Of a stretch of DNA of 61,225 nt, positions 1 through 61,225 are shown piece by piece; position 1 is the first letter of the stretch; each line of letters begins with the position of its first letter. The DNA is from a virus: IMG/VR virus record IMGVR_UViG_3300048838_000781, positions 1 through 61,225 of that record; one strand, written 5' to 3'. A program made the position numbers and the translations under genes. Below the pieces are notes generated by a model. It saw only the letters and a list, made by a program, of their open reading frames with translations. It did no database searches and was not told the DNA's origin.

Positions 1-179
1 TCGAGGCGACGCCACCCCCGGCCGACCCGATCCCGCGCAGCGGCCAACCCGACCTCGGCGAGGTGCGCGGGCAGGAGGGTGCGCGGCGAGCGCTCGAGAT
101 CGCCGCCGCCGGCGGCCACAATCTCCTCGGGTTGTGTTCTGGACCTGGCGAAGATATCGACCCCGCCAAGACCCTTTGA
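1..179 (+). pseudogene. comM: comM (YifB) 5' part, interrupted by prophage
   Basis: The frame that opens at base 3 reads GQEGARRALEIAAAGGHNLL and then runs into phage DNA, stopping at 177-179. This is the conserved stretch of ComM/YifB just before the Walker A loop. ComM is an AAA+ hexameric helicase that drives branch migration during natural transformation. The Walker A part (GPPGGGKT) is missing here and lies in frame at the other end of the window (61099 onward). The start of the gene is beyond the window edge. The host gene is therefore disrupted in this lysogen; identification is firm because both halves match one conserved motif. Confidence 0.93.
108..146. other. attL, left prophage junction
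   Basis: Host comM sequence runs to base 125; phage sequence starts after the CT at 126-127. The same CT is at 61099-61100 on the right. Joining 1-127 to 61101 onward restores codons for N-L-L-L-V-G ahead of Walker A. The identity shared by the two junctions is only this dinucleotide, as expected for a serine recombinase, which makes 2-bp staggered cuts. Arm lengths are estimated. Confidence 0.85.
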
Positions 180-575
180 TTACAGCGCCTTGAGAAAGTC
201 CGACGCAGATCGCAAGGCAGCCTGGGCCCGCATGAGGGCGTCTACGAGTCGAGCGCCAGAGTCTCGGTGCTCAAGCGTCCGCGGCCGAAACCGAACGTGA
301 TCCAACCGCGGCAGAACGCGAGTAATCCATCGCTGAACCTGCTCGATCTCGTCGTCCTTGGCCTGCCCATCCGCCAGCGCACTCGCTCGTCTCAGGAGCC
401 GATCGAGGTCGCTCTCAAGCGCTCCGACGACCGTCCGATAACTGCGTACGTCTCTCAGGAACGAATCGATGTCGGACCTCTTGACTCCAGTCGGCTCTAG
501 GGGCACGCATTCGATCTGGACGAGAACCCACGGTTCGATCGAGTCCAACAGGGAGACCTGTTTCATTGAGGCCAT
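180..575 (-). CDS. hypothetical protein, left-end accessory gene
   Basis: I do not recognise this 131-aa protein. The start is placed at the ATG at 575 (MASMKQVSLLDSIEPWVLVQ); a longer frame to 620 exists, but its first residues look non-coding. The middle (about residues 35-100) is rich in charged residues and probably helical. It is the first gene inside attL and lies on the opposite strand to its neighbour at 755, so it is transcribed on its own toward the comM stump. The position suggests a lysogenic accessory gene, but nothing in the sequence shows what it does. Confidence 0.5.
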   Translation of the reverse strand: MASMKQVSLLDSIEPWVLVQIECVPLEPTGVKRSDIDSFLRDVRSYRTVVGALESDLDRLLRRASALADGQAKDDEIEQVQRWITRVLPRLDHVRFRPRTLEHRDSGARLVDALMRAQAALRSASDFLKAL

Positions 576-754
576 TGTACGCCTGCCACCTGGTAGGGTG
601 ATCCTGCCCCGAGCTGGCAAGGTGACGGGAACGCCGCGTCGCTCGGGCTCCTACGCGGTCGCCGCACGACCGGCGGAAGCCGCGCCAAATCGCAACGAAA
701 CGTAGTCCAATTGGAGGTCGCCAACCCAACCGAGACGCGATAGCCTCAAGATGC

Positions 755-2644
755 ATGAACAAGCTGAAGTTGAAGATTTCTGGCTGGCTAGTGGCAGCTG
801 GAGGCGCCCTCATCGGTGGCCACAGGTTCTCGAGTCTTTCAGAGACGATCCGGGTGATCCTCGTGATCACCGGTGCTTGCCTGGTGCTGATCGCCCTCGC
901 CGTAGCCGTTTCAGCGGGGAGGTCACGACTTTCGGACTTGGCAGCCTGGCTTCGCATTGCGTCACGCAGAGGATCCAGGGTCAGGACCAGACTCTTCAAG
1001 GTCCTTGCAGATGTTGTTTTCGTCGGCGTGAGCCTCATCCTAGCTCTCGCTCTCGTCTCGCCGAACCTGCTCGGGCTCGGTTGGGTAGGCGTGGGCATCA
1101 TCTTCGTTTGGTGGCTTTCCTACAGGCGTCACCGCCGGAGGGAGCACAACCGAGAGGCGGCGACGATCCGAGTCCTGCCTAAGCTGTTTCAACTTGTCGA
1201 TCGAGCTGACCGATTCAGCGCCAGCGGATCCGATGAGCTGAAGGCGTTTATTAGGCAACTCGTTGACGAGCTTCGGCTCATTCTCGACGCAATGCACGAG
1301 CCAGATCATGGGGGTGTCGTGATCTGGGTCTACGCCCCCAGCCGAACCGAGGGCGTTCTCAACTGTTGGGCTGTGAGCCACTCGGTCGCGCACAGCGTCC
1401 CCGCAGAGGCTTTCGACTGCAGCCTCCACGCGCTACTCAGCAGCGGTAAGGATCGCATCAAGATCACATGGGGAAGTATTGCCGGATACTCCCTCGCTCG
1501 AACCGCCACATGGAAAGACCCGTATCCAGAACCCCAGCTGCTTGACACCGCGACCGACTGCCGAGCGTGCGACTACAGCTACTTGGAGCAGCTTCAGCAG
1601 GATGACCAGAAGAAGTTCATGGCCGGTTCGGTCCTGGTCACAAATCTCCGGGCTATCGACGACGACGCCAGCTGGGCCTTCGCGGGCGGGTGGCTCCTCC
1701 CGATCATCGCGATTCACCCGAAGCCTCTTTGGTTCACCGGTCTCGATCGTTTGACCTTCTGGCACGCGACTGAGGCGCTGTCGCGACTGATCCGTCGGAA
1801 CCGATCGGTACTTCCACCAGAGTGGCGATTGGCCCGAGGAGAGCGGTCGGTCTTGATCGCAGCGCTCCGGGACGATGTTGAAGAACTCGACGACGCCAGC
1901 ATCGGTGCCGCTCAGGCTACGTTTGGTCTGAGCGACCGGGAGGCGAGGTTTTCAGTCGAATCACCAACCATCCAGGCGGGGCGCAAACGGGCCAAGGACT
2001 TCGAGGAGGCTCCACTGGTCCGAGTAGACGTGTTGGACAAGTCTGGACTCGCCCATGCGTCAGGTTCTCGATGGGCCAAGGATCAGCTCGACTACCTATC
2101 CCACGGCGGTCATCCGAGCTTCGATCTTCTTGGAGATCTGTACCTCTCACGCCAACTTGCGCTGCTTGAGGATTCGGGGAGGACCAACGGCCAGCAGACA
2201 CCGGCCATCGTGGACGGTACGCTGTGCAATCACATCCTCGATGGTGTGGATCGCGACGCGAGAAGATCGGAGGTAGTCGACGAGTTGCTTCGCACGGTGG
2301 CCGAACGCCGTCCCGGAAGCATCTACGTTCTCCCCCGGCGACCTGTGGCATCCAGAGACGCACTCAAGAGGGCGGTATCTCACCTCACGCGACTCGGTTG
2401 GAAGCCCTGTCTTGACGCCACTACAAGCGAGGCCGGCGCCAAGCTGGCCGAGGAAGTCGGCGCGACATGGATTCGAATACCGAGAGACTACGTCGCCACC
2501 AGAGCTGGTGATCCTGCCCAGGTCGCCGGCTTTGAGACTTTGATCAAGGCGGCCACAACGAGGAACCTCGGTGTGATCGCATGCGGAAACCCGAGCACCG
2601 CGAGATTTCAAGTCGACGGCGTATACTGGGAAGTTGCGCGCTGA
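755..2644 (+). CDS. four-helix membrane protein with GAF-like and degenerate EAL-like regions
   Basis: 629 aa. The N-terminus holds about four hydrophobic segments (near residues 8-25, 32-55, 83-103 and 105-122), followed by an Arg-rich stretch, which puts the rest in the cytoplasm. Residues about 140-345 look GAF-like (inference). The C-terminus (about 510-629) has the rhythm of an EAL domain: HLTRLGWKPCLDAT, then GATWIRIPRDYV, then RNLGVIACGN. The EAL signature and most metal ligands are not visible, so it would be a sensor or scaffold rather than an active c-di-GMP phosphodiesterase. It sits alone on the plus strand between attL and the recombinase operon, a usual place for lysogenic-conversion or defence genes. 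Domain assignments are tentative; that it is a real membrane protein is well supported. Confidence 0.7.
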   Translation: MNKLKLKISGWLVAAGGALIGGHRFSSLSETIRVILVITGACLVLIALAVAVSAGRSRLSDLAAWLRIASRRGSRVRTRLFKVLADVVFVGVSLILALALVSPNLLGLGWVGVGIIFVWWLSYRRHRRREHNREAATIRVLPKLFQLVDRADRFSASGSDELKAFIRQLVDELRLILDAMHEPDHGGVVIWVYAPSRTEGVLNCWAVSHSVAHSVPAEAFDCSLHALLSSGKDRIKITWGSIAGYSLARTATWKDPYPEPQLLDTATDCRACDYSYLEQLQQDDQKKFMAGSVLVTNLRAIDDDASWAFAGGWLLPIIAIHPKPLWFTGLDRLTFWHATEALSRLIRRNRSVLPPEWRLARGERSVLIAALRDDVEELDDASIGAAQATFGLSDREARFSVESPTIQAGRKRAKDFEEAPLVRVDVLDKSGLAHASGSRWAKDQLDYLSHGGHPSFDLLGDLYLSRQLALLEDSGRTNGQQTPAIVDGTLCNHILDGVDRDARRSEVVDELLRTVAERRPGSIYVLPRRPVASRDALKRAVSHLTRLGWKPCLDATTSEAGAKLAEEVGATWIRIPRDYVATRAGDPAQVAGFETLIKAATTRNLGVIACGNPSTARFQVDGVYWEVAR

Positions 2645-2701
2645 GCACGACGACGTATAGATTCTGATTCTGTAGCATGAAGACCAACGAAGGAAGACGC
2701 C

Positions 2702-2902
2702 ATGGCAGCAACTGAGCCACTCAAGACCGAACCGGAGACAGGCGCGGCAAGGTTCTCAGAACCATTCCTCACCGATGTGAGGAGGTTCCTGCAGGTTCTC
2801 TCGCCGAGGTCGCACGAGCGACGGGTGTTCGAGCTCCTCTCAAAGTACAAGGACCGCGAGAAACCAGTTTCTGGTCCTGGTGGTAGGCGGGCAACCGCCT
2901 AG
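2702..2902 (+). CDS. small hypothetical protein
   Basis: 66 aa, 57 bp after the membrane protein gene and on the same strand, preceded by a good ribosome site (AGGAAG, 2692-2697). No known domain; the segment FLTDVRRFLQVLSPRSHERR is probably helical and basic. It may be co-transcribed with the 629-aa gene. Its end overlaps the end of the recombinase gene on the other strand by 4 bp. Confidence 0.55.
   Translation: MAATEPLKTEPETGAARFSEPFLTDVRRFLQVLSPRSHERRVFELLSKYKDREKPVSGPGGRRATA
2884..2901. terminator. possible bidirectional terminator hairpin
   Basis: TAGGCGG-GCAA-CCGCCTA is a perfect 7-bp stem with a GNRA-type loop, placed exactly where two convergent genes meet (66-aa gene and recombinase). 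There is no T-run on either side, so intrinsic termination is not certain. Confidence 0.4.
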
Positions 2903-4419
2903 CCTGGTAGCTGGTCGGACGCAGGCCGAGCTATCGGAGTCATTGTCACCCCAGTCACTGCCCACGGAGACGACCCGCGAACCGTGCGGCCGAGCTCATC
3001 CCGCTGCAGCGGAACTCGCTCGAGCTCGACGTCGACCCACTCGACGACCGAAGCGATCAGCCGGCGCTTCTGTGCGTCGGTGAGCCGATGCGGCGACCCG
3101 ACCACGGCTCGCACGGCGGCGGCTGCCCGGCGCAGATCGGTGCCGTCGAGCGAGGCGACGCGCACGAGAGCGACGCGGTGGCGTTCTTCGGCGGCGGCGA
3201 TCGCGGCACGGTACTCCTCGGCCCGCTCGGCGAACTCTGCTGGCGAGATCTCGCCGTCAGCGCGTAGGTCGATCAGCACGGACTGCCGGCGGCGCAGCTT
3301 CTCGATCTCGGCCGCCGCTGCGTCGGCTTCGGCCTGGACCGATCCGAGCTGCTCGGGAGCCTGTGACGCGCGGACGATCTCGTCGAGCATTTCGCCCTCG
3401 ACGAGGCGCACAAACTCAGTCCACACTGCGGCGTTGACGAGTGCCACCGAGACCCAGGGACCGCCCGGCAGCGCGTAGGAGTTCCGTCCCTTCGAACCGT
3501 CGATTGTGGGTAGCCGCCCACCGATCCGGAGCATGCCGGTGAGCATTCCGATCCGGCCGCCGCCGGTCGCACGCTCCCGCAGGGCTCGCTGAGACGCCTC
3601 CCAGGTCTCGCGATCGACGATCGCTTCGTGGGCATCGGGTACGACGATCGCTCTCGACATGTCTGGTGCGTGGTAGCGCTTGCCGGGAACCTGCTTCCAC
3701 GCACCGCTGAATGCGACGCCCAGGTAGGCGGGGTTCTTGAGGATGCTGACGACGGAGGACTTGCACCATCGGGAGCCGCGTCGCGTCCGCGAGCCGTCGG
3801 TGTTGAGCCTTCGGGCGATCTCCTTCGCCGACACCCCGGAGGCCGACCAGGCGAACATCCGCCGCACCACGGCGGCCTCGGCCGGCACGATCTGGAGCGT
3901 TCCGCGCTGCGGGTGTCCCTTGGGCGGATTCTGGTAGCCGAAGGGGCTGATCGATCCCGCGCGCTTGCCTTGCTTCGCCTTCTCACGACGCCCTCGAGTC
4001 GTCCGCTCGCGGATGCGCTCGTACTCTGCACGGTCGACCAGAGACTGGATCCCGAGCATGAAGCGATCATCGATCGAGCCAAGGTCTCGGATCGCACCCT
4101 GGACGATCACCCGCATCTGCCGCTCTCGAAGCTCACGCAGCAGGAGCGCCACCTCGAGTTCGTCGCCGCGGGTCAGCCGGCTCTGCTCGTGCACGTAGAT
4201 CGCGTCGGCTCTGAGATCGCGCACCGCGGCGAGGACCTGCTGGAGCACCGCGCGGTCCTGGACAGCGAGGGCCCCCGACTCGACGCCGCGGAACTCAGCG
4301 ATCGTGGTCCATCCGCTGCGGGTGGCTAGCTCGCGGTAGATCCGCTGCTGCGAGTCGAGGGAGGAGCCTTCGGCGGACTGGACCTCCGTCGAGACGCGGA
4401 AGAGAGCGATCACCCGCAT
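2899..4419 (-). CDS. int: large serine recombinase (phage integrase)
   Basis: 506 aa. Catalyses site-specific integration and excision by a Ser-DNA covalent intermediate. The N-terminus FRVSTEVQ carries the catalytic Ser10 with Arg8; HEQSRLTR completes the resolvase active site. A recombinase domain follows (about 150-255, with the GRREKAKQGKRAGSISPFGY linker typical of the family), then a zinc-ribbon-like region (about 270-330) and a coiled coil (about 355-420). The usual zinc-ribbon cysteines are absent: the only Cys is in SRWCKSS. It is the last gene of the leftward early operon and overlaps the upstream gene by 10 bp. The 2-bp shared sequence at the comM junctions fits this enzyme class, and no other integrase is present. 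Confidence 0.95.
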   Translation of the reverse strand: MRVIALFRVSTEVQSAEGSSLDSQQRIYRELATRSGWTTIAEFRGVESGALAVQDRAVLQQVLAAVRDLRADAIYVHEQSRLTRGDELEVALLLRELRERQMRVIVQGAIRDLGSIDDRFMLGIQSLVDRAEYERIRERTTRGRREKAKQGKRAGSISPFGYQNPPKGHPQRGTLQIVPAEAAVVRRMFAWSASGVSAKEIARRLNTDGSRTRRGSRWCKSSVVSILKNPAYLGVAFSGAWKQVPGKRYHAPDMSRAIVVPDAHEAIVDRETWEASQRALRERATGGGRIGMLTGMLRIGGRLPTIDGSKGRNSYALPGGPWVSVALVNAAVWTEFVRLVEGEMLDEIVRASQAPEQLGSVQAEADAAAAEIEKLRRRQSVLIDLRADGEISPAEFAERAEEYRAAIAAAEERHRVALVRVASLDGTDLRRAAAAVRAVVGSPHRLTDAQKRRLIASVVEWVDVELERVPLQRDELGRTVRGSSPWAVTGVTMTPIARPASDQLPG

Positions 4420-4703
4420 CGGTCAGGTGCTCTTACGTACGCCTCGAATGGCTGCGGAGGGCGGCGCGGAAGCGAGAACTCGACCCAGCCATCGCACTGC
4501 CGCGAGAGGTGCCCCACGGGCGCGTTCAGGTCGCGGATTTCCCGGCGGCAGCCAGCGTAGAAGTTGTCGACCTCGGAGAAGTGGACGTGGTTCAGCTCCA
4601 GCTCTGCCGGGTAGCAGTCCTTGGTCTGCCAGTCCTGCATCGGCTGGCCGCACCTCGGGCACGGGATCTCGGGCACGCCGTCGACGTAGTTGAACAGTCC
4701 CAT
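4410..4703 (-). CDS. small Cys-containing zinc-finger-like protein
   Basis: 97 aa. CPRCGQ near residue 15, then single Cys residues (KDCY, AGCRRE, RQCDGW), could bind one zinc. It overlaps the recombinase start by 10 bp, so the two are probably translated together. It might be a recombination directionality factor by position, but nothing in the sequence shows that; function unknown. Confidence 0.65.
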   Translation of the reverse strand: MGLFNYVDGVPEIPCPRCGQPMQDWQTKDCYPAELELNHVHFSEVDNFYAGCRREIRDLNAPVGHLSRQCDGWVEFSLPRRPPQPFEAYVRAPDRCG

Positions 4704-4711
4704 CAGTCCGC

Positions 4712-5143
4712 CTACCGTTTAGGCTCTGTATCGTCCAGCGACACCCACGAGTCGGCTTCGATCCGTGGCGGAAGCCAGCCTTCGACTCTCCCGGCTGCGT
4801 TGACTCTAAGGATGATGTAGTCGCCGAAGCCTTCCGCGTCGTCGCCATGGCACAGGAACTCGTCGGGAACGTAGTGTCCAGCCCACTTTGCGATCCTGCG
4901 GCCTTCGCTTGCCAGCCAGTAATCCCCATCGTCGCAGACTTTGTAGTGCACGTCCGCCGTGGTTCCGACGGGCCAACCCTCTACTAGCCCATCGGCGAGT
5001 CGGATCTTTGGGCACCACGAGTCGGAAACACGAAACGGGATAAGGCTGCCGTCAGTGTCTTCGCGGCCGTCCACGGTGGCGTCTTCCCAGTAACGTACCC
5101 TGGCATCTACCTCGATGTGCGTGGCCTGTTCGAGCGCGGTCAC
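4712..5143 (-). CDS. hypothetical early protein
   Basis: 143 aa, acidic and Trp-rich (RYWEDA, SWCPKI, GDYWLASEG, ADSWVSLDD). I see no known domain. Its start overlaps the end of the STAS-like gene by 4 bp and it ends 8 bp before the zinc-finger gene, so it belongs to the same leftward operon. Not a membrane protein. Confidence 0.7.
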   Translation of the reverse strand: MTALEQATHIEVDARVRYWEDATVDGREDTDGSLIPFRVSDSWCPKIRLADGLVEGWPVGTTADVHYKVCDDGDYWLASEGRRIAKWAGHYVPDEFLCHGDDAEGFGDYIILRVNAAGRVEGWLPPRIEADSWVSLDDTEPKR

Positions 5144-5820
5144 TTCCCACCTCCCTGCGCCCGCAGGCGCTCGGCACCCATGAACTTGATTCCCAGCCTC
5201 ACGAAGTAGTCGTCGTCTGGGTCAGACGACTCGACTGAGATCCTGTCCGCGTTGCCGAGATCAGCACGAACAGCACCGCCAAACACCTCCTCAAGCCATC
5301 CGGTGCCGTAGCCAGCTACCCACCCGAGATCGACCTCAACCGGCCCATTCTTGAGTGCTGGCAGCAAGACTTCCTCGCGGAACGCTTCGCCGCTGAACGG
5401 CCCTTGTTTGCGGTATCGACCGCCCGGGGCTTCGGTCCAATCCCGAACACAGATGGTAGTCTTCCCCTCCAACACCGCAAGAACCGCTCTCGCCAAGTTG
5501 TCGGTGGCGTGCTCGTGGTCCACCGAGTCCGCAATCAGGTGCGTGAGCGCAGGCTCTTCCACAATCCCGCGGATGCGCAAGAGTTTGGACTCAAGGTTGT
5601 CGATTCGCGCGACTGCCCGTCTCGCAGCATCGTCGACGTTACAGGGGCCCTCGGCACCCACTGCCGCTACAAGCGTCTGACAAGCAGATCGACACCTGGC
5701 CCTCAGCCCATGAACGGTGAGCTCCTGGTCGAACCTCTCGCGGGTCGCTGCCTCTTCCAGGCCTCGTTGCAAATTGGCAATCGTCCGCTTTAGTTGATCT
5801 AGGCGACGACGAATGCTCAC
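5140..5820 (-). CDS. STAS-like (DUF4325-type) domain protein with N-terminal coiled coil
   Basis: About 226 aa from the GTG at 5820, chosen because it forms a GTGA overlap with the stop of the upstream gene; the longer frame is an artefact. Residues 1-40 (RRRLDQLKRTIANLQRGLEE) form a coiled coil. The C-terminal part (SGEAFREEVLLPALKNGPVE, then GWLEEVFGG) matches the pattern of the STAS-like DUF4325 family, often found near ATPases or regulators. The role in the phage is unknown; possibly a protein-protein switch. Family match is moderate. Confidence 0.65.
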   Translation of the reverse strand: MSIRRRLDQLKRTIANLQRGLEEAATRERFDQELTVHGLRARCRSACQTLVAAVGAEGPCNVDDAARRAVARIDNLESKLLRIRGIVEEPALTHLIADSVDHEHATDNLARAVLAVLEGKTTICVRDWTEAPGGRYRKQGPFSGEAFREEVLLPALKNGPVEVDLGWVAGYGTGWLEEVFGGAVRADLGNADRISVESSDPDDDYFVRLGIKFMGAERLRAQGGGK

Positions 5821-6017
5821 GCAGCACGCTCCGGCTGCTGCTCCGCGAGCACCTCGACCGCCGGCGCCGACTTCCACCGCCGCATCAGGTACAGAGCCCG
5901 AGCCTTGTCTCCCGACTCGAGGGCGAGGGTGATCTCGCGCTTGAGGCGCTCCTCGGCCTCGTCGATCTCGCGCGCGATCTCGACGGCCACGGGTCCGATC
6001 TTGCTGAGTGTCTTCAT
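5817..6017 (-). CDS. small helical protein
   Basis: 66 aa from the ATG at 6017, preceded by a strong GGGAGGA ribosome site; a second ATG at 6035 makes an ATGA overlap with the HNH gene but lacks its own site. It is highly charged and helical (AREIDEAEERLKREITLALE). No domain recognised. Part of the leftward early operon. Confidence 0.65.
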   Translation of the reverse strand: MKTLSKIGPVAVEIAREIDEAEERLKREITLALESGDKARALYLMRRWKSAPAVEVLAEQQPERAA

Positions 6018-6031
6018 GGGTCCTCCCGGCT

Positions 6032-6607
6032 TCATGCCGAAGCCTCCATCTCGAGGTCGGGAACGTGGGTCCATGTGCGCCGACGGACGATGTCGTGCAC
6101 GGTGCTCGGATTCATTCCGAATGCGGCGGCGATCTTGGCGAGCGACTGCCCTTCGGATCGACGACGACGGATCTCGACTACCCGGAGAGCATTCAGCTTG
6201 GCGTTTGGATGCCGGTCACCAACTTCGAACCGGTTGAAGTGTGCACGGCCGCGGTCTCGCATGTCTGCGAGGTTGTCGGCCTGCGTTCCCACAACGAGAT
6301 GGTCGGGGCGGACGCAAGCGACGTTGTCGCAACGGTGCCGAACAACCAGACCGTAAGGGATCGGGCCGTTGACGGCAGTGAAAGCGAATCGGTGGGCCAG
6401 GTAGCGCCGCTTCCCGATGCAGAAGATCCCATACGACAGGGAACCATTGGGGCGCTTCGTTCGGTATCCCTGCCAAGTCCAGCAGTCATCGCCGGTGGGT
6501 GAGACTACTATCAGGCCGCAGAAACGCTCGATGTGATGAGCCTCGATACCCACCGACGCTCCACCCCCGCCGGCGAAGAGGTCGACGATAATCCCGCGCT
6601 CAGCCAT
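6032..6607 (-). CDS. HNH homing-type endonuclease fused to a C5-methyltransferase N-terminal stump
   Basis: 191 aa. The first 23 residues, MAERGIIVDLFAGGGGASVG plus IEA, are the start of a cytosine-C5 methyltransferase, including the SAM-binding motif I. After that the sequence switches to an HNH_3 endonuclease: DDCWTWQGY, LAHRFAF, then VVRHRCDNVACVRPDHL with catalytic His91 and the metal site. The C-terminus (KLNALRVVEIRRRRSEGQSL to VHDIVRRRTWTHV) is a helix-turn-helix DNA-binding tail common in these nucleases. None of the remaining methyltransferase is seen in the window. The simplest reading is an HNH element that invaded a methyltransferase gene and took over its start. The start overlaps the upstream stop by 8 bp. 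Confidence 0.85.
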   Translation of the reverse strand: MAERGIIVDLFAGGGGASVGIEAHHIERFCGLIVVSPTGDDCWTWQGYRTKRPNGSLSYGIFCIGKRRYLAHRFAFTAVNGPIPYGLVVRHRCDNVACVRPDHLVVGTQADNLADMRDRGRAHFNRFEVGDRHPNAKLNALRVVEIRRRRSEGQSLAKIAAAFGMNPSTVHDIVRRRTWTHVPDLEMEASA

Positions 6608-7046
6608 TGCAGAGACCCCTCCAGCGCTTGACGGCATCGCGCGCTGCGGCCTCTGAGTCATCCAGAGGCATCGCCTCCATCCAATGCCGGGAGACCTCCA
6701 TTCCCACACGCCTACCGACCAGGCGAGCCAGCTGGGCCAGCTCCAGGGCGATCTCTTCTGTCGAAATGTCACCGACCGCCAGTAGCGGAACGATCTCGAG
6801 ATCGCCAGAGGGGGACAGAACGAAGCTTCGCCAGTGCAGGCTCCGAGCAGCCTCAACACCGCAGCCCGGCGGGATAGAGGCCAGCCAGACCATTCGCGCC
6901 TTCAGGTACTCAGCATCAGCGATAGTCGCAGCGGTTCTTGCGGCATCGAGGCGACGGTTTGCCGAAGTGCTCTTCGCGCACGCTGCCGCATACCGCCGAT
7001 ACTCGGGTGTGTCTTGCCTCATCGCGAGCACGGTCGGATCAGCCAT
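6600..7046 (-). CDS. hypothetical early protein
   Basis: 148 aa, mixed helical, no motif recognised. It starts with MADPTVLAMRQDTPEYRRYA and overlaps both neighbours by 8 bp, which supports its being real and translationally coupled in the early operon. Confidence 0.65.
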   Translation of the reverse strand: MADPTVLAMRQDTPEYRRYAAACAKSTSANRRLDAARTAATIADAEYLKARMVWLASIPPGCGVEAARSLHWRSFVLSPSGDLEIVPLLAVGDISTEEIALELAQLARLVGRRVGMEVSRHWMEAMPLDDSEAAARDAVKRWRGLCNG

Positions 7047-7332
7047 TCCCCACCTCGCTCCCGGCTCGCCGCGGGTCTTTCTCCGTGATCTCCACCGCAG
7101 CTGCGAAGTACAGATTCAGCGAGACCGAATCGACGCCACCTTCGGCGGCGAGGAAGCGGGTGATCTCGTTCGCCGCTTTGACGGCGCGCCATCCCTCCCT
7201 CGCCATGGCGATTCGGAGGTGAGTCTCGGCCTCCGAGACGCGCTCCGCGTATCGCTCGCCGAGAAGCGATCGGACCTGGTCCCGGCGCTCGACCAGCATT
7301 GCTGCGAGCTCGATCGACTTGGAGAGGCTCAC
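7039..7332 (-). CDS. hypothetical helical early protein
   Basis: 97 aa from the GTG at 7332, which overlaps the stop of the ASCH gene as GTGA. Helical, charged (SKSIELAAMLVERRDQVRSL), no known domain. The frame remains open further upstream, but that part is antisense-like and lies inside the ASCH gene. Confidence 0.65.
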   Translation of the reverse strand: MSLSKSIELAAMLVERRDQVRSLLGERYAERVSEAETHLRIAMAREGWRAVKAANEITRFLAAEGGVDSVSLNLYFAAAVEITEKDPRRAGSEVGNG

Positions 7333-7793
7333 GACGCCACCTCCGAACCCGCGGCGGCCAGCTCGGGCGGCACCTCGACCTCGAACAGGCCCTGAGCGCC
7401 GCGGACCGCGAACGGCTCGAAGTCGAGGCAGATCGGCTCTGTGCACCAGCAGAAGCGGCCGAGCGAGTAGTCGCCGAGCATCCTCTCGGCGCCGGCGACG
7501 AGCGAAAGACCGAGCAGCCGATCGGTCCTGACGCAGCCGGTCAGGCGCACGAGAGCGACAGCGAGCCCAGGACGAACCACCCGATCCCACGCGATGCCGA
7601 AGTTCTCCTCCAGGTCGATGGCGATGTCCTCAGTTGCCGTTCGCTCCTCTCGCGTCCACCGCTTCGAAGCGCAGATCAGCAGCGGACCGCGATAGCCGGT
7701 GTACCAGCAGCGCGTCTCGATCCGCTTGAGCCCGGCTCGCATCAGCGAGGCCCAGGGCTCCCACAAAGACAGTGCCTTGACGATCACGTGCAC
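7329..7793 (-). CDS. ASCH domain protein
   Basis: 154 aa. The N-terminus ALSLWEPWASLMRAGLKRIE followed by TRCWYTGYRGPLLICASKRW is the ASCH signature. ASCH proteins have a PUA-like fold and are thought to bind RNA or modified nucleosides; some are RNases. Common in phage early regions. Here it lies in a run of coupled genes. The specific ligand cannot be told from sequence. Confidence 0.85.
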   Translation of the reverse strand: MHVIVKALSLWEPWASLMRAGLKRIETRCWYTGYRGPLLICASKRWTREERTATEDIAIDLEENFGIAWDRVVRPGLAVALVRLTGCVRTDRLLGLSLVAGAERMLGDYSLGRFCWCTEPICLDFEPFAVRGAQGLFEVEVPPELAAAGSEVAS

Positions 7794-8131
7794 CTCCCCG
7801 ACTCATAGGCGATCCACTCGCCGAAGGTCATACCCGTGTCGGCAACCAGGAACCGCTGGTAGCGCTCCTGCGACCGCGTGAGCTTCGGCGGCTTCGGGCT
7901 GTGATCGCGAACGAACTGCCGCCCGGCATCTGTGACCCAGTAGACGTTGTCACCACCAACCCATTCCTGCGCCACCGCGACGTCCATCAAGCCCGCGGCT
8001 ACCAGCTCCTCGCACAGCGGAAAGCTCACCGTGCGAGGCCCCGTCACGAAGCGGTTGCGGTACTCGCGCCCCCGGCCATACTCATCGAGCCCCAGCGCAT
8101 GCTGGAGGATGTGCAGCTTGGGGTCACGCAT
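7784..8131 (-). CDS. conserved phage protein, winged-helix-like
   Basis: 115 aa. ILQHALGLDEYGRGREYRNR and then LVAAGLMDVA, YWVTDAGRQF are typical of small phage proteins with a winged-helix-like arrangement (inference). It overlaps both neighbours. Function unknown. Confidence 0.7.
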   Translation of the reverse strand: MRDPKLHILQHALGLDEYGRGREYRNRFVTGPRTVSFPLCEELVAAGLMDVAVAQEWVGGDNVYWVTDAGRQFVRDHSPKPPKLTRSQERYQRFLVADTGMTFGEWIAYESGRCT

Positions 8132-8339
8132 GGTCCGCCTCCAGCTTCCTGGTCGTGTAGCTCACGCTGACCACGCGCGAGCAGAGGAACTCCCGCTCGC
8201 ACTCGCTGCATTCCGTCTCCTCCGTGGCCTCGCCACCCCCAGCCCACTCCCACGAGTCCCGGTGCTCATAGCCGCAGTAGGGACAGGTGATTTGGTCAGC
8301 TAGGAACACCTCGTCCTTGAAGAATCTCTCCGCGCTCAA
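8124..8339 (-). CDS. zinc-ribbon protein
   Basis: About 71 aa from a TTG at 8339 that overlaps the upstream stop as TTGA; no better start is available. CPYCGYEHRDSWEW and ECSECEREF give two CxxC pairs, a clear zinc ribbon. Proteins of this shape are frequent in tailed phages, with unknown function. Confidence 0.7.
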   Translation of the reverse strand: MSAERFFKDEVFLADQITCPYCGYEHRDSWEWAGGGEATEETECSECEREFLCSRVVSVSYTTRKLEADHA

Positions 8340-8944
8340 GACGCCACCCCCATAGCTCCAGGGATCACGAACCGGTCCGCCGGATCGATCCAGTCCAGGC
8401 CGAGCACGCGGAAAACGTCGGCCTCCTCCGGCGTCGGTACGGCACGCCCGCGCGAGTCGTGAAGGACTCCCTCGTGCGAGTAGCCGCCCTGCGTGATCCG
8501 CTTCCACCGCGCGAGCGCCCCGCGACCGAAGTCAGCCGGGCCGGTTCGATAGAACAGGATCAGACCCCACCGCTCCGGCGTTGTGACGAACAGGTCGACC
8601 TGGACGTGCTGGACGTTGTGGATCAGCTGCCAGTAGCGGCCGTCGTCGCGGATCTCGCGTTGCCGACCGCCGGCGAGGTCACCAGGTCGCAAGGATCGAT
8701 GCGACCGAGCAGCCTCGGCGAGGAGGTTCACGCGATCGACGGACGGGGGTCCGAAGAGCGAGATGGGTCCGGGAGAGGGCCGCTCCTCCCACCTGGGAAT
8801 CGCCACGATCTCGATGTCTCCGATGGCCTGACGGCTCCGGCGGATGGATCCGGCGACCTCGATCCGCTCGCAGTACGGCCGCAGAGACTCGACGATCCCG
8901 ACCGCGATCTCCTTCGCTCGGGCTAGGGGTAGCAGGGTCTTCAC
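8336..8944 (-). CDS. Pol-beta-like nucleotidyltransferase
   Basis: 202 aa from the GTG at 8944 (GTGA overlap). RIEVAGSIRRSRQAIGDIEI is the nucleotidyltransferase signature: GS at 32-33 and the acidic pair D43/E45. A third acidic residue is in HVQVDLFV. This resembles the polymerase-X family palm seen in phage proteins, but without the fingers and thumb needed for a full polymerase. It may add nucleotides to DNA, RNA or a protein. Start choice and family are firm; the substrate is unknown. Confidence 0.8.
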   Translation of the reverse strand: MKTLLPLARAKEIAVGIVESLRPYCERIEVAGSIRRSRQAIGDIEIVAIPRWEERPSPGPISLFGPPSVDRVNLLAEAARSHRSLRPGDLAGGRQREIRDDGRYWQLIHNVQHVQVDLFVTTPERWGLILFYRTGPADFGRGALARWKRITQGGYSHEGVLHDSRGRAVPTPEEADVFRVLGLDWIDPADRFVIPGAMGVAS

Positions 8945-9261
8945 GACTGCACCTCCCCCGGCAGCTGGTCGAGGGTTCCGAGCTCGAGCGAGTAGCCCAT
9001 GTACCGTGCGACCTTCATCCGCTTCGCTTGCAGGCGGTCGAGCTTCTCTTGCTCGGAGCCGAGGCGGACCAAGCCGAGGTCGCCCGCGATGTCGAGTACG
9101 GCGAGGAGGTCCCACACCTCTTCGGAGAGTCGCTGAACGTTGTCGAGGCTCTGACCCGCCATCACCTCATCCGGGCCGAAGCGAGCGGCCTTCGAGCATC
9201 GCTGGGCCACCTCGGCGCACTCCTCGGCGACGAGCCAGAGCACGTATTCCGCGAGCTTCAT
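8941..9261 (-). CDS. MazG-like nucleotide pyrophosphohydrolase
   Basis: 106 aa from the ATG at 9261 (ATGA overlap with the helicase stop). VLWLVAEECAEVAQRCSKAA and RLSEEVWDLLAVLDIAG give the all-alpha NTP pyrophosphatase pattern EExxE...ExxD with magnesium ligands. Such enzymes hydrolyse nucleoside triphosphates to monophosphates; phage versions adjust nucleotide pools or stress signals. Short but complete for the family. Confidence 0.75.
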   Translation of the reverse strand: MKLAEYVLWLVAEECAEVAQRCSKAARFGPDEVMAGQSLDNVQRLSEEVWDLLAVLDIAGDLGLVRLGSEQEKLDRLQAKRMKVARYMGYSLELGTLDQLPGEVQS

Positions 9262-10778
9262 GCCGCCACCTCGCCGTCCTTCACCTCTTCCGAGCCGGCC
9301 GCTCCGCCCACCCACACCAGCTCGTTGCGCGCTCGCGTGATCGCGACGTAGCGGATGTTGCGCTCCTCCCGCCTCCCCTCGCGGAAAGTGTCGGAGAGCA
9401 CGAAGACTCGATCCCACTCGAGACCCTTTGCCTTGTGGACCGAGGAGAACACCACTGCTCTCCCCTCGGCGATGTTCGAGAAGATCTCCTCGACTCGGAC
9501 TTCGAGCTCGCGGACACTCGACGCACCGTCAGCGACCGCCCGCAGAGCGCTCGCCCGGTCCTGGATCTGGTCGATCTTGCTCGCGATCCACTCGACGCTC
9601 CCAGAGAGCTTCGAGGCGCGTGCGATCTCACGCTCCTCCCAGCGCACGAGGCGCTCGAGGAACGCTGGGACGCTGTGGCGCGCCTTGCCGGTCGACAGCG
9701 TCCGGATGAGCTCGCGCAGCTGTGCGGCGATGTCGCGGCCCTCGACTCGCGCCGGGATGCCACGCTTGAGCGCCTTGAGGCAGTACGCGATCAGCGGCGA
9801 GTTGACGCGAGAGAGGACCGCGTCGCCCACCTTGATCGAATCGAGAAGGCGGTGCTCGGGCAGGTGCGTCACGTTGCCGTCATGAGCCTGCTCCGCGGCC
9901 GAGTAGTCCGGCACGATCGCCTTCGCCATCTCGACGATCGACCGGCCGCACCGGTAGGTGGTCGTGAGGCCCAGCTCGATCGCGTTCAGCTCTTCCTTGA
10001 GTCGGTCCAGGCTGCCGGAGTCGGCGCCCCGGAAGCCGTAGATGGCCTGCCGGTCGTCGCCCACGACACAGATGCGCCGGCGGGCGATGCGCTTGGCGAT
10101 CTCGATCTGCGCAGCGTTCATGTCCTGCGCCTCGTCGATCACCACCAGGTCGTATTGCGGGCGAACCCAGTTGTTGGCGACTGGGAGGAACAGCATGTCC
10201 GAGTAGTCGATCCCGGTTGCTGGGCGCTGCTTGGCGAGTTCGACCGCACGGAAGGCGGCAGCCGCTACCGCTTCGACTGTCCAGCCGTAGTCCTTCCACT
10301 CCTCGTCGGGGACACACTCGTACTCCCAGGCGAGCGGGACGAGGTCGGCCGGGTTGGTGACGAGCGGATGGACCTCGCGCGCCAGCGAGTGAAGCTTCGA
10401 GATCAGGCGCAAGATCGTGTCGGGAGTGTCCTCTCCGGCAGCTCGGAGCGAGAGGTCTCGGGAACGCTCCCCACGCTGACGCTCGAGGGAGACGTTCCAG
10501 AAGTTGCGGACGATCCGATACCCGACCGAGTGAAGAGTCTGCGCGATCGCGTCCGGATGGTCGAGGCGCTCCTGGAGCTCCTCGGCGATTCGCTTGTTGA
10601 AGGCGGCGAGGAGGATCTTCTCGCCCCGCGGTGCGTGCCGAATTCCCTCGACGATCGTCGACGTCTTGCCGGGGCCCGCGCGGGCCCGGACGACGAGATT
10701 CGCTGCCACCGCTGGATCCTGCGAGGCAGGCTGAGAGAACCACGCGAAGATCGCGAGCTGCTGTTCGCTCCAGTTCAC
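9258..10778 (-). CDS. UvrD/Rep-like superfamily 1 DNA helicase
   Basis: 506 aa. Walker A ARAGPGKTS (32-40), Walker B VIDEAQD (213-219), motif III GDDRQAIYGFRGA, motif IV TTYRCGRS, motif V SSVHKAKGLEWDRVFVL and motif VI YVAITRARNEL are all present and in order. It is an ATP-driven 3'-5' helicase-type protein. Phage versions of this length act in replication or recombination, alongside the SSB, Sak4-like ATPase and nuclease encoded upstream in the same operon. Coupled to both neighbours by 4-bp overlaps. Confidence 0.93.
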   Translation of the reverse strand: MNWSEQQLAIFAWFSQPASQDPAVAANLVVRARAGPGKTSTIVEGIRHAPRGEKILLAAFNKRIAEELQERLDHPDAIAQTLHSVGYRIVRNFWNVSLERQRGERSRDLSLRAAGEDTPDTILRLISKLHSLAREVHPLVTNPADLVPLAWEYECVPDEEWKDYGWTVEAVAAAAFRAVELAKQRPATGIDYSDMLFLPVANNWVRPQYDLVVIDEAQDMNAAQIEIAKRIARRRICVVGDDRQAIYGFRGADSGSLDRLKEELNAIELGLTTTYRCGRSIVEMAKAIVPDYSAAEQAHDGNVTHLPEHRLLDSIKVGDAVLSRVNSPLIAYCLKALKRGIPARVEGRDIAAQLRELIRTLSTGKARHSVPAFLERLVRWEEREIARASKLSGSVEWIASKIDQIQDRASALRAVADGASSVRELEVRVEEIFSNIAEGRAVVFSSVHKAKGLEWDRVFVLSDTFREGRREERNIRYVAITRARNELVWVGGAAGSEEVKDGEVAA

Positions 10779-11068
10779 AGGGCACCTCGATTCTCTGGCT
10801 TCGAGAGCGGGTCAGGGTTCTTGCTGGCCGAAGCAATCAGCTGCCCGTGAGCGACCTTGATCCGGATCCTGCGGCCGTCACGGCTCCAGATGCACTTCGA
10901 CCCGTCCTCGAACACACCGGCGCCTGCTTTTCTGTCGATCCGGTCGACCCCAAGCACGACGGCCTGAATACCGGTGAACGATCGCTGGATGGTCGCAATG
11001 TTGGCCTCAGTCAGGGCTTCAAAGCGCACCGGAACCGGCAGGTCTTCGATCTCTGGCTTCTCGTTCAC
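10775..11068 (-). CDS. hypothetical early protein
   Basis: 97 aa; ATGA overlaps at both ends place it firmly in the operon, directly before the helicase gene. No domain recognised; the middle is beta-rich (AVVLGVDRIDRK). Confidence 0.65.
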   Translation of the reverse strand: MNEKPEIEDLPVPVRFEALTEANIATIQRSFTGIQAVVLGVDRIDRKAGAGVFEDGSKCIWSRDGRRIRIKVAHGQLIASASKNPDPLSKPENRGAL

Positions 11069-11508
11069 CAGACACCTCCGTCGTCGTCATCGTCGATCGC
11101 CAGCTCAGCGACGGGAGCCTCAGAGCGGTTGAGATTGACCTTCTGGGTGACGTACAGCACCTGGAAGGGGCCGAGCATCTTGGCCTGGACCCACTCGCGC
11201 ACCTTGGCGGGAGACAGCTCGTGCGGCGAGTGGATGAGGTCCACGCGCACGTCGCTTTCCCAATCCCTACCTGGGTGCTTGATGACGACGGCGTAGGTGT
11301 ACGCCGCGTCGACGATCAGTCCTGTCGGCTCCTCCTGGATGACTTCTCCATCGTGGAGGAGTTCAGCCGACTCCGGTTCTTCGGTGCCATCCCACTCGTC
11401 GCCCCAGTGCGCTTTTCCGAAGGCCTTCCAAAGCTCGATGGCGTGTCCGAACGAGCGAGCCTCGACGATCCAATCTTGGGCGTCGAAGCGAACCCTGTAG
11501 ACCTTCAC
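11065..11508 (-). CDS. hypothetical early protein
   Basis: 147 aa from the GTG at 11508, GTGA-coupled to the gene upstream. The first residues VKVYRVRFDAQDWIVEARSF look like a small alpha/beta domain. The end is very acidic (five Asp in a row near the C-terminus). No family recognised. Confidence 0.7.
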   Translation of the reverse strand: MKVYRVRFDAQDWIVEARSFGHAIELWKAFGKAHWGDEWDGTEEPESAELLHDGEVIQEEPTGLIVDAAYTYAVVIKHPGRDWESDVRVDLIHSPHELSPAKVREWVQAKMLGPFQVLYVTQKVNLNRSEAPVAELAIDDDDDGGVW

Positions 11509-12056
11509 TGGACACCTCCAGCCACCGGCCACCAGGTGATCGCCTTCTTGCCGCTCTCCGAGCACTCGCGGATGTCGCCGCGCTTCGCCACGCCGCGCGC
11601 CTCGAGCACACTCATCCGCTTGGCGACCATGTAGCGGTCCTCGTTGATCGCGGCGGCGAGCTCGCGGCTGGTCAGGCCGGGACGGCGCGACAGGCCGGCG
11701 GCGATGCGTTCGAGCTCGCCTTGGAGCTGGCCGGTGGCGACAACGTCGACCGCGGCTGCGTGCGAGGTCTCGGGATCGACGCGACGGGAAAGGTGCGATC
11801 CGGTGACGGGGTCGTAGGGGATTCCGAGCTGAGTCATGCGAGTCTCCAGGTGTTGGGCAACATCGGCATAGCCGGGCGTGGTTCGCAGGGTCGAAGCAAC
11901 GGCGCGGAGCCATCGAGGAGTCGGTCCTCGCGAGACTCCACCGCGCCGCTCCTTCCACGCCGCGAGGCGGCAGCGATCGGAGCAGTACAGGCGTTCCGGC
12001 CGGCCTTCTGTGATTGGCGCGCCGCAGTGAGCGCACGATCGCGTGAGCGCAGACAT
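11505..12056 (-). CDS. zinc-finger plus winged-helix DNA-binding protein
   Basis: 183 aa from the ATG at 12056 with a GGTGAG site upstream. The N-terminus SCAHCGAP...RLYCSDRCRL is a four-Cys zinc finger of the MYM/FCS kind. A short RRVDPETSHAAA motif, common in phage regulators, leads to a winged helix (about 115-175: LTSRELAAAINEDRYMVAKR). Likely a DNA-binding regulator or accessory factor. An unusual tandem GGAACGG repeat lies just upstream (12080-12096). Confidence 0.7.
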   Translation of the reverse strand: MSALTRSCAHCGAPITEGRPERLYCSDRCRLAAWKERRGGVSRGPTPRWLRAVASTLRTTPGYADVAQHLETRMTQLGIPYDPVTGSHLSRRVDPETSHAAAVDVVATGQLQGELERIAAGLSRRPGLTSRELAAAINEDRYMVAKRMSVLEARGVAKRGDIRECSESGKKAITWWPVAGGVQ

Positions 12057-12060
12057 GGAC

Positions 12061-12282
12061 TCACCACGATCCCGCCGATGGAACGGATCGGAACGGATCG
12101 AAACCCAGGCGCAGGCCGGAAGCGACTGGACCGCCGAAGGTCTCGGTGTAGAGCGAGCCTCCGACTCGATGTGTTGGGACGGACTGGGCCTCCTGTGCGC
12201 TGTGGTTGCTGTGACGCACGCCACCACCGAGAGCGTCAGCGCTCACCGACTCGGTCCGGCCTTGGTGGGTGCGGAGAGACAT
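12061..12282 (-). CDS. possible small early protein
   Basis: 73 aa. Its ATG at 12282 overlaps the stop of the upstream gene as ATGA and it ends 4 bp before the next start, fitting the operon tiling. The composition is not convincing (many Ser, Gly and Arg), and no domain is seen. If it is not a gene, this is a 225-bp spacer with a 17-bp repeat. Confidence 0.35.
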   Translation of the reverse strand: MSLRTHQGRTESVSADALGGGVRHSNHSAQEAQSVPTHRVGGSLYTETFGGPVASGLRLGFDPFRSVPSAGSW

Positions 12283-13028
12283 CAGGCGAAGACCTCGACC
12301 GGAAGCTCGAGGCTCTTGATCTGTTCGCGCAGCCACGTGGCGACGCGATCGCGGGCCTGGATCTTCCAGGCGCCGCCGTCGGCCTCGAACAGCGCGACTT
12401 GGATCTCCTCCTCGTCGCCGCGGATCCGGAGCACGAAGGGCGAGAGCGGCTGCTCGATCTCGGCGAAGGTGCGGTAGGGCGCGAGGTAGTACACGCGCTT
12501 TACCAGGTCACGCGCCTTGGTCGCGGCTCCGCGCTGGACCGAGACCTCCTGCTGGACGCCATCGTCGCCGACTGTGCGCGTCGTGCCCGAGGTCACGGTC
12601 GAGACCAGCTTGACCGCGTCGTGCTGATCGTTTCCGTCGGGATCCGGGCCCGTGCTCGGAACGAACCGGGACATGAGCATGATCTGCATGTCCTCGCGCT
12701 CGACATACCGATCGAGCACAACGGTGGGGATTTCTGCCGACGCGGTGAGCACGCACTCGCGCTGGCGGTGGCGGCCGACGAGCGGCCCGATCACGCGAAC
12801 CGAGGTCGGGCTCTCGACGAGGACGGCGACCTTGCCCAGTTCGAGGCCGTCGCGATTGGCCTGGAGGTAGTCGACCAACGAGGTCAGCGTCTTGACCTCG
12901 ATCGGCTTGGCGGTCGGCTCTGCCGGGGGAAGGTAGACGGTCTGGGTGAACAGGCCGTCGCTTGTCACGTCGACGATCTCCTCGGCGTGGGCGGTCTTGC
13001 GGATGTACTCGAGCGCTTCCTTGAGCAC
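12282..13028 (-). CDS. conserved phage protein of replication/recombination module
   Basis: 248 aa. MLKEALEYIRKTAH, TLTSLVDYLQANRD, RTVGDDGVQQEVSVQRG and APYRTFAEIEQPLSPFVLRI match my memory of a protein family common in Firmicutes phages beside SSB and recombination genes, of unknown function. The end (ALFEADGGAWKIQARDRVAT) is also typical. It lies 2 bp from the next gene of the same operon. Family recollection is moderate; no activity can be assigned. Confidence 0.7.
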   Translation of the reverse strand: MLKEALEYIRKTAHAEEIVDVTSDGLFTQTVYLPPAEPTAKPIEVKTLTSLVDYLQANRDGLELGKVAVLVESPTSVRVIGPLVGRHRQRECVLTASAEIPTVVLDRYVEREDMQIMLMSRFVPSTGPDPDGNDQHDAVKLVSTVTSGTTRTVGDDGVQQEVSVQRGAATKARDLVKRVYYLAPYRTFAEIEQPLSPFVLRIRGDEEEIQVALFEADGGAWKIQARDRVATWLREQIKSLELPVEVFA

Positions 13029-13030
13029 GA

Positions 13031-13396
13031 TCAGGCTCCTTTCCGGTCGGTGATCGAGACCGGCTTCGTGGCTTCCAGACGCGGCTCGTCGTCGAGGCGC
13101 ATCTGCTTGGGGTTGTACTCACCGACCCGGAACGAGTCGGGACCGCGGCGCTCGACGAACAGGACGGTCTGGACCTCCTCCCGGTGGCGAGGCTTGGTGT
13201 CGACCGTGAACCCGACGCCGATCTGCGTCCGGTCCTTGCTGGGCTCGAGCACGACTACCACCTGGATCTTCCGAGGCTTGTGGTCGGTGTTCGGGTCGTC
13301 GATGTTGGTGAGGATCTCTTGGAGCGCCTGGCAGAAGCGCTCTCGAAGCGCTCCTCCAGCCAGCTCGTCGAGGCTCACGTCGTTCACGTTCTGCAT
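13031..13396 (-). CDS. conserved phage protein, 'replication terminator' type
   Basis: 121 aa. LDELAGGALRERFCQALQEI and then NIDDPNTDHKPRKIQVVVVL match a small family in Firmicutes phages, often labelled replication terminator protein without proof. It pairs with the gene at 12282-13028, as in those phages. Upstream (13397-13627) is a 231-bp spacer with no convincing gene, which may hold an internal promoter. Confidence 0.7.
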   Translation of the reverse strand: MQNVNDVSLDELAGGALRERFCQALQEILTNIDDPNTDHKPRKIQVVVVLEPSKDRTQIGVGFTVDTKPRHREEVQTVLFVERRGPDSFRVGEYNPKQMRLDDEPRLEATKPVSITDRKGA

Positions 13397-13627
13397 GGTT
13401 CCTCCGTGGTGGTTTGGCTTGCCTCATCAGCGCGGCGGGAGCCACCCGGTCGCGAACCGCCTCGATCGACTTCTCCGAGAGCGGTTTCGGCACTCGATGC
13501 GCGGCGATCGTCCGTTCTGCTCGCCGCGCCGGTGTCGAGGTTGTTGGGCCGTTCCAGGTTTCGAACGGGAGCGGAATTGCCTCGTGTCGCTAGAAGACGG
13601 AAACTCCAGGACGGCCCAAACTCATAG

Positions 13628-14191
13628 CTAGAACGGAATGTCCCCGTCATCGTGCGGAGGAGCCGATCCGCCACCGCCGCCCTGGGGGCCGCGAGACGGG
13701 GCCGGGGCCTGGTCGCCCTGCGGCGCGAGGTTGAACGCGGGATCGGTCAGGCGGCGATCGAACAGAGCGTTCAGCCGGCGAGCCTTGTCGCCGTCGGCGT
13801 CGAGAGGAACGTTGGAGCGAGGCGGGAGCATCAGGTCCCAGTCCTCCCGCGCCTCACCGGTATCTCGGTTGGGGGTGTGCTTGCACTGGACCTTGACGTA
13901 CGCGCCGATCATGTCGGGCTCGAGAGTGGCGAAGTCCGTGCCGTTCCAGCCGGCGTAGCGGAGCTTCTTGAGGATGAAGTCGAGGCTGCGATCGTCGTTG
14001 ACGACCAGGTTGATGAACCGGGTCGGGGTCTGGTCCGTCGCGTAGAAGTCCGCAGCGGAACCCCACGGGTCGGCAAGCTCGCCAAGGATCCGGACCTTGA
14101 GAGTGATCATGTCCTTGCCGCTCTGCGACTCGCGGAATCCGAGTTCTTCGACTTCGGCGGAGTAGTATCCGGCGGAAAGTTGGGGTCGCAT
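13628..14191 (-). CDS. ssb: single-stranded DNA-binding protein (SSB-like, DUF669 type)
   Basis: 187 aa. An OB-like N-terminal domain (to about 130) is followed by a Pro/Gly-rich disordered linker and the acidic tip DDGDIPF at residues 181-187, the same tail that bacterial SSB uses to recruit partner proteins. It would coat ssDNA during phage replication and recombination. It lies 53 bp from the Sak4-like ATPase, a usual pairing in phages that use a RecA-like annealing ATPase. Confidence 0.85.
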   Translation of the reverse strand: MRPQLSAGYYSAEVEELGFRESQSGKDMITLKVRILGELADPWGSAADFYATDQTPTRFINLVVNDDRSLDFILKKLRYAGWNGTDFATLEPDMIGAYVKVQCKHTPNRDTGEAREDWDLMLPPRSNVPLDADGDKARRLNALFDRRLTDPAFNLAPQGDQAPAPSRGPQGGGGGSAPPHDDGDIPF

Positions 14192-14244
14192 CGTTTCATT
14201 TCCTTCCTGTGTTTCGTGTCGTGTGTCGGTCTGCTGGTGTCAGA

Positions 14245-15129
14245 TCAAGCTGCGGTCTCGGTGTCGGTCGTCTCCTCCTTCGGCCCTTCGGCGGGACGGT
14301 TGGCAGCCCGAGCGGACTTGATGGCACCCGAGAGGTTGGCCCAGGCCTCCGCCCCGCTCGAACCCATCGGAACGGTGGCAGGAAGACCCACGCGGTTCTT
14401 CGCGTCGTATGCGGCATGGCGCTCGGTGTAGAGGACTCGATCGCGGCCCCCCTTACCCTTGACCTTGTTGGCGCCCGGTTCCTTGCTGACGGCTGTCACG
14501 TAGTTGGCGAACAGGCACATGTCCGACCAGCGGAGAGTCAGACCCCAGATTTCCTTGCTCATGTCGGCCTCGAACCGGTCGTAGTCCGAGCCTTCCGGGT
14601 TGTTGAACGTCCGAATCTTGGTGTGGGTCAAACCGATGATCGCCATGCGACGACGCGACCGAATCTCGTCGAGTAGGGTGATGAGTTCGCGCCACTCGTT
14701 TGCCGCCACGGCTTGGCCCTTGCCGTAGCTCATGAACTTCTCGTGGTCGTCTTCGAAGAAGACCCGCCGGGTGTGCTCGATGCAGAGCTTCTCCAGCCCG
14801 TTCAGGGTGTCGATCGCGAGCGTTCTGAAACTGTGTTCATTGTTGAGGAGCGCCTCGAGCATGCCCTTGGCATCGAGCCAGGTCTTGGCTTCGGGAAAGT
14901 GCGGTGTGTCGCTCAACCGACCGGCGTCGATCAGTGTCTCGAGCCCGGTCTCTCCGCGGCTCTGCAAGAAAACCACTCCCGGCGCGTTCGCGGCGAGACT
15001 GGTCTTGCCCACTCCCTCTGTGCCATGCACGATGACCCGGCTCGGCAGGCCGGAGCCGGTCGATCGAATCGAGGCGAGGAAGTCCATCGAGACAGCGCTT
15101 GGGCCGCGGCGGTTTGGGTTCAGATTCAT
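14245..15129 (-). CDS. RecA-like recombination ATPase (Sak4-like, AAA_24)
   Basis: 294 aa. Walker A HGTEGVGKT (35-43) and the Walker B-like LAIDTLNG. The segments WRELITLLDEI and AIIGLTHTKIRTF fit the minimal RecA-core family that includes Sak4 single-strand annealing proteins. With the SSB downstream and the nuclease upstream it makes a recombination module. A C-terminal Thr/Glu-rich tail is probably disordered. Confidence 0.85.
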   Translation of the reverse strand: MNLNPNRRGPSAVSMDFLASIRSTGSGLPSRVIVHGTEGVGKTSLAANAPGVVFLQSRGETGLETLIDAGRLSDTPHFPEAKTWLDAKGMLEALLNNEHSFRTLAIDTLNGLEKLCIEHTRRVFFEDDHEKFMSYGKGQAVAANEWRELITLLDEIRSRRRMAIIGLTHTKIRTFNNPEGSDYDRFEADMSKEIWGLTLRWSDMCLFANYVTAVSKEPGANKVKGKGGRDRVLYTERHAAYDAKNRVGLPATVPMGSSGAEAWANLSGAIKSARAANRPAEGPKEETTDTETAA

Positions 15130-15156
15130 CGTCTTGTTCCTCCGTTGTGGTTCAGG

Positions 15157-16329
15157 TCAGGCGGCTTCGTCTTGGTGCTGCTGAGAGATGGCAAGGGACT
15201 CGTGCGCGTACCAGGCTTCGAGGGCCTTGTGCATCACGTGTCCGAAGAACAGGTTCTCGTCGCGGTCGTCGCGGCGCTGGATGCCCAGCTCGTAGCGGTA
15301 GAAGTGCTGGCGGCGGCAGGTCAACCACGTCTTGAGCCGGCTGTTCGTCAGCACGTCGCGGCCACCGCTCGCGCTCGACAGGCCTTCGAGCTCGGGATGC
15401 ACGTCCGCGCGCTTCTGCCACTTATCGCTGTCCGGCGTGTCGTACCCCGAGCAGATCCCGAGGTAGGCGCAGGGCCGGCCGTACTTCATGCACGCGTCGG
15501 GATTGCGCAGGTGGCGGCCATGGTGCCGCGCCTCGCGCATCTCGGTCGCCGCGTCCCACAGCTCGCGGGCGTACTCGACGAGGTCGTGATCCGGCCGCGG
15601 CACTTCGCGACGCTGGAAGTAGGAGCCGAGGTTCTCCCGAATGTCGGCCGAGAGGCGGTAGCCGTACAGCTCGGGACACTCGACGAGCTGGGTCCCGCGC
15701 AAGACTCGATCGAAGGTCTGAGCCGAGACGACCGCGCCGAAGTACCGGCCTGACCCGACGATCTCGAGCCCTTCCTTCTTGCTCAGCTTCCGCGGCTTGA
15801 TCGAGGGCTTGCGGATCACGTCGTAGACGCAGCCGTCGAGCTTGCAGCCGAGCTGCCAGGCCAGGAGCAGGTACTTCGACACCTGCGAGGAGAGCTGCGC
15901 CTGCTGCCAGTAGGGCGCGTCCGCAGCCTCGATCGAGTCGCCAGTCGATTTGTGCTCAACCAGCATCTTCCGTCCGGTTTCGCTGTGCACGACGATCGCG
16001 TCGAGCTTGCCGGCGGACGAAAACGTCCTGCTCGGCTTGCCGGTTTCGGGGTTCACGAGCTGCACGTGGGCCAACTGCTCCACCGCCAGGGTGCGCCACG
16101 GCTCCTTTCCCCACCGAAGCTCGTATCCGGTCATGAGCGCCCTGACCTTGACCGCGATCAGCGCGTCTTCCGGAGTCGTAGCAGGGCATGCCTCGGCGAT
16201 TGCCTGGGATGCCGCGAAAAGGCGCCCGATGCGCGGATTCCCGAAGGCGGGCCGCTCGGCTGCCGGGGAGACAGCCGAGGCGGGGTCTTGGGTCTTTACG
16301 CTGTGTGCGAGCGATGAGGTGGGCATCAC
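15157..16329 (-). CDS. RecB-like PD-(D/E)XK nuclease with circularly permuted motifs
   Basis: 390 aa. The nuclease core is central: GKLDAIVV (Asp110) and LVEHKST (Glu125, Lys127). The Cys trio C280, C287 and C293 (NPDACMKYGRPCAYLGIC) fits the Fe-S cluster of the AddB/Cas4 branch. What is odd is that the motifs normally at the N-terminus, SRLKTWLTC (fourth Cys, C338) with YRYELGIQ and the motif I block FGHVMHKALEAWY, are at the C-terminus (330-374). The N-terminus instead begins with unrelated residues and joins at ALIAVKVRALMTGYELRW, which normally follows the HKALE block. All four Cys and the active-site residues are therefore present in permuted order. Likely processes DNA ends for the Sak4-like protein. 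Confidence 0.85.
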   Translation of the reverse strand: MMPTSSLAHSVKTQDPASAVSPAAERPAFGNPRIGRLFAASQAIAEACPATTPEDALIAVKVRALMTGYELRWGKEPWRTLAVEQLAHVQLVNPETGKPSRTFSSAGKLDAIVVHSETGRKMLVEHKSTGDSIEAADAPYWQQAQLSSQVSKYLLLAWQLGCKLDGCVYDVIRKPSIKPRKLSKKEGLEIVGSGRYFGAVVSAQTFDRVLRGTQLVECPELYGYRLSADIRENLGSYFQRREVPRPDHDLVEYARELWDAATEMREARHHGRHLRNPDACMKYGRPCAYLGICSGYDTPDSDKWQKRADVHPELEGLSSASGGRDVLTNSRLKTWLTCRRQHFYRYELGIQRRDDRDENLFFGHVMHKALEAWYAHESLAISQQHQDEAA

Positions 16330-16351
16330 GGTGGGGCTCTCAGTGGTGGTC

Positions 16352-16597
16352 TCAGCTATGAAGTCGCTGAGCAGACCGGCGGGATCCGATCGAGACGAGC
16401 GAAGGCGGCTCGACCGGGGTCTTGATCACGAGCTGGTTCGGGTGGCTGAGGAAGAAGGCGAGCTGATCCAGGCACGGCTGGCACATGTCGCGAGCCGGTT
16501 CGGAGCCGCGGCCGTGGACGGTGAGCACCAGGCGCCGAAGCTCGACGTCGGACTCGGCGCCGCAGCGATCGCAGACGTGGACGGTGCGAGTGCTCAT
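16352..16597 (-). CDS. small zinc-finger protein
   Basis: 81 aa. VCDRCGAES and MCQPCLDQL form two CxxC pairs flanking a short strand-rich region, a treble-clef or ribbon type zinc site. ATGA overlap with the gene upstream; 22 bp from the nuclease gene. Function unknown. Confidence 0.7.
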   Translation of the reverse strand: MSTRTVHVCDRCGAESDVELRRLVLTVHGRGSEPARDMCQPCLDQLAFFLSHPNQLVIKTPVEPPSLVSIGSRRSAQRLHS

Positions 16598-16842
16598 CGA
16601 GTCGCCTCGCAGTTCCAGCGAATGACGACGGCTTCACCTTGTGCGAGGGCGCCAGCGAACGAGCAGATGTAGCTGTCCTCAACGGGAGGCCCGACGAGTT
16701 GGGTTACGGTGGTGGCTGGCAAGCCGTCAGCGGCTGTGCGGCGGTGGGATTCAGCCTTGACGGCAGCGAACCCGAGCACGAGCATCACGGCCAGCCAAAC
16801 GACGACAGCGACGTCTCGCGACAGCGAGGTATCGGCGGACAT
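16594..16842 (-). CDS. small single-pass membrane protein
   Basis: 82 aa from the ATG at 16842 (ATGA overlap). One hydrophobic helix (VAVVVWLAVMLVLGFAAV, about residues 11-28) then a soluble tail with two Cys. No family recognised. A membrane protein this early in a lytic operon could act on host uptake or superinfection, but that is only a guess. Confidence 0.65.
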   Translation of the reverse strand: MSADTSLSRDVAVVVWLAVMLVLGFAAVKAESHRRTAADGLPATTVTQLVGPPVEDSYICSFAGALAQGEAVVIRWNCEATR

Positions 16843-17540
16843 CACGCAGCCTCCGAGGCCTGGAAGGTGGCGGTGATCGGGGCGGCCGAGTACCAGAATC
16901 CGTGGAGCTGACCGGCGGGATGGATCTTCGCCAGGCCATGCGACTCCATCGCGGCCTCGACCCCGTTCGCGACGCACTCGAAGGCGAGCATCGCGACGGC
17001 GCGGCGGGTGTCCATCTCGTCACGGCTCTCGATCGCACTGCCGGCGATCGCGCACGAACCGTCGCTGCGGAACGTGGTCGACAGATCGCCGCGTCCGCCG
17101 CAGACCTCGACGATCGCGGGGTTCATCCGCTCGCCGTCCGCACTCAGGTAGCCCTTGCGGTAGCCGACGATGAAGAACCGCAGGCCTGCGACCAGGCGGA
17201 ACATGAACGTCGTCTGCTGCCAGAGGCTCACCGTCGCGTTGGCGTTGACGATCTCGACTGCGGTACGTCGAGCCGCTTCGTTCGCGTCGATCTCGAGGTC
17301 GGCCTTGACCTTCGCGAGCAGCTCGTCGGCCATCTCGCGGGCGAGGTCCGAGCGCCGCCACATCGACTCGTTGCCGAGCGGGCCGGCCGCGTCGCAGGCG
17401 AGGTTGCCCGAGAGGGTGATCAGCGCGGCGGCGACGAGCTGGGGATGCGCCCCGTGGTCGAGACCGGCGGCGGCGAGAGCTTCGCGGGTGATGTCTTCCC
17501 GGAGGGCTTCGAGGTCGGTGTTCGGCGTGGTCGTCGGCAT
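16842..17540 (-). CDS. hypothetical protein, first gene of leftward operon
   Basis: 232 aa, soluble, no recognised domain. It has a clear AGGAG ribosome site and is the first gene behind the leftward promoter at 17586-17614, so it should be the earliest expressed protein of this operon. Residues 60-130 look helical. First-gene position suggests a takeover or regulatory role (inference only). Confidence 0.75.
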   Translation of the reverse strand: MPTTTPNTDLEALREDITREALAAAGLDHGAHPQLVAAALITLSGNLACDAAGPLGNESMWRRSDLAREMADELLAKVKADLEIDANEAARRTAVEIVNANATVSLWQQTTFMFRLVAGLRFFIVGYRKGYLSADGERMNPAIVEVCGGRGDLSTTFRSDGSCAIAGSAIESRDEMDTRRAVAMLAFECVANGVEAAMESHGLAKIHPAGQLHGFWYSAAPITATFQASEAA

Positions 17541-17568
17541 CGTCTGGGCTCCTGTTTTGACTGCTGGT

Positions 17569-17583
17569 GTTCCGTTACGGAAC
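17569..17583. promoter_or_regulatory. operator-like palindrome O1
   Basis: GTTCCGT-T-ACGGAAC, a perfect 7-bp inverted repeat around one base. It overlaps the expected transcription start of the leftward promoter, a blocking position for a repressor. Two related palindromes are at 17632-17646 and 22177-22193. Confidence 0.75.
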
Positions 17584-17585
17584 TA

Positions 17586-17614
17586 ATCCTAGCGCAACTT
17601 TTCCGTGGCGTCAA
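17586..17614 (-). promoter_or_regulatory. leftward early promoter (PL-like)
   Basis: On the minus strand TTGACG (17609-17614), a 17-bp spacer and TAGGAT (17586-17591) make a good sigma70-type promoter pointing into the gene at 17540. The O1 palindrome starts 3 bp downstream of the -10 box. Confidence 0.8.
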
Positions 17615-17631
17615 CAATGGATGCCGCTCAT

Positions 17632-17646
17632 GTTCCGTATCGGAAA
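17632..17646. promoter_or_regulatory. operator-like palindrome O2
   Basis: TTCCG-TAT-CGGAA (17633-17645) repeats the O1 core. It lies about 50 bp upstream of the leftward -10 box, and at the -35 position of a possible weak plus-strand promoter (-10 TACGAT, 17658-17663) for the secreted-protein gene, so the repressor could act on both. Confidence 0.65.
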
Positions 17647-17693
17647 TCTTCACGGGGTACGATTGGCTTCAGCCATTGCCAAAGGAGCCCCGC

Positions 17694-18695
17694 ATGAAGC
17701 GCTTTCTCCCAGTCTTTTTCGTTGTGGCCTTGGGGTCGTTCGGGCTGTCGTCAGCGTTTGGCCAAACTATCGAGGCGTGTAGCGGGCCAGGAAGCGTCCG
17801 TTACGACGACGGGACGTTTGAGGCCGCCTACTACGAATGGGGGTTCACGTTTCCAGAGCCTCCACCATTCCGGACCTACGTGATGGCAATCGATTCACCG
17901 GATCCGGGCAGCCTGTTGACCAAGATCTGCATCGCATGGAACCACTTCCTGTCCGGAGTTGGACCCGCGGATGACTTTTCTTTTGACATCAACATCTGGG
18001 ATTCGAATGGCCCGGGTGGTGGTCCGGGCACACTCTTGGCAAGGCTCAGAAACGTGAATGACGCGCCGTTTCCGCCGCGTCCGTCATGGCGCCAATATGA
18101 CGTTTCATCGCTTGGGATTCGCCCAGCCGGGAGGGTCTTTGTCGGGCCTGTTTGGGCCCCAACCGAGACCGGTCGGGTTCAAATAGCCGCTGACGAGAAC
18201 GGTCCAACTTTCCAGCCCGGATATGGCGGCCGAGTCGAAACGGCAGCATCGACTCCAGATCGAGCGCTGGGAGAGATCGGTGCCTTCCCGAGCTATCGGA
18301 CCCTTGGGATTCGGTCACTCTTTGAGGATACGCAGTCTCAGCAATGCGTCCCGAACGCGAGCACACTCTGCCTCGTCAATGGACGATTCAAGGTCGAGAT
18401 CGCATGGGAGACCAACACCGACTCGGGCGTCGGTCAGGCACGCACGATTCCGGGCGTCGATTTCTCGGGCCTCTTCTGGTTCTTCAACTCGGACAACCTT
18501 GAGATGCTCGTGAAAGTCCTCGACGCCTGCGCGCTCAACCAGAAGTTCTGGGTCTTCTATGCGGCCACGACCAACGTCGGGTTCGACATGACAGTCACCG
18601 ATACCACTACCGGCGTCGAGAAGATCTACCGGAACAATCGCGGCACCGCCGCGCCGCCAGTCCAGGACACCGAAGCGTTCTCCTGCAACCCGTGA
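17694..18695 (+). CDS. secreted protein with host-type C-terminal domain (lysogenic conversion candidate)
   Basis: 333 aa. Start ATG at 17694 with an AAGGAG site 7 bp upstream. A clear signal peptide (MKRFLPVFFVVALGSFGLSS, cut near AFG/QT) sends it out of the cytoplasm. Residues about 35-200 look like a beta-sandwich; the last 120 residues (CVPNASTLCLVNGRFKVEI, FSGLFWFFNSDNLEMLVKVL, then QKFWVFYAATTNVGFDM) match a domain I know mainly from secreted proteins of Acidobacteriota and similar soil or sediment bacteria. It is not a phage structural gene and sits next to the immunity region, so it probably changes the surface or surroundings of the lysogen. Confidence 0.85.
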   Translation: MKRFLPVFFVVALGSFGLSSAFGQTIEACSGPGSVRYDDGTFEAAYYEWGFTFPEPPPFRTYVMAIDSPDPGSLLTKICIAWNHFLSGVGPADDFSFDINIWDSNGPGGGPGTLLARLRNVNDAPFPPRPSWRQYDVSSLGIRPAGRVFVGPVWAPTETGRVQIAADENGPTFQPGYGGRVETAASTPDRALGEIGAFPSYRTLGIRSLFEDTQSQQCVPNASTLCLVNGRFKVEIAWETNTDSGVGQARTIPGVDFSGLFWFFNSDNLEMLVKVLDACALNQKFWVFYAATTNVGFDMTVTDTTTGVEKIYRNNRGTAAPPVQDTEAFSCNP

Positions 18696-19015
18696 GTACC
18701 ATGAAGACTGCCACCGTCGACGGCAGGCCGGTCTACGAGAGCGCCTACCACGGTCGCCACGATCTCGACTTCATGATCCGTTGTTGCGTCGCAGAACTTG
18801 AGGCTGCAGCGAATCCTTCGAACGCTGGACTGGTCCCGGCTCCGTACTGTTTCCGCCGGGTGATGGTCCTCTCGAGGAAGGCGAAGAACCCGACCCTCGG
18901 CGAGGACTTCCGTCGCCGCTACGTCGAAGCGCTCGAGCAAGCGCTGAGGCATTACCCCGAGAGTGACGTTGCACGAGCGCTCTACCATGAGTTCGCTGGG
19001 GCAGAAGCCACGTGA
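18692..19015 (+). CDS. hypothetical protein coupled to secreted protein
   Basis: 107 aa from the GTG at 18692, which overlaps the stop of the secreted-protein gene (GTGA); an ATG three codons in (18701) is the alternative. Helical C-terminal half (RRRYVEALEQALRHYPESDV). No domain recognised. Co-transcribed with the secreted protein. Confidence 0.55.
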   Translation: MSTMKTATVDGRPVYESAYHGRHDLDFMIRCCVAELEAAANPSNAGLVPAPYCFRRVMVLSRKAKNPTLGEDFRRRYVEALEQALRHYPESDVARALYHEFAGAEAT

Positions 19016-19085
19016 GCGACAGATCGCGGCCGGGCGGCAGGCCGAGATCGTGAAGTTCGAGTGCGACTACGACGCGTTGCCGTGA
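18987..19085 (+). CDS. possible 32-aa peptide
   Basis: ATG at 18987 opens a short frame (KPRERQIAAGRQAEIVKFEC and so on) overlapping the end of the previous gene by 29 bp. Charged, plausible composition, but no ribosome site or homologue known to me. Confidence 0.25.
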   Translation: MSSLGQKPRERQIAAGRQAEIVKFECDYDALP

Positions 19086-19118
19086 GAGCTGACCCGCAAA
19101 GAGCCCAGGAGACCAGCC

Positions 19119-19663
19119 ATGCACCAAGCCGTCATTCCGCCACCCAAACACGTTGCGGTTTCGTTCTCATCTGAAGTCATCCCGCCAACCATCGAGATCT
19201 TGCTGAAGACCTGCGCGCATCTAGCCAACAGTGGAGTTCAGCACTTGCACCTTCTGATCTCGACTCCAGGCGGCAGCGTGATGCACGGCTTGACCGCGTA
19301 TAACTTCCTGCGCGCACTGCCGCTGAAGTTGACCACGCACAACATCGGCAACGTCGATTCGATCGGAAACGTGATCTTTCTCGCTGGCGAACGCCGCTAT
19401 GCCTGCCCTCACGCGACGTTCATGTTCGCTGGGTCGAGAGAGATCTCAAGGAGAAGGTAGAGTCACTCGTCGCCGACCAGAAGCGGATTGCCAGCGTAAT
19501 GGTCGAGCGCTCCAAGCTCCAGCTTGCTGAGATCGAAGAGATGTTCCTGGAGGGTAGGACCAAAGATCCCCAGTTTGCCCTCGAAAAGGGGATTATCGAA
19601 GAGATCCGAGACGTCCAGCTCCCTCCGGGCACGCCCATAGAGCAGCTCGTATTCCAGCGTTAG
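19119..19663 (+). pseudogene. ClpP-like serine protease, frameshifted
   Basis: The first frame (19119-19460) gives 113 aa: LLISTPGGSVMHGLTAYNFL is the ClpP oxyanion Gly-Gly region, NVDSIGNVIFLAG carries the expected nucleophile Ser, and CPHATFMFAG the His. It then stops after SREISRRR. The other frame continues the protein from about 19436: RDLKEKVESLVADQKRIASV and on to EKGIIEEIRDVQLPPGTP, ending at 19663, which is the normal C-terminal part of this family. An indel near 19430-19442, perhaps with loss of a few codons, splits the gene. It is either decayed, a sequencing error or a frameshifting gene. It would be a stand-alone ClpP-class peptidase with no ATPase partner nearby. Confidence 0.8.
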
Positions 19664-19748
19664 AGATTCGTTCGGCGGGAAGAGCGCCGTCAATTCCATG
19701 GTCATCTCCCCCTTCGTTGAATCTAGGATCATACACCTCGATACCGAA

Positions 19749-19937
19749 TCAGCGTTGGCGCTGACGCTGGAGGATCTCAAGCGCGGAGACTTGGCGCTGG
19801 GACAGCTGAATCAGGAGATCCAGTTGCGCGCTGATGCGATCCAAAGCCGCGACGGCTGAAGTCTCACGGCTGACCTGTTCTGCAAGCTCTTGCAGCGGTT
19901 TCGCGTCGATGACAAAGGGCAGCTCGAACGTCGCCAT
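19749..19937 (-). CDS. possible small coiled-coil protein
   Basis: 62 aa; KPLQELAEQVSRETSAVAAL and ISAQLDLLIQLSQRQVSALE look like a helical hairpin or coiled coil. No clear ribosome site upstream of 19937. It lies alone on the minus strand among plus-strand accessory genes. Beyond it, 19938-20185 is a 248-bp spacer with no convincing gene. Confidence 0.45.
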   Translation of the reverse strand: MATFELPFVIDAKPLQELAEQVSRETSAVAALDRISAQLDLLIQLSQRQVSALEILQRQRQR

Positions 19938-20185
19938 GGCTCGGAACGTAGCACGCGGCCGATAGCCGCGTCAAAGCTTCACTCGTCGCCGTCGAGCTTC
20001 TGCTGCACGAGGATCACCTTGCCGATGATCACATCGCGTAGTTGCCGGCCTGAGAGCGGCACCGTGATCGATAGGCATCGGCCGATCGGCTGACCTTGTC
20101 CCGGTTTGACCTCCGTCTGACCCCCATCCAGTAGAGGCCTCGCACGCATGCCGCGTCGCGAAGGACCTCGCTGGAGGACCAGACC

Positions 20186-20386
20186 ATGGTCAACTCTCGT
20201 CGCGTCGTCGCTTCCACGCTCGCCCTCGTCACCGCCCTGACCCTCGCACCCGTCGCTTCCGCGGCCGGCATCGATCAGGGTGGCTGGTGGAGCGCGTTCG
20301 AGCGACTCGCCACCCGCATCGCTCTCCTCGTCGGGATCTCCCCCGACAAGGACGACGGCCGGGCCGACATGGACGGCAACGGTTGA
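20186..20386 (+). CDS. small secreted protein
   Basis: 66 aa with a GGAGGA site. MVNSRRVVASTLALVTALTL then APVASAAG is a signal peptide with an AxA cleavage site; the mature part is about 39 aa with an acidic end (DKDDGRADMDGNG) that might bind Ca2+ (inference). Short secreted proteins of this kind are common in the presumed host group. Likely an accessory gene expressed in the lysogen. Confidence 0.6.
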   Translation: MVNSRRVVASTLALVTALTLAPVASAAGIDQGGWWSAFERLATRIALLVGISPDKDDGRADMDGNG

Positions 20387-20408
20387 GTACACGTCGGGGC
20401 GGGAAACG

Positions 20409-20437
20409 TTGCACCCGTTCCCGCTCCGACCTATCAT
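20409..20437 (+). promoter_or_regulatory. promoter for TPR gene, leaderless
   Basis: TTGCAC (20409-20414), 17 bp, TATCAT (20432-20437). The predicted start of transcription falls 1-3 bases before the ATG at 20446, and no ribosome site is present, so the mRNA is probably leaderless. A GCGGGAA...TTCCCGC inverted repeat (20399-20424) overlaps the -35 box. Confidence 0.6.
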
Positions 20438-20445
20438 CCCCGGCA

Positions 20446-21552
20446 ATGTCTTCGGACTACGCTAGCCCCTTCCAGCGCGCCTTGACGGATGCGGCTCGAA
20501 CCGCCGCGGAGAGGTCCGCCGACCGCCGCCGGCGAGGTCCCGCGTACCTGATGGCTCGGGCTGAGATCCAGCACGAGGCGAAGAAGGATCCGCGCGTCGG
20601 CTCCCAGCTCGTCGACGAGCTGCTCGACCACTGGTGGAGCCGTCGCTTCGATCCGCCGTTGATCGCCCTCGACGGAGCGAACCAGGCCCTCGAACTGGTC
20701 GAATCGATCGCCGACGTGTGGGACAGCTACGAGGCCGATCGTTTGCGCTCCCGCTGCCGGCTGATTCGAGGAAATGCACTCCGGCAGCTCGGGCGCCACG
20801 ACGAGGCGATGCACGAGCTGCTCGAGGCGGAGGACCTCGCCGACCGCCAGACGCCGGAGGAGGCTCGGTCCCGCGACGTGCGGCTCACCCTACTGCTTGA
20901 TCTCGGTCGCTGGGATGACGCCCTCTGGCTCTCGAGTCGCGTGATCGCCTCATGGAGGCTGCTGCGCGATCCCTCCCGCGTCGAGAACGCACGGCTCCAG
21001 CGAGCTCGGGCCCGACGCCACACCGGCGACGTCTCGGGCGCGCTGATGGACTACTCGAAGCTCTTGCGCACCGCAACGGATCCTCTGATCGTCCTCCTCG
21101 CGTCGCACAACGTCGCCGACATCCTCACGAGCCTGGAGCGCTGGGGAGGAGCCCTCGAAGTCATCGAACTCGCCGAGGAGTATTACCGCGACCACGGCAA
21201 GCCGGTGATTCTCCTTCGCCGCCAATGGCTACTGGGCCGGATTCACGCCGGCCTCGGTGATCCCGATCGCGGCGAGCAGATGCTGATGAAGGTCTACCAG
21301 CAGCAGATCGCCGAGGGCCGACTCGTGGACGCTGCGGAGTGTGCGCTCGACCTCTGCCGGATCTATCGCGACCAGGGCCGCTGGCCGGTGCTGATGCGCA
21401 CCGCGCGAGCCGCCGCCGACCAGCTGGAGCGCGCGGGCGTGAGCCCCGATGCGGTCAAGGCGGTTCAGCTGGTTCGCGACGGCGCCCGTCAGGCCTCGGT
21501 GACGTTTGAGCTGATTCGGCGAGCGCAGGGCCTGATACGGAAGCTCCCATGA
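20446..21552 (+). CDS. TPR-repeat protein
   Basis: 368 aa made of helical pairs of the tetratricopeptide type throughout (for example IRGNALRQLGRHDEAMHELL, then LQRARARRHTGDVSGALMDY and RQWLLGRIHAGLGDPDRGEQ). Such repeats bind other proteins; no catalytic or DNA-binding part is visible. It starts at ATG 20446 without ribosome site behind its own promoter. It stands next to the immunity genes but on the opposite strand from the repressor, with its end close to the repressor end. It may be a regulator partner or an accessory protein acquired from the host. Confidence 0.75.
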   Translation: MSSDYASPFQRALTDAARTAAERSADRRRRGPAYLMARAEIQHEAKKDPRVGSQLVDELLDHWWSRRFDPPLIALDGANQALELVESIADVWDSYEADRLRSRCRLIRGNALRQLGRHDEAMHELLEAEDLADRQTPEEARSRDVRLTLLLDLGRWDDALWLSSRVIASWRLLRDPSRVENARLQRARARRHTGDVSGALMDYSKLLRTATDPLIVLLASHNVADILTSLERWGGALEVIELAEEYYRDHGKPVILLRRQWLLGRIHAGLGDPDRGEQMLMKVYQQQIAEGRLVDAAECALDLCRIYRDQGRWPVLMRTARAAADQLERAGVSPDAVKAVQLVRDGARQASVTFELIRRAQGLIRKLP

Positions 21553-21737
21553 CGATGGATGCGGGCCGTCCGGATCGCGAGACGGCTCGCAGGCTGATCG
21601 CGGAGATTGCCGAAGAAACTGCCCGAGGCCTGGCTCGCGAGCAGGGCGAACTCAGGACTGCGAGCGGCGGCGACCCGCGGCCGGTCCGGTCCTCGGGGCC
21701 AACTCGCTTGCCAACGCTTCCGCCTTTTTCGGCGTAG
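21549..21737 (+). CDS. small protein coupled to TPR gene
   Basis: 62 aa; ATGA overlap with the TPR stop suggests coupled translation. Helical N-terminal half (ETARRLIAEIAEETARGLAR). Its last 86 bp overlap the 3' end of the convergent repressor gene, so the two transcripts interfere. Unknown function. Confidence 0.45.
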   Translation: MTMDAGRPDRETARRLIAEIAEETARGLAREQGELRTASGGDPRPVRSSGPTRLPTLPPFSA

Positions 21738-22119
21738 TGTGCCTCACCGGATCGAAATCCGTAGACTTGGACGACTCTGGACTCCCAAGAAGCTTCAGCA
21801 GGCTCCTCGCTTCTTCTTCGACCGATTGAGACTGAGCACTAAGCTCAGCCGCTCGCGTCACTAGAGCGTCAAGCCGTTCCGAGACTTGCTTCAAGTCCAC
21901 GCTCGACTCGGCCGGGCCCAATGGTTTGAGCCCGATCAAAACATCGGCGCTCAATCGGAGGATTCGGCTCATGGACGCAATAGCGTTTGCATTGGGCTGG
22001 TTGATTCCGCTGATCCACCTGTTAACCGCGGCAGGCGTCACCCCAAGGGCCAGAGCCAGATCGGTCTGGGTCACGCCCCGGTAATCTAGCGCGCGCTGAA
22101 TTGGCCTCGGCTGTTCCAT
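21652..22119 (-). CDS. CI-like repressor, XRE-family helix-turn-helix
   Basis: 155 aa from the ATG at 22119. N-terminal HTH (about 8-60): YRGVTQTDLALALGVTPAAV then NRWISGINQPNA. The C-terminal part is a short helical, coiled-coil-like region (ERLDALVTRAAELSAQSQSV) for oligomerisation; there is no S24 peptidase domain, so RecA-driven self-cleavage is not expected. It faces the Cro-like gene, and operator-like palindromes lie at the early promoters. It is the likely keeper of lysogeny. Its -10 box (22129-22134) is so close to the ATG that the mRNA should be leaderless, as for lambda cI from PRM. Confidence 0.85.
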   Translation of the reverse strand: MEQPRPIQRALDYRGVTQTDLALALGVTPAAVNRWISGINQPNANAIASMSRILRLSADVLIGLKPLGPAESSVDLKQVSERLDALVTRAAELSAQSQSVEEEARSLLKLLGSPESSKSTDFDPVRHTTPKKAEALASELAPRTGPAAGRRRSQS

Positions 22120-22128
22120 GGCGTCACA

Positions 22129-22134
22129 ACTATA
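22129..22134 (-). promoter_or_regulatory. -10 box of repressor promoter (PRM-like)
   Basis: TATAGT on the minus strand, 9 bp before the repressor ATG, with no good -35 box, as is usual for an activated maintenance promoter. Start of transcription would be 2-3 bases before the ATG. Confidence 0.5.
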
Positions 22135-22145
22135 GCCGTCGCCTA

Positions 22146-22175
22146 TTGACTTTGCGGAACAGCTCGCGCTACGCT
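22146..22175 (+). promoter_or_regulatory. rightward early promoter (PR-like)
   Basis: TTGACT (22146-22151), 18-bp spacer, TACGCT (22170-22175). Transcription should begin near 22182, only about 4 bases before the Cro-like ATG at 22186. Confidence 0.75.
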
Positions 22176-22176
22176 C

Positions 22177-22193
22177 TATTCCGTTATGGAATA
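22177..22193. promoter_or_regulatory. operator-like palindrome O3 over cro start codon
   Basis: TATTCC-GTTAT-GGAATA, a 17-bp inverted repeat related to O1 and O2. It covers the expected transcription start and contains the ATG (22186-22188) of the Cro-like gene, so bound repressor would block both initiation and early elongation. Confidence 0.7.
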
Positions 22194-22443
22194 CCGTCGA
22201 CTCAGCGCAGTTCTTGCCTCTCACGGCCTCTCCCAGAGTGACCTTGCCGCAGAGTTGGGGGTGAGGCCTGCCGCCGTGTCTCGAAAGATCGGGGGGTCCC
22301 GTCCTTGGCGCGACGCCGAGATGAGGATTGTCGTTTCCTGGCTGTCCGGGAAGGGGGTGTTCGAGTCCCTCGACTCCCTCTTCGGAGCCGAGGCAGGCCA
22401 GGCGGACGTCGTTTCCACTCCCGCCGAGAACAAGGCGGCCTGA
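22186..22443 (+). CDS. Cro-like helix-turn-helix regulator
   Basis: 85 aa. LSAVLASHGLSQSDLAAELG then RPAAVSRKIGGSRPW is an XRE-type HTH (about 5-45). First gene of the rightward operon, divergent from the CI-like gene. No ribosome site precedes the ATG and the promoter is 11 bp away, so the transcript is essentially leaderless. By position and size it is the lytic-side switch protein. Confidence 0.8.
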   Translation: MEYRRLSAVLASHGLSQSDLAAELGVRPAAVSRKIGGSRPWRDAEMRIVVSWLSGKGVFESLDSLFGAEAGQADVVSTPAENKAA

Positions 22444-22459
22444 CGTGGGGGCTTTGCCG

Positions 22460-22666
22460 ATGTCAGCCTCAGCGCGCATCGTCGGGGCCGCTTTCTCGAT
22501 TGCGCTTGGCCTGGCTCTCGACCAGTCGCTGAGCCCACGCTGCTACGTCCACCTCGAATCGAACCGAAGCACCGGCCGCGGGAATGCCCTCGCCGCCGTC
22601 TTGCCCGCGCGGATCGCCGCTCCCGTCGAATCCCTCGACCGGTTGCCGGCGCCGCCTGCCAAATAG
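22460..22666 (+). CDS. possible small protein
   Basis: 68 aa from the ATG at 22460 (a GTG at 22445 in frame is also possible). A weakly hydrophobic N-terminus (RIVGAAFSIALGLALDQSLS) could be a signal or membrane helix. It fills the gap between the Cro-like gene and the next gene, but ribosome site and composition are weak. Confidence 0.4.
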   Translation: MSASARIVGAAFSIALGLALDQSLSPRCYVHLESNRSTGRGNALAAVLPARIAAPVESLDRLPAPPAK

Positions 22667-22679
22667 GAGCAGATCGCCC

Positions 22680-23264
22680 ATGCCGAGACCCAGGCTCCCA
22701 GTGTACGCCTCAGACGTCAATGCACTTCGAGACCGCGACTCGCAGGAGCGGGAGGAGATGCTGCAAGCGCTCTCCACTTGTGCACAGCGCCAGCGGCCGA
22801 TCAACGGCCAGGCGTCGCCGACTGCCGTGCGGTCGATCGCCAATCGCCTCCACGTCGTCGAGGAGGCCGTCTACCACCAGTGCGACGGGCAGACCGTTGG
22901 CAACCCGCTCGTCGAGCTGTGCGCCTGGATCGACGGAGCTCGCGCCGCGGGCAAGCCGGACGAGCACGCGCTGGCGCCCCTCGCCTGGCTCATCCGGCGC
23001 TACCAGCCGCAGACCACCACCGCCGCCTCTCCTGCCGAGCTGACCAGCTCGTGCACCTCGGCTCTGTCGAGCGCGGCCGCCGTCGTGCAGTCGGCTCTCG
23101 AGTCGATCGCCGAGGATGGTCCCGGAGGCGCTTCGGCGACGCCGGCCGAGCTGAAGGCATACCGGCAAGGTCGCCTCTCCCTCGATCGCCGGCTAGCCGC
23201 ACTCGATCAACAGATGGAAGAGCGTGCGAAGGCGCATCGTCCGCGTGGGGAGCAGGTGCAGTGA
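22680..23264 (+). CDS. hypothetical early regulator-like protein
   Basis: 194 aa from the ATG at 22680 with a GGAG site. The part TAVRSIANRLHVVEEAVYHQ then NPLVELCAWIDGAR and LAPLAWLIRRYQPQ has the shape of a phage CII-type regulator (HTH-like front, helical middle), but the match is weak. The C-terminus is helical and charged (LDRRLAALDQQMEERAKAHR). GTGA overlap with the next gene. Function not established. Confidence 0.6.
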   Translation: MPRPRLPVYASDVNALRDRDSQEREEMLQALSTCAQRQRPINGQASPTAVRSIANRLHVVEEAVYHQCDGQTVGNPLVELCAWIDGARAAGKPDEHALAPLAWLIRRYQPQTTTAASPAELTSSCTSALSSAAAVVQSALESIAEDGPGGASATPAELKAYRQGRLSLDRRLAALDQQMEERAKAHRPRGEQVQ

Positions 23265-23539
23265 GCGTCCCGGCGTACTTCAAGCTGGTCACGTGCCTGA
23301 TGCGGCACTTCGACGGCGAGACGGTCCCGAAACAGCTCGCCGTCAAGGTGGACGGGGATCGGCTGTACTACCACGCGGACGAGCTGGTCCGAGAGTCGGA
23401 CGAGACGATCGACTGTGCGCGCTTGATGGACCTGTACTCGGCGCTGTTCTGGTGCCGATTGAACGGTCCTGCGACGGTCTACCGCATCGCCGGCTGCGAT
23501 TGGTCCCTGGTCATTCCCAACGCGGAGCTGGCTCGATGA
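23261..23539 (+). CDS. hypothetical early protein
   Basis: 92 aa from the GTG at 23261, overlapping the upstream stop, and itself overlapping the methyltransferase start (ATGA). Small alpha/beta protein with four Cys (VTCLMRHF, DCARLM, FWCRLN, AGCDWS); no family recognised. Confidence 0.65.
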   Translation: MSVPAYFKLVTCLMRHFDGETVPKQLAVKVDGDRLYYHADELVRESDETIDCARLMDLYSALFWCRLNGPATVYRIAGCDWSLVIPNAELAR

Positions 23540-25245
23540 CCGCCGCAGCCGTCCTGCTGCCGATGGACGCAGAGCCCGAAGCGCCCCAGTCGGCACCGAC
23601 CGCCTACGACGACATCGAGGCCATGGTCTCAGCGCGCAACGCAGCGATCGAGCACTGGCGCGCGTTCTTCGTCGCCCTGGAGGGCGCCCACGAGCACCGG
23701 CGGCTCGCCCAGGACACGATGATGCAGGCCTGCCAGGGGTTCGGCTTCTCCTCGCACGTTGGAGACGACAGCATCTCGGCGTTCGCCAAGGCGACCGAGC
23801 TGCCGAGCATCGGTCGGCTCTTCTCGACCGCGGTGCAGCTTGTCGACATTCGGATGTGGTCCGCTGTCCTCGATCGCTCCGGCCTCGAGTACCTGATGGA
23901 CAAGCAGGCCAAGCAGGAGTGGTCGAAGCAACTCGCCTTCATCGCTGGTCCCGAGATCGATCCGCGAACGCCAGACGACGCGCTGGAGCCGATCGGCGGC
24001 GTCCCCGGAAAGCTCCCGCCGTTCACCGCCGAGAACGTCCGCGCCAGTATCCGCCAGTGGCGTGAGGAGTCGATCGAGACGTTCGCCCGAGGAGTCGCGA
24101 ACGTGTTCAGCGCGCTCGACTCCCGCTTCAAGTCGCACGACGGATTCAAGGTCGGCTCGCGCGTGATCCTCGGCAGGATGTTCTCCGAGTGGGGATCCTC
24201 GCGGTACGAGACCATCGATTCCTTCGTCGACGTCGAGCGTGCCTTCATGGTCCTGGACGGCGTCCCGCGGCCCGAGATCGATCCTTGGCGAGGAGTCACC
24301 GACGAGGACCTCGCCAAGATGCACCCGAAGCTCCGTGCCTGCTACCACCAGGTGGAAGGGGAAACCGCGTGGCACTTCGGCCTGTCAGGGATCCTGCGGC
24401 GCCGTCGGTCCACTCCGCACCAGTCCGAGCACGAGTCTCCCTACATGAAGGTGCGCGTGTTCAAGAACGGCAACGCGCACCTGTGGTTCAAGCGCCCGGA
24501 CCTCGTGGCTTCGATCAACGCCCTGCTCGCCGACTACTACGGCGGAGCGCTGGGCTACGGCCGTGAGAGCTACGACGAGGACGGGCAGGTCGTCGAGCCC
24601 GCCAAGACCTCGTTGCTCGACTCCGCGGTCGATCGGCCGGCAGCGAAGAACCTCGGCTTCTACCAGACCCCGCCCGAGCTCGCCGCGCGAGTGATCGAGC
24701 TTGCAGGGATCGCAGGCGGCCATCGGGTCTTGGAGCCATCGGCTGGCACCGGAGCGCTCATCTCCGCGGCCCTCAAGAGTCTGGCCCGGACCGGCAAGGG
24801 GATCGGTCCGCTGCTCGCCAGGGCGTTCGATCTCGAGGAAGTCGGCGGCCCCGTTCAGATCGTTGCAGTCGAGCTCGATCCCAAGCGGGCGGCCGGGCTG
24901 ATGGGAAGCCATCCTTGGATCCGCGTCGTACCGGGTGACTTCCTCTCGATCGAGCCTGAGCAGCTCGGCGAGTTCGACCGGATCGTGATGAACCCGCCGT
25001 TCGACCGTGGGCGAGACCTCGACCACGTCGCTCACGCTCTCCGGTTCCTCAAGCCCGGCGGCACCCTGGTTTCGATCACGTCGGCGTCTGCTCGGTATTC
25101 GTCGACGTCTCGCGGCTCGGAGTTCCGCAAGCGCCTCGAGTCCCTGCCGCACCGATGGGCGGACCTGCCGCCAGGCTCGTTCAAAGACGCCGGAACGATG
25201 GTCAACACCTGCCTGCTTCGAGTGGGGACCAACTCATGGTTCTGA
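23536..25245 (+). CDS. DUF4942-type domain fused to N6-adenine DNA methyltransferase
   Basis: 569 aa from the ATG at 23536. The N-terminal half (about 30-300) matches the DUF4942 type found joined to phage methyltransferases: an early helical domain, then YMKVRVFKNGNAHLWFKRPD. The C-terminal half is a SAM methyltransferase: entry FYQTPPELAARVIELAGI, motif I LEPSAGTGAL (399-408), acidic VELDPKRA, and catalytic NPPF (486-489). It would methylate adenine in DNA, protecting phage DNA from restriction or tagging it. No restriction enzyme is beside it, so it acts alone. Confidence 0.85.
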   Translation: MTAAAVLLPMDAEPEAPQSAPTAYDDIEAMVSARNAAIEHWRAFFVALEGAHEHRRLAQDTMMQACQGFGFSSHVGDDSISAFAKATELPSIGRLFSTAVQLVDIRMWSAVLDRSGLEYLMDKQAKQEWSKQLAFIAGPEIDPRTPDDALEPIGGVPGKLPPFTAENVRASIRQWREESIETFARGVANVFSALDSRFKSHDGFKVGSRVILGRMFSEWGSSRYETIDSFVDVERAFMVLDGVPRPEIDPWRGVTDEDLAKMHPKLRACYHQVEGETAWHFGLSGILRRRRSTPHQSEHESPYMKVRVFKNGNAHLWFKRPDLVASINALLADYYGGALGYGRESYDEDGQVVEPAKTSLLDSAVDRPAAKNLGFYQTPPELAARVIELAGIAGGHRVLEPSAGTGALISAALKSLARTGKGIGPLLARAFDLEEVGGPVQIVAVELDPKRAAGLMGSHPWIRVVPGDFLSIEPEQLGEFDRIVMNPPFDRGRDLDHVAHALRFLKPGGTLVSITSASARYSSTSRGSEFRKRLESLPHRWADLPPGSFKDAGTMVNTCLLRVGTNSWF

Positions 25246-25595
25246 AGTCCCCGACGCCCCCGATCCAATTCCCGCAGGAGCCCACTCCTACGCTGACCAA
25301 GGATGCCTCCAGCGTAAGCGCCATCGAGGCGGGCTCTGGTGTTCGGCGCTGCGGCGGCTGTAATGGCGCAGAGGCACCCGGCGAATCCCGGACTCCCGAT
25401 CGTGTGGGGGAGGTCGATCCCGACCTCTCGTCGGCTGCGATCGGGAGTTCGGGAGTAGTCGTCAACTTCGACGCGATCACCTGCCCTGCATTCCGCTCGA
25501 GGCCTTGCCGCTGCCTCGATCACCGCGCTGCCAGGCACGTGATTCGCCCCGATCTCCCACTCTTCGACACCGATCCAGACGGAGACGCAGCATGA
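25236..25595 (+). CDS. hypothetical protein
   Basis: 119 aa from the ATG at 25236, overlapping the methyltransferase end by 10 bp. Mostly low-complexity and probably disordered, with Cys clusters (RRCGGCNG, RPCRCLDH) that could bind a metal. ATGA overlap with the next gene supports coding. Confidence 0.5.
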   Translation: MVLKSPTPPIQFPQEPTPTLTKDASSVSAIEAGSGVRRCGGCNGAEAPGESRTPDRVGEVDPDLSSAAIGSSGVVVNFDAITCPAFRSRPCRCLDHRAARHVIRPDLPLFDTDPDGDAA

Positions 25596-25798
25596 GCAAG
25601 AGACGGACCCTCGACTTGGTCCGCGGATCCGTTCTGATCCGTTTCCCCTACGCCGACGACGAGGGCGAATCCATTCGCTCCCTATGCCGCAGGCACGGCG
25701 CTCGGTGGTCGCCCGAGCAGAAGGCCTGGGTGATCCCAGAATCGAAGTCCGACGCCCTCGTCACTGCTCTGCGACGGCTCGAGTTCGAGGTGGTGTGA
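25592..25798 (+). CDS. DUF5710/HARP-like small protein
   Basis: 68 aa. SVLIRFPYADDEGESIRSLC then GARWSPEQKAWVIPE has the pattern seen in DUF5710 and in the HARP domain of annealing helicases (K/R-rich strand, GARW-P-KAW). In such proteins it contacts nucleic acid. Here it is free-standing. Coupled to both neighbours. Confidence 0.65.
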   Translation: MSKRRTLDLVRGSVLIRFPYADDEGESIRSLCRRHGARWSPEQKAWVIPESKSDALVTALRRLEFEVV

Positions 25799-26871
25799 TG
25801 GTCGCTCGCGACAATCGCCGCTACTCGAAGGTCTCTCGCCGAGTTTGGAACGACGCGCGGTTTCGATCTCTGAGTGCTCCGCCACCGAACGGCCAAACGC
25901 TCTGGCTGCGACTCCTCACCGGCCCCGAGCTCACGGTGATCCCCGGCGTGATTCCCGCCGGCGAGGCCGGCCTGGCCGAAGCCATCGGATGGGACCTAGA
26001 AGGCTTCCGGGAAGCCTTCCGGGAAGTCTTCCGGGAAGGGTTGGCGGAAGCCGACTGGAAAGCCCGCCTCATCTGGGTGCCGAAGGCTATCGAGCACAAC
26101 GATCCGGAGAGCCCGAACGTCGTCAAGTCCTGGGCTATCGCATGGGACGAAGTACCCGAGTGCGACCTCAAAATCGTCATCTGGCAGGCCCTCCACGACC
26201 ACATGCAAACCAAAGGGGGATCGTGGTTTACGGCATTCAACGAGGCATGCCCGAAGCCTTTCGGTAAGGCTTCCCGGAAGCCTTCGGCGAAGGCATGGGC
26301 TAATCAGGAGCAGGAGCAGGAGCAGGAACAGGAGCAGGAAGAAGATACCTCCTCACTTCGTTCGGAGGTTTGCGCGGAGTCGGCCATGCCGACATCCACG
26401 CCGCACCAGCCGTCCGCGGCTGTGGTCGATGACCCGGTGGTGATGACTTTCCCCGTGGACGGGGACAAGGACCGGCCGGATTGGGGGCTTCGCTCCTCCA
26501 AGCTCGCTGAGTGGCGAGAGAGCTACCCGAGCCTCGACGTGCCGGCCCAGCTGCGTCTTGCCCGGCAGTGGATCCTCGACAACCCGAGCCGGCGCAAGAC
26601 CGCAAGCGGGATGCCGCGCTTCCTCGGCTCGTGGCTCTCCCGAGCGCAGAACCAAGGACCTCCTCAGCCTCACCGCTCCGGGCTCGGCCCCCCACGTCCA
26701 GCTCCAGTCGGCGTTCACGTCCTGCCGGCCACCGATGCCGACCGCAAGGACGGCGTTGACCGGTTCAACCAGCAAACCAACACGCTGGAGCGCTGGAACG
26801 CAGCGAAGCGCCAGTGGGTGCCGCTACCGCCGATTCCTCAGGCCAGCACTGCAACCGGAGGTGTCCAGTGA
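25798..26871 (+). CDS. phage replication initiator-like protein with internal iterons
   Basis: 357 aa from the ATG at 25798 (TGATG overlap). The N-terminal part (YSKVSRRVWNDARFRSLSAP then GQTLWLRLLTG) is the winged-helix-like start of phage O-type replication proteins. The middle holds repeats: FREAFREVFREG, then a Lys-rich piece and a run of alternating Glu and Gln (about residues 170-182), then a disordered linker and a C-terminal part likely to contact the loader. Immediately downstream is a DnaC-like loader, the same order as lambda O-P. The repeats are palindromic at DNA level and are candidates for the origin. Confidence 0.75.
   Translation: MVARDNRRYSKVSRRVWNDARFRSLSAPPPNGQTLWLRLLTGPELTVIPGVIPAGEAGLAEAIGWDLEGFREAFREVFREGLAEADWKARLIWVPKAIEHNDPESPNVVKSWAIAWDEVPECDLKIVIWQALHDHMQTKGGSWFTAFNEACPKPFGKASRKPSAKAWANQEQEQEQEQEQEEDTSSLRSEVCAESAMPTSTPHQPSAAVVDDPVVMTFPVDGDKDRPDWGLRSSKLAEWRESYPSLDVPAQLRLARQWILDNPSRRKTASGMPRFLGSWLSRAQNQGPPQPHRSGLGPPRPAPVGVHVLPATDADRKDGVDRFNQQTNTLERWNAAKRQWVPLPPIPQASTATGGVQ
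26002..26037. repeat. three tandem 12-bp iterons, candidate replication origin
   Basis: GGCTTCCGGGAA, GCCTTCCGGGAA and GTCTTCCGGGAA stand head to tail, each 12 bp and exactly four codons. Each core CTTCC-G-GGAAG is itself an inverted repeat. Confidence 0.65.
26256..26294. repeat. second cluster of origin-like palindromes
   Basis: GCCTT-TCGGT-AAGGC (26256-26270), GGCTTCC-C-GGAAGCC (26268-26282) and GCCTTCG-G-CGAAGGC (26280-26294) overlap by 3 bp each. The middle one is the exact reverse complement of 26002-26016 in the first cluster. Confidence 0.6.
26305..26343. repeat. in-frame CAGGAG hexamer repeat
   Basis: About six CAG-GAG/GAA units code for alternating Gln-Glu in the replication protein. 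The unit is 6 bp, so changes in copy number keep the frame. Right after the palindromes of the candidate origin. Confidence 0.7.
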
Positions 26872-27620
26872 AGCCCATCGGGAACATCTCGCCGAGCGTT
26901 CCTTCGCGTCCAGCGAGACCTGAGCTCAGCGATTCCCAGGCTGCTGCAGCTCGAGCCGCCGAGACGGATGCCGCACTCGATCGCGTGCATCGTTTCCGCC
27001 GCGAGGTCGAGGACCGCAGGGCATCGGCAATGGCAGAGAGGGCGGCGGATCCTCGTCCCTGGATCGGCCTCGAGTGTGGTGTCCCGCCGAGAATCTGCGC
27101 TGACATCGATCCAGGCTACGGGCCATGCGTGCACTCCGTCGCCCAGTCCTGGAAAGGCGACCCGTGGCTACTCGCGATCATCGGGACGCGAGGCACTGGC
27201 AAGACCTACCTGGCGGTGTCGGTCCTGGCGCGGCTCGCCGCCGAGCACCCTCCGGAGTACCGCAACTCCTGGAAGGGGTTGTGGGTCGACTGCGTCGAAG
27301 CCCTCGACTCGATCCGAGCCGAGATCGGCACTGATCGCGACGGCAAAACGATCAACGCGCTGATGCGGGCCAACGTCCTGGTCCTCGACGACGTTGGCAG
27401 CGACCGGATCACCCGTGACAGCTCGGCGTTCCGCTCTGAGCGTCTGGCTCTCGTCCTGCGGCACCGGTACAACCACCTGCTCCCGACCATCATCACGGCG
27501 AACGTCCAACACCTCGACGACATCGCTCCGGGCGACGAGCGGTTGCAGCGTCGTATTGCCGACTGCGAAAAGATCCATCTCGAAGGCGAGATCCTGCAGC
27601 CGAAGCGGAGGTCGCCATGA
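26868..27620 (+). CDS. DnaC-like helicase loader (AAA+ ATPase)
   Basis: 250 aa from the GTG at 26868, overlapping the upstream stop. Walker A IGTRGTGKT (to 113), Walker B VLVLDDVGSD (170-179), sensor 1 PTIITANVQ and an Arg finger region DERLQRRIADC. It loads the host replicative helicase at the phage origin. Directly follows the initiator-like gene, as in O-P modules. Confidence 0.88.
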   Translation: MKPIGNISPSVPSRPARPELSDSQAAAARAAETDAALDRVHRFRREVEDRRASAMAERAADPRPWIGLECGVPPRICADIDPGYGPCVHSVAQSWKGDPWLLAIIGTRGTGKTYLAVSVLARLAAEHPPEYRNSWKGLWVDCVEALDSIRAEIGTDRDGKTINALMRANVLVLDDVGSDRITRDSSAFRSERLALVLRHRYNHLLPTIITANVQHLDDIAPGDERLQRRIADCEKIHLEGEILQPKRRSP

Positions 27621-27940
27621 ACGATCTCGCCCTGCTGGCTGCCACGCCGTCCCGCTCCTGCTCGTGCGTCCTCCCGGACGACACCGGCAGCAGCTCCGGC
27701 TGGCACACCCGCGAGCTCGGCGACCAGGGCTGTTTCGAGGTCGGCTCAGGTTCTGAGGAGCGCTCACCCGATGGCAGTGTGGAGTACACCTGCAACCGCG
27801 GCACGGGTCGCCACTGCTGCATCAACTCGGGCGAACGCTGCATCTACTCCGGCACGGTCGCAGCGGTCGAGCCGTGCCCTCGCTACCGCGCCGCCTGCGC
27901 CGTCGATGCGATCCGAAAGGCGGAAGACCGTGCAGCCTGA
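27617..27940 (+). CDS. Cys-rich hypothetical protein
   Basis: 107 aa, ATGA overlap with the loader gene. Nine Cys (for example SRSCSCVLPD, YTCNRGTGRHCCIN, ERCIYS, EPCPRY, AACAVD), so probably zinc-binding or disulphide-bonded; no signal peptide is seen. Function unknown. Confidence 0.6.
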   Translation: MNDLALLAATPSRSCSCVLPDDTGSSSGWHTRELGDQGCFEVGSGSEERSPDGSVEYTCNRGTGRHCCINSGERCIYSGTVAAVEPCPRYRAACAVDAIRKAEDRAA

Positions 27941-28244
27941 CCAGCAGCTCTTCGCCGCTCTCGATCGAAGCTCGAAGCCGCTGCGCGTCTGGTCGACCGT
28001 CCTCAACTGCCGCGTGCTCTTCGCTGGCGACCGCACGCGCATCCACCCGCTCAACCCCTACCCGGTCTACCGCTCCACCGACCTGCGCGCGATCCTGCGC
28101 CTGAAGCCCGACGCCCAAGCGCTGCGCATCCTCCACGAGGTCAAGCGACAGCTCGGCCGAGACGCCCGAATCGTCGGTATCGAGCCCGACCGTCTCAAGC
28201 CCTCCCCTCAACCGCAGCAGCAAGCTGCACTTTTCGATCAATGA
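27930..28244 (+). CDS. hypothetical protein
   Basis: 104 aa from the GTG at 27930 with a CGGAAG site, overlapping the previous gene by 11 bp. Basic middle, Gln-rich end (PSPQPQQQAALFDQ); the last residues resemble the clamp-binding motif QxxLF (QAALF), which would tether it to the host beta clamp (inference). Confidence 0.6.
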   Translation: MQPDQQLFAALDRSSKPLRVWSTVLNCRVLFAGDRTRIHPLNPYPVYRSTDLRAILRLKPDAQALRILHEVKRQLGRDARIVGIEPDRLKPSPQPQQQAALFDQ

Positions 28245-28288
28245 CGCCTGTGTGGGGGCCTGATACCCACAACGGAAAGGACTGAACC

Positions 28289-29143
28289 ATGACCTACGCC
28301 TCCGAACCGCCGCGACTGCGGCAACGCCACCAGCGCCGATCCTCTGGCCGCGACTCCGAGACCAGCTTCATCTCGTGGGTGGTCCTCGCCATCCTGGTTC
28401 TCGCCGCACTCTTCGTGAGCGTGGACGCAGCACGGGCTGCGACCTACACGCCGCCCCCCCAGCACTTCTGCGTCGCGATCGGGGAACCCCCAGGCGTGTT
28501 CGACCTCTCGGTGCTCCCCAAGTCGCCAACCGACCGGGACTGGGTCGAGCTCAGATACCTGACCCACGATGGACAGAGGAACCCCGGCGCCTGGCGAGGG
28601 ACTTCCGACAATCACACTCCCGAGTGGGCCGTTGATCTCGCAGAGCTCGGCTACGACGTCGACGTCGTTGCGACCAGAGACGCCTACTGCGCCCAGGACA
28701 CGGAAATCCAGCAGCGGGCCCGAGCGGTTCGGATCGCCGGCGACATGTCGACCCCCTTCGAGCCTGGATTCTGGGCATGGGGACGAAAGTCGTGGGACGT
28801 GGTCGCCTGGGAGACCTTCCTGCAGTACAACCGGCGGGCTCTGCAGATCAACCTCGGACCTTCCGACGCTGGACTCTTCGAAGCCGTCGTGAGGCGCCAG
28901 CTCGCCCTCGCCATCGAGGCCTGCGACAAGGGCACCGGCATTGCCACGACCAACGCCGCCGGTAACTGGCAACGCAACAAGGGCGGATCCTGCAGGCCGA
29001 CAGCTTGGACCAGAGCCGGCAAGCCCGATCTCGGTTGGGCGAGACCGATCCGAATCGAGATGCCAGACCGCGAGCTCGGACCCGTCTTCGAGCCGGGCCG
29101 CCTCTCCACCGGATTCCTCTCGACGGACACGATTCGCCGGTGA
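28289..29143 (+). CDS. membrane-anchored protein upstream of endolysin
   Basis: 284 aa. Basic N-terminus, then one hydrophobic helix (ISWVVLAILVLAALFVSVDA, about residues 28-47), so it is anchored in the inner membrane with about 235 residues outside. Several Trp and four Cys in the outer part. It overlaps the endolysin start. It may serve lysis or cell-surface change; it does not look like a holin (one helix, large outer domain). An AAAGGA site precedes the ATG. Confidence 0.7.
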   Translation: MTYASEPPRLRQRHQRRSSGRDSETSFISWVVLAILVLAALFVSVDAARAATYTPPPQHFCVAIGEPPGVFDLSVLPKSPTDRDWVELRYLTHDGQRNPGAWRGTSDNHTPEWAVDLAELGYDVDVVATRDAYCAQDTEIQQRARAVRIAGDMSTPFEPGFWAWGRKSWDVVAWETFLQYNRRALQINLGPSDAGLFEAVVRRQLALAIEACDKGTGIATTNAAGNWQRNKGGSCRPTAWTRAGKPDLGWARPIRIEMPDRELGPVFEPGRLSTGFLSTDTIRR

Positions 29144-29715
29144 AGCGGGCCCATCTCCTCCCGCACGAGTACCAGGCCGCGGCGATGGTCCTGGATTGCG
29201 ATGTCCACGCGATCCAGGCCTTCGCCGAGGTCGAGGCCGGACCCTACGGGCCGTGGATGCCCGACGGCGACCACCCCGTGGTCCTCTTCGAGCGCCACGT
29301 CTTTTGCCGCCTGACCCACGGCGTCTACGACGACGTCGAGCCCGGCCTCTCGAATCCCAAGCCGGGAGGCTACGGCGCCCACGCCGACCAGCCCGCCCGC
29401 CTCGCTCGGGCCCGCGAGCTTGACGACGAGGCCGCCGTCAAGGCCACCTCATGGGGGCTCTTCCAGGTGATGGGCTTCAACCACCGCCTCGCCGGGTACG
29501 CGGTCCTCGCGGACTTCGAAGCATCGATGCGCGAGGAGGTTTGCTGGCACCTCGGAGCATTCGCCTGCTTCGTCGGCTCGCAGCCGAAGCTCGCCGCCGC
29601 CATTCGGCGACACGACTGGTGGACTGCAGCCCGGCTCTACAACGGCAAGGACCACGCCAAGCACGACTACGCCGGCAGGCTCACCCGTGCCTACCAGCGA
29701 CACGCTTCGGTCTGA
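29140..29715 (+). CDS. endolysin, N-acetylmuramidase (DUF3380 type)
   Basis: 191 aa from the GTG at 29140 (overlaps the upstream stop). QAFAEVEAGPYG holds the likely catalytic Glu, VLFERHVFCRL and TSWGLFQVMGFNHRLAGY are strong marks of the N-acetylmuramidase family (Pfam 11860). It cuts the glycan strands of peptidoglycan at the end of the lytic cycle. There is no signal peptide, so it needs a holin. It lies before the packaging genes, not at the end of the late operon. Confidence 0.9.
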   Translation: MKRAHLLPHEYQAAAMVLDCDVHAIQAFAEVEAGPYGPWMPDGDHPVVLFERHVFCRLTHGVYDDVEPGLSNPKPGGYGAHADQPARLARARELDDEAAVKATSWGLFQVMGFNHRLAGYAVLADFEASMREEVCWHLGAFACFVGSQPKLAAAIRRHDWWTAARLYNGKDHAKHDYAGRLTRAYQRHASV

Positions 29716-29729
29716 GGAGAACGAAAGCG

Positions 29730-30854
29730 ATGGCAGACAAGGACCGAAGCTCCAATCCCGAGGTGATTCTCATCAACGAGATCGCCGCCAAGATTCTCGA
29801 AGGCCGCTACGTCGGGACCTACCACCGCGAATTCAAGCACCTCCTCCCCGTCAAGGATCCAAGCGGTGGGCACAACTGGCAGGTGCTCGACGAGGCCGCT
29901 CGGCTCGCCTGCGGGTTCGACGTGTCCGGGTCGCAGAGTCGGTTTCGTGAAGCCTACGACGCAGCTACGATCTCTCCGATACCCGGCATCTCGACCGGAT
30001 GGATGGGCACCGAGCAGCAATCGCGGATCTATGGCGAGTATCACTACCTCGGGTGGATGATCGCCTGGCGCAACGGCGTCTCGGCGGCTCGCAAGTGGCT
30101 GGAGATGTTCCACCTGCTCCTCGAGGCGAGCGCTGCCCCGGATGGGCGCGTGATGTGGGTCGGACAGCGCTCAGCCGTCCCCGGATCTGGCGGTCCACGA
30201 TGGCTGGACGCTTGCCTCGCGGTCGCGCGAGGCGGCAGCATCGAGAGGTGGCGCAAGGGCTGGGGGTGGCCGCCGACCTGGCAGTTGCTCCGGCACTTCG
30301 CGCCGCAGGTCCGCGAGATCCATCAGGGGATCAGCGAACAGCTCAAAATCGGCGGATCTGACGCGATGGCGCGCGGCTTCAAGTTCAGGACCCCGCAATG
30401 GTGGCTCTATTCACCCAGCGGCGACCTGATGGCGACGTGGACCGACCGCACGGTCAACGGACAGACGCCGCCGATGCTCGCCGCCGTGCGCGTTGGTGAC
30501 GAGATCCGCTGGTTCCCACGCAATGGTGGGGACACCCGCGAGCGGGCAGGAAGCGGGAAACCAGGCGACCGCGCGAATCTCGATGCCACGATCGAGAACG
30601 GAATGCTACGGCTACGGTACGAGGCTACCCGCTCGCGGCCGAGCCCCGATGAAGTCGAGGTAGCGATCCCTGAAGGATCGCGACTAGTGACACTGCACGA
30701 GGACGGCACCGTCACCGAGTCCGTGATCGGCGCAGTGGACGCGCCACAGCCAGCCGAACCGCCGCGGCCTCCGACCGCAACCAGCGCGCTGAGAGTCACG
30801 CTCGAGATTCGCGACGGCGTGACCAGCGTCATCTCCACGGAGCCGATCCTGTGA
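29730..30854 (+). CDS. hypothetical protein
   Basis: 374 aa with a strong GAGGAGA site. Trp-rich helical N-terminal two-thirds (GEYHYLGWMIAWRNG, WRKGWGWPPTWQLLRHF); beta-rich C-terminus with a Pro-rich linker. I do not recognise it. It is soluble and precedes RusA and terminase. Confidence 0.65.
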   Translation: MADKDRSSNPEVILINEIAAKILEGRYVGTYHREFKHLLPVKDPSGGHNWQVLDEAARLACGFDVSGSQSRFREAYDAATISPIPGISTGWMGTEQQSRIYGEYHYLGWMIAWRNGVSAARKWLEMFHLLLEASAAPDGRVMWVGQRSAVPGSGGPRWLDACLAVARGGSIERWRKGWGWPPTWQLLRHFAPQVREIHQGISEQLKIGGSDAMARGFKFRTPQWWLYSPSGDLMATWTDRTVNGQTPPMLAAVRVGDEIRWFPRNGGDTRERAGSGKPGDRANLDATIENGMLRLRYEATRSRPSPDEVEVAIPEGSRLVTLHEDGTVTESVIGAVDAPQPAEPPRPPTATSALRVTLEIRDGVTSVISTEPIL

Positions 30855-31045
30855 GCCGCCACGTCGTTCTCAAGTTCTACTCTGCCGAGGCTGTCGTCGC
30901 CGACATGGCCGAGGAGATCCGTCGCGCCATGCGAGATGAAAAGGCGTGGCTCGGACGTACACGGCTGACTCTCCGGCTGAACCGAGAGATCGTCGAGCGC
31001 TTCATCTCGAGGCAGCCTGACATGTTCTCCCCGGAGCGCGAGTGA
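30851..31045 (+). CDS. small hypothetical protein
   Basis: 64 aa from the GTG at 30851 (GTGA overlap). Starts with the same seven residues, MSRHVVL, as the RusA gene that follows. The rest is helical and basic. It also overlaps the RusA start. Confidence 0.55.
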   Translation: MSRHVVLKFYSAEAVVADMAEEIRRAMRDEKAWLGRTRLTLRLNREIVERFISRQPDMFSPERE

Positions 31046-31062
31046 GCCGCCACGTCGTTCTC
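30851..31062. repeat. 21-bp direct repeat at two gene starts
   Basis: Bases 30851-30871 and 31042-31062 are identical (GTGAGCCGCCACGTCGTTCT plus C) and each begins a gene. The unit is 191 bp apart. Confidence 0.9.
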
Positions 31063-31539
31063 GGCACGGCGCGGCCGGAGATCGTCGAGCTTGGACCGGC
31101 CGATGACAAGCCGATCTTCGCCTTCTCTGTTCGTGGGATTCCGAAGGGTCAACCTCGGGGACGAGCGACTATTCGCGGCCGTCACGCCGGCATCTACGAT
31201 CCCGGCACCGCAGACGGATGGAAGGCGCTCGTCGTCAACTCGGGCGCCCGCTTCCGGCCTGCGTCGCCGATCCGATATCCCGTCCGTGTGGTGATCAGCT
31301 TCGCCATGCCTCGACCGAAGAGGCTCATGCGCAAGTCCGACCCGGACGGGCCGATCTGGTGCACCGCGAAGCCCGACGTGGACAACCTCACGAAGGCGGT
31401 GCTCGACGCGCTCACAAACGATGGATGGTGGCTCGACGATTCGATTGTCGTTCAGTGTGACGCCACGAAGCGCTACCACTCGAAGACCGGCAACCCCGGA
31501 GCTGTCATCGCGATCATGGAGGCCCCATGCTCCGCGTGA
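31042..31539 (+). CDS. rusA: RusA-like Holliday junction resolvase
   Basis: 165 aa from the GTG at 31042. VRGIPKGQPRGRATI, SFAMPRPKRLMRKSD and above all KPDVDNLTKAVLDAL then GWWLDDSIVVQ are the RusA active-site regions, with the essential Asp residues. It cleaves four-way junctions formed in phage recombination before packaging; terminase follows. The first seven codons are a duplicate of those at 30851. Confidence 0.93.
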   Translation: MSRHVVLGTARPEIVELGPADDKPIFAFSVRGIPKGQPRGRATIRGRHAGIYDPGTADGWKALVVNSGARFRPASPIRYPVRVVISFAMPRPKRLMRKSDPDGPIWCTAKPDVDNLTKAVLDALTNDGWWLDDSIVVQCDATKRYHSKTGNPGAVIAIMEAPCSA

Positions 31540-31850
31540 GCCTCGAAACCTCCGACCGAGGTCTCGCCCTCGACGCCGTTCGATCCTTCGTCGCTCGCGG
31601 CTACGTTCGCGATCGCCGCCTCTCCCGACCTCTCCAGTGGCGGGTCAGCGTCACCGCCGGCCGGTGGCACTTCGAGTGGATCGAGGAGGACGACCTGGAA
31701 TCCCGGTCCCCGCTATCGAGCACGGACATCGAACGCATCCGTCGGCTTCGCGGTCAGGGCTGGAAGCTCCTCGAGCTCGCGACGGAGTTCGGCGTCACGG
31801 TCTCTGCCATCTCGCGCATCACGGCCGGTGTCCGGAGGACGGCGGCGTGA
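31527..31850 (+). CDS. small protein with C-terminal helix-turn-helix
   Basis: 107 aa overlapping the RusA end by 13 bp. The C-terminal LSSTDIERIRRLRGQGWKLL then ATEFGVTVSAISRITAG is an HTH of the resolvase/IENR type. Possibly DNA-binding partner for packaging; GTGA overlap with the small terminase. Confidence 0.7.
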   Translation: MLRVSLETSDRGLALDAVRSFVARGYVRDRRLSRPLQWRVSVTAGRWHFEWIEEDDLESRSPLSSTDIERIRRLRGQGWKLLELATEFGVTVSAISRITAGVRRTAA

Positions 31851-32308
31851 CCAGCAGGACCCGCAAGAAGATGGGCAGGCCGTCGGCCTACACGCCCGAG
31901 CTTGCCGAGGAGATCTGCATCCGAATCGCGGGCGGGGAGAGCCTCCGCAAGATCTGCAAGTCCGAGGGAATGCCCGCGTTTCAGACCGTTCTTCGGTGGG
32001 CGTTTCACGCCGACCAGGAAGAGGTCGGAAACTTCCACGAGCAGTACGCACGCGCGCGAGAGCTGCAGGCCGAGCTTCGAGCCGACGAGATCGTCGAGAT
32101 CTCGGACAACACGAAGGATGCGGCAAGGGCTCGGGTCCGGATCGACGCTCGCAAGTGGGTGGCCTCGAAGCTCCTGCCCAAGCGGTACGGCAACCGCGTT
32201 GCACTCGACCACACCGGCTTCAACCCCGTCCTCAACGTCATCCTCGAAGGGGACCCGGTTCAGCACGTGTTCGACGAGGAATCGGAACAGGGAGACGGCG
32301 CAGAGTGA
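31847..32308 (+). CDS. terS: terminase small subunit
   Basis: 153 aa from the GTG at 31847. KKMGRPSAYTPELAEEICIR then GGESLRKICKSEGMPAFQTV is the HTH of terminase small subunits; DIVEISDNTKDAARAR-like text and the final Asp/Glu-rich tail are also usual. It recognises the packaging site and recruits the large subunit encoded next. Confidence 0.85.
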   Translation: MTSRTRKKMGRPSAYTPELAEEICIRIAGGESLRKICKSEGMPAFQTVLRWAFHADQEEVGNFHEQYARARELQAELRADEIVEISDNTKDAARARVRIDARKWVASKLLPKRYGNRVALDHTGFNPVLNVILEGDPVQHVFDEESEQGDGAE

Positions 32309-33744
32309 GCACGGCCGCGGCAGTCGCCAATCCTCTCGCGATCAACCTTCGCCTGCAGCCAAAGCAGCAGGTCGCGTTCACGTCGCCAGCTACCGAGATT
32401 CTCTACGGAGGCGCTGCCGGCGGCGGTAAGTCGCACCTGATGCGTGTCGCGGCGATCTACTGGGCGGCTCAGTTTCCGGGTATCCAGATCTACCTGTTTC
32501 GCCGCACCTGGCCGGACCTTTTCAAGAACCACATGACGGGACCGACCAGCTTTCCGGCTCTGCTGGCACCATGGGTGAACGCTGGCCACGCGGATATCAA
32601 GGAGTCGAAGGGCTACATCGAGATCGGCGGGAAGAGCCGCATTCACCTCTGCCACTGCGAACTCGAGAAGGACGTCTACAAGTACCAGGGCGCTGACATT
32701 CACGTACTGCTCATCGACGAGCTGACGCACTTCACGGCGACTCAGTATCGGTTTCTCAGGTCTCGTGTCCGCGCCGTTGGACTGAACATCCCCGAGCAGT
32801 ACCGACGGCAGTTCCCAAGGATCTTGTCTGGATCCAACCCCGGCAACGTCGGCCACAACTGGGTCAAGGCCATGCTGGTCGACCCGAAGCCCCCCGGCGT
32901 CATCTGGAGAGCCCCGGCCGACGACGGCGGCATGCTCCGGCAGTACATCCAGGCTCGGCTAGCGGACAACCCGGCGCTCCTCGCAGACAACCCCGACTAC
33001 ATCAACCAGCTCAAGGGTCTCGGGAACCCTGCTCTGGTTCGCGCGATGCTCGAGGGCGACTGGAACATCGTGGCCGGCGGAGCCTTCGACGACCTGTGGA
33101 ATCCAGACCGTCACGTGATTCGGCCCTTCCAAATCCCGGAAACCTGGACCCTGTTCCGCTCCTTCGACTGGGGCTCGACGAAGCCGCACGCTACTGTCTG
33201 GCTCGCTGAGTGCAACGGGGAGTATCTCGAAGACACCCCCAGGATCCCCAAGTCCAGCCTCGTGACCTTTGCCGAGCTTTACGGGTGGAACGGCACGCCG
33301 AACACCGGAACGAAGGAACTCGCGATCGAAGTTGGCCGGAAGGTCGTCGCCCTGGACAGGTCGCTGCCGATCCGTCAACGCGTCATTCCTGGTCCGGCCG
33401 ATCCGGCCATCTACGCCGTCGAGAACGGCTCCTCGATCGCCGCCGATATGGAGCGAGCCGGGTGCGCGTGGGTTCCGGCTGAAGCTGGACCGGGCAGCAG
33501 GAAGGCCGGCCTCGAGGCATTGCGCAAGCGCCTCAAGGCTGCGCTCGAGGGGGACGAGCCGGGCCTGTTCTTCTTCGATACCTGCCGGCAGGTGATCCGC
33601 ACGTTGCCTGTGTTGCCGCGCTCTCAGCGGGACCCAGACGACGTCGATACGGCGGCGGAAGACCACCTCTATGACGCCCTTCGCTACGGCGTCTCCAACC
33701 CATTCGGAAAACCCAACTGGCGCGGCGGCCGTCGCGCAGCCTGA
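32305..33744 (+). CDS. terL: terminase large subunit
   Basis: 479 aa from the GTG at 32305. Walker A YGGAAGGGKS (34-43), Walker B VLLIDEL (134-140), coupling region SGSNPGN, and nuclease acidic residues in FRSFDWGSTKPHA and near DTAAEDHLYDALRYG. It pumps DNA into the procapsid and cuts the concatemer. Normal length for the family. Confidence 0.95.
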   Translation: MSTAAAVANPLAINLRLQPKQQVAFTSPATEILYGGAAGGGKSHLMRVAAIYWAAQFPGIQIYLFRRTWPDLFKNHMTGPTSFPALLAPWVNAGHADIKESKGYIEIGGKSRIHLCHCELEKDVYKYQGADIHVLLIDELTHFTATQYRFLRSRVRAVGLNIPEQYRRQFPRILSGSNPGNVGHNWVKAMLVDPKPPGVIWRAPADDGGMLRQYIQARLADNPALLADNPDYINQLKGLGNPALVRAMLEGDWNIVAGGAFDDLWNPDRHVIRPFQIPETWTLFRSFDWGSTKPHATVWLAECNGEYLEDTPRIPKSSLVTFAELYGWNGTPNTGTKELAIEVGRKVVALDRSLPIRQRVIPGPADPAIYAVENGSSIAADMERAGCAWVPAEAGPGSRKAGLEALRKRLKAALEGDEPGLFFFDTCRQVIRTLPVLPRSQRDPDDVDTAAEDHLYDALRYGVSNPFGKPNWRGGRRAA

Positions 33745-33758
33745 CCGGAGAGACCACC

Positions 33759-35258
33759 ATGGGAATCGGAACCAACCATCCCGACTACAAGGCCATGCTT
33801 CCGCGCTGGAGCAAGATCCGCGACGTCCTCGAAGGCGAGGAGGCCGTCAAGGCTGCCGGCGAAGCGTACCTGCCCAAGCTCCCCGGCCAGAACGAGAAGG
33901 ACTACTCCTTCTACGTCGAGGGCGCCTACTTCTTCGAGGGCTCGAGCCGCGCGATCGAGGCGTTCGTCGGGATGCTCACGCGCAAGGATCCCGTCGTCGA
34001 GATCCCGGAATCCGCTGAAGCCTGGCGAGACGACATCGCGGGGAGCGGCACGAGCCTCGACGAGCTGTTCGTGGGAACCGTGGTCGACGTCGTGACCACC
34101 GGCCGCGTCGGGGCCCTGGTCGACTGGCCCGGATCGACGGAGGGCCTCACGCGCGCCGAGGCAGAGCGTATCGGGTCGGCGCCAACGATCAAGCTCTACC
34201 CGGCCGAGGCGATCGTCAACTGGCAGGACGACGATCGCGGCCGTCCGCTCTGGATCGTGCTCGAGGAGCAGGCGCGCAAGCCCGACGCTGACCGCTACAG
34301 CCACGAGACGGTGAGGCAACGGCGCGAGCTGTTCCTCGACGAGGTGGGGATCTACCGCCAGCGGATCTTCCAGCTTGCCGACGAGACCGCCAAAGAAGAA
34401 GAGTGGGTTCAGGTCGGCGAGGAGATCACGCCGATGCGATCGGGTCAGCCGTGGATGGAGATCCCGTGGGTGTGGTTCGGTTCGAGCGAGAACACCTCGA
34501 CTCCGAATCACCCGCCGCCGCGGCAAATCGTGAACGCGGCGCTGGCCATGTATCGCAACAGCGCGGCCTTCGAGAAGGCGCTGATCTACGGCGGCAACCC
34601 GCAGCCGTATGTCGTACTCGGCGGCTACCGAATGGCGAGCGCGACCCCCGGTGGCGTCGACGATGGCCCGAAGCGCGAGTACGTCATCGGTGGCTCCGAG
34701 GTGTGGGAGCTTCCCGAGAACTCCCAGGCCGGGGTGCTCAACTTCGCCGGCGGCGCGGAGATGCCGCTCGAGCGAGCGATCGATGCCAAAAAGCGTGACA
34801 TGGCCGTCCTCGGCGCGAGGCTGCTGGAGGGTCAGAAGAAGGGCGCCGAGGCAGCCGAGACGGAGGAGATCCGGCGCAGCGGCGAGAACAGCGCGATCGG
34901 CCGGATCGCGGACAACCTCACTCTCGGCTGGACGCGAGTGCTCCAACTCGTCGCCGAGTGGGCGGGCTGGGAAGGCGACGTGGGCGTCACGTTCTCCAAG
35001 GACTTCCTGTCTCGCCCGGTGACGGCGCAGGAGGTGACTGCGGCGATGGATCTCTACCTCCGCGGCGCCTGGGCGTTGCCCGACCTGCACGGCTTCCTGA
35101 TCGCCGGCGAGTGGCAGCCCGAGACGCGCACAACGGAGGCGATCGAAGCGGACCTCGAAGCGGCGAGGCCGAGCGCGGCACCGGCTGGCGGTCCGCGGCC
35201 GGTCGGAGGGCTACCGGGCGGGGTTCCGATGCCTGGCGACGAAGGGAGGTTCGCGTGA
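33759..35258 (+). CDS. portal protein (DUF4055 type)
   Basis: 499 aa. NHPDYKAMLPRWSKIRDVLE, EAFVGMLTRKDP, and the long PLERAIDAKKRDMAVLGARL helix then ETEEIRRSGENSAIGRIADN match the DUF4055 portal family that accompanies P22-like coat proteins. Forms the dodecameric ring for DNA entry and tail joining. Follows the terminase by 14 bp. Confidence 0.88.
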   Translation: MGIGTNHPDYKAMLPRWSKIRDVLEGEEAVKAAGEAYLPKLPGQNEKDYSFYVEGAYFFEGSSRAIEAFVGMLTRKDPVVEIPESAEAWRDDIAGSGTSLDELFVGTVVDVVTTGRVGALVDWPGSTEGLTRAEAERIGSAPTIKLYPAEAIVNWQDDDRGRPLWIVLEEQARKPDADRYSHETVRQRRELFLDEVGIYRQRIFQLADETAKEEEWVQVGEEITPMRSGQPWMEIPWVWFGSSENTSTPNHPPPRQIVNAALAMYRNSAAFEKALIYGGNPQPYVVLGGYRMASATPGGVDDGPKREYVIGGSEVWELPENSQAGVLNFAGGAEMPLERAIDAKKRDMAVLGARLLEGQKKGAEAAETEEIRRSGENSAIGRIADNLTLGWTRVLQLVAEWAGWEGDVGVTFSKDFLSRPVTAQEVTAAMDLYLRGAWALPDLHGFLIAGEWQPETRTTEAIEADLEAARPSAAPAGGPRPVGGLPGGVPMPGDEGRFA

Positions 35259-35638
35259 GCCTCATGGATCTGCTCGGACTTGCCCTTCTCGGCCTCATGG
35301 CTTTGGGCTGCTACTGCGTCTGCCTCTACACGCTGGCGCAGTTGCGCGACGTGAAACGCGGCCAATACGTGGCGATCGGCGGCCCTTATTCCACCACCGC
35401 CGAGGTGCTCAGCGCTCTGCGGTCAGGAGCCGATCTCGGGAAACTGGTATCCCTGACGAAATCGTACGGCGAGTGTGCGGTCGAGTACGACATTGACGTG
35501 CTCGTTCGCCTGGGCATGGCGGTTCGCTCAGACCTTGGCGATGGCGTGCCTCGCTGGTGGCAGACGCCCGAAGGCGCCGAGGTCGATCGTGAGCTCGAAG
35601 AGTGGCGGCAAAGGTTTGAAGCCAATGGAGACAAGTGA
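35255..35638 (+). CDS. small membrane protein in head module
   Basis: 127 aa from the GTG at 35255 (ATG at 35264 also possible). One hydrophobic helix (MDLLGLALLGLMALGCYCVC, about 4-24) and then a soluble part that resembles a winged helix (VRLGMAVRSDLGDGVPRWWQ). Coupled with the portal. Unusual place for a membrane protein; function unknown. Confidence 0.65.
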   Translation: MSLMDLLGLALLGLMALGCYCVCLYTLAQLRDVKRGQYVAIGGPYSTTAEVLSALRSGADLGKLVSLTKSYGECAVEYDIDVLVRLGMAVRSDLGDGVPRWWQTPEGAEVDRELEEWRQRFEANGDK

Positions 35639-35973
35639 TGAGAGAAGGCTTTCGTGAGTATCCGATTCTGAACGCCGTGGACCTCGGATGCGGCGTCTAC
35701 GCCATCCCTGGTCGTCGGATCGACCCCGGCTCGATTCGCGTGTTCGAGGAAGTTCAAGGCGGCGGCATCGAGGTGCCCTGCGGGTCATGGTCCTGCACCG
35801 GCAACCCGTTCGATGGCCGCGCCGGTTTCGGGACGTTCTACGTGTATCCGAGCAACTTCGGCTCGTTTGTGGTGCTCGGCGCGATGGCACCGCTATCGAT
35901 CTGGATCGAGCTGGCGGCCCCTGAACAGCGGCCGGCCGGAGTCCCGGCGCTGCCGGTTGTGGGGGGCGCGTGA
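35638..35973 (+). CDS. hypothetical protein
   Basis: 111 aa from the ATG at 35638. Beta-rich with two Cys (IEVPCGSWSCTGNP). It stands directly before, and overlaps, the Ntn-hydrolase gene, so could be its partner. No family recognised. Confidence 0.6.
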   Translation: MREGFREYPILNAVDLGCGVYAIPGRRIDPGSIRVFEEVQGGGIEVPCGSWSCTGNPFDGRAGFGTFYVYPSNFGSFVVLGAMAPLSIWIELAAPEQRPAGVPALPVVGGA

Positions 35974-36581
35974 CCACGATCGCAGCGGCAAACCTGTACG
36001 GTCGCTACGCCATCGCGGCCGACTCGCGCCTGACGATCAGCCACAGCACGATCGTGTCCGACACCTTCGACAAGATCCGCCGGATCTCGTCCGTCAACGG
36101 CGGTCCGGCGTACTTCACATCTGCCGGTGACGCTCGACTCCTGAACCTTGCCGACAAATGCGGCTTCCAGGATGCCCCAAGCGTGGAGCTGTTCGTGAAG
36201 CAGATCCAGAGTTGGTTCACGACAGAGCAGTGGGCTCCAGCGGAAGGGATTGGGGCTCCAGGATGGGGATTCTGCGGCGTCTACATGGACCACAGCGGCG
36301 TCTGGTCCATCGACGGAACGTTCCACTTCCGGAGGCTCGCGCACGGCGAGGTGTGCGCGTTCGGATCCGGTGCGGACTTCGCTCTCGGAGCGATGGACTG
36401 GGAGCGGCAGATCAGCCCAAGCACCGATGCGGGACAGCTCGCCGAGATCGGCGTTCGTGCCGGGATTCGGCGCGACTCTGGGAGTGGCGGCGAGGTTCGA
36501 GTGATCGTCATGGACGAGAAGGGCGTCGTCGTGCACGACTGGGAAAAGGCGCGATATGCCGGATCGGAGGCAGCAGCGTGA
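35970..36581 (+). CDS. proteasome/HslV-like Ntn hydrolase
   Basis: 203 aa from the GTG at 35970. After removal of Met the chain begins TTIAAANLYGRYAIAADSRL: Thr1 as nucleophile, Asp17 exactly where proteasome beta subunits and HslV have it, and a Lys at about 34 (DTFDKIRRIS). YFTSAGDARLLNLADK and FGSGADFALGAMDW follow the beta-sheet and helix pattern of that fold. These enzymes are N-terminal-Thr peptidases. No ATPase (HslU, Mpa) is encoded nearby. Placed between portal and MuF genes, it may process head proteins or act on host proteins. Fold assignment is strong; activity is inferred. Confidence 0.8.
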   Translation: MTTIAAANLYGRYAIAADSRLTISHSTIVSDTFDKIRRISSVNGGPAYFTSAGDARLLNLADKCGFQDAPSVELFVKQIQSWFTTEQWAPAEGIGAPGWGFCGVYMDHSGVWSIDGTFHFRRLAHGEVCAFGSGADFALGAMDWERQISPSTDAGQLAEIGVRAGIRRDSGSGGEVRVIVMDEKGVVVHDWEKARYAGSEAAA

Positions 36582-36805
36582 TCGTCTTCGAGAACCGCGG
36601 CCAGGCGTGGAAGCTCGACGCTGATCCTGAGACCGAGCGCCGTGTCGCCCGCGCGATGGGTTCGCCTCGTGATCGAGGGATGGTTCCGGCCGCTCCCGTA
36701 CGGTCAGCCCGGATTCTTCCTTCGTTCGCGATGATGGCCGCGCTGGCTATGGTCACACCCGCGATGGTCTTCCCAGTTGGGCCACGCTCCAAGCGGAGGC
36801 GCTGA
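36578..36805 (+). CDS. small hypothetical protein
   Basis: 75 aa from the GTG at 36578 (GTGA overlap with the Ntn hydrolase). A hydrophobic stretch near the end (ILPSFAMMAALAMVTPAMVF) could span the membrane, followed by Lys/Arg. Unknown function. Confidence 0.5.
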   Translation: MIVFENRGQAWKLDADPETERRVARAMGSPRDRGMVPAAPVRSARILPSFAMMAALAMVTPAMVFPVGPRSKRRR

Positions 36806-37257
36806 TGCCGACCGTCGTCAATCGCCACCACTACCGGGGCAAGAAGCTGCCCCAGCCGTGGATGTACATCGGGCGTGGCACACCGCTCGGCAACCCGTTC
36901 CGCTACCCGGAGCATCCGGACGCGCTCGAGCGCTACCGGTCCTGGCTCTGGTGGCGGATTCGCGAGCGCGACGACGGCGTCTTGCGGATGCTCGCCCAGA
37001 TCCGGCCAGAGACGCACCTGGTGTGCTCGTGCGCACCGCGGCCGTGCCATGGCGACATCGTCGTTCGGGCGTGGGAGTGGTGGCACCGCGCGAGGCCAGA
37101 TTCCCTCGCTGCCGAGCCGCCCTATCCGGGATGCTCGACTGTTCTCGTCACCTTGAGCGATCCCGAGCTCACGGCACACACGGTCGCCACAGAGTGCTCA
37201 CGGGAAGAGCCGCACCCAACTTCGGAGTGCGGGCTTTGGTCGGAGCCGACGCCGTGA
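36805..37257 (+). CDS. DUF4326 domain protein
   Basis: 150 aa. VVNRHHYRGKKLPQPWMYIG, then RGTPLGNPFRYPEHPDALER and LVCSCAPRPCHGDIVVRAWE, are the complete DUF4326 pattern, with Cys and His that may bind metal. Frequent in phages; function unknown. Overlaps the MuF gene start. Confidence 0.85.
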   Translation: MPTVVNRHHYRGKKLPQPWMYIGRGTPLGNPFRYPEHPDALERYRSWLWWRIRERDDGVLRMLAQIRPETHLVCSCAPRPCHGDIVVRAWEWWHRARPDSLAAEPPYPGCSTVLVTLSDPELTAHTVATECSREEPHPTSECGLWSEPTP

Positions 37258-39029
37258 CCACCGTCAACCGCCGGATCCGCGACGAGGCTCTCCGCAACGC
37301 GATCTCCCGAGAGCGCTACTCCGATGACCTCGCGCGCGAGATCCTGCTGATCCTTCGCCGCTCAGAGGTAGACCTCGAACAGCAGCTCGCAGCGCGCATC
37401 GCCAAGCTCGGTCCGGTCGACGCCCAGAACCGGGGACGAGCCACGACCGAGCGCCTGGCCGACTTCCTGGCCGCCACTCGCGAGATCAACGACAACGGGT
37501 ATCGCGACCTCGCCGCCCGTCTCGAGTCTGAGCTATTCGGCCGCGCGCGCTTCGAGGCCGTGGACGCCAAGCGCGAGATCTCCGGCGCCCTGGCCGCGGT
37601 CGATGTGCAGCTCGACCTTCGCACGCCCCCGCTCCCGGTACTCGAGGCCCTCGTCACGAGCAAACCCTTCGACGGCCGGCTGCTCTCCGAGTGGGTCGAG
37701 CGCACCCGAGACAACCGCTGGGCCGGAATCCGCGACGCGGTCGAGCGTACCGTAGGAGTAGGGCTCGCACAGGGCGAGACGGTCGACCAGATGGCTCGGC
37801 GGCTCCAGGGCGCGTTCGAGCTGTCGCGACGGGAGGCCACCTCGCTCGTGCGGACCTCGGTGGCGCACGTCGCCGCGGAATCTCGCGAGGCGATGTACCT
37901 CGCGAACGCCGACATCGTGAAGGCGATCGCGTGGGTATCGACCCTCGACACCAGGACCACGGGAGCGTGCAAGCTCAGGGACGGCAAGCTCTATGACCTC
38001 GAGACCAAGGAACCGATTGGACACGACCTGCCGTGGAACGGCGGGCCTGGCCGCCTGCACTGGCAGTGCCGCTCGACCTCCGTCCCGGTCCTCGGCACCT
38101 GGGAGGACCTCGGCCTCGACGGCAGCAAGATCGGGCCCGGAGCACGCGCTGCGATGGACGGCGAGGCCGCCGGCAACGAGGACTACGAGGCCTGGCTGCG
38201 TCGACAGCCGCTTGGGGTCAAGAAGGCAGCGCTCGGCGATGCTCGGGGACTGGCCTTCGATCGCGGCGTCTCGCTTGCTGACGCAACGAGCCTGCCGATC
38301 GCGCGGCTCCTCGCCGGCATTGGTGCGGCCGTGGAGCCTGCCTCGCTCGCCTCCATCCTGGCGGGTGGCGTGGAGGTGCCCCGGTTCTCCAAGGTTGCCG
38401 AGGCTCAGGAGTGGCTCGAAACGCGGCGGTACGCTGACAGCGTGGACATGGGGCGGATCTCGCTCCAGGTCATGCAGGACATCGCCGATGGGATCGCAGC
38501 TGTGATGTCCGCATTCGGCACTAGCGTGACCGAGATCGGCAAGATCTCCGGGACGAGGTATCGCGACAGCATGGGGGTCTACCTCTACAACCCCTACAGC
38601 CGTGAGCGGGGCAAGATCTTCCTGCGGCAGCGGCTTGACCTTGCTCGAAACAAACGAGCGGACGAGTGGATGATCAAGCAGGCGTCCAAACAGCTCGGCG
38701 ACATCGTCCCAAAGCGAGCCTTCGCGATGAGCGACTCGCGGCGCCCGGTCTTCTCCCTCGCCGCCCACGAAGCCGGACACGCGATCTACTACCAGAGCTT
38801 CGCGCATACGCTTTGGGAAGCGCGAATCAGGAAAGCGATCGACGCGGGATCCATAACGCTTCGAGATCGCGTCGCCGTGAGTCTCTACGCCAGAACGAAT
38901 CTCTCGGAGCTGTGGGCCGAGGTCACCGCCCTTGTGGCTGATGGTCGATCCAGCGAGGTTCCGGAGTCGATCCTAGGCATCTATCGCGGCGTGGTCGAGG
39001 CGGTCATGGAACAGAGGAGAATGAATTGA
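37254..39029 (+). CDS. MuF head morphogenesis protein with C-terminal zinc-metallopeptidase domain
   Basis: 591 aa from the GTG at 37254. Residues about 150-290 are the MuF/SPP1-gp7 minor head domain (RREATSLVRTSVAHVAAESR, WVSTLDTRTTGACKLRDGKL, GGPGRLHWQCRS). After a linker comes a separate domain (about 400-591) with SLAAHEAGHAIYYQ, an HExxH zinc site (505-509), and ARTNLSELWAEV with Glu552/Glu556 as possible third ligand. MuF proteins are packaged in the head and can carry toxin-like tails; this one would deliver a metallopeptidase with the DNA, or mature the capsid. Domain order is clear; the substrate is unknown. Confidence 0.85.
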   Translation: MTTVNRRIRDEALRNAISRERYSDDLAREILLILRRSEVDLEQQLAARIAKLGPVDAQNRGRATTERLADFLAATREINDNGYRDLAARLESELFGRARFEAVDAKREISGALAAVDVQLDLRTPPLPVLEALVTSKPFDGRLLSEWVERTRDNRWAGIRDAVERTVGVGLAQGETVDQMARRLQGAFELSRREATSLVRTSVAHVAAESREAMYLANADIVKAIAWVSTLDTRTTGACKLRDGKLYDLETKEPIGHDLPWNGGPGRLHWQCRSTSVPVLGTWEDLGLDGSKIGPGARAAMDGEAAGNEDYEAWLRRQPLGVKKAALGDARGLAFDRGVSLADATSLPIARLLAGIGAAVEPASLASILAGGVEVPRFSKVAEAQEWLETRRYADSVDMGRISLQVMQDIADGIAAVMSAFGTSVTEIGKISGTRYRDSMGVYLYNPYSRERGKIFLRQRLDLARNKRADEWMIKQASKQLGDIVPKRAFAMSDSRRPVFSLAAHEAGHAIYYQSFAHTLWEARIRKAIDAGSITLRDRVAVSLYARTNLSELWAEVTALVADGRSSEVPESILGIYRGVVEAVMEQRRMN

Positions 39030-39238
39030 GCCAGTCGTACCAGTGCCTACTTTGCAAGCACTTCAACTTCGCAGGCGAGGGATGCGCCGCGTTCCCGGCC
39101 GGGATTCCAGAAGAGATCCTCTCCGGCCAATTCGACCACCGAAAGGCGTACGATGGCGACGGCGGGATTCGCTGGGAGCCTGCCGACGCGGAAGCGGCGA
39201 AATTCGCCGAAGAGCTGGACGAGGAAGGCGAGGGATGA
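39026..39238 (+). CDS. small conserved Cys protein
   Basis: 70 aa from a TTG at 39026 overlapping the MuF stop. CLLCKHFNFAGEGCAAFPAG and then HRKAYDGDGGIRWEP are shared by a small family spread through bacteria and phages (three Cys, AFP-GIP, GD-GI). Acidic tail. Function unknown. Confidence 0.75.
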   Translation: MSQSYQCLLCKHFNFAGEGCAAFPAGIPEEILSGQFDHRKAYDGDGGIRWEPADAEAAKFAEELDEEGEG

Positions 39239-39612
39239 GCGGTTTCGAGCTTGGAGCGAGTACGGACCTGATCGAACAGGCGTGGTCCGATGGGCATTGC
39301 CCCAAGCACGGCGCGTTCAGGTCATTCCCGGCCACGCAGGAATGCCACTGGTGCCGGTGCGAAGCTCAAGCAAGACTGCTCAGCAGCGCTCCGACTCCCA
39401 AGCGCCTGCGGATGTTCCAGGAGGTCACCGAGCTGTATCGGCAGCGCGATCTACTGCGGCCGTTCATGACGGCAGAGCAGTTCACCATGATCGGACACAT
39501 CCTCGCTGCAGCTCGACGTAGACATCCGGCCCCAGGATCCGACCGGACTAAGCGCCTGCGAAAGAAGCGCGCGAAGAGCCAGTGCGGCGCGGTAACGGAG
39601 ATCCCACGATGA
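39235..39612 (+). CDS. hypothetical Cys/His protein
   Basis: 125 aa, ATGA overlaps at both ends. Zinc-binding pattern near the front: GHCPKHGAF, then QECHWCRCEA. Helical basic end (DRTKRLRKKRAKSQ). Unknown. Confidence 0.65.
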   Translation: MSGFELGASTDLIEQAWSDGHCPKHGAFRSFPATQECHWCRCEAQARLLSSAPTPKRLRMFQEVTELYRQRDLLRPFMTAEQFTMIGHILAAARRRHPAPGSDRTKRLRKKRAKSQCGAVTEIPR

Positions 39613-40052
39613 ACATCGCCCAGACCCGCGAGACGATCGAGCGCCTCCACGCGATGCTCGAAGGCGCGCCTCCCGAGGTGCGAGACAAGCTCGTCGCCTC
39701 CCTCAATCAGCTCGGCGACGTGCTCAAGGCCGTCGAGGTGATCAACCGCGCGAAGCCGGCGGCCGGGGCCCAAGCAGCAGCGCAGGCGGCAATGCTCGCT
39801 CCACCCGACCTCGAGTGGAAGGTGCGCGCGATCGCTCACGTCGCCTCAGAGGCGCTCAAGCTGAGCGGCGAGCTCGACCGCGTGATCCTCGAAGTGATCG
39901 CCCGCCGGCCGCGAGGGCAGCGTCAGATGCAGCGCGACATCGACGCCCTGCGCTCCGCCTGGGAGGAGAACTTCGGCAAGCGTCGGGCGTGCATCGAGGT
40001 GCTCGACGGGATCGTCAAGGCGCGGACGCCCGCGGATATTCGGGGGATCTAG
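39609..40052 (+). CDS. hypothetical helical protein
   Basis: 147 aa, almost all helix (RETIERLHAMLEGAPPEVRD, EALKLSGELDRVILEVIARR). Last gene before the convergent minus-strand gene. Could be a head or scaffolding accessory protein; not recognised. Confidence 0.65.
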   Translation: MNIAQTRETIERLHAMLEGAPPEVRDKLVASLNQLGDVLKAVEVINRAKPAAGAQAAAQAAMLAPPDLEWKVRAIAHVASEALKLSGELDRVILEVIARRPRGQRQMQRDIDALRSAWEENFGKRRACIEVLDGIVKARTPADIRGI

Positions 40053-40072
40053 TCGGCTATCAAGACTAGATC
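40046..40072. terminator. hairpin between convergent genes
   Basis: GATCTAGTC, 9-base loop, GACTAGATC: a perfect 9-bp stem. A second, mutually exclusive stem (CGGCTA 40054-40059 with TAGCCG 40075-40080) overlaps it. No T-run. Lies where the late plus transcript meets the end of the minus gene. Confidence 0.5.
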
Positions 40073-40270
40073 GTTAGCCGCCTGGGGGAAACATCTCTTC
40101 CACCAGTCCATCACGAATACAGTTCGATGGCCTTCGATCGGAGAGAATTCGTCCCCTTCGAGGAGGGCGTCGAGTTCTTTTGGCACTAGGTCGGGCCGAT
40201 CCTCGTGGAAGGCCACCAGAGTGTTCCATCCCGCTTCAGCGTTGTCCATCTTCATCGTCAGTTTAGGCAT
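40049..40270 (-). CDS. lone minus-strand gene inside late region (moron-like)
   Basis: 73 aa with an AAAGGAG site 7 bp before the ATG at 40270. MPKLTMKMDNAEAGWNTLVA then DRPDLVPKELDALLEGDEFS; no domain known to me. It is the only minus-strand gene between 22186 and 59511, so it must be transcribed apart from the late operon, probably in the lysogen. Beyond it (40271-40551) is a 281-bp spacer with three direct repeats and no gene. Confidence 0.7.
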   Translation of the reverse strand: MPKLTMKMDNAEAGWNTLVAFHEDRPDLVPKELDALLEGDEFSPIEGHRTVFVMDWWKRCFPQAANDLVLIAD

Positions 40271-40460
40271 GATTCGCTCCTTTGTTGTGCCGAAAGGAAT
40301 CGTACCACCCTTCGCGCAAACGCCTGAATTTGCTATCTATCGACTACCATCGGCGTTCCCCAACTTACCGACCCCTTCCCCCGCTGACCTTGCCCCGCTA
40401 CCGTCCGCCGCATGGCGGTCGTAGTGCCCCACCTCGGTAGCAGCTACCCAGTCCAGAGAG

Positions 40461-40532
40461 GGCGGGATGCCCTCGGCGTCGGCGGGATGCCGGCGGGTTC
40501 CAATCTGTGTGTCCACCGTGCGGCGGGATGCC
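40461..40532. repeat. three GGCGGGATGCC direct repeats
   Basis: GGCGGGATGCC occurs at 40461-40471, 40481-40491 and 40522-40532, in the spacer just ahead of the scaffold gene. Could be protein- or RNA-binding sites controlling scaffold/coat expression. Confidence 0.75.
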
Positions 40533-40551
40533 AATCGGAAGGGAGATCCAC

Positions 40552-41292
40552 GTGAAGAAGCTCCGTCATTCCTACGATTCCAAGGACGCGATCCCGGTCG
40601 AGGTCCTCGACTTCTACGTCGAGAAGAACGGCAAGTGGTTGCTGCAGTCCGAGGATTCCGACGCTGCCCTCGGCACCCTCGAGAAAGAGCGCGAACGCCG
40701 CACTCAGATCGAAAAGGAACTCGCCGAGCTGCGCAAGAAGGCCGATGCCCTCAAGGACATCGACCCCGAGCGCTACCAGAAGCTCGTCGAACTCGAAGAG
40801 CGACTCGACCGCGAGAAGGCCGAGTCCAAGGGCAACTACGAAAAGCTCCTCGAGATCGAGCGTGGCAAGTGGGAAAAGGAAAAGGCGAAGCTGCTGGAAG
40901 ATCTCAAGGGGTCCGACAGCTACATCGAGAAGCTTCTCGTGGATCAAGCCATCGGCAGCAAACTTGCCAAGGTCAAGCCCGCCTTCCGCGACGCGGCGAT
41001 CGCTCTCCTTCGGGAGCAGTACAAGCCGACCGTCGTGAAGGACGGCAACGATCGCAAGCCAATTGCCACGGTGGACGGAGCACAGGTCGAACTCGCAACA
41101 GCGCTGGACGGATGGTTGTCCGGGGACATCGCAAAGGAGTTTCTCCTTGCCGAGTCCAACGCTGGCGGTGGCAACACCCCCGGCCGTCCCGGTATCCCGG
41201 CCCCCGCGGCCGGGAAGCTCTCGCCGGAGCAGGCCGCAAGTCTGTCGCCCGCCGACTACGCCAAGGCTCGCAAGGAGGGACGCATCGGATAA
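40552..41292 (+). CDS. capsid scaffolding protein
   Basis: 246 aa from the GTG at 40552 with a GGGAG site. A long coiled coil (about 45-125: LEKERERRTQIEKELAELRK and on) and a Gly/Pro-rich tail, then KLSPEQAASLSPADYAKARK. This shape, and its position directly before the coat gene, mark a scaffold that guides coat assembly and then leaves the head. No protease domain is fused. Confidence 0.82.
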   Translation: MKKLRHSYDSKDAIPVEVLDFYVEKNGKWLLQSEDSDAALGTLEKERERRTQIEKELAELRKKADALKDIDPERYQKLVELEERLDREKAESKGNYEKLLEIERGKWEKEKAKLLEDLKGSDSYIEKLLVDQAIGSKLAKVKPAFRDAAIALLREQYKPTVVKDGNDRKPIATVDGAQVELATALDGWLSGDIAKEFLLAESNAGGGNTPGRPGIPAPAAGKLSPEQAASLSPADYAKARKEGRIG

Positions 41293-41329
41293 CCCGATTC
41301 CGGCGCGGTAGGCCGCGCGGGAGGTCCCA

Positions 41330-42451
41330 ATGGCAAACACTTTCCTGACTCCCTCGATCATCGGCCGAGAAGCGCTGATGATCCTCGAGAACAACCTCGT
41401 CGCGGCCAACCTCGTTCACCGTGATCACCAGTCCGAGTTCACCGGCGCCAAGGTCGGCGACACCATCACCGTTCGTGGCCCGGCGACCTTTGTAGCCAAG
41501 GAATTCACCTCGACCGTCGACGTTCAGAACGCCACCGAGTCGAGCGTCTCGCTCACCCTCGAGAAGCACTTCGACGTGACCGTCGCCGTGACCTCCAAGG
41601 ACTGGACTCTCGAGCTTCAGGACTTTTCCCGGCAAATCGTCGCTCCGGCGATGAGTGCCATCGCGGAGGGCGTGGACGGGTATCTGCTCAGCAAGTACCT
41701 CCAGGTCCACCAGTTCAGCGGCACCGCTGGTGATCCGCCGGACACCGTCGGCGATCTGGCGGCTGTGGAGAAGGTGCTCAACGACGCCCGCGTTCCAATG
41801 TCTGGCCGGTTCGCGCTGGTCAACCCGACGGCCAAGGCCGACATGATGTCGATCGAGGCGGTGCATCGCGCCGATGCTCGCGGCGACGACGGGACCGCCC
41901 TGCGCGACGCCTCGATGGGTCGCATCATGGGCATCGACTGGTACATGGCGCAGGGAATCAAGTCCCACACCACCGGCACCCTCGGGGGCACCCCCAACGT
42001 CAACGGAGCCGTCGCCGAAGGCGCCACCACGATGAACATCGAAGCTGGCGTTGGCACTGGCACGATCGTCGAAGGCGACATTTTCACGGTGGCGGGCGCT
42101 CCTGGTCAGTACCGGTTCACTGCAACCGCCGCCGCCACCGATGGCGCGATCACCGGAGCGACCTTCTATCCTCCGGCTCCGGCCGGTGGCTTCGAGAACG
42201 ACGCCGACATCACCATCATCGCCTCGCACACCGCCAACCTGGCGGGGCACCGCAACGGCCTGACCCTCGCTGTCGTGCCGCTCGAAGTGCCGATGGGGGC
42301 GGCCCGCTCCGAGTACGTCAACTACAACGGCCTCGGCATCCGGGTCGTCTACGACTACTCGGCGACGAACAAGACCGACACGATCAGCTTCGACGTGCTC
42401 TGCGGCGCGAAGGTCCAGGACCCTCGCCTCCTCTGCCGCATCCTCGGTTGA
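41330..42451 (+). CDS. major capsid protein, P22 coat family
   Basis: 373 aa. MANTFLTPSIIGREALMILE, VHRDHQSEF, GDTITVRGPATFVAKEF, FDVTVAVTSKDWTLELQDFS and the end SFDVLCGAKVQDPRLLCRIL fit the P22-type coat family with HK97 fold. An inserted beta region (about 215-300) may be the family's I-domain. It follows the scaffold by 37 bp and is followed by a strong hairpin. Confidence 0.88.
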   Translation: MANTFLTPSIIGREALMILENNLVAANLVHRDHQSEFTGAKVGDTITVRGPATFVAKEFTSTVDVQNATESSVSLTLEKHFDVTVAVTSKDWTLELQDFSRQIVAPAMSAIAEGVDGYLLSKYLQVHQFSGTAGDPPDTVGDLAAVEKVLNDARVPMSGRFALVNPTAKADMMSIEAVHRADARGDDGTALRDASMGRIMGIDWYMAQGIKSHTTGTLGGTPNVNGAVAEGATTMNIEAGVGTGTIVEGDIFTVAGAPGQYRFTATAAATDGAITGATFYPPAPAGGFENDADITIIASHTANLAGHRNGLTLAVVPLEVPMGAARSEYVNYNGLGIRVVYDYSATNKTDTISFDVLCGAKVQDPRLLCRILG

Positions 42452-42460
42452 GCCTTCTTC

Positions 42461-42504
42461 GCCTCCGGGGTCGAACGTAGAGCGTCTGCGACGACCCCGG
42501 AGGC
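42461..42504 (+). terminator. strong hairpin after coat gene
   Basis: GCCTCCGGGGTCG (42461-42473) pairs perfectly over 13 bp with CGACCCCGGAGGC (42492-42504), followed by TTACAC. It could be an attenuator or mRNA-stabilising structure, since late genes must still be read beyond it. Confidence 0.6.
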
Positions 42505-42528
42505 TTACACCTGCCCAAAGGGGACATC

Positions 42529-42792
42529 ATGAAGCGGAGCATTTGGCTGTACAACGCCGACGGAGAGCGATGCCTCGTCGACGTTGGCACAGAGCGCGAA
42601 ACCGTGCGGCGAGCCATGGGCTACCTGCCGCTCGAAGAGCGAGAAGCCCTCGACGCCCAGGAGAATTTGGGCGAAAACGAAGACGATGACGCGGGCGCCG
42701 GGGCGGGTTCGACTCCCTCGCCCGCAACCACCCCCAAGAAGAAGCCGGGCCCGAAGCCGAAGGCCAAGCCGGCGGCCGAGGGAGGTGCGTGA
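42529..42792 (+). CDS. small acidic/basic-tailed protein
   Basis: 87 aa. A short folded front (RSIWLYNADGERCLVDVGTE), an acidic middle and a Lys/Pro-rich end (KKKPGPKPKAKPAA). Between coat and connector genes; perhaps a head decoration or assembly factor, but unproven. Confidence 0.6.
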   Translation: MKRSIWLYNADGERCLVDVGTERETVRRAMGYLPLEEREALDAQENLGENEDDDAGAGAGSTPSPATTPKKKPGPKPKAKPAAEGGA

Positions 42793-43085
42793 TGCCTTGG
42801 GTCACCGACTCCCGCCGGCCCGCCCTGGGCGTGCACCAGATCCCCGACTGCGACTTCGACCCGCGGCGCCACACTCGGGCGAAGCCACCCAAGGGCCGCG
42901 AGAAGGAGGCCGCTCCGGTGGCAGGCACCGGTGCGCCCGAGATCTCGATCCAGGAGCACGAGGAAGCCGCCGCTCAGGCCGAGGCTGCCCCGAAGCCCAA
43001 GCGCAAGGCGAAGGGCAAGAAGCCCGCCGTCGCTCCGGCGGATCCGGAATCCACCGACGCGGAGGCACCGGCTACCGCCGAGTGA
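42792..43085 (+). CDS. small low-complexity head-region protein
   Basis: 97 aa from the ATG at 42792 (GGAGG site 6 bp before). Ala/Lys/Pro-rich and mostly disordered, resembling the tail of the previous gene (PKPKRKAKGKKPAVAPAD). The pair may have arisen by duplication of the tail. Function unknown. Confidence 0.55.
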   Translation: MPWVTDSRRPALGVHQIPDCDFDPRRHTRAKPPKGREKEAAPVAGTGAPEISIQEHEEAAAQAEAAPKPKRKAKGKKPAVAPADPESTDAEAPATAE

Positions 43086-43093
43086 CCTGATCC

Positions 43094-43627
43094 GTGGCGA
43101 CTCCCGACCTCATCGTGCAGTCCGGCTCGTCCGTCGTGGCGGGCGCGGACTCGTACGTCTCGATCGCCGAGGCGGCCGAGTTCCTCGAGTCCATCGGGGG
43201 CGGTCGCCTCGCGTCGTGGGAGGCCGACGACGCCGATACGGAGAAGCGGAAAGCCGCGCTCCGCGAAGCGACGCAGTGGGCGGACAACCGGTACGACTGG
43301 GTCGGCGAGATCTCGACGCTCGAGGAGGGCCGGCTGCGCTGGCCCCGCCTTGGCGTCTACAGCCGCGACGGTGTCCTCGTCACGGGTACTCCGATCGGCC
43401 TTCGTCGATTCGTCACCCTCGTGGCGCTCGAGATCCGCACCGCGGGGATCGAGACTGAGGCCGCGGCTCAGACCCTCGTCGTCAAGCGAGAAAGGGTCGG
43501 GCCGCTCGAAACCGAGTACTGGGAGCCTTCGCGGGAGACGCAGGCTCGCGTCTATCAGCTCGCCGGCCGCTACCTCGCGGGCCTGGTCGAGCCTCAGCGG
43601 ATGAGCCGACGGATGGTGCCCCGATGA
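43094..43627 (+). CDS. head-tail connector (DnaT-like/HK97 gp6-like family)
   Basis: 177 aa from the GTG at 43094. VAGADSYVSIAEAAEFLESI, REATQWADNRYDWVGE and LRWPRLGVYSRDGVLV are the pattern of the family often mislabelled as DnaT-like, which is a head-tail connector. Binds below the portal. Confidence 0.82.
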   Translation: MATPDLIVQSGSSVVAGADSYVSIAEAAEFLESIGGGRLASWEADDADTEKRKAALREATQWADNRYDWVGEISTLEEGRLRWPRLGVYSRDGVLVTGTPIGLRRFVTLVALEIRTAGIETEAAAQTLVVKRERVGPLETEYWEPSRETQARVYQLAGRYLAGLVEPQRMSRRMVPR

Positions 43628-44034
43628 GCACCGCAGCCGTACTCGCCAAAGCGGATCGAGCTGCCGCTCAGATCCAGGCCAACGGGTCGCCGATCCTCCT
43701 GCGGCACGACGGCCGCACAGTCAACCCGGCCACCGGGGCGCTCTCCGGCGCGAGCTCGCCCACGGACTACCAGGTCCGCGGGCTGGTCCAGGCACTCACG
43801 GTGCGATCCGGTGGGGCAGTGCAGGCCGGGGACGTGCTGATCACTGTCGGAGCGCGGGACCTGCCGAGCCGGCCGGTGCCTGGCGCGTGGGTCGTTTTCG
43901 TCGGCGGCTCTGACCCCGAGGCCTGGCCGGTTCCCGGCGCTGCAGGCGTCGAGCAGCTCGCAATCGTTGACTCCTCGGACGCGATCCAGCAGCTCGGGGT
44001 CTCGTTCCTCTACTCGCTGCACTGCCGGAGGTGA
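43624..44034 (+). CDS. head-closure-like protein
   Basis: 136 aa, ATGA overlap. Beta-rich (YQVRGLVQALTVRSGGAVQA, LITVGARDLPSRPVPGAWVV). Position between connector and neck genes matches head-closure (stopper) proteins of siphophages; sequence match is weak. Confidence 0.65.
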   Translation: MSTAAVLAKADRAAAQIQANGSPILLRHDGRTVNPATGALSGASSPTDYQVRGLVQALTVRSGGAVQAGDVLITVGARDLPSRPVPGAWVVFVGGSDPEAWPVPGAAGVEQLAIVDSSDAIQQLGVSFLYSLHCRR

Positions 44035-44570
44035 CGGTGGCTCAAGCACTGCCATTCAGCGAGTGGAAGCGACAGGTCGAGCGAGTCGCAGCCAAGGTTC
44101 CGATGGAGCGGGTGACACAGCTGCAGCGTCAGCTTGTGTTCCTCGCCCTGGGCGCGGCGATCGTCATGCCGAACGGTGGGCTCGCCCGCGTCACCGGCGT
44201 GATCGCGCGCACTCCGGTCGACACCGGCCGCGCACGCGCCTCCTGGATCGTGACCGTTGGCGGCAGATCGCCGCACAACCGCAGCGTGCCGGCCGAGGGT
44301 AGCTACGCCGAGCTCAAAAGCCACAACGGCGCCGTCGCGCATGGCACCGCGGCGGCCGGACAAGCGCTCGCGGGCCTCCAGCCAGGCCAGACGGTGTGGA
44401 TCTCGAGCGCTCTGCCCTACATCCTCGTGCTGGAGTTCGGCGGGTATCCGAACCCTCCCAAGGGCGGCGCCGGCAAGTCCGTCGGCGGATTCTCGCGGCA
44501 GGCACCCCGAGGCATGGTCCGGGTCACCTTCGAGGAGCTGACGCGGATCCTCCAGGAGGCCTTGCCATGA
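44031..44570 (+). CDS. neck/tail-completion protein (HK97 gp10-like)
   Basis: 179 aa from the GTG at 44031. RTPVDTGRARASWIVTVG, then YILVLEFGGYPNPPKGG and GGFSRQAPRGMVRVTFEEL, are typical of the gp10-like minor tail-completion family. Joins the head to the tail tube. Confidence 0.82.
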   Translation: MTVAQALPFSEWKRQVERVAAKVPMERVTQLQRQLVFLALGAAIVMPNGGLARVTGVIARTPVDTGRARASWIVTVGGRSPHNRSVPAEGSYAELKSHNGAVAHGTAAAGQALAGLQPGQTVWISSALPYILVLEFGGYPNPPKGGAGKSVGGFSRQAPRGMVRVTFEELTRILQEALP

Positions 44571-44956
44571 GCTGGGCTTCGACTGTCGCCGCGATCCGTG
44601 GCCACTTCGTGAGCACGTTCACCGCACTTCCCGTGATCGCCGAGAACGGCTCCTCCACGCCGCCGGCGTCCGGGTTCGTGATCCTGTCGCCGCTTTCGGC
44701 AGAGCGCCAGCAAATGACTCTCGGCCGCGACACGGCGCACTACCTGACGCCCGTCCTGCTCGAGGTCGAGGTCTACGTGCCGATCGGCACCGGTACGGCA
44801 CTCGTCGACTCCGTGGGCGATGCGGTCGAGATCGCTTGGAGCACGGCCAACGTCACCGGACTCAAGGTTTACGAGACCCAGCGCCCTGTCTACCTCGGCG
44901 AGCAGGGCGGCTGGTATCGCGCCAACGTGACCACGCGCGCAGCGGTGGAGGACTGA
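44567..44956 (+). CDS. tail terminator-like protein
   Basis: 129 aa, ATGA overlap. ASGFVILSPLSAERQQMTLG and EVEVYVPIGTGT fit the small alpha/beta tail terminator that caps the tube; placed in the expected order. The match is by pattern and position. Confidence 0.7.
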   Translation: MSWASTVAAIRGHFVSTFTALPVIAENGSSTPPASGFVILSPLSAERQQMTLGRDTAHYLTPVLLEVEVYVPIGTGTALVDSVGDAVEIAWSTANVTGLKVYETQRPVYLGEQGGWYRANVTTRAAVED

Positions 44957-44958
44957 CC

Positions 44959-45309
44959 ATGGCCGAGAACGATCAAGTCACCCTCGCCGAGATCCGCATC
45001 GGCTTGCGAGCGATCGAGGCGCAGCTCTCGAAGCTCGAGGCAAAGCTCGATGACGATCTCGAGCCCATCGTTCGGGCCCGTGCCGCGGACCGCCTCGAAG
45101 TCGACGGGATCAAGCGCGACGTCGCGGCATCGCACGACAAGCACCGCTCGCACCACGAGAGCTTCCAGCAGGTCAACAAGCGGATCGACCGCGTCGAGCA
45201 GCGCCACCGGTCGATCGCCTGGGCCCTCTTCGGAGCGCTCTTCGCAGCCGAGGCCCTACTCCGCGGGTTGCCCAACGGCTACCTGCTCAAGCTGTTTGGA
45301 GGTCCCTGA
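44959..45309 (+). CDS. coiled-coil protein with C-terminal membrane helix
   Basis: 116 aa. Coiled coil (RAIEAQLSKLEAKLDDDLEP, VNKRIDRVEQRHRS) and one hydrophobic helix near the end (IAWALFGALFAAEALLRGLP). Its stop meets the start of the next, two-helix protein, so the two are probably one functional pair, such as holin and partner. Not a tail protein by appearance. Confidence 0.65.
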   Translation: MAENDQVTLAEIRIGLRAIEAQLSKLEAKLDDDLEPIVRARAADRLEVDGIKRDVAASHDKHRSHHESFQQVNKRIDRVEQRHRSIAWALFGALFAAEALLRGLPNGYLLKLFGGP

Positions 45310-45545
45310 TGCTCATTCGAAAACTCTCGTCTCTGCGCAGCGGGCGGATCAGCAAGACCAAGGCCGCGGCGGTCGTCACCGCGGCTACCGGGTTTGCGAT
45401 CGCCATGGGCTGGATCGACATCGGCGAGGAGCAGCGCACCGCGCTCGAGCTTCTCGTGGTGGCCGTGATCGCGCTCTTCCTGCGCGACGGCATCGACGAA
45501 CGACACAACGACTCGGCCGCCTCCGACGCGGCGAAAGGGGGCTGA
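45309..45545 (+). CDS. holin-like small membrane protein
   Basis: 78 aa with two hydrophobic helices (KAAAVVTAATGFAIAMGWID and ALELLVVAVIALFLRDG) and charged ends. Size and topology fit a class II holin, which would let the endolysin (29140) out. It is far from the endolysin, between tail genes, so the call is inference. Confidence 0.6.
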   Translation: MLIRKLSSLRSGRISKTKAAAVVTAATGFAIAMGWIDIGEEQRTALELLVVAVIALFLRDGIDERHNDSAASDAAKGG

Positions 45546-45546
45546 C

Positions 45547-46713
45547 ATGCCACTCGGCGCACTCGACTACTCCGCACTCCAGATGGCCTACGCCATCGAG
45601 AGCACCTTCGGCACCGCTCCCGGCGGCAACTACAAGGTGCTGAACCTCTCCGACGAGAACATCAAGGGCAACCCGACCAAGCAGCGCAGCGGCACGGCCA
45701 AGAGCAATCGCCTCAAGGGCAAGCGCAAGCGCCTGGCCGTCGACGGCGGCGGGCCGATCAACTTCAACATGCTCTTCGGCACCCAGTTCGAGGACATGCT
45801 GGGGCTCGCCCTCTGCTCCACCTGGTCGACCCCGCTCGCGATCTCGTCGACCGCGATCAGCTTCGTTGCCTCGGACAACTCGATCAACGGCACCGGCCTT
45901 TTCGGATCCGTCACCGTCGGCCAGGTGATCAAGATCGGCGGGGCCGCGACCGGTGGGAACAACGGGTTCGCCCTGGTCGTGTCTGCCACCGCGGACAAGG
46001 TGGTGGTGGCCTGGCTCACGATCACTGACGAGGCCGCCGGAGCGACCGTCACCGTCACCGGGTCGGTGATCTCCAAGGGCGCGACCAAGCGCTCGGCCAC
46101 CTTCCAGCGCCGTCACACCGACGCCTCGACCAAGCCCTACCAGATCATCACCGGCAACCGCCTCAACACCCTCGGCCTCCGGTTCAACTTCCGCGAGTTC
46201 ATCACGGCAACGGCCGAGTTCATGGGGCTGATGCCCGGTCCCCGCACGGCCACCCCGGCGGCCTCGGGCTACACCACCGAGGACCTCGGCGAGGACCTCG
46301 ACGTCTCGAACAACATGAAGCTGTTCCGCTACGACGGCGCGATCAGCGGCAACGTCCGTGGTGTCGAGCTGAACTGGGCGAACAACATGGAGTACGTCCC
46401 GGTCGCACAGACCCCGAGCCCGGATGACATCAGCCTCGGCGACATCGACCTCACCGGCCGGTTCAGCGCCTACGTCCTCGACGGCGCGGCCTTCCTCGAC
46501 GACGCGTACGACGACACCGAGGTCGCTCTCACCTGGTCGGTCCAGCCCGCAACCGGCGGCGCCTACTTCTTCCACATCCCCGTCCTGACCTTCAACGAGG
46601 TCGGCGATCAGGGCAAGAGCGCGGCGCGCGGCCCGTGCATGGTCGACCTCAACTGGGAGGCGGAGGAGGACAGCGCCGGCCAGATCCTCTACGTCTCCAA
46701 GCACGCTGCGTGA
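45547..46713 (+). CDS. major tail tube protein
   Basis: 388 aa. YAIESTFGTAPGGNYKVLNL, RFNFREFITATAEFMG, then VRGVELNWANNMEYV follow the long tail-tube family (Pfam Phage_tube_2). The insert around 100-170 (VTVGQVIKIGGAATGGNNGF) looks like an added Ig-like domain. No sheath gene is present, so the tail is non-contractile. Confidence 0.85.
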   Translation: MPLGALDYSALQMAYAIESTFGTAPGGNYKVLNLSDENIKGNPTKQRSGTAKSNRLKGKRKRLAVDGGGPINFNMLFGTQFEDMLGLALCSTWSTPLAISSTAISFVASDNSINGTGLFGSVTVGQVIKIGGAATGGNNGFALVVSATADKVVVAWLTITDEAAGATVTVTGSVISKGATKRSATFQRRHTDASTKPYQIITGNRLNTLGLRFNFREFITATAEFMGLMPGPRTATPAASGYTTEDLGEDLDVSNNMKLFRYDGAISGNVRGVELNWANNMEYVPVAQTPSPDDISLGDIDLTGRFSAYVLDGAAFLDDAYDDTEVALTWSVQPATGGAYFFHIPVLTFNEVGDQGKSAARGPCMVDLNWEAEEDSAGQILYVSKHAA

Positions 46714-46718
46714 TCTCT

Positions 46719-46757
46719 CGGGCCGGGCTCTCTCGCCTCCGAGCTGAGCCCGGCCCG
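46719..46757 (+). terminator. strong hairpin after tail tube gene
   Basis: CGGGCCGGGCTC (46719-46730) and GAGCCCGGCCCG (46746-46757), a perfect 12-bp stem. No T-run follows; like the hairpin after the coat gene, it may attenuate or protect the mRNA. Confidence 0.6.
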
Positions 46758-46825
46758 TCGCGATACCCGGCCCGGCGATGGTCGCAGGGCTGGAACGGAT
46801 CGGAACGGCTACAGGAAAGGAAATC

Positions 46826-47272
46826 GTGAGCACCAACACCACGCAAAGCACCTTCGACCTCATCACGGGCAACTACGGCGCTGAGAACGCCAACGCCGAC
46901 ACCGGCGTTTGGCTGCAGGAGCCGAGCCTCGGCGAGAACGTGGAGGTGCTGATCGCTCGTATCGGCAACCCGGACTTCGAGCGGATGATGGACTCGATCA
47001 CTACGCCCTACGACCGCAAGCGCAAGCCCGTGCCCCGCAAAGTCCTGCGCGAGGCGATGCCGAAGGTCTACGCGGCGACGATCTGGCGAGGCATCCGCGG
47101 CTTGCCCGAGGGCATGGCTGAGCCGAACCAGGCCGAGCGCGAGCTTGCCCTGCGCAAGAGCCCGCGCTGGTTCGATCGCGTCCACGATCTGGCCGACGAG
47201 CTGAACGACGGCGTGACAGAGGAGAAGGAGGCCGCGCTGGGAAACTCCTCGACGTCCTCCGCTGGGGCGTAG
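46826..47272 (+). CDS. tail assembly chaperone (G product)
   Basis: 148 aa from the GTG at 46826 with an AGGAAAGGA site. ENVEVLIARIGNPDFERMMD then EGMAEPNQAERELALRKSPR; helical C-terminus. Position between tail tube and tape measure, and the frameshift site at its end, match lambda gpG-type chaperones that bind the tape measure protein. Confidence 0.8.
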   Translation: MSTNTTQSTFDLITGNYGAENANADTGVWLQEPSLGENVEVLIARIGNPDFERMMDSITTPYDRKRKPVPRKVLREAMPKVYAATIWRGIRGLPEGMAEPNQAERELALRKSPRWFDRVHDLADELNDGVTEEKEAALGNSSTSSAGA

Positions 47273-47646
47273 AGCACGACGAAGAGGCGATCGCCTTCTT
47301 TGACTCGATCACGGATGAGAACCCCGACACCCCGACACCGCTGGACGATCGGCCCGAGCTCTGGACCTCGAATCAGGCTCATTGGTCGGCGTTCGTCTAC
47401 GTGTCGGGGTTCAGCGGCGGGATGGGCGGAGGCGCCTCATACGAAGCGCTCGAGGGCTGGCTGCGCAACCACGAGCAACGCATCGATCACGCGACACGAC
47501 TGGAGATCCTGGAATGGGTTCCCGTGTTGCTGAGAGAAGCGGCGCAGCTGTCTCGAGCCAAGGCCGAGGCGGAGGTGGAGCGCAAGAGGGCGTCGACCAG
47601 GTCCGCGCCGAGCTCCAGGAGACCGCAGTCGCGCTCGCGCGAGTGA
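46826..47646 (+). CDS. tail assembly chaperone fusion (G-T) by -1 frameshift
   Basis: Ribosomes that slip back one base at 47239-47245 pass the stop at 47270-47272 and add about 134 aa: LLDVLRWGVEHDEEAIAFFD, then SAFVYVSGFSGGMGGG and EGWLRNHEQRIDHATRLEIL, ending at 47646. The extension has no good start of its own, which fits the T domain of lambda gpGT. A minor product that tethers the tape measure to the tube protein. Confidence 0.8.
47239..47245 (+). promoter_or_regulatory. -1 ribosomal frameshift slippery site
   Basis: G-GGA-AAC in the zero frame is a canonical X-XXY-YYZ heptamer, 25 bases before the zero-frame stop. Confidence 0.85.
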
Positions 47647-47984
47647 TCGACGATCCGGCGGTCATCGCGCAGAAGCTCGGGGAAGAGGTCGCGCGACGAT
47701 GGCCTGACCGGGTCCGGTCTGCCTGGTGGATCACGGTGACCGGTGACCCTCGACGCGACAAGGGCATCGAGATCGAGATCCTCCGGCGGCCGGTCGGTCG
47801 GTTCGAGTCGCTGCGCTTGTCCGCGGTCGTGGGCAGGGAGACGTACGGGGCTGGCTTGTTCGCCGACGTGTGGGAGGGCGAGGCGGCCGGTCGATACGTG
47901 ACGGCCAGCGTCGGCATCGGCGGCGCGAAACCCTATGCCGGGGGACGCTGGGAGGCGTTTGTCGGCGTCAGCGTGAGGTTCTGA
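47643..47984 (+). CDS. small tail-region protein
   Basis: 113 aa from the GTG at 47643, overlapping the stop of the G-T frame. VARRWPDRVRSAWWITVTGD then VGIGGAKPYAGGRWEAFVGV; beta-rich. Lies directly before the tape measure; perhaps a tail assembly factor. Not recognised. Confidence 0.65.
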   Translation: MIDDPAVIAQKLGEEVARRWPDRVRSAWWITVTGDPRRDKGIEIEILRRPVGRFESLRLSAVVGRETYGAGLFADVWEGEAAGRYVTASVGIGGAKPYAGGRWEAFVGVSVRF

Positions 47985-47985
47985 C

Positions 47986-50900
47986 GTGGCCGCTGGGGGG
48001 TTCCTTGCACTCCTCGGCCTCGGGATCGACGCGAGCCCCGCCACCAAGGGGGCGCGGGAGTTCGAGGACGCCGCGGGCCGCGCCACGCGCGCCGGCGAGA
48101 AGGCCACCGACGCGGCCGAGAGGCAGACGCGGGCATACGAGCGTCAGGAGCGCGGCGCCAAGGCTCTCGCGACGGCCTTGCGAAACACCGCCGTTGCTGC
48201 CATTGCCCTGTATTCGGCAACGGTTGGAGCCGCTCTAGCTCAAAGCACGCGGTTCGAGTCAGCTCTCACTGGCGTGGGCAAGACGGCGAACTTGCAGGGC
48301 CGAGAGCTTGCCGCCCTTGGGGAGCAGATCGACCGGCTTTCGCGTACCAAGCTGCCCAACACCGCGACCGATTTGCTCGCGATCGCACAGAGCGCCGGCC
48401 AACTCGGCGTCACCGGTGCCGAGAACATCCTCGCGTTCACCGAGACGATCGCCATGCTGGGCACCGCGAGCGATCTCGTCGGCGAGGAAGGCGCAACGGC
48501 ACTCGCGCGGATCCTCAACGTCACGGGGGAATCCGCTTCAACCGTGAAGACGCTGGCCTCGGTCATCGTCGAACTCGGAAACAACTTCGCTGCCGGCGAG
48601 AGCCAAATCGCCCGCCATACCGGTGAGGTCGCCAGAGCGACGGCCGTCTATGAGATCGGGAGCGCACGGGCTGCTGCGATTGCCACCACTTTGGCCGCGT
48701 TCGGCGTTCAAGCTGAGCTTTCCGGCTCGGCCGTGGGACGCGCGTTTCGGACGATCGAGAGCGCGGTCAAGAACGGCGGCGATGAGCTGTCCGCGCTCGC
48801 CTCTGTGAGCAGGGCAAGCGCCGACGAGGTAAGGTCTGCCTGGGAGAAGGGCCCCATCGAAGCCTTCAAGCTCTTCCTCTCAGGCGTCCGGGAGACCATC
48901 CGCGAAGGCGGCAACGTTGCGGCGGCGCTCGACCAGGTCGGTCTGAGCGGTGAGGAGGTACTGAAGGTCCTGCCAGTGATGGGCAAGGAGCTCGACACCC
49001 TGAATCGCGCCCTCGGGCTGGCGGCGGAACAGACAGCGAACGCGACGGCCCTCGATCGCGAGTTCGCCGCTCAGATGGGCGACGCGAAGAACCAAGTGGC
49101 CCTTCTTCGCAACGAAGCCAATTCGTTCGTGAGAGCGATCGGCGATCAGATGCTCCCAGCGTTCGTTGAAGTGATCCAGGGGACTCGGGAGTGGTTCTCG
49201 GAGAACCGCGGGCTCGCCGAGTCTCTTGGAAACATTGGTAGCGCGCTACTTGAGGTCGTGGGTAGCCTGGGGCCGTCAATCGGAAGTCTCGCCGCAAACC
49301 TCGACGTGCTTGCGGGCGCCGCCGCGGCGATCGCGCTGACGAAACTGCCCGCCTGGTTGGCCGCGGTCAACGTTCAGCTTGCGGCGATGTCCTTCAATCC
49401 CGTGATCGTCGGGGTCACCGCCGCGGCAGCTGCCATCTTGCTCCTGCGCAGCACGATGGATGGCTACGTGGAGTCGTCCGATCGCCAGATCGCCGCGATG
49501 GTTGACCAGACCAGCGCCGTTTCTGATCTGCGCAATGCGGTATCCCAAGCCGCAGCAGCCGGCGACGTTCAAGGCATCGACGCGAAGGCGGCAGAAGCTC
49601 GTGCGTTGGCGGAAGAGGCGAGGCAGCGGGTTCAGGATCTTGAGACCGCGAGGGCAAGAATCGTCGAAGCCATCGAAAAGGCCCGAAGCAGAGGCGAGGC
49701 AAACACGGTCATTTTCCTCGAGAACGGCGCCCTGAAGAACGTCATCCTCGATCTCAATCGGGCGACCGTGGAGTGGGGGTTGTTCTCGCAGGCTGCTCGT
49801 GACGCAAATGAGGAGTCTGAGAGGGCCCAACGATCAAACGCCGAAGCTGCCGCAGCGGCGAAACTGGCCGCAGAGGAGCGCAAGCGTCAGCTCGCTCAAG
49901 AGGAGGCTCAGCGACGCGCTCAACAGCAGGCCGAGCAGATCAGGAGCGCGGTCTCCTCCCTGAAAGAGCAAATCCTTCAGACCGAGCTTCTCGCTGCAGC
50001 TCAGGGCAGAGGCGCCGCCGCTGAAGCGGCCGCGGCACGCGAAATCGCGGTCCGCAACGCCGCGCTGCAGGCCGGGATCAAGCCCACCAAGGATGCCTCG
50101 TCTGCCGTCGAGCAGCTCGCCGCGAAGCTCTTCGACCTCCAGCAGAAGATGAAGGAAGAGGAGGCGCTAGAAAAGGCTCGTGCGGATGCTGCAAAGCTGG
50201 TCGATCGGGCTCTGAAAAGCCTCTCCGATGAGCAAGCCCGGCAAGTCACCCTGACGGGCAAGAAGATCGCCGCACAGCTTGCGGCCGTCAATGCCGCACA
50301 ACTCGAAGCCGAGCACGAAGAGATGCTCGTCCAGAAGCGCAATGAGGGTGCGGCAGCCCTTCGCGACTACCTGATCGAGTACGAGACCATGCGGCGTGCG
50401 GCCGCAGCTGGTCTCACCGGCGCAAACGACGCCGAGATCGCCCGGATCAACGAGATTCGGGATGCCGTAACCAGCATCTTCAACTCTCGCGAACAGCAGG
50501 CAGCGATCGACGCGTGGCAGGCGAAGCTCGATGGTGTTGCCGATGGCATCGGCAGAGCCTTCGGCGACGCGTTCGCCGAGATGGCCTACACCCAAGAGTT
50601 CGAGTTCGGGCGAATGCTCGAAAACATGCTCGCCCAGTTCGTCGAGTTCTTGGCCGACCAGCTCGCGCTGTGGGTCGCAAACCAGATCAAGATGGCTGCG
50701 GCCTCCTACGCCACCGGCGGCGGTGGTGGCGGCGGGATCAACGCGGGTCAGGTGGCCGGGTCTATCGGCGGCGGGGGCGGCACCAGCATGACCGCAGCCA
50801 GCGCTGGGACTCTTGCGGTCGTGGGCATCTTCGCCGCAGCGGCCTACGCCTGGTACAACGATCGCCAGCACGACTACACCCGCATCGAGTCCGCGATCAG

Positions 50901-53844
50901 GGACATCGAGGACGTGTTTGGCGCCCTGTCGGACACCCTTGGTCAGTACCTCCCCGTCCTCGCCGGTCAGGTCGAAGTACGCAAGGACGGCGATCGATAC
51001 CGGTCCCGCGTGGGATTCGACGACGGGTCGGCGGGCTACGCCTACTTCGACGAGTACGGCGACGCGATCGCCGCGGCGACCCTTTCCGGTCTCCGCGAGG
51101 CCCTCGGGCAGGCCGATCGGTTCTACGCGGGGCCCCTCGCACACCTGGGCGAGTCGGCGAAGGCAGTCATCGCCGGGATCACCGACGAGATCATCGCGAT
51201 GGGTCAGGGCGGGGTCGCCTGGCTCCAGGAGGGGCTCGAGCTTGCCCGCCGTCTCGACGAGCTGGGGATGTCGGACATGGAGCGCCAGCTCGCGGAGTTG
51301 CGTCGCGAGTATGACGAGAACATCCGCAAGGCCGGCGAGTACGGCCTCAGCTTGCAGAAGGTCGGCGACCTCTACCAGAGCCAGCTCTCCAGCTTGAGCG
51401 ATTCGCTCCGGGCCCGCATCGCCCAGTACCTGCCCGGCTACGACCCTGTGGGCGATGAGTTCGACCAGATCCGGCGAGACAACGACGCGATCCGGGCTGC
51501 CTATGAGCGTCAACGCGAGGAACTCCAGGCGCACATCGAGCAGGTCATGAAGACCATCGAGCGTCTGTCGAGCGGCATCGGTGGTGGTGGCGGCTCGGCT
51601 GGTGGAGGACTCGCTGGCGCCTTCAACCAGATCGACGTCTACATGCAGCAAATGATGATGATGATGAGCGCTGGAGGACCAGGATTCTCCAGCGTCGGCG
51701 AGCAGATCGCCATCATCGGCGACATGTTCGACGCGCTCGGCACGATCGCCAACAGCGGCGGTTTGCAGCCGGATGCCGTTGCCAGAATCGAAGAGCAGCG
51801 CAAGCTCCTTGCCGACCTCATGCGGCAGCTGGGCGAGTTCAACAACGGCGGCCTGACCGACGAGGAGATCAACGCGGCCGAACGCGAGGCACGCCGCCGG
51901 CAGAACCGCGGCAACCGTGCCGCCGAACGGTCGGCCTACGAGGACCAGCTGCGAGCCATCGCCGACTCGGCGCTCCCCGACCTCGTCTCCCAGCTCAAGG
52001 CAACCCAGGACCAGATCGCCGAGGTTGCGGCCGAGGCTGCTCGTCTGGGGGTCAACGGCGACCTCAGCGCGGCGGCTCTCGCTGCTCTGAATCAGCAGCT
52101 AAGCGAGCAGGCCCAGGACGCCTATCTCTCCCTCGCTGAGCGAATGGCTCAAGCCATTGGAGATGAGCAGACGCTCGCCGAACTTGCGGAACTGCGTTGG
52201 GACCTGGAGCGGGCTCAGATGCTCATCCAGATCAACATGCTGGAGGAGATGGGCTTCCTCCAAGCCGATCAGATCGAGCGGCTCCGGGCCCTGTACAACA
52301 ACCTTCCCGACGACCTGCCAGCGGCAAACGATCCAGGCGCCGATGACGGCCCGACTGGCCAGGGATTCGGCATTGACCTCGATGGTCTTCTCGCCCAATA
52401 CGAAGCCATCCAGCGCGTGGGTTCAGCGGTCGACGCTCTGACCAACGGGTCCAAGGTTCTCGACATTGAGTTGGGGGCCCTCGTCAAGAAGATCAAGGAG
52501 ATGGACGATGCGACCCGACAGTTTGTCGGGAACCAGCTATTCCTCCAGTTCGGAGACCAGCTGCTCGCATTCATCGAACGGTACTACGGCAACACGAAGG
52601 AAGGCGATCAGCTTCGAATTGCGCTCGAGCAAGTCCGCTTCCATCTGGAGCTTGCCAACCTCAACATGCAGTTCCAGCTCCTCAAGTCGCTTGGGATCCT
52701 CACGCAGGAACAGATCGATCTCGTCGAAGGCGCGCTCGGGATCATCAACGACCCCGCCAACTGGCCCGACTTCACGGTTCCCGCAACTCCTCCAGTCTCG
52801 TACGATCCGGGCCCCGGCCTCGACGACCGAGCAGCCGAGCTGGAACGCTTCTTCGAGGCTCTCGCGCGGTGGGAGCAGCTTGGACTCTCCGACGCTCGCC
52901 GCGAGCTGATGGACCTGCGCGAGGAGTTCGACGAGCTGCGCGCAACCGCCATCCGGCTGGGACAGTCCGTCTCGCGCGTCGACGCGGCCTACCAGACCGC
53001 GATGGCAGACTTCTGGGACCGGACCCTCGCCCCGTACGAGGATCGCGCCGAGACGGCGAGCGATCGCCTGCAGGCTATCCGCGATCACTTCGCCGAGCTG
53101 ATCGATCTCGCCGGCGAGTACGGCGGGGACCTCGAGCGCATCCTGGCTGCCCAGCAGCAGGCCGTCGCCGACCTGTGGGACGAGATCCTCGGACCCCTGC
53201 GGGACTACCAGAGCCAGCTGATCGGCTCGGCTCTCTCTGGAGCCACGCCCGAGGAACGCCTGCTCGCCGCGCAGGCCGACTTCCAGCGCCTGGCCGACGC
53301 CGCGTTGAGTGGCGACGTCAACGCGATCCAGCAGCTGCCGGCGGCGATTCAGGCATTGCTCCAGGAGGCGCAGAGCTACTACGGCACCGGTGCCGCGTAC
53401 CAGGCGCTCTACTCGTCGATCCAGTCGATCATCGACCAGATCCTGGGGCTCGGCGGGATCGCCGGCGCTGGCGGCGTGATCCCTGGCGATCGCGGACCGG
53501 TCTTCGATCGGCCGGGTGGCGTCGACATCGGCGGACTGGTGCCGCGGATCCCCCAGCAGCCGCTCCTGCCGCAGGTGGCCCAGGCATCGGACTCTGAGAC
53601 GGTGCGCCTGCTGCGCTCGCAGCTCGAGGAGTCGAAGAAGCAGATCGAGGAGCAGCGCCGGATCAATCGCGAGCAGGCTCGTCTGCTGACCGAGATGGTG
53701 GTCGAGATGCGCCGCACACGCGAGGAGACGGTCGAGATGAAGCGTGAGTTGTTCGCGCTCTCGCAGGTCCAGCGTCGCACCAATACCGCGATTGAGGATC
53801 AGGCCCGGACCAAGGCCACCAAGCGGAGCGCGGACGCGGCATGA
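47986..53844 (+). CDS. tape measure protein (TP901-like core)
   Basis: 1952 aa from the GTG at 47986. The TP901-type core is near the front (about 60-400: LAIAQSAGQLGVTGAENILA, GNNFAAGESQIARHTGEVAR, FGVQAELSGSAVGRAFRTIE). Hydrophobic stretches at about 63-82, 440-487 and 938-955 may insert into the host membrane during DNA entry. Long helical and coiled-coil regions follow, with related blocks near 1100 and 1630 (LGMSDMERQLAELRREYDEN against LGLSDARRELMDLREEFDEL), an internal duplication. At about 0.15 nm per residue the tail would be near 290 nm. Confidence 0.93.
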   Translation: MAAGGFLALLGLGIDASPATKGAREFEDAAGRATRAGEKATDAAERQTRAYERQERGAKALATALRNTAVAAIALYSATVGAALAQSTRFESALTGVGKTANLQGRELAALGEQIDRLSRTKLPNTATDLLAIAQSAGQLGVTGAENILAFTETIAMLGTASDLVGEEGATALARILNVTGESASTVKTLASVIVELGNNFAAGESQIARHTGEVARATAVYEIGSARAAAIATTLAAFGVQAELSGSAVGRAFRTIESAVKNGGDELSALASVSRASADEVRSAWEKGPIEAFKLFLSGVRETIREGGNVAAALDQVGLSGEEVLKVLPVMGKELDTLNRALGLAAEQTANATALDREFAAQMGDAKNQVALLRNEANSFVRAIGDQMLPAFVEVIQGTREWFSENRGLAESLGNIGSALLEVVGSLGPSIGSLAANLDVLAGAAAAIALTKLPAWLAAVNVQLAAMSFNPVIVGVTAAAAAILLLRSTMDGYVESSDRQIAAMVDQTSAVSDLRNAVSQAAAAGDVQGIDAKAAEARALAEEARQRVQDLETARARIVEAIEKARSRGEANTVIFLENGALKNVILDLNRATVEWGLFSQAARDANEESERAQRSNAEAAAAAKLAAEERKRQLAQEEAQRRAQQQAEQIRSAVSSLKEQILQTELLAAAQGRGAAAEAAAAREIAVRNAALQAGIKPTKDASSAVEQLAAKLFDLQQKMKEEEALEKARADAAKLVDRALKSLSDEQARQVTLTGKKIAAQLAAVNAAQLEAEHEEMLVQKRNEGAAALRDYLIEYETMRRAAAAGLTGANDAEIARINEIRDAVTSIFNSREQQAAIDAWQAKLDGVADGIGRAFGDAFAEMAYTQEFEFGRMLENMLAQFVEFLADQLALWVANQIKMAAASYATGGGGGGGINAGQVAGSIGGGGGTSMTAASAGTLAVVGIFAAAAYAWYNDRQHDYTRIESAIRDIEDVFGALSDTLGQYLPVLAGQVEVRKDGDRYRSRVGFDDGSAGYAYFDEYGDAIAAATLSGLREALGQADRFYAGPLAHLGESAKAVIAGITDEIIAMGQGGVAWLQEGLELARRLDELGMSDMERQLAELRREYDENIRKAGEYGLSLQKVGDLYQSQLSSLSDSLRARIAQYLPGYDPVGDEFDQIRRDNDAIRAAYERQREELQAHIEQVMKTIERLSSGIGGGGGSAGGGLAGAFNQIDVYMQQMMMMMSAGGPGFSSVGEQIAIIGDMFDALGTIANSGGLQPDAVARIEEQRKLLADLMRQLGEFNNGGLTDEEINAAEREARRRQNRGNRAAERSAYEDQLRAIADSALPDLVSQLKATQDQIAEVAAEAARLGVNGDLSAAALAALNQQLSEQAQDAYLSLAERMAQAIGDEQTLAELAELRWDLERAQMLIQINMLEEMGFLQADQIERLRALYNNLPDDLPAANDPGADDGPTGQGFGIDLDGLLAQYEAIQRVGSAVDALTNGSKVLDIELGALVKKIKEMDDATRQFVGNQLFLQFGDQLLAFIERYYGNTKEGDQLRIALEQVRFHLELANLNMQFQLLKSLGILTQEQIDLVEGALGIINDPANWPDFTVPATPPVSYDPGPGLDDRAAELERFFEALARWEQLGLSDARRELMDLREEFDELRATAIRLGQSVSRVDAAYQTAMADFWDRTLAPYEDRAETASDRLQAIRDHFAELIDLAGEYGGDLERILAAQQQAVADLWDEILGPLRDYQSQLIGSALSGATPEERLLAAQADFQRLADAALSGDVNAIQQLPAAIQALLQEAQSYYGTGAAYQALYSSIQSIIDQILGLGGIAGAGGVIPGDRGPVFDRPGGVDIGGLVPRIPQQPLLPQVAQASDSETVRLLRSQLEESKKQIEEQRRINREQARLLTEMVVEMRRTREETVEMKRELFALSQVQRRTNTAIEDQARTKATKRSADAA

Positions 53845-56105
53845 TCCCTGGCGTCACTCCCGGAGCGACCTATCCGCTCTCGACCCTCCCGGCCGAGTAC
53901 GACGAGAGCGTCCCGAATCCCCTGCGGGAGCTGCTCGCTCTCTCGCAGGTCGATCGGCAGTACCTCCTCATCGCTCGGCCCAAGGATCCGGCCACCGGCA
54001 ACGAGGTGACGGTGCGGATCTCGTCGGCCGGCTACGCGTCGATGCCGGGCGACGTGGACGGCGTGGTCCACTTCCCGGTCGGCCTCGTCTCGCCGTACAA
54101 CGTGCGCGTCTCCCTCGTCTCTGGCGGCAGGTTCACCGGATCAGTGGCGATCCCTGCCTTCGGCGACATCACGATCGCGAATCCCAAGGATGCGTCCGGA
54201 TCGGGCCGCTTCGACTCGATCCTCGGCTACTCGTGGGAGGGCGCCCCGATCGAGATCTACCTCGGCCGCAAGAGGTACATGGGCCCCGAGTTCTCGACGT
54301 TCGGGCGCATCTTCCGTGGTCGAGCGGCTTCGATCTCCCACGACTTCGACGCGATATCGATCTCGATTCGAGACCTCGCCAAGGCGTTCGATCGCAAGGT
54401 CACGACCAGGACCTACCGTGGCTTCACGGCGGCCGTGCGGTTCGACTCGACTGACTCGATCTCGCTGGGTTCGCCAGCGAGCCTCAACAGTCTGAACTCG
54501 CTTACCTTCGAGTTCTGGATTCGACTTGCTGCCCTTCCGCCGGCCAACCGATTCATCTGCGGGTGGGTGGGGTCGGCGCCGTACCCATATCGTTTCCTGG
54601 TGACCCCAACTGGCGCGCTGCAAATGCATCGGAACGGCGGCTCCTTCACGGCGGGAGAAACGACCACGACACTGTCGGCCGGGAAGCTCTACCACGTGGC
54701 CTACTCGTTCAACGATACGGCGCTCAGCGTCCACATCTACGACGACGCGACTGGCGAGACAACCACCGAATCGTTCACTCTTACTTCATTCTCCGGCCCC
54801 ACGTCCGCAGCGACCCTCACCTTCGGCGGCGGCACTGGGCCTGTGAACGCCGACTTCTGGGAGTACCGGTTCTGGAGCTCGGCCCTCACCGCCGACCAGA
54901 TCGCCGCCCGTCGAGATCGCCGCCTCGAAGGCACCGAGGCCGGTCTCTTGGCCTACTACCCGGCGGACACCGGCACGGGCTCCACTCTGTTCGATGAAGG
55001 ACCCAGTGGAATCAACGGCACGATCAGCGGCACGACGTGGGTCGGATCGCTCGAGGGCGGGCCGGAGCTTGCCGGCCGCAGTCGGCCACGGGTGTGGGGG
55101 ATGCGTCGCCAGCTCCCGGCCCACCTCGTGGACGCTCAGCGACTGGTCTACCAGGTCAACGACGGTCCGACGGAATCGATCGAGCCCTTCGAGCAGGGTC
55201 TCTCCGGCGTCTGGACGTACGACGGAGACTCAGCCGACATCTACGGCACGACTCCGGCGGCAGGGCACTACAGCACCGACCTCTCGCGCGGGCTGTTCCG
55301 CCTTGGCTCTTCAAGCGGCAAGACGATCACGGCGGACGTCGAAGGGGACAATGTCGGCGGTTACGTCGAGACGACCGCCGACATCATCGAGCGGATCGTG
55401 ACGACCGAGGGCGCTCTGACCGGCGACGACTACGATCTCGGGAGCTTCTCGGCTCTCAACACGGCCAACGCGTCGGTCGCCGGAGCCTACTCCGGCCTCG
55501 AGGCTGCCAAGCTGAGCGACCTGCTCACCGAGTTGATGGCCGGAGTCGGTGGATGGTGGGCGTTCTCCCGCGAGGGCGTGCTCGAGCTAGGCATCCGCTC
55601 TCTGCCATCCGTCGCCGATGTCCGACTCACCCGTCGGGAGATCCGCGAGGGTTCACTGCGGCGGAGCACCAGCGTCGCGCCGGTGACCAGGGTCACGATG
55701 TCCTACCGGCCCTACGCGGTCACGCAGCGGCCCGACAATCTCAACACGTCCCTCACCGATGCCCAGAAGGCGGACCTCGGTAAGGCGGTACGCCTCGTCC
55801 AGACGCACCTGGTGCCGTCCGATTCGCCTGACTCGGAGCCAGTCGAGCGCGAAACGCAGTTCGACGACGAGAAGGCGGCGCAGATCGAGGCCGACCGCCA
55901 GTTCGCGATGGACGTGCAGCGGCAGGAAGTCTGGGAGGTCCACCTCACTGAGGGACTGTTCCAGTACTGGATCGGAACGCCCGTTGAGGTCATCGCCGAT
56001 CGCTTCGACCTGTCGGATCCGGATGCCCCGGTGTGGCTCGTGGTCGGGCTCACAGAGGACGCGGCCACCGATCAGATCTCGATCACGCTTTGGGGAGTCA
56101 AGTAG
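53841..56105 (+). CDS. tail protein with inserted LamG/concanavalin-like domain
   Basis: 754 aa, ATGA overlap with the tape measure. The outer parts (1-195 and 400-754) look like a tail-tip or hub protein (RQYLLIARPKDPATGNEVTV, then KLSDLLTELMAGVGGWWAFS and RLTRREIREGSLRRS). The middle (about 197-385: FDSTDSISLGSPASLNSLNS, TFEFWIRL, LYHVAYSFNDTALSVHIYDD, DFWEYRFWSSALTADQIAAR) is a complete LamG-type sugar-binding fold. It may bind host surface glycans at the tail tip. Confidence 0.8.
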   Translation: MIPGVTPGATYPLSTLPAEYDESVPNPLRELLALSQVDRQYLLIARPKDPATGNEVTVRISSAGYASMPGDVDGVVHFPVGLVSPYNVRVSLVSGGRFTGSVAIPAFGDITIANPKDASGSGRFDSILGYSWEGAPIEIYLGRKRYMGPEFSTFGRIFRGRAASISHDFDAISISIRDLAKAFDRKVTTRTYRGFTAAVRFDSTDSISLGSPASLNSLNSLTFEFWIRLAALPPANRFICGWVGSAPYPYRFLVTPTGALQMHRNGGSFTAGETTTTLSAGKLYHVAYSFNDTALSVHIYDDATGETTTESFTLTSFSGPTSAATLTFGGGTGPVNADFWEYRFWSSALTADQIAARRDRRLEGTEAGLLAYYPADTGTGSTLFDEGPSGINGTISGTTWVGSLEGGPELAGRSRPRVWGMRRQLPAHLVDAQRLVYQVNDGPTESIEPFEQGLSGVWTYDGDSADIYGTTPAAGHYSTDLSRGLFRLGSSSGKTITADVEGDNVGGYVETTADIIERIVTTEGALTGDDYDLGSFSALNTANASVAGAYSGLEAAKLSDLLTELMAGVGGWWAFSREGVLELGIRSLPSVADVRLTRREIREGSLRRSTSVAPVTRVTMSYRPYAVTQRPDNLNTSLTDAQKADLGKAVRLVQTHLVPSDSPDSEPVERETQFDDEKAAQIEADRQFAMDVQRQEVWEVHLTEGLFQYWIGTPVEVIADRFDLSDPDAPVWLVVGLTEDAATDQISITLWGVK

Positions 56106-56927
56106 ATGGCGAACACCAAGAAGCTCATCCTCGCCACCCCGCGGCTCAGCGACTCCGCGAACCTCACCGCGTCCGACGCCGTCGGCTCGATGCCGGTGAG
56201 CAACTTGCAGCGCTTCCAGCCGACGGATTGGTGGCAGACCTCCTCGCTCGGATCCGGAGGCCAGTACATCGACATCGAGATCACCGAGGTCAACGGCCTG
56301 GGACTCGCCAACTGGAACCTGATCTCGCTGCTCTACACGAACGCGACCGCCTCGACGGAGTGGCGAATCCGTGGAGGTACGTCAAAGGGGACCGTCACCA
56401 GCTCGCCGACCCTCGACACCGGCTGGTTCTCCCACTGGCCCGTGACCAACCTCTCAGACTGGGAGTGGACTCACTCGCTGTTCTGGGCGCCAAACGGCCA
56501 GACGGAACCGTTCCTTCGGATCGACGTCCGGGACGCGAACCTCGACTTCTACCGCGCAGGTCGGCTCTACATCTCGAACGCCTGGCAGCCGACCCATCAC
56601 GTCAAGTACGGCTGGAGCACCGGCCACCAGGAAAACCAGCGCCGGCAGTACGCCGAGGGCGGGCCGGTCTTCCCGCGGATCCAGCCACGGCGCCGGGTCC
56701 TCTCGGGCCGTCTCAACTTCCTCGACGAGGACGAGATGTTCAACAACGCATGGGAGCTCGATCGTGCTCGAGGCGTGTCCGAGGATGTTCTCGCGATCCT
56801 CGATCCCGAGCATCCCACCCATCTGCACCGCTGGATGGTCTACGGGCTGATGAAGGACTTGCCGCCCATCATCAACGAGGCCTTCGAGGTTTTCGAGAAA
56901 CCCTTCGAGATTGAGGAGGCCCTCTGA
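56106..56927 (+). CDS. tail tip protein
   Basis: 273 aa directly after the LamG-bearing protein. Beta-rich, discoidin-like front (FQPTDWWQTSSLGSGGQYID, NWNLISLLYTNATAS), end (RVLSGRLNFLDEDEMFNN) as in small siphophage tail proteins. Probably part of the distal tail; exact role open. Confidence 0.7.
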   Translation: MANTKKLILATPRLSDSANLTASDAVGSMPVSNLQRFQPTDWWQTSSLGSGGQYIDIEITEVNGLGLANWNLISLLYTNATASTEWRIRGGTSKGTVTSSPTLDTGWFSHWPVTNLSDWEWTHSLFWAPNGQTEPFLRIDVRDANLDFYRAGRLYISNAWQPTHHVKYGWSTGHQENQRRQYAEGGPVFPRIQPRRRVLSGRLNFLDEDEMFNNAWELDRARGVSEDVLAILDPEHPTHLHRWMVYGLMKDLPPIINEAFEVFEKPFEIEEAL

Positions 56928-57895
56928 TGGCCCTGGTACTGCGCGATCGCGTCAAGGAAACGACCACCACGACCGGCACGGGGACCTACAACCTCGCGGG
57001 CACAGCGACGGGATTCAGGACCTTCGCCGCTGCGGTGGGGAATGCGAACAGTACATACTACGTAGTTGAGGACGGGACGGACTGGGAAGTCGGCATCGGC
57101 ACAGTCACTACGGGTTCACCTGACACCCTGAGTCGGGACACCATCCTCGCGAGCAGCAACAGCAACGCTCCGGTCAACTGGGGCGCCGGCACTCGCAACG
57201 TGTTTGCCTCGCTGGCCGCAGCCGCGGTGCTGCTCGCCGGCAACAACCTGAGCGAGCTTGCCTCCGCGTCGACCGCGCGGACCAACCTCGGCCTCGGCAG
57301 CGCGGCCGTGCTCAACGCCGGCACGAGTGCCAACAACGTCGTCCAGCTCAACGGCTCGGCTCAGATCCCGGCCGTGAGCGGAGCACTGGTCACCAACCTG
57401 AACGCGAGCAACCTCGCGTCCGGGACGGTGCCGATGGCTCGAATCTCCCAGGGGCCTGGCTCGACACTCGACGCGGACCTGCTCGACAGCCAACAGGGGA
57501 CCTACTACAAGGACATCCCGGCCGGTACGAAAATGCTCTTCTACCAGGCGAGTGCGCCCACCGGCTGGACGCAGGACACGAGCCAGAACGACAAGGTGAT
57601 CCGCGTCGTGTCGGGCTCGGGCGGTGGCACCGGAGGCTCGTGGACCGTCTCGGGCCTCACCACCGACTTCCAGGCATCCAACCTGCCGGCACACACGCAT
57701 TCGATCGGAACCGACTTCGTGACGGTGCAAGCCGGCACCGGGGCGTCCTTCAACGTGCCCAACAACACCCTCTCCGGCTCGCTGTACTCGACCTCGAGCT
57801 CGGGAGCCGGCGGAACCCACAACCACACAATCAGCTCGTCGGGTGCATGGCGCCCGGCCTACATCGACGTGATCATCGCCACGCGCAACGCGTGA
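56927..57895 (+). CDS. tail fibre / collar-like receptor-binding protein
   Basis: 322 aa. N-terminal attachment part (to about 110), a repetitive Ala/Asn/Leu-rich shaft (ASTARTNLGLGSAAVLNAGT, ASNLASGTVPMARIS), and a C-terminal collar-type tip (GTKMLFYQASAPTGWTQDTS, LPAHTHSIGTD, GTHNHTISSSGAWRPAYIDV). The two H-x-H motifs are metal-binding sites in such trimeric tips. This is the likely host-recognition fibre. Confidence 0.82.
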   Translation: MALVLRDRVKETTTTTGTGTYNLAGTATGFRTFAAAVGNANSTYYVVEDGTDWEVGIGTVTTGSPDTLSRDTILASSNSNAPVNWGAGTRNVFASLAAAAVLLAGNNLSELASASTARTNLGLGSAAVLNAGTSANNVVQLNGSAQIPAVSGALVTNLNASNLASGTVPMARISQGPGSTLDADLLDSQQGTYYKDIPAGTKMLFYQASAPTGWTQDTSQNDKVIRVVSGSGGGTGGSWTVSGLTTDFQASNLPAHTHSIGTDFVTVQAGTGASFNVPNNTLSGSLYSTSSSGAGGTHNHTISSSGAWRPAYIDVIIATRNA

Positions 57896-57917
57896 GGCGA
57901 GTACAAAGGAACACCCC

Positions 57918-58343
57918 ATGAAGAAGCAATTCCGCAAGATCATCAACGGCCGCTCGATCGGCGACATCTTTCCCGCAGGAATCAACCTCCTCCCCCGTCT
58001 CATCCTGATCGCGGTCCTCACCCTGATCGCTGTGGCGCCCCTTCTCGCTCATCCGATCTCGTGGCAAGGTCAAGGGCTCGTCGAGTCCGTCGCGATCGTC
58101 ACCGGGCCCGAGAAGAGCCGCTGTGAGCTTCCCGGCGGTACGGTGCTGACCGGCCTGCAGCGCGTCGAGATCGACCTGCGCGACCCGATCGACGCGCCTC
58201 CGGCCACCCGGATCGTTTGCCTCGTGGAAACCGCCTGCTCCTGTGCCGCACTGACCATCGGGGGGACGCCGTTCGGCCACCTCACCGTGTCCGGACAGGT
58301 GATCGGTGGCGACCTCATCGTCCAGGAGATCGTCTCTCCGTGA
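57918..58343 (+). CDS. membrane-anchored protein, possible lysis accessory
   Basis: 141 aa. Basic N-terminus, one hydrophobic helix (LLPRLILIAVLTLIAVAPLL, about 24-43), then a beta-rich outer part with four Cys (SRCELPG, IVCLVETACSCAAL). GTGA overlap with the next gene. It could be a spanin-like or surface-exclusion protein; neither is proved. Confidence 0.6.
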   Translation: MKKQFRKIINGRSIGDIFPAGINLLPRLILIAVLTLIAVAPLLAHPISWQGQGLVESVAIVTGPEKSRCELPGGTVLTGLQRVEIDLRDPIDAPPATRIVCLVETACSCAALTIGGTPFGHLTVSGQVIGGDLIVQEIVSP

Positions 58344-58657
58344 GCCACTGCGAGCACTGCCCGCAGCGAGGGACCGGCCAAGGCTGCCCGGCCTGGGTCG
58401 GTCCCGAGTCGGGCACCATCCTGCTCGAGACCAACACGGCCACCGGGGAGGAGCGCCCGATTCGCGGGTGCTTCTACCAGGTGATGCCGCGGCTGATGGT
58501 CGAGGTGATCAAGGCCTCGAACCGACCTGCCGCCGCGATCGAGTCGACGCGCAACGAGATCGCCGTGGGGCTTGCGCGGCTGGCTGGGGTGATGCCGCGG
58601 CTCGTCAGCGGGCCCGAGGCGGTGGCGCTCGAAGCTGGCGATCGGGGCACCTCGTGA
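58340..58657 (+). CDS. small Cys protein coupled to patatin gene
   Basis: 105 aa from the GTG at 58340. HCEHCPQRGTGQGCPAW at the front may bind zinc; the rest is helical (RLMVEVIKASNRPAAAIEST). GTGA overlaps at both ends join it tightly with the membrane protein upstream and the phospholipase downstream. Confidence 0.65.
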   Translation: MSHCEHCPQRGTGQGCPAWVGPESGTILLETNTATGEERPIRGCFYQVMPRLMVEVIKASNRPAAAIESTRNEIAVGLARLAGVMPRLVSGPEAVALEAGDRGTS

Positions 58658-59511
58658 TCGGCAAGCTCGACTCGGTACGGGTGCTCGCCTTCGAAGGCGG
58701 CGGCATGCTCGGGCTCAGCTACCTGCGCCCGATCGAGATGCTCGAGGACGCGGGCGTGCTGGAGCGCTGCCACACCTTCGCGGGCGGTAGCGTGGGGGCG
58801 ATCGTCGCCGCGTCGCTCGCAGTCTGCCCCGAGGTCGATCCGCTGGAGCGGCTGCTGCTCGACACCGACTTCGAAGAGGTGCTCGACGGCGGCAATTCGT
58901 GGTGGCGACTGATCCGACAGGGTGGCGGGCGCACTCTCGATCGCCCCGCGGCATGGCTTCGGAAGCACTTCGGCAAGCTGTGCGATCCGGACATGCCGCT
59001 CTCCGCGGTGCCGCAGGTGTTCGGTCGAGAGCTTCGGGTGAGCGTCACCGACGAGACGCGAGAGGAAGATCTTGTGCTTGGCGCCGATTCGAGCATCACC
59101 CTGATCGATGCGGTTCTCGCCTCGATGGCCGTGCCGGTGCACTTCCTGCCGCTGGAGATGGACGACGGCCGGCAATTCAGCGACGGCGGGCTCGCTGCGA
59201 ATCTGCCACTGACCGGCATCACCTGTCCACCGGAGGAGCTGCTCGCGTTCCGGTTGGAGTCGAGTCGCGGGTCGAATCCGGTACGTGGCTCTGGATTGCT
59301 CGCACGCGCCAAGCGGCTGGTGCGCGTCGCAAGGCGGGCGGCGAATCGTGGTCACATCCCGAGTCGGTACTGGGACGCCGGCCGCATCGTGACGATCGAC
59401 TGCGGCGAGCTGGAGTTCGACGACTGGTCCATCGCTCGACGGCAAAGGGATCGGGCGCGCCTGCTCCTGGCTGGAGAACAGGCGCTCGATCGCTGGTTGG
59501 CGGCGGCGTAG
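58654..59511 (+). CDS. patatin-like phospholipase
   Basis: 285 aa from the GTG at 58654, overlapping the upstream stop. FEGGGMLGLSYL is the oxyanion loop (15-20), FAGGSVGAIVAA the G-x-S-x-G elbow with nucleophile Ser46, and FSDGGLAANLPL the catalytic Asp177 of the Ser-Asp dyad. Patatin-like enzymes hydrolyse acyl chains of membrane lipids. It is the last gene of the late operon, after the fibre and a membrane protein, so outer-membrane damage at lysis or an abortive-infection effector are both possible. No signal peptide. Confidence 0.9.
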   Translation: MIGKLDSVRVLAFEGGGMLGLSYLRPIEMLEDAGVLERCHTFAGGSVGAIVAASLAVCPEVDPLERLLLDTDFEEVLDGGNSWWRLIRQGGGRTLDRPAAWLRKHFGKLCDPDMPLSAVPQVFGRELRVSVTDETREEDLVLGADSSITLIDAVLASMAVPVHFLPLEMDDGRQFSDGGLAANLPLTGITCPPEELLAFRLESSRGSNPVRGSGLLARAKRLVRVARRAANRGHIPSRYWDAGRIVTIDCGELEFDDWSIARRQRDRARLLLAGEQALDRWLAAA

Positions 59512-59513
59512 TC

Positions 59514-59702
59514 CTACTCGCCTCGAAGCGCTTGGATGAGTCGCACAGTGCCCTCGTCCTGCGCGGCGCGAGGGCTCTCGCGAGACTCGATCTCGAGCGC
59601 CTCGGCGAGGTTGAGGCACAGCCGACGGAACGGCTCGCGTCCCTGCCGGTAGCGCTTCGTCACGATCTGGAGTACCTGCAGTGCCTCGACATCGACGCTC
59701 AC
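59514..59702 (-). CDS. small hypothetical protein, end of right operon
   Basis: 62 aa from the GTG at 59702 (GTGA overlap). VDVEALQVLQIVTKRYRQGR then LCLNLAEALEIES; helical, soluble. Ends 2 bp from the patatin stop on the other strand, so no terminator separates them. Confidence 0.6.
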   Translation of the reverse strand: MSVDVEALQVLQIVTKRYRQGREPFRRLCLNLAEALEIESRESPRAAQDEGTVRLIQALRGE

Positions 59703-60115
59703 GAACCAGCCTCCTCGGCCTGAGTTCTTCGCCAAAACTCCTCGACCATCTCGACCACGGCGACGAGTTGCCCGTGCGTGGCCTTGCCGAGCCGTTCCGC
59801 CAGCTTGCGGCCGTCCACCATCCACTTCTCGCCAAGTCCGTTGAGCCTCACGGCGTCGTCGATCTCGGCGGGGACGAAAGCGATCGAGCCGGAATCGTGG
59901 AGCCACACGCCGTTCAGGGCGTCGCAGATCAGGTTACGCTCGGCTTCGGTGAGCTGCAGCGATTGGAGGTCGCGTTTCGTGATGTCGCGGTAGCGCTCGA
60001 TGATTCCTTCCAGCACGGCGCTGCGGCTGCTCCACCGGATCGAGTCGTCGACGCGCGAGTCGAGCCAGGCGATCATAGGCGGCGAGAGGGTGAAAGACTT
60101 CGGTTGCTTCGCCAT
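59699..60115 (-). CDS. ribbon-helix-helix-like regulator with C-terminal domain
   Basis: 138 aa from the ATG at 60115 (ATGA overlap). The front KSFTLSPPMIAWLDSRVDDS then SRSAVLEGIIERY is a ribbon-helix-helix DNA-binding pattern. The rest (LTEAERNLICDALNGVWLHD, LGEKWMVDGRKLAERLGKAT, LVAVVEMVEEFW) is a helical domain seen in other small bacterial and phage proteins without function. It may control its own operon through the 27-bp palindrome upstream. Confidence 0.7.
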   Translation of the reverse strand: MAKQPKSFTLSPPMIAWLDSRVDDSIRWSSRSAVLEGIIERYRDITKRDLQSLQLTEAERNLICDALNGVWLHDSGSIAFVPAEIDDAVRLNGLGEKWMVDGRKLAERLGKATHGQLVAVVEMVEEFWRRTQAEEAGS

Positions 60116-60357
60116 CACGCCACCGCCTTCACGTACTCGGCGACCGGCACCAGATAGAACGACCGCGCGCCTTCCGGAGCAAGCTCGACGCATTCGCCAT
60201 CGGCCGAGCCCCATCCCCCCGCTCTGGCTTTCCCGTGCTCCACCAACGCTTCGCCGGTCCACGCGTCGATCAGGCTCGATCCAATTCGATCGGCGACCAG
60301 CGTTGCACGGCGGCACAATCCGTCGATGTCTCGGACAAGGCAAGGAATCTCGATCAT
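60115..60357 (-). CDS. small hypothetical protein
   Basis: 80 aa from the ATG at 60357 with a GGGAG site. Strand-rich (MIEIPCLVRDIDGLCRRATL). Coupled to the regulator gene. No family recognised. Confidence 0.6.
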   Translation of the reverse strand: MIEIPCLVRDIDGLCRRATLVADRIGSSLIDAWTGEALVEHGKARAGGWGSADGECVELAPEGARSFYLVPVAEYVKAVA

Positions 60358-60413
60358 GGTTTGCTCCCTCGACGCCACCGGGCTTAATTGCCGCGGCCCC
60401 CGTCCTCCGGGGC

Positions 60414-60440
60414 GAACCTGTAAGGATCGCTTACAGGTTC
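60414..60440. promoter_or_regulatory. 27-bp perfect palindrome, operator-like
   Basis: GAACCTGTAAG-GATCG-CTTACAGGTTC, 11-bp arms around 5 bases, in the spacer between 60357 and 60458. No T-run on either side, so an operator is more likely than a terminator. Unrelated to the TTCCG-CGGAA operators. Confidence 0.6.
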
Positions 60441-60457
60441 CGCACGGGTGAGGGCGC

Positions 60458-60913
60458 TCAGCCTTCCGCCATCTCTGCGGCGGCGGTGTCCAGGATGTCG
60501 CGGACAATCTCACGCGCGGCGTAGTCGGGATGGTCGCCGATGCGGCCGTCGCCGTAGATGGCGCGCTGGCAAGTCTCGACCAACTCCGTGTCGCCAGCCT
60601 CGCCGGCAGAAACCTGCAACGCCTCGATCTCCTCGTTATCGAGATCGACGTCGAGCACGGCGGTGCAACGATCGTAGTTGGAGCGGAGGTTGCGAATCGG
60701 AGTTCCGACCGTGTCGAGCGCGGTCCAACAGAGATCCGGGCCACCGCCGCTCTTCAAAACGCGCTCCACGAAGCGATGCGAGACTTCGAGGGTCACGTAC
60801 TCAGCTTCCGTGTCTCCGCTGGCGTTGCGCGCATCGGCAATCGCTGCCTCGGGGGAGTTGCCAACGCCGTGAACCAGGTTGAGATCGGAGTCGGTCGCGA
60901 TGTAGTGGGCCAT
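60458..60913 (-). CDS. hypothetical protein, first gene of right-end operon
   Basis: 151 aa with a GAGGAG site. Front part alpha/beta (HYIATDSDLNLVHGVGNSPE); the end IEALQVSAGEAGDTELVETC then QRAIYGDG is a motif I know from several unrelated phage proteins. First gene after a near-consensus promoter next to attR, so probably expressed in the lysogen. Confidence 0.7.
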   Translation of the reverse strand: MAHYIATDSDLNLVHGVGNSPEAAIADARNASGDTEAEYVTLEVSHRFVERVLKSGGGPDLCWTALDTVGTPIRNLRSNYDRCTAVLDVDLDNEEIEALQVSAGEAGDTELVETCQRAIYGDGRIGDHPDYAAREIVRDILDTAAAEMAEG

Positions 60914-60964
60914 GGTGCTGCTCCTCAGGGTCTGGCTTCGGGTTCACCCCTTGCCAATGTGAGA

Positions 60965-60993
60965 ATCATACGACAATCATGCGATGGTGTCAA
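60965..60993 (-). promoter_or_regulatory. near-consensus promoter of right-end operon
   Basis: On the minus strand TTGACA (60988-60993), 17-bp spacer, TATGAT (60965-60970). Among the best sigma70-type matches in the window. An inverted repeat CGACAATC (60971-60978) and GATTGTCG (61002-61009) surrounds the -35 and could be an operator. Confidence 0.82.
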
Positions 60994-61053
60994 GGCTATC
61001 GGATTGTCGCCAGGTGCGGCCACTCGGCGACCAGTGCTCCTGCGAGGGAGTGA

Positions 61054-61225
61054 ACAATCCGAGCGGCAGACCTGCGCCCGGTATCCGGACAAACCGCGCT
61101 TCTGGTCGGCCCCCCAGGTGGCGGCAAGACCATGCTCGCGCGGCGGCTGCCGGGGATCCTGCCGCCGCTGTCGCGCAGTGAGTCGATCGCGGTGACGCGC
61201 ATCCACAGTATCGGCGGGCTGCCAC
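61054..61225 (+). pseudogene. comM: comM (YifB) 3' part, interrupted by prophage
   Basis: From 61099 the frame reads [20 protein letters not shown] then [20 protein letters not shown], the Walker A region of ComM/YifB. It is open back to 61054, but those codons are phage DNA. The gene continues beyond the window. With the piece at 1-125 it makes one uninterrupted ComM. Confidence 0.93.
61078..61121. other. attR, right prophage junction
   Basis: Phage DNA ends at 61098, the shared CT is 61099-61100 and host comM follows. Deduced attP is the joined sequence GGACAAACCGCG-CT-CGGGTTGTGT flanked by an imperfect inverted repeat, as expected for a serine recombinase site. Confidence 0.85.

Follow-up and report, generated by a model that had tools for sequence, protein, structure and literature searches.

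Three cyclic orders of the same segments in a family of predicted phage RecB/Cas4-like PD-(D/E)XK exonucleases

The window analysed here (61,225 nucleotides, positions 1 to 61,225 of the IMG/VR virus record IMGVR_UViG_3300048838_000781) carries a gene whose product is assigned by family profiles to the RecB/Cas4-like PD-(D/E)XK exonucleases (phrog_1218, 7.9e-30; PF12705, 1.2e-12, over the curated cut-off), and the best explanation overall, which we regard as very probable, is that this gene is a natural circular permutation of that phage enzyme. In the conventional proteins three segments follow one another as A-B-C, with the catalytic Asp in B and the ExK motif in C; of the Fe-S cysteines, one would come from A, which also holds the GxxxH helix, and three from C. 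In the class to which the window's protein belongs, the chain would have been re-cut just behind A, and A re-joined after C via a linker some 10 residues long, so that the order becomes B-C-A; once folded, the rotated enzyme would differ from the conventional one in little but the position of its ends.

The coordinates of the gene, its segments and its neighbours are given in Table 1. The reading frame may start at GTG (16329) or ATG (16326), both being equally possible, and residues 1-29 of the protein are predicted to be disordered and are missing from most homologues. Segment B, the first part of the catalytic core, terminates at GKLDAI with the metal-ligand Asp D110 (16000-16002), while segment C contains the ExK motif (E125, K127), Q149/Y153 and the Cys trio C280/C287/C293 and terminates at VHPEL. 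Segment A, the block that is usually N-terminal, carries C338 (15316-15318), G363 and H367 (15229-15231), and S330-C338 and G363-E371 sit C-terminal to D110, E125/K127 and C280/C287/C293; the full motif set (D110, E125, K127, Q149, Y153, G363, H367) is present. The linker between C and A has a median length of 10 aa in the B-C-A class and 12 aa in a second rotated class, C-A-B, described below. A preliminary description, made from the window's letters, had placed an N-terminal-type block at residues 330-374, after the PD-(D/E)XK core and the Cys trio; two outside profile libraries bear out this placement, and the span was correct to within a few residues, 326-376 being the better limits.

Table 1. 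Coordinates of the putative permuted exonuclease gene, its segments and neighbours in the window, and of genes of the C-A-B class
Feature	Position	Strand	Remarks
Putative permuted exonuclease gene, whole	15157..16329	-	390 aa; stop at 15157
Segment B (residues 53-113)	15991..16173	-	Matches to HMMs B_C/B_2
Segment C (residues 121-314)	15388..15969	-	HMM C_C 1.7e-30; conservation
Junction linker (residues 315-325)	15355..15387	-	Connects old C-terminus with old N-terminus
Segment A (residues 326-376)	15202..15354	-	PF12705, A_C HMM, BLASTP to L019
Sak4-like ssDNA annealing protein, AAA_24	14245..15129	-	Next gene downstream; phrog_124 3.4e-32, PF13479 3.6e-29
SSB-like gene	13628..14191	-	Same run; phrog_378 1.7e-5
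C-A-B exonuclease genes	L098:3989-5113; L100:4016-5101; L103:3980-4951; L110:1-912; L111-L134		
HNH genes beside C-A-B genes	L098:3492-3989; L100:5050-5649; also L119, L122, L124-L127		Upstream (L098); downstream (L100)

The record also encodes a lysogeny-type integrase, a portal and a major head protein and therefore represents all or a large part of a tailed phage genome. This large integrase (2899-4419, minus strand; phrog_95, with a DNA invertase also matched) suggests that the phage is temperate and has a serine recombinase. The C-terminal part of a 673-aa protein encoded elsewhere in the window (23224-25245, plus strand) has matches among DNA methyltransferase families and to numerous large phage proteins.

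Profile and pairwise matches place the window's protein as B-C-A against the collinear A-B-C order of the phrog_1218/PF12705 family. The best stretch of PF12705 pairs residues 328-378 with profile positions 3-51, and that of phrog_1218 pairs residues 60-291 with positions 98-327 of 364; in the conventional relative L019 each of the two profiles is matched in one collinear stretch. BLASTP of the window's protein against L019 returned two swapped segments (36-314 to 63-323, 34% identity, E 4e-47; 326-374 to 7-54, 41% identity, E 6e-8), and an HMM of block A whose source was three conventional proteins only (A_C) matched the window protein's C-terminus at 6.5e-10. Swapped matches with the window's protein were also obtained for 65 of the 75 conventional proteins and all 28 C-A-B proteins, which answers the alignment with non-permuted homologues that the preliminary description had proposed as a check. 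When proteins were compared with a 316-position profile built from conventional proteins, every conventional protein showed 0 order breaks, and exactly 1 was found in each B-C-A (63/63) and each C-A-B (28/28) protein, with cut positions clustering at about 49-60 and about 123-136 of the profile, respectively. The ends of the proteins in both rotated classes are complementary at matching profile positions, nothing being duplicated and nothing missing.

The window being a metagenomic virus record, two genes joined by misassembly or in a chimeric contig could in principle produce such an order, as the preliminary description had itself cautioned. However, the complete Tunturi_1 and Tunturi_2 genomes, from cultured Acidobacteriota phages, have tblastn matches collinear with the window's protein (40-42% identity, extending as far as residue 376), and IMG/VR scans found many further homologues in the window's order, with 28-50% identity across dozens of independent contigs. 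Because the same order recurs in 63 fetched loci, those two complete genomes included, both chance and assembly error are excluded, and the probability left to a misjoined contig is negligible. The same scans yielded sisters in conventional order, L019-L021 first and then many, and among 182 classed loci the orders A-B-C, B-C-A and C-A-B were counted 75, 63 and 28 times (the remainder are partial or divergent matches), with no complete non-cyclic order; the three orders observed are exactly the three cyclic orders of segments A, B and C. Several of these loci are overlapping fetches of one contig, and 120 sequences are left after identical ones are dropped (55 A-B-C, 46 B-C-A and 19 C-A-B).

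Conservation of the motifs follows the segments in whichever order they stand. Eight residues (C280, C287, C293, C338, G363, H367, D110 and K127) are invariant in a ten-member alignment of proteins in the window's order and still so with 41 members. Within each of the three orders, C338, D110, K127, the Cys trio, Q149 and Y153 are kept by essentially all sequences, and the four cysteines (C338, C280, C287 and C293 in window numbering) are present in 120/120 non-identical complete sequences across the three orders, in line with the earlier claim that all four presumed Fe-S cysteines and the active-site residues are retained. Judged from the sequences, the rotations, their conservation and the retention of these residues are established. 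Scans of genome contigs for the family first found nothing and then two MAG contigs only, so the exonuclease family appears essentially viral within the sequences scanned. Two loci showed features of their own: in L109 (233-1243) a conventional-type gene is seemingly split over two adjacent ORFs, with A in one and C in the next (a frameshift or a real split), and the protein encoded at L006 (7612-8700), which has no relation to the exonuclease, contains a series of short, nearly identical repeats (QVRAQVGAQVWAQVWAQV...).

An arrangement of this kind might also arise by fusion, if the gene had lost its own block A and gained C-terminally the A-like block of another RecB-like nuclease; many nucleases have short A blocks, and frame-split forms are possible (L109). 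Against this, the divergence of block A follows that of B+C (Mantel rho 0.41 vs a null maximum of 0.07), and within classes the two diverge in step (rho 0.82 in B-C-A and 0.91 in C-A-B), which indicates that A is the gene's own block, moved with its core. Block A is as similar to that of the conventional sisters (37.5% identity) as the core is (32%), and the complementary ends show neither overlap nor loss. The recruitment of a foreign block is disfavoured by this parallel divergence, and we consider fusion very improbable.

The AlphaFold2 model of the window's protein, computed with 41 sequences in the window's order, was confident (mean pLDDT 90.2, pTM 0.85; pLDDT 34 in single-sequence mode): only residues 1-29 fell below 50, and the C-terminal block (residues 321-380) averaged 88-97 per ten residues, so that the structure prediction likewise proposed in the preliminary description has given a confident model that includes this block. 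From these confidence values, block A is expected to pack on the core. With a linker of only about 10 aa, the C-terminal block could instead pack against a partner subunit's core, making the enzyme an obligate dimer, and oligomers are known for Cas4 SSO0001 (PMC4176176), but the monomer was predicted with confidence along its whole chain, and a domain swap of this kind seems unlikely to us, though less so than fusion. Foldseek against the PDB gave RecE, AddAB and MGME1 as top matches, weak and partial (best E 3e-3), as expected for a rotated chain since Foldseek follows sequence order, though in itself no proof of how the chain packs; a phmmer search of the PDB returned noise only. In BFVD, A0A6J5NSY1 from an uncultured Caudovirales phage, named only as PD-(D/E)XK nuclease superfamily, superposes over the whole length (355 columns, TM 0.72/0.81, rmsd 3.1) and, to judge by this sequential superposition, probably has the window's order too, while the other PD-(D/E)XK proteins in that search aligned partially or with large rmsd. 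The circular permutation first read from the window's letters is thus supported by single-break rotations, swapped pairwise matches, retained residues and a confident model.

The crystal structure of Cas4 shows one N-terminal and three C-terminal cysteines holding one Fe-S cluster, with Asp123 and Glu136 as metal ligands (PMC4176176). Since one cluster is bound in conventional enzymes by both the single cysteine of A and the trio of C, the old termini should lie near each other, and a rotation would therefore be sterically easy and tolerated. The four cysteines are likewise predicted to meet in the rotated protein, because their retention in all non-identical complete sequences would otherwise be odd. 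We infer that the rotated enzyme packs in this fold, binds an Fe-S cluster and acts as an exonuclease.

Four loci at first put in the permuted set start no earlier than the ExK strand and end just past the catalytic Asp; the L103 protein aligns with L019 as 5-187 with 142-325 (46%) and 193-320 with 5-137 (49%). A dedicated scan for this order added more such loci, and on these alignments the C-A-B class, which the preliminary description had not foreseen, represents a second circular permutation, cut between the catalytic Asp and ExK. In the window's AlphaFold2 model this cut falls in the active-site hairpin, where strand 99-115 turns into strand 121-129. HNH endonuclease genes adjoin the exonuclease gene in 8/19 C-A-B sequences vs 2/102 others (Fisher 3e-6, a p value overstated because the C-A-B rows are related), and in mycobacteriophage RecB/Cas4-like nucleases an intein is inserted in the conserved PD-(D/E)XK motif (PMC5050341). 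By analogy with that precedent, and because HNH genes adjoin the C-A-B genes, the data suggest that homing elements at the active-site DNA may have contributed to the C-A-B cut. The same two observations could be taken to mean that the C-A-B genes are split genes rejoined by intein or intron splicing, which would mimic a rotation; however, every full-length C-A-B ORF has all three segments once and uninterrupted, and none of the segments was found a second time nearby, and we hold splicing to be improbable.

In the family tree, the B-C-A sequences form one group of 36 rows and another of 8, and the C-A-B sequences likewise two, one of 17 rows and the other L103, corresponding to four label changes; C-A-B and one B-C-A group fall among conventional rows, and the window's 36-row B-C-A group forms its own strongly supported branch. 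Approximately unbiased tests rejected a single origin neither for B-C-A (p 0.37) nor for C-A-B (p 0.29), and the claim is therefore limited to at least two rotations in the family, with up to four possible. A small B-C-A group (L076, L078, L081, L091, L145, L150, L168) stands apart from the window's group, possibly an independent rotation at the same cut point. The A-B-C order is standard in other RecB/Cas4/AddB families and is for that reason taken as ancestral; the PF12705 profile itself has this order.

Tandem duplication followed by trimming is the textbook route to circular permutation and, as the preliminary description had supposed, a plausible one here, but no duplicated-block intermediate was found among the 182 classed loci, and a search for duplicated remnants or leftover short segments near the permuted genes gave nothing above noise. 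A joint reading would have one orthologous nuclease gene rotated repeatedly, up to four times and once or more through the active-site hairpin, with C-A-B arising via HNH homing elements that entered both tandem copies at the conserved active-site DNA and left the rotated frame as the sole whole copy; we offer this reading tentatively, as a possibility well short of even chances.

The window's locus has the arrangement of an exo/Sak4/SSB recombination module, in which the exonuclease is followed by a Sak4-like annealase. Sak4 lies directly downstream of the exonuclease in 45/47 B-C-A, 48/55 A-B-C and 14/19 C-A-B sequences, and since this annealase usually comes next, the most likely role of the enzyme, from homology and gene neighbourhood, is DNA end resection for phage recombination. 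The rotated enzyme would resect DNA ends, and the neighbouring Sak4-like annealase and SSB would then promote recombination.

The nearest conventional phrog_1218/PF12705 sisters show 34-41% identity to the window's protein and likewise stand before a Sak4-like gene, and the conventional exonucleases of this family (L019; the actinophage 'Cas4 family exonuclease') share its catalytic and cysteine motifs. The Cas4/AddB 'iron-staple' nucleases also resemble it in having one block cysteine and a Cys trio, the catalytic Asp, ExK and the GxxxH helix; however, their first cysteine is N-terminal and the trio C-terminal, whereas the single cysteine of the window's protein follows the trio, and the window's exonuclease, unlike them, adjoins a Sak4-like gene and has no fused helicase. 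Permutations have been discussed elsewhere within the PD-(D/E)XK superfamily. In the openly available literature we found no published permuted RecB/Cas4-type nuclease, in agreement with the earlier remark that no such member had been described, although an earlier mention in reviews of the superfamily is possible; the Cas4 phylogenomics paper does not mention permutation, and the word 'exonuclease' is absent from the main text of the Tunturi phage paper (PMC11924767). Jumbo phages have circularly permuted DNA adenine methylases (PMC7824862), in which a DNA-processing enzyme has likewise been rotated in nature without loss of its active site, but their fold is unrelated, and two different cut points are a feature of the nuclease family. 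The intein-bearing mycobacteriophage nucleases (PMC5050341) likewise present the PD-(D/E)XK motif as a target of mobile elements, as suggested for C-A-B, but there the intein interrupts the protein, whereas in the permuted family it is the order of the segments that has been rotated.

Enzymes with a natural circular permutation are uncommon, and here relatives that look functional have the same three segments in every possible cyclic order within a single phage gene family. For annotation, order-dependent profile and structure searches report the rotated proteins in pieces only. The family offers a ready-made test case for the origin and tolerance of rotations, and the cultured Tunturi phages make the permuted exonuclease testable. 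Two wider questions are touched by it: what the Fe-S 'staple' does, namely whether it makes termini interchangeable, and whether mobile endonucleases can drive a change of protein topology.
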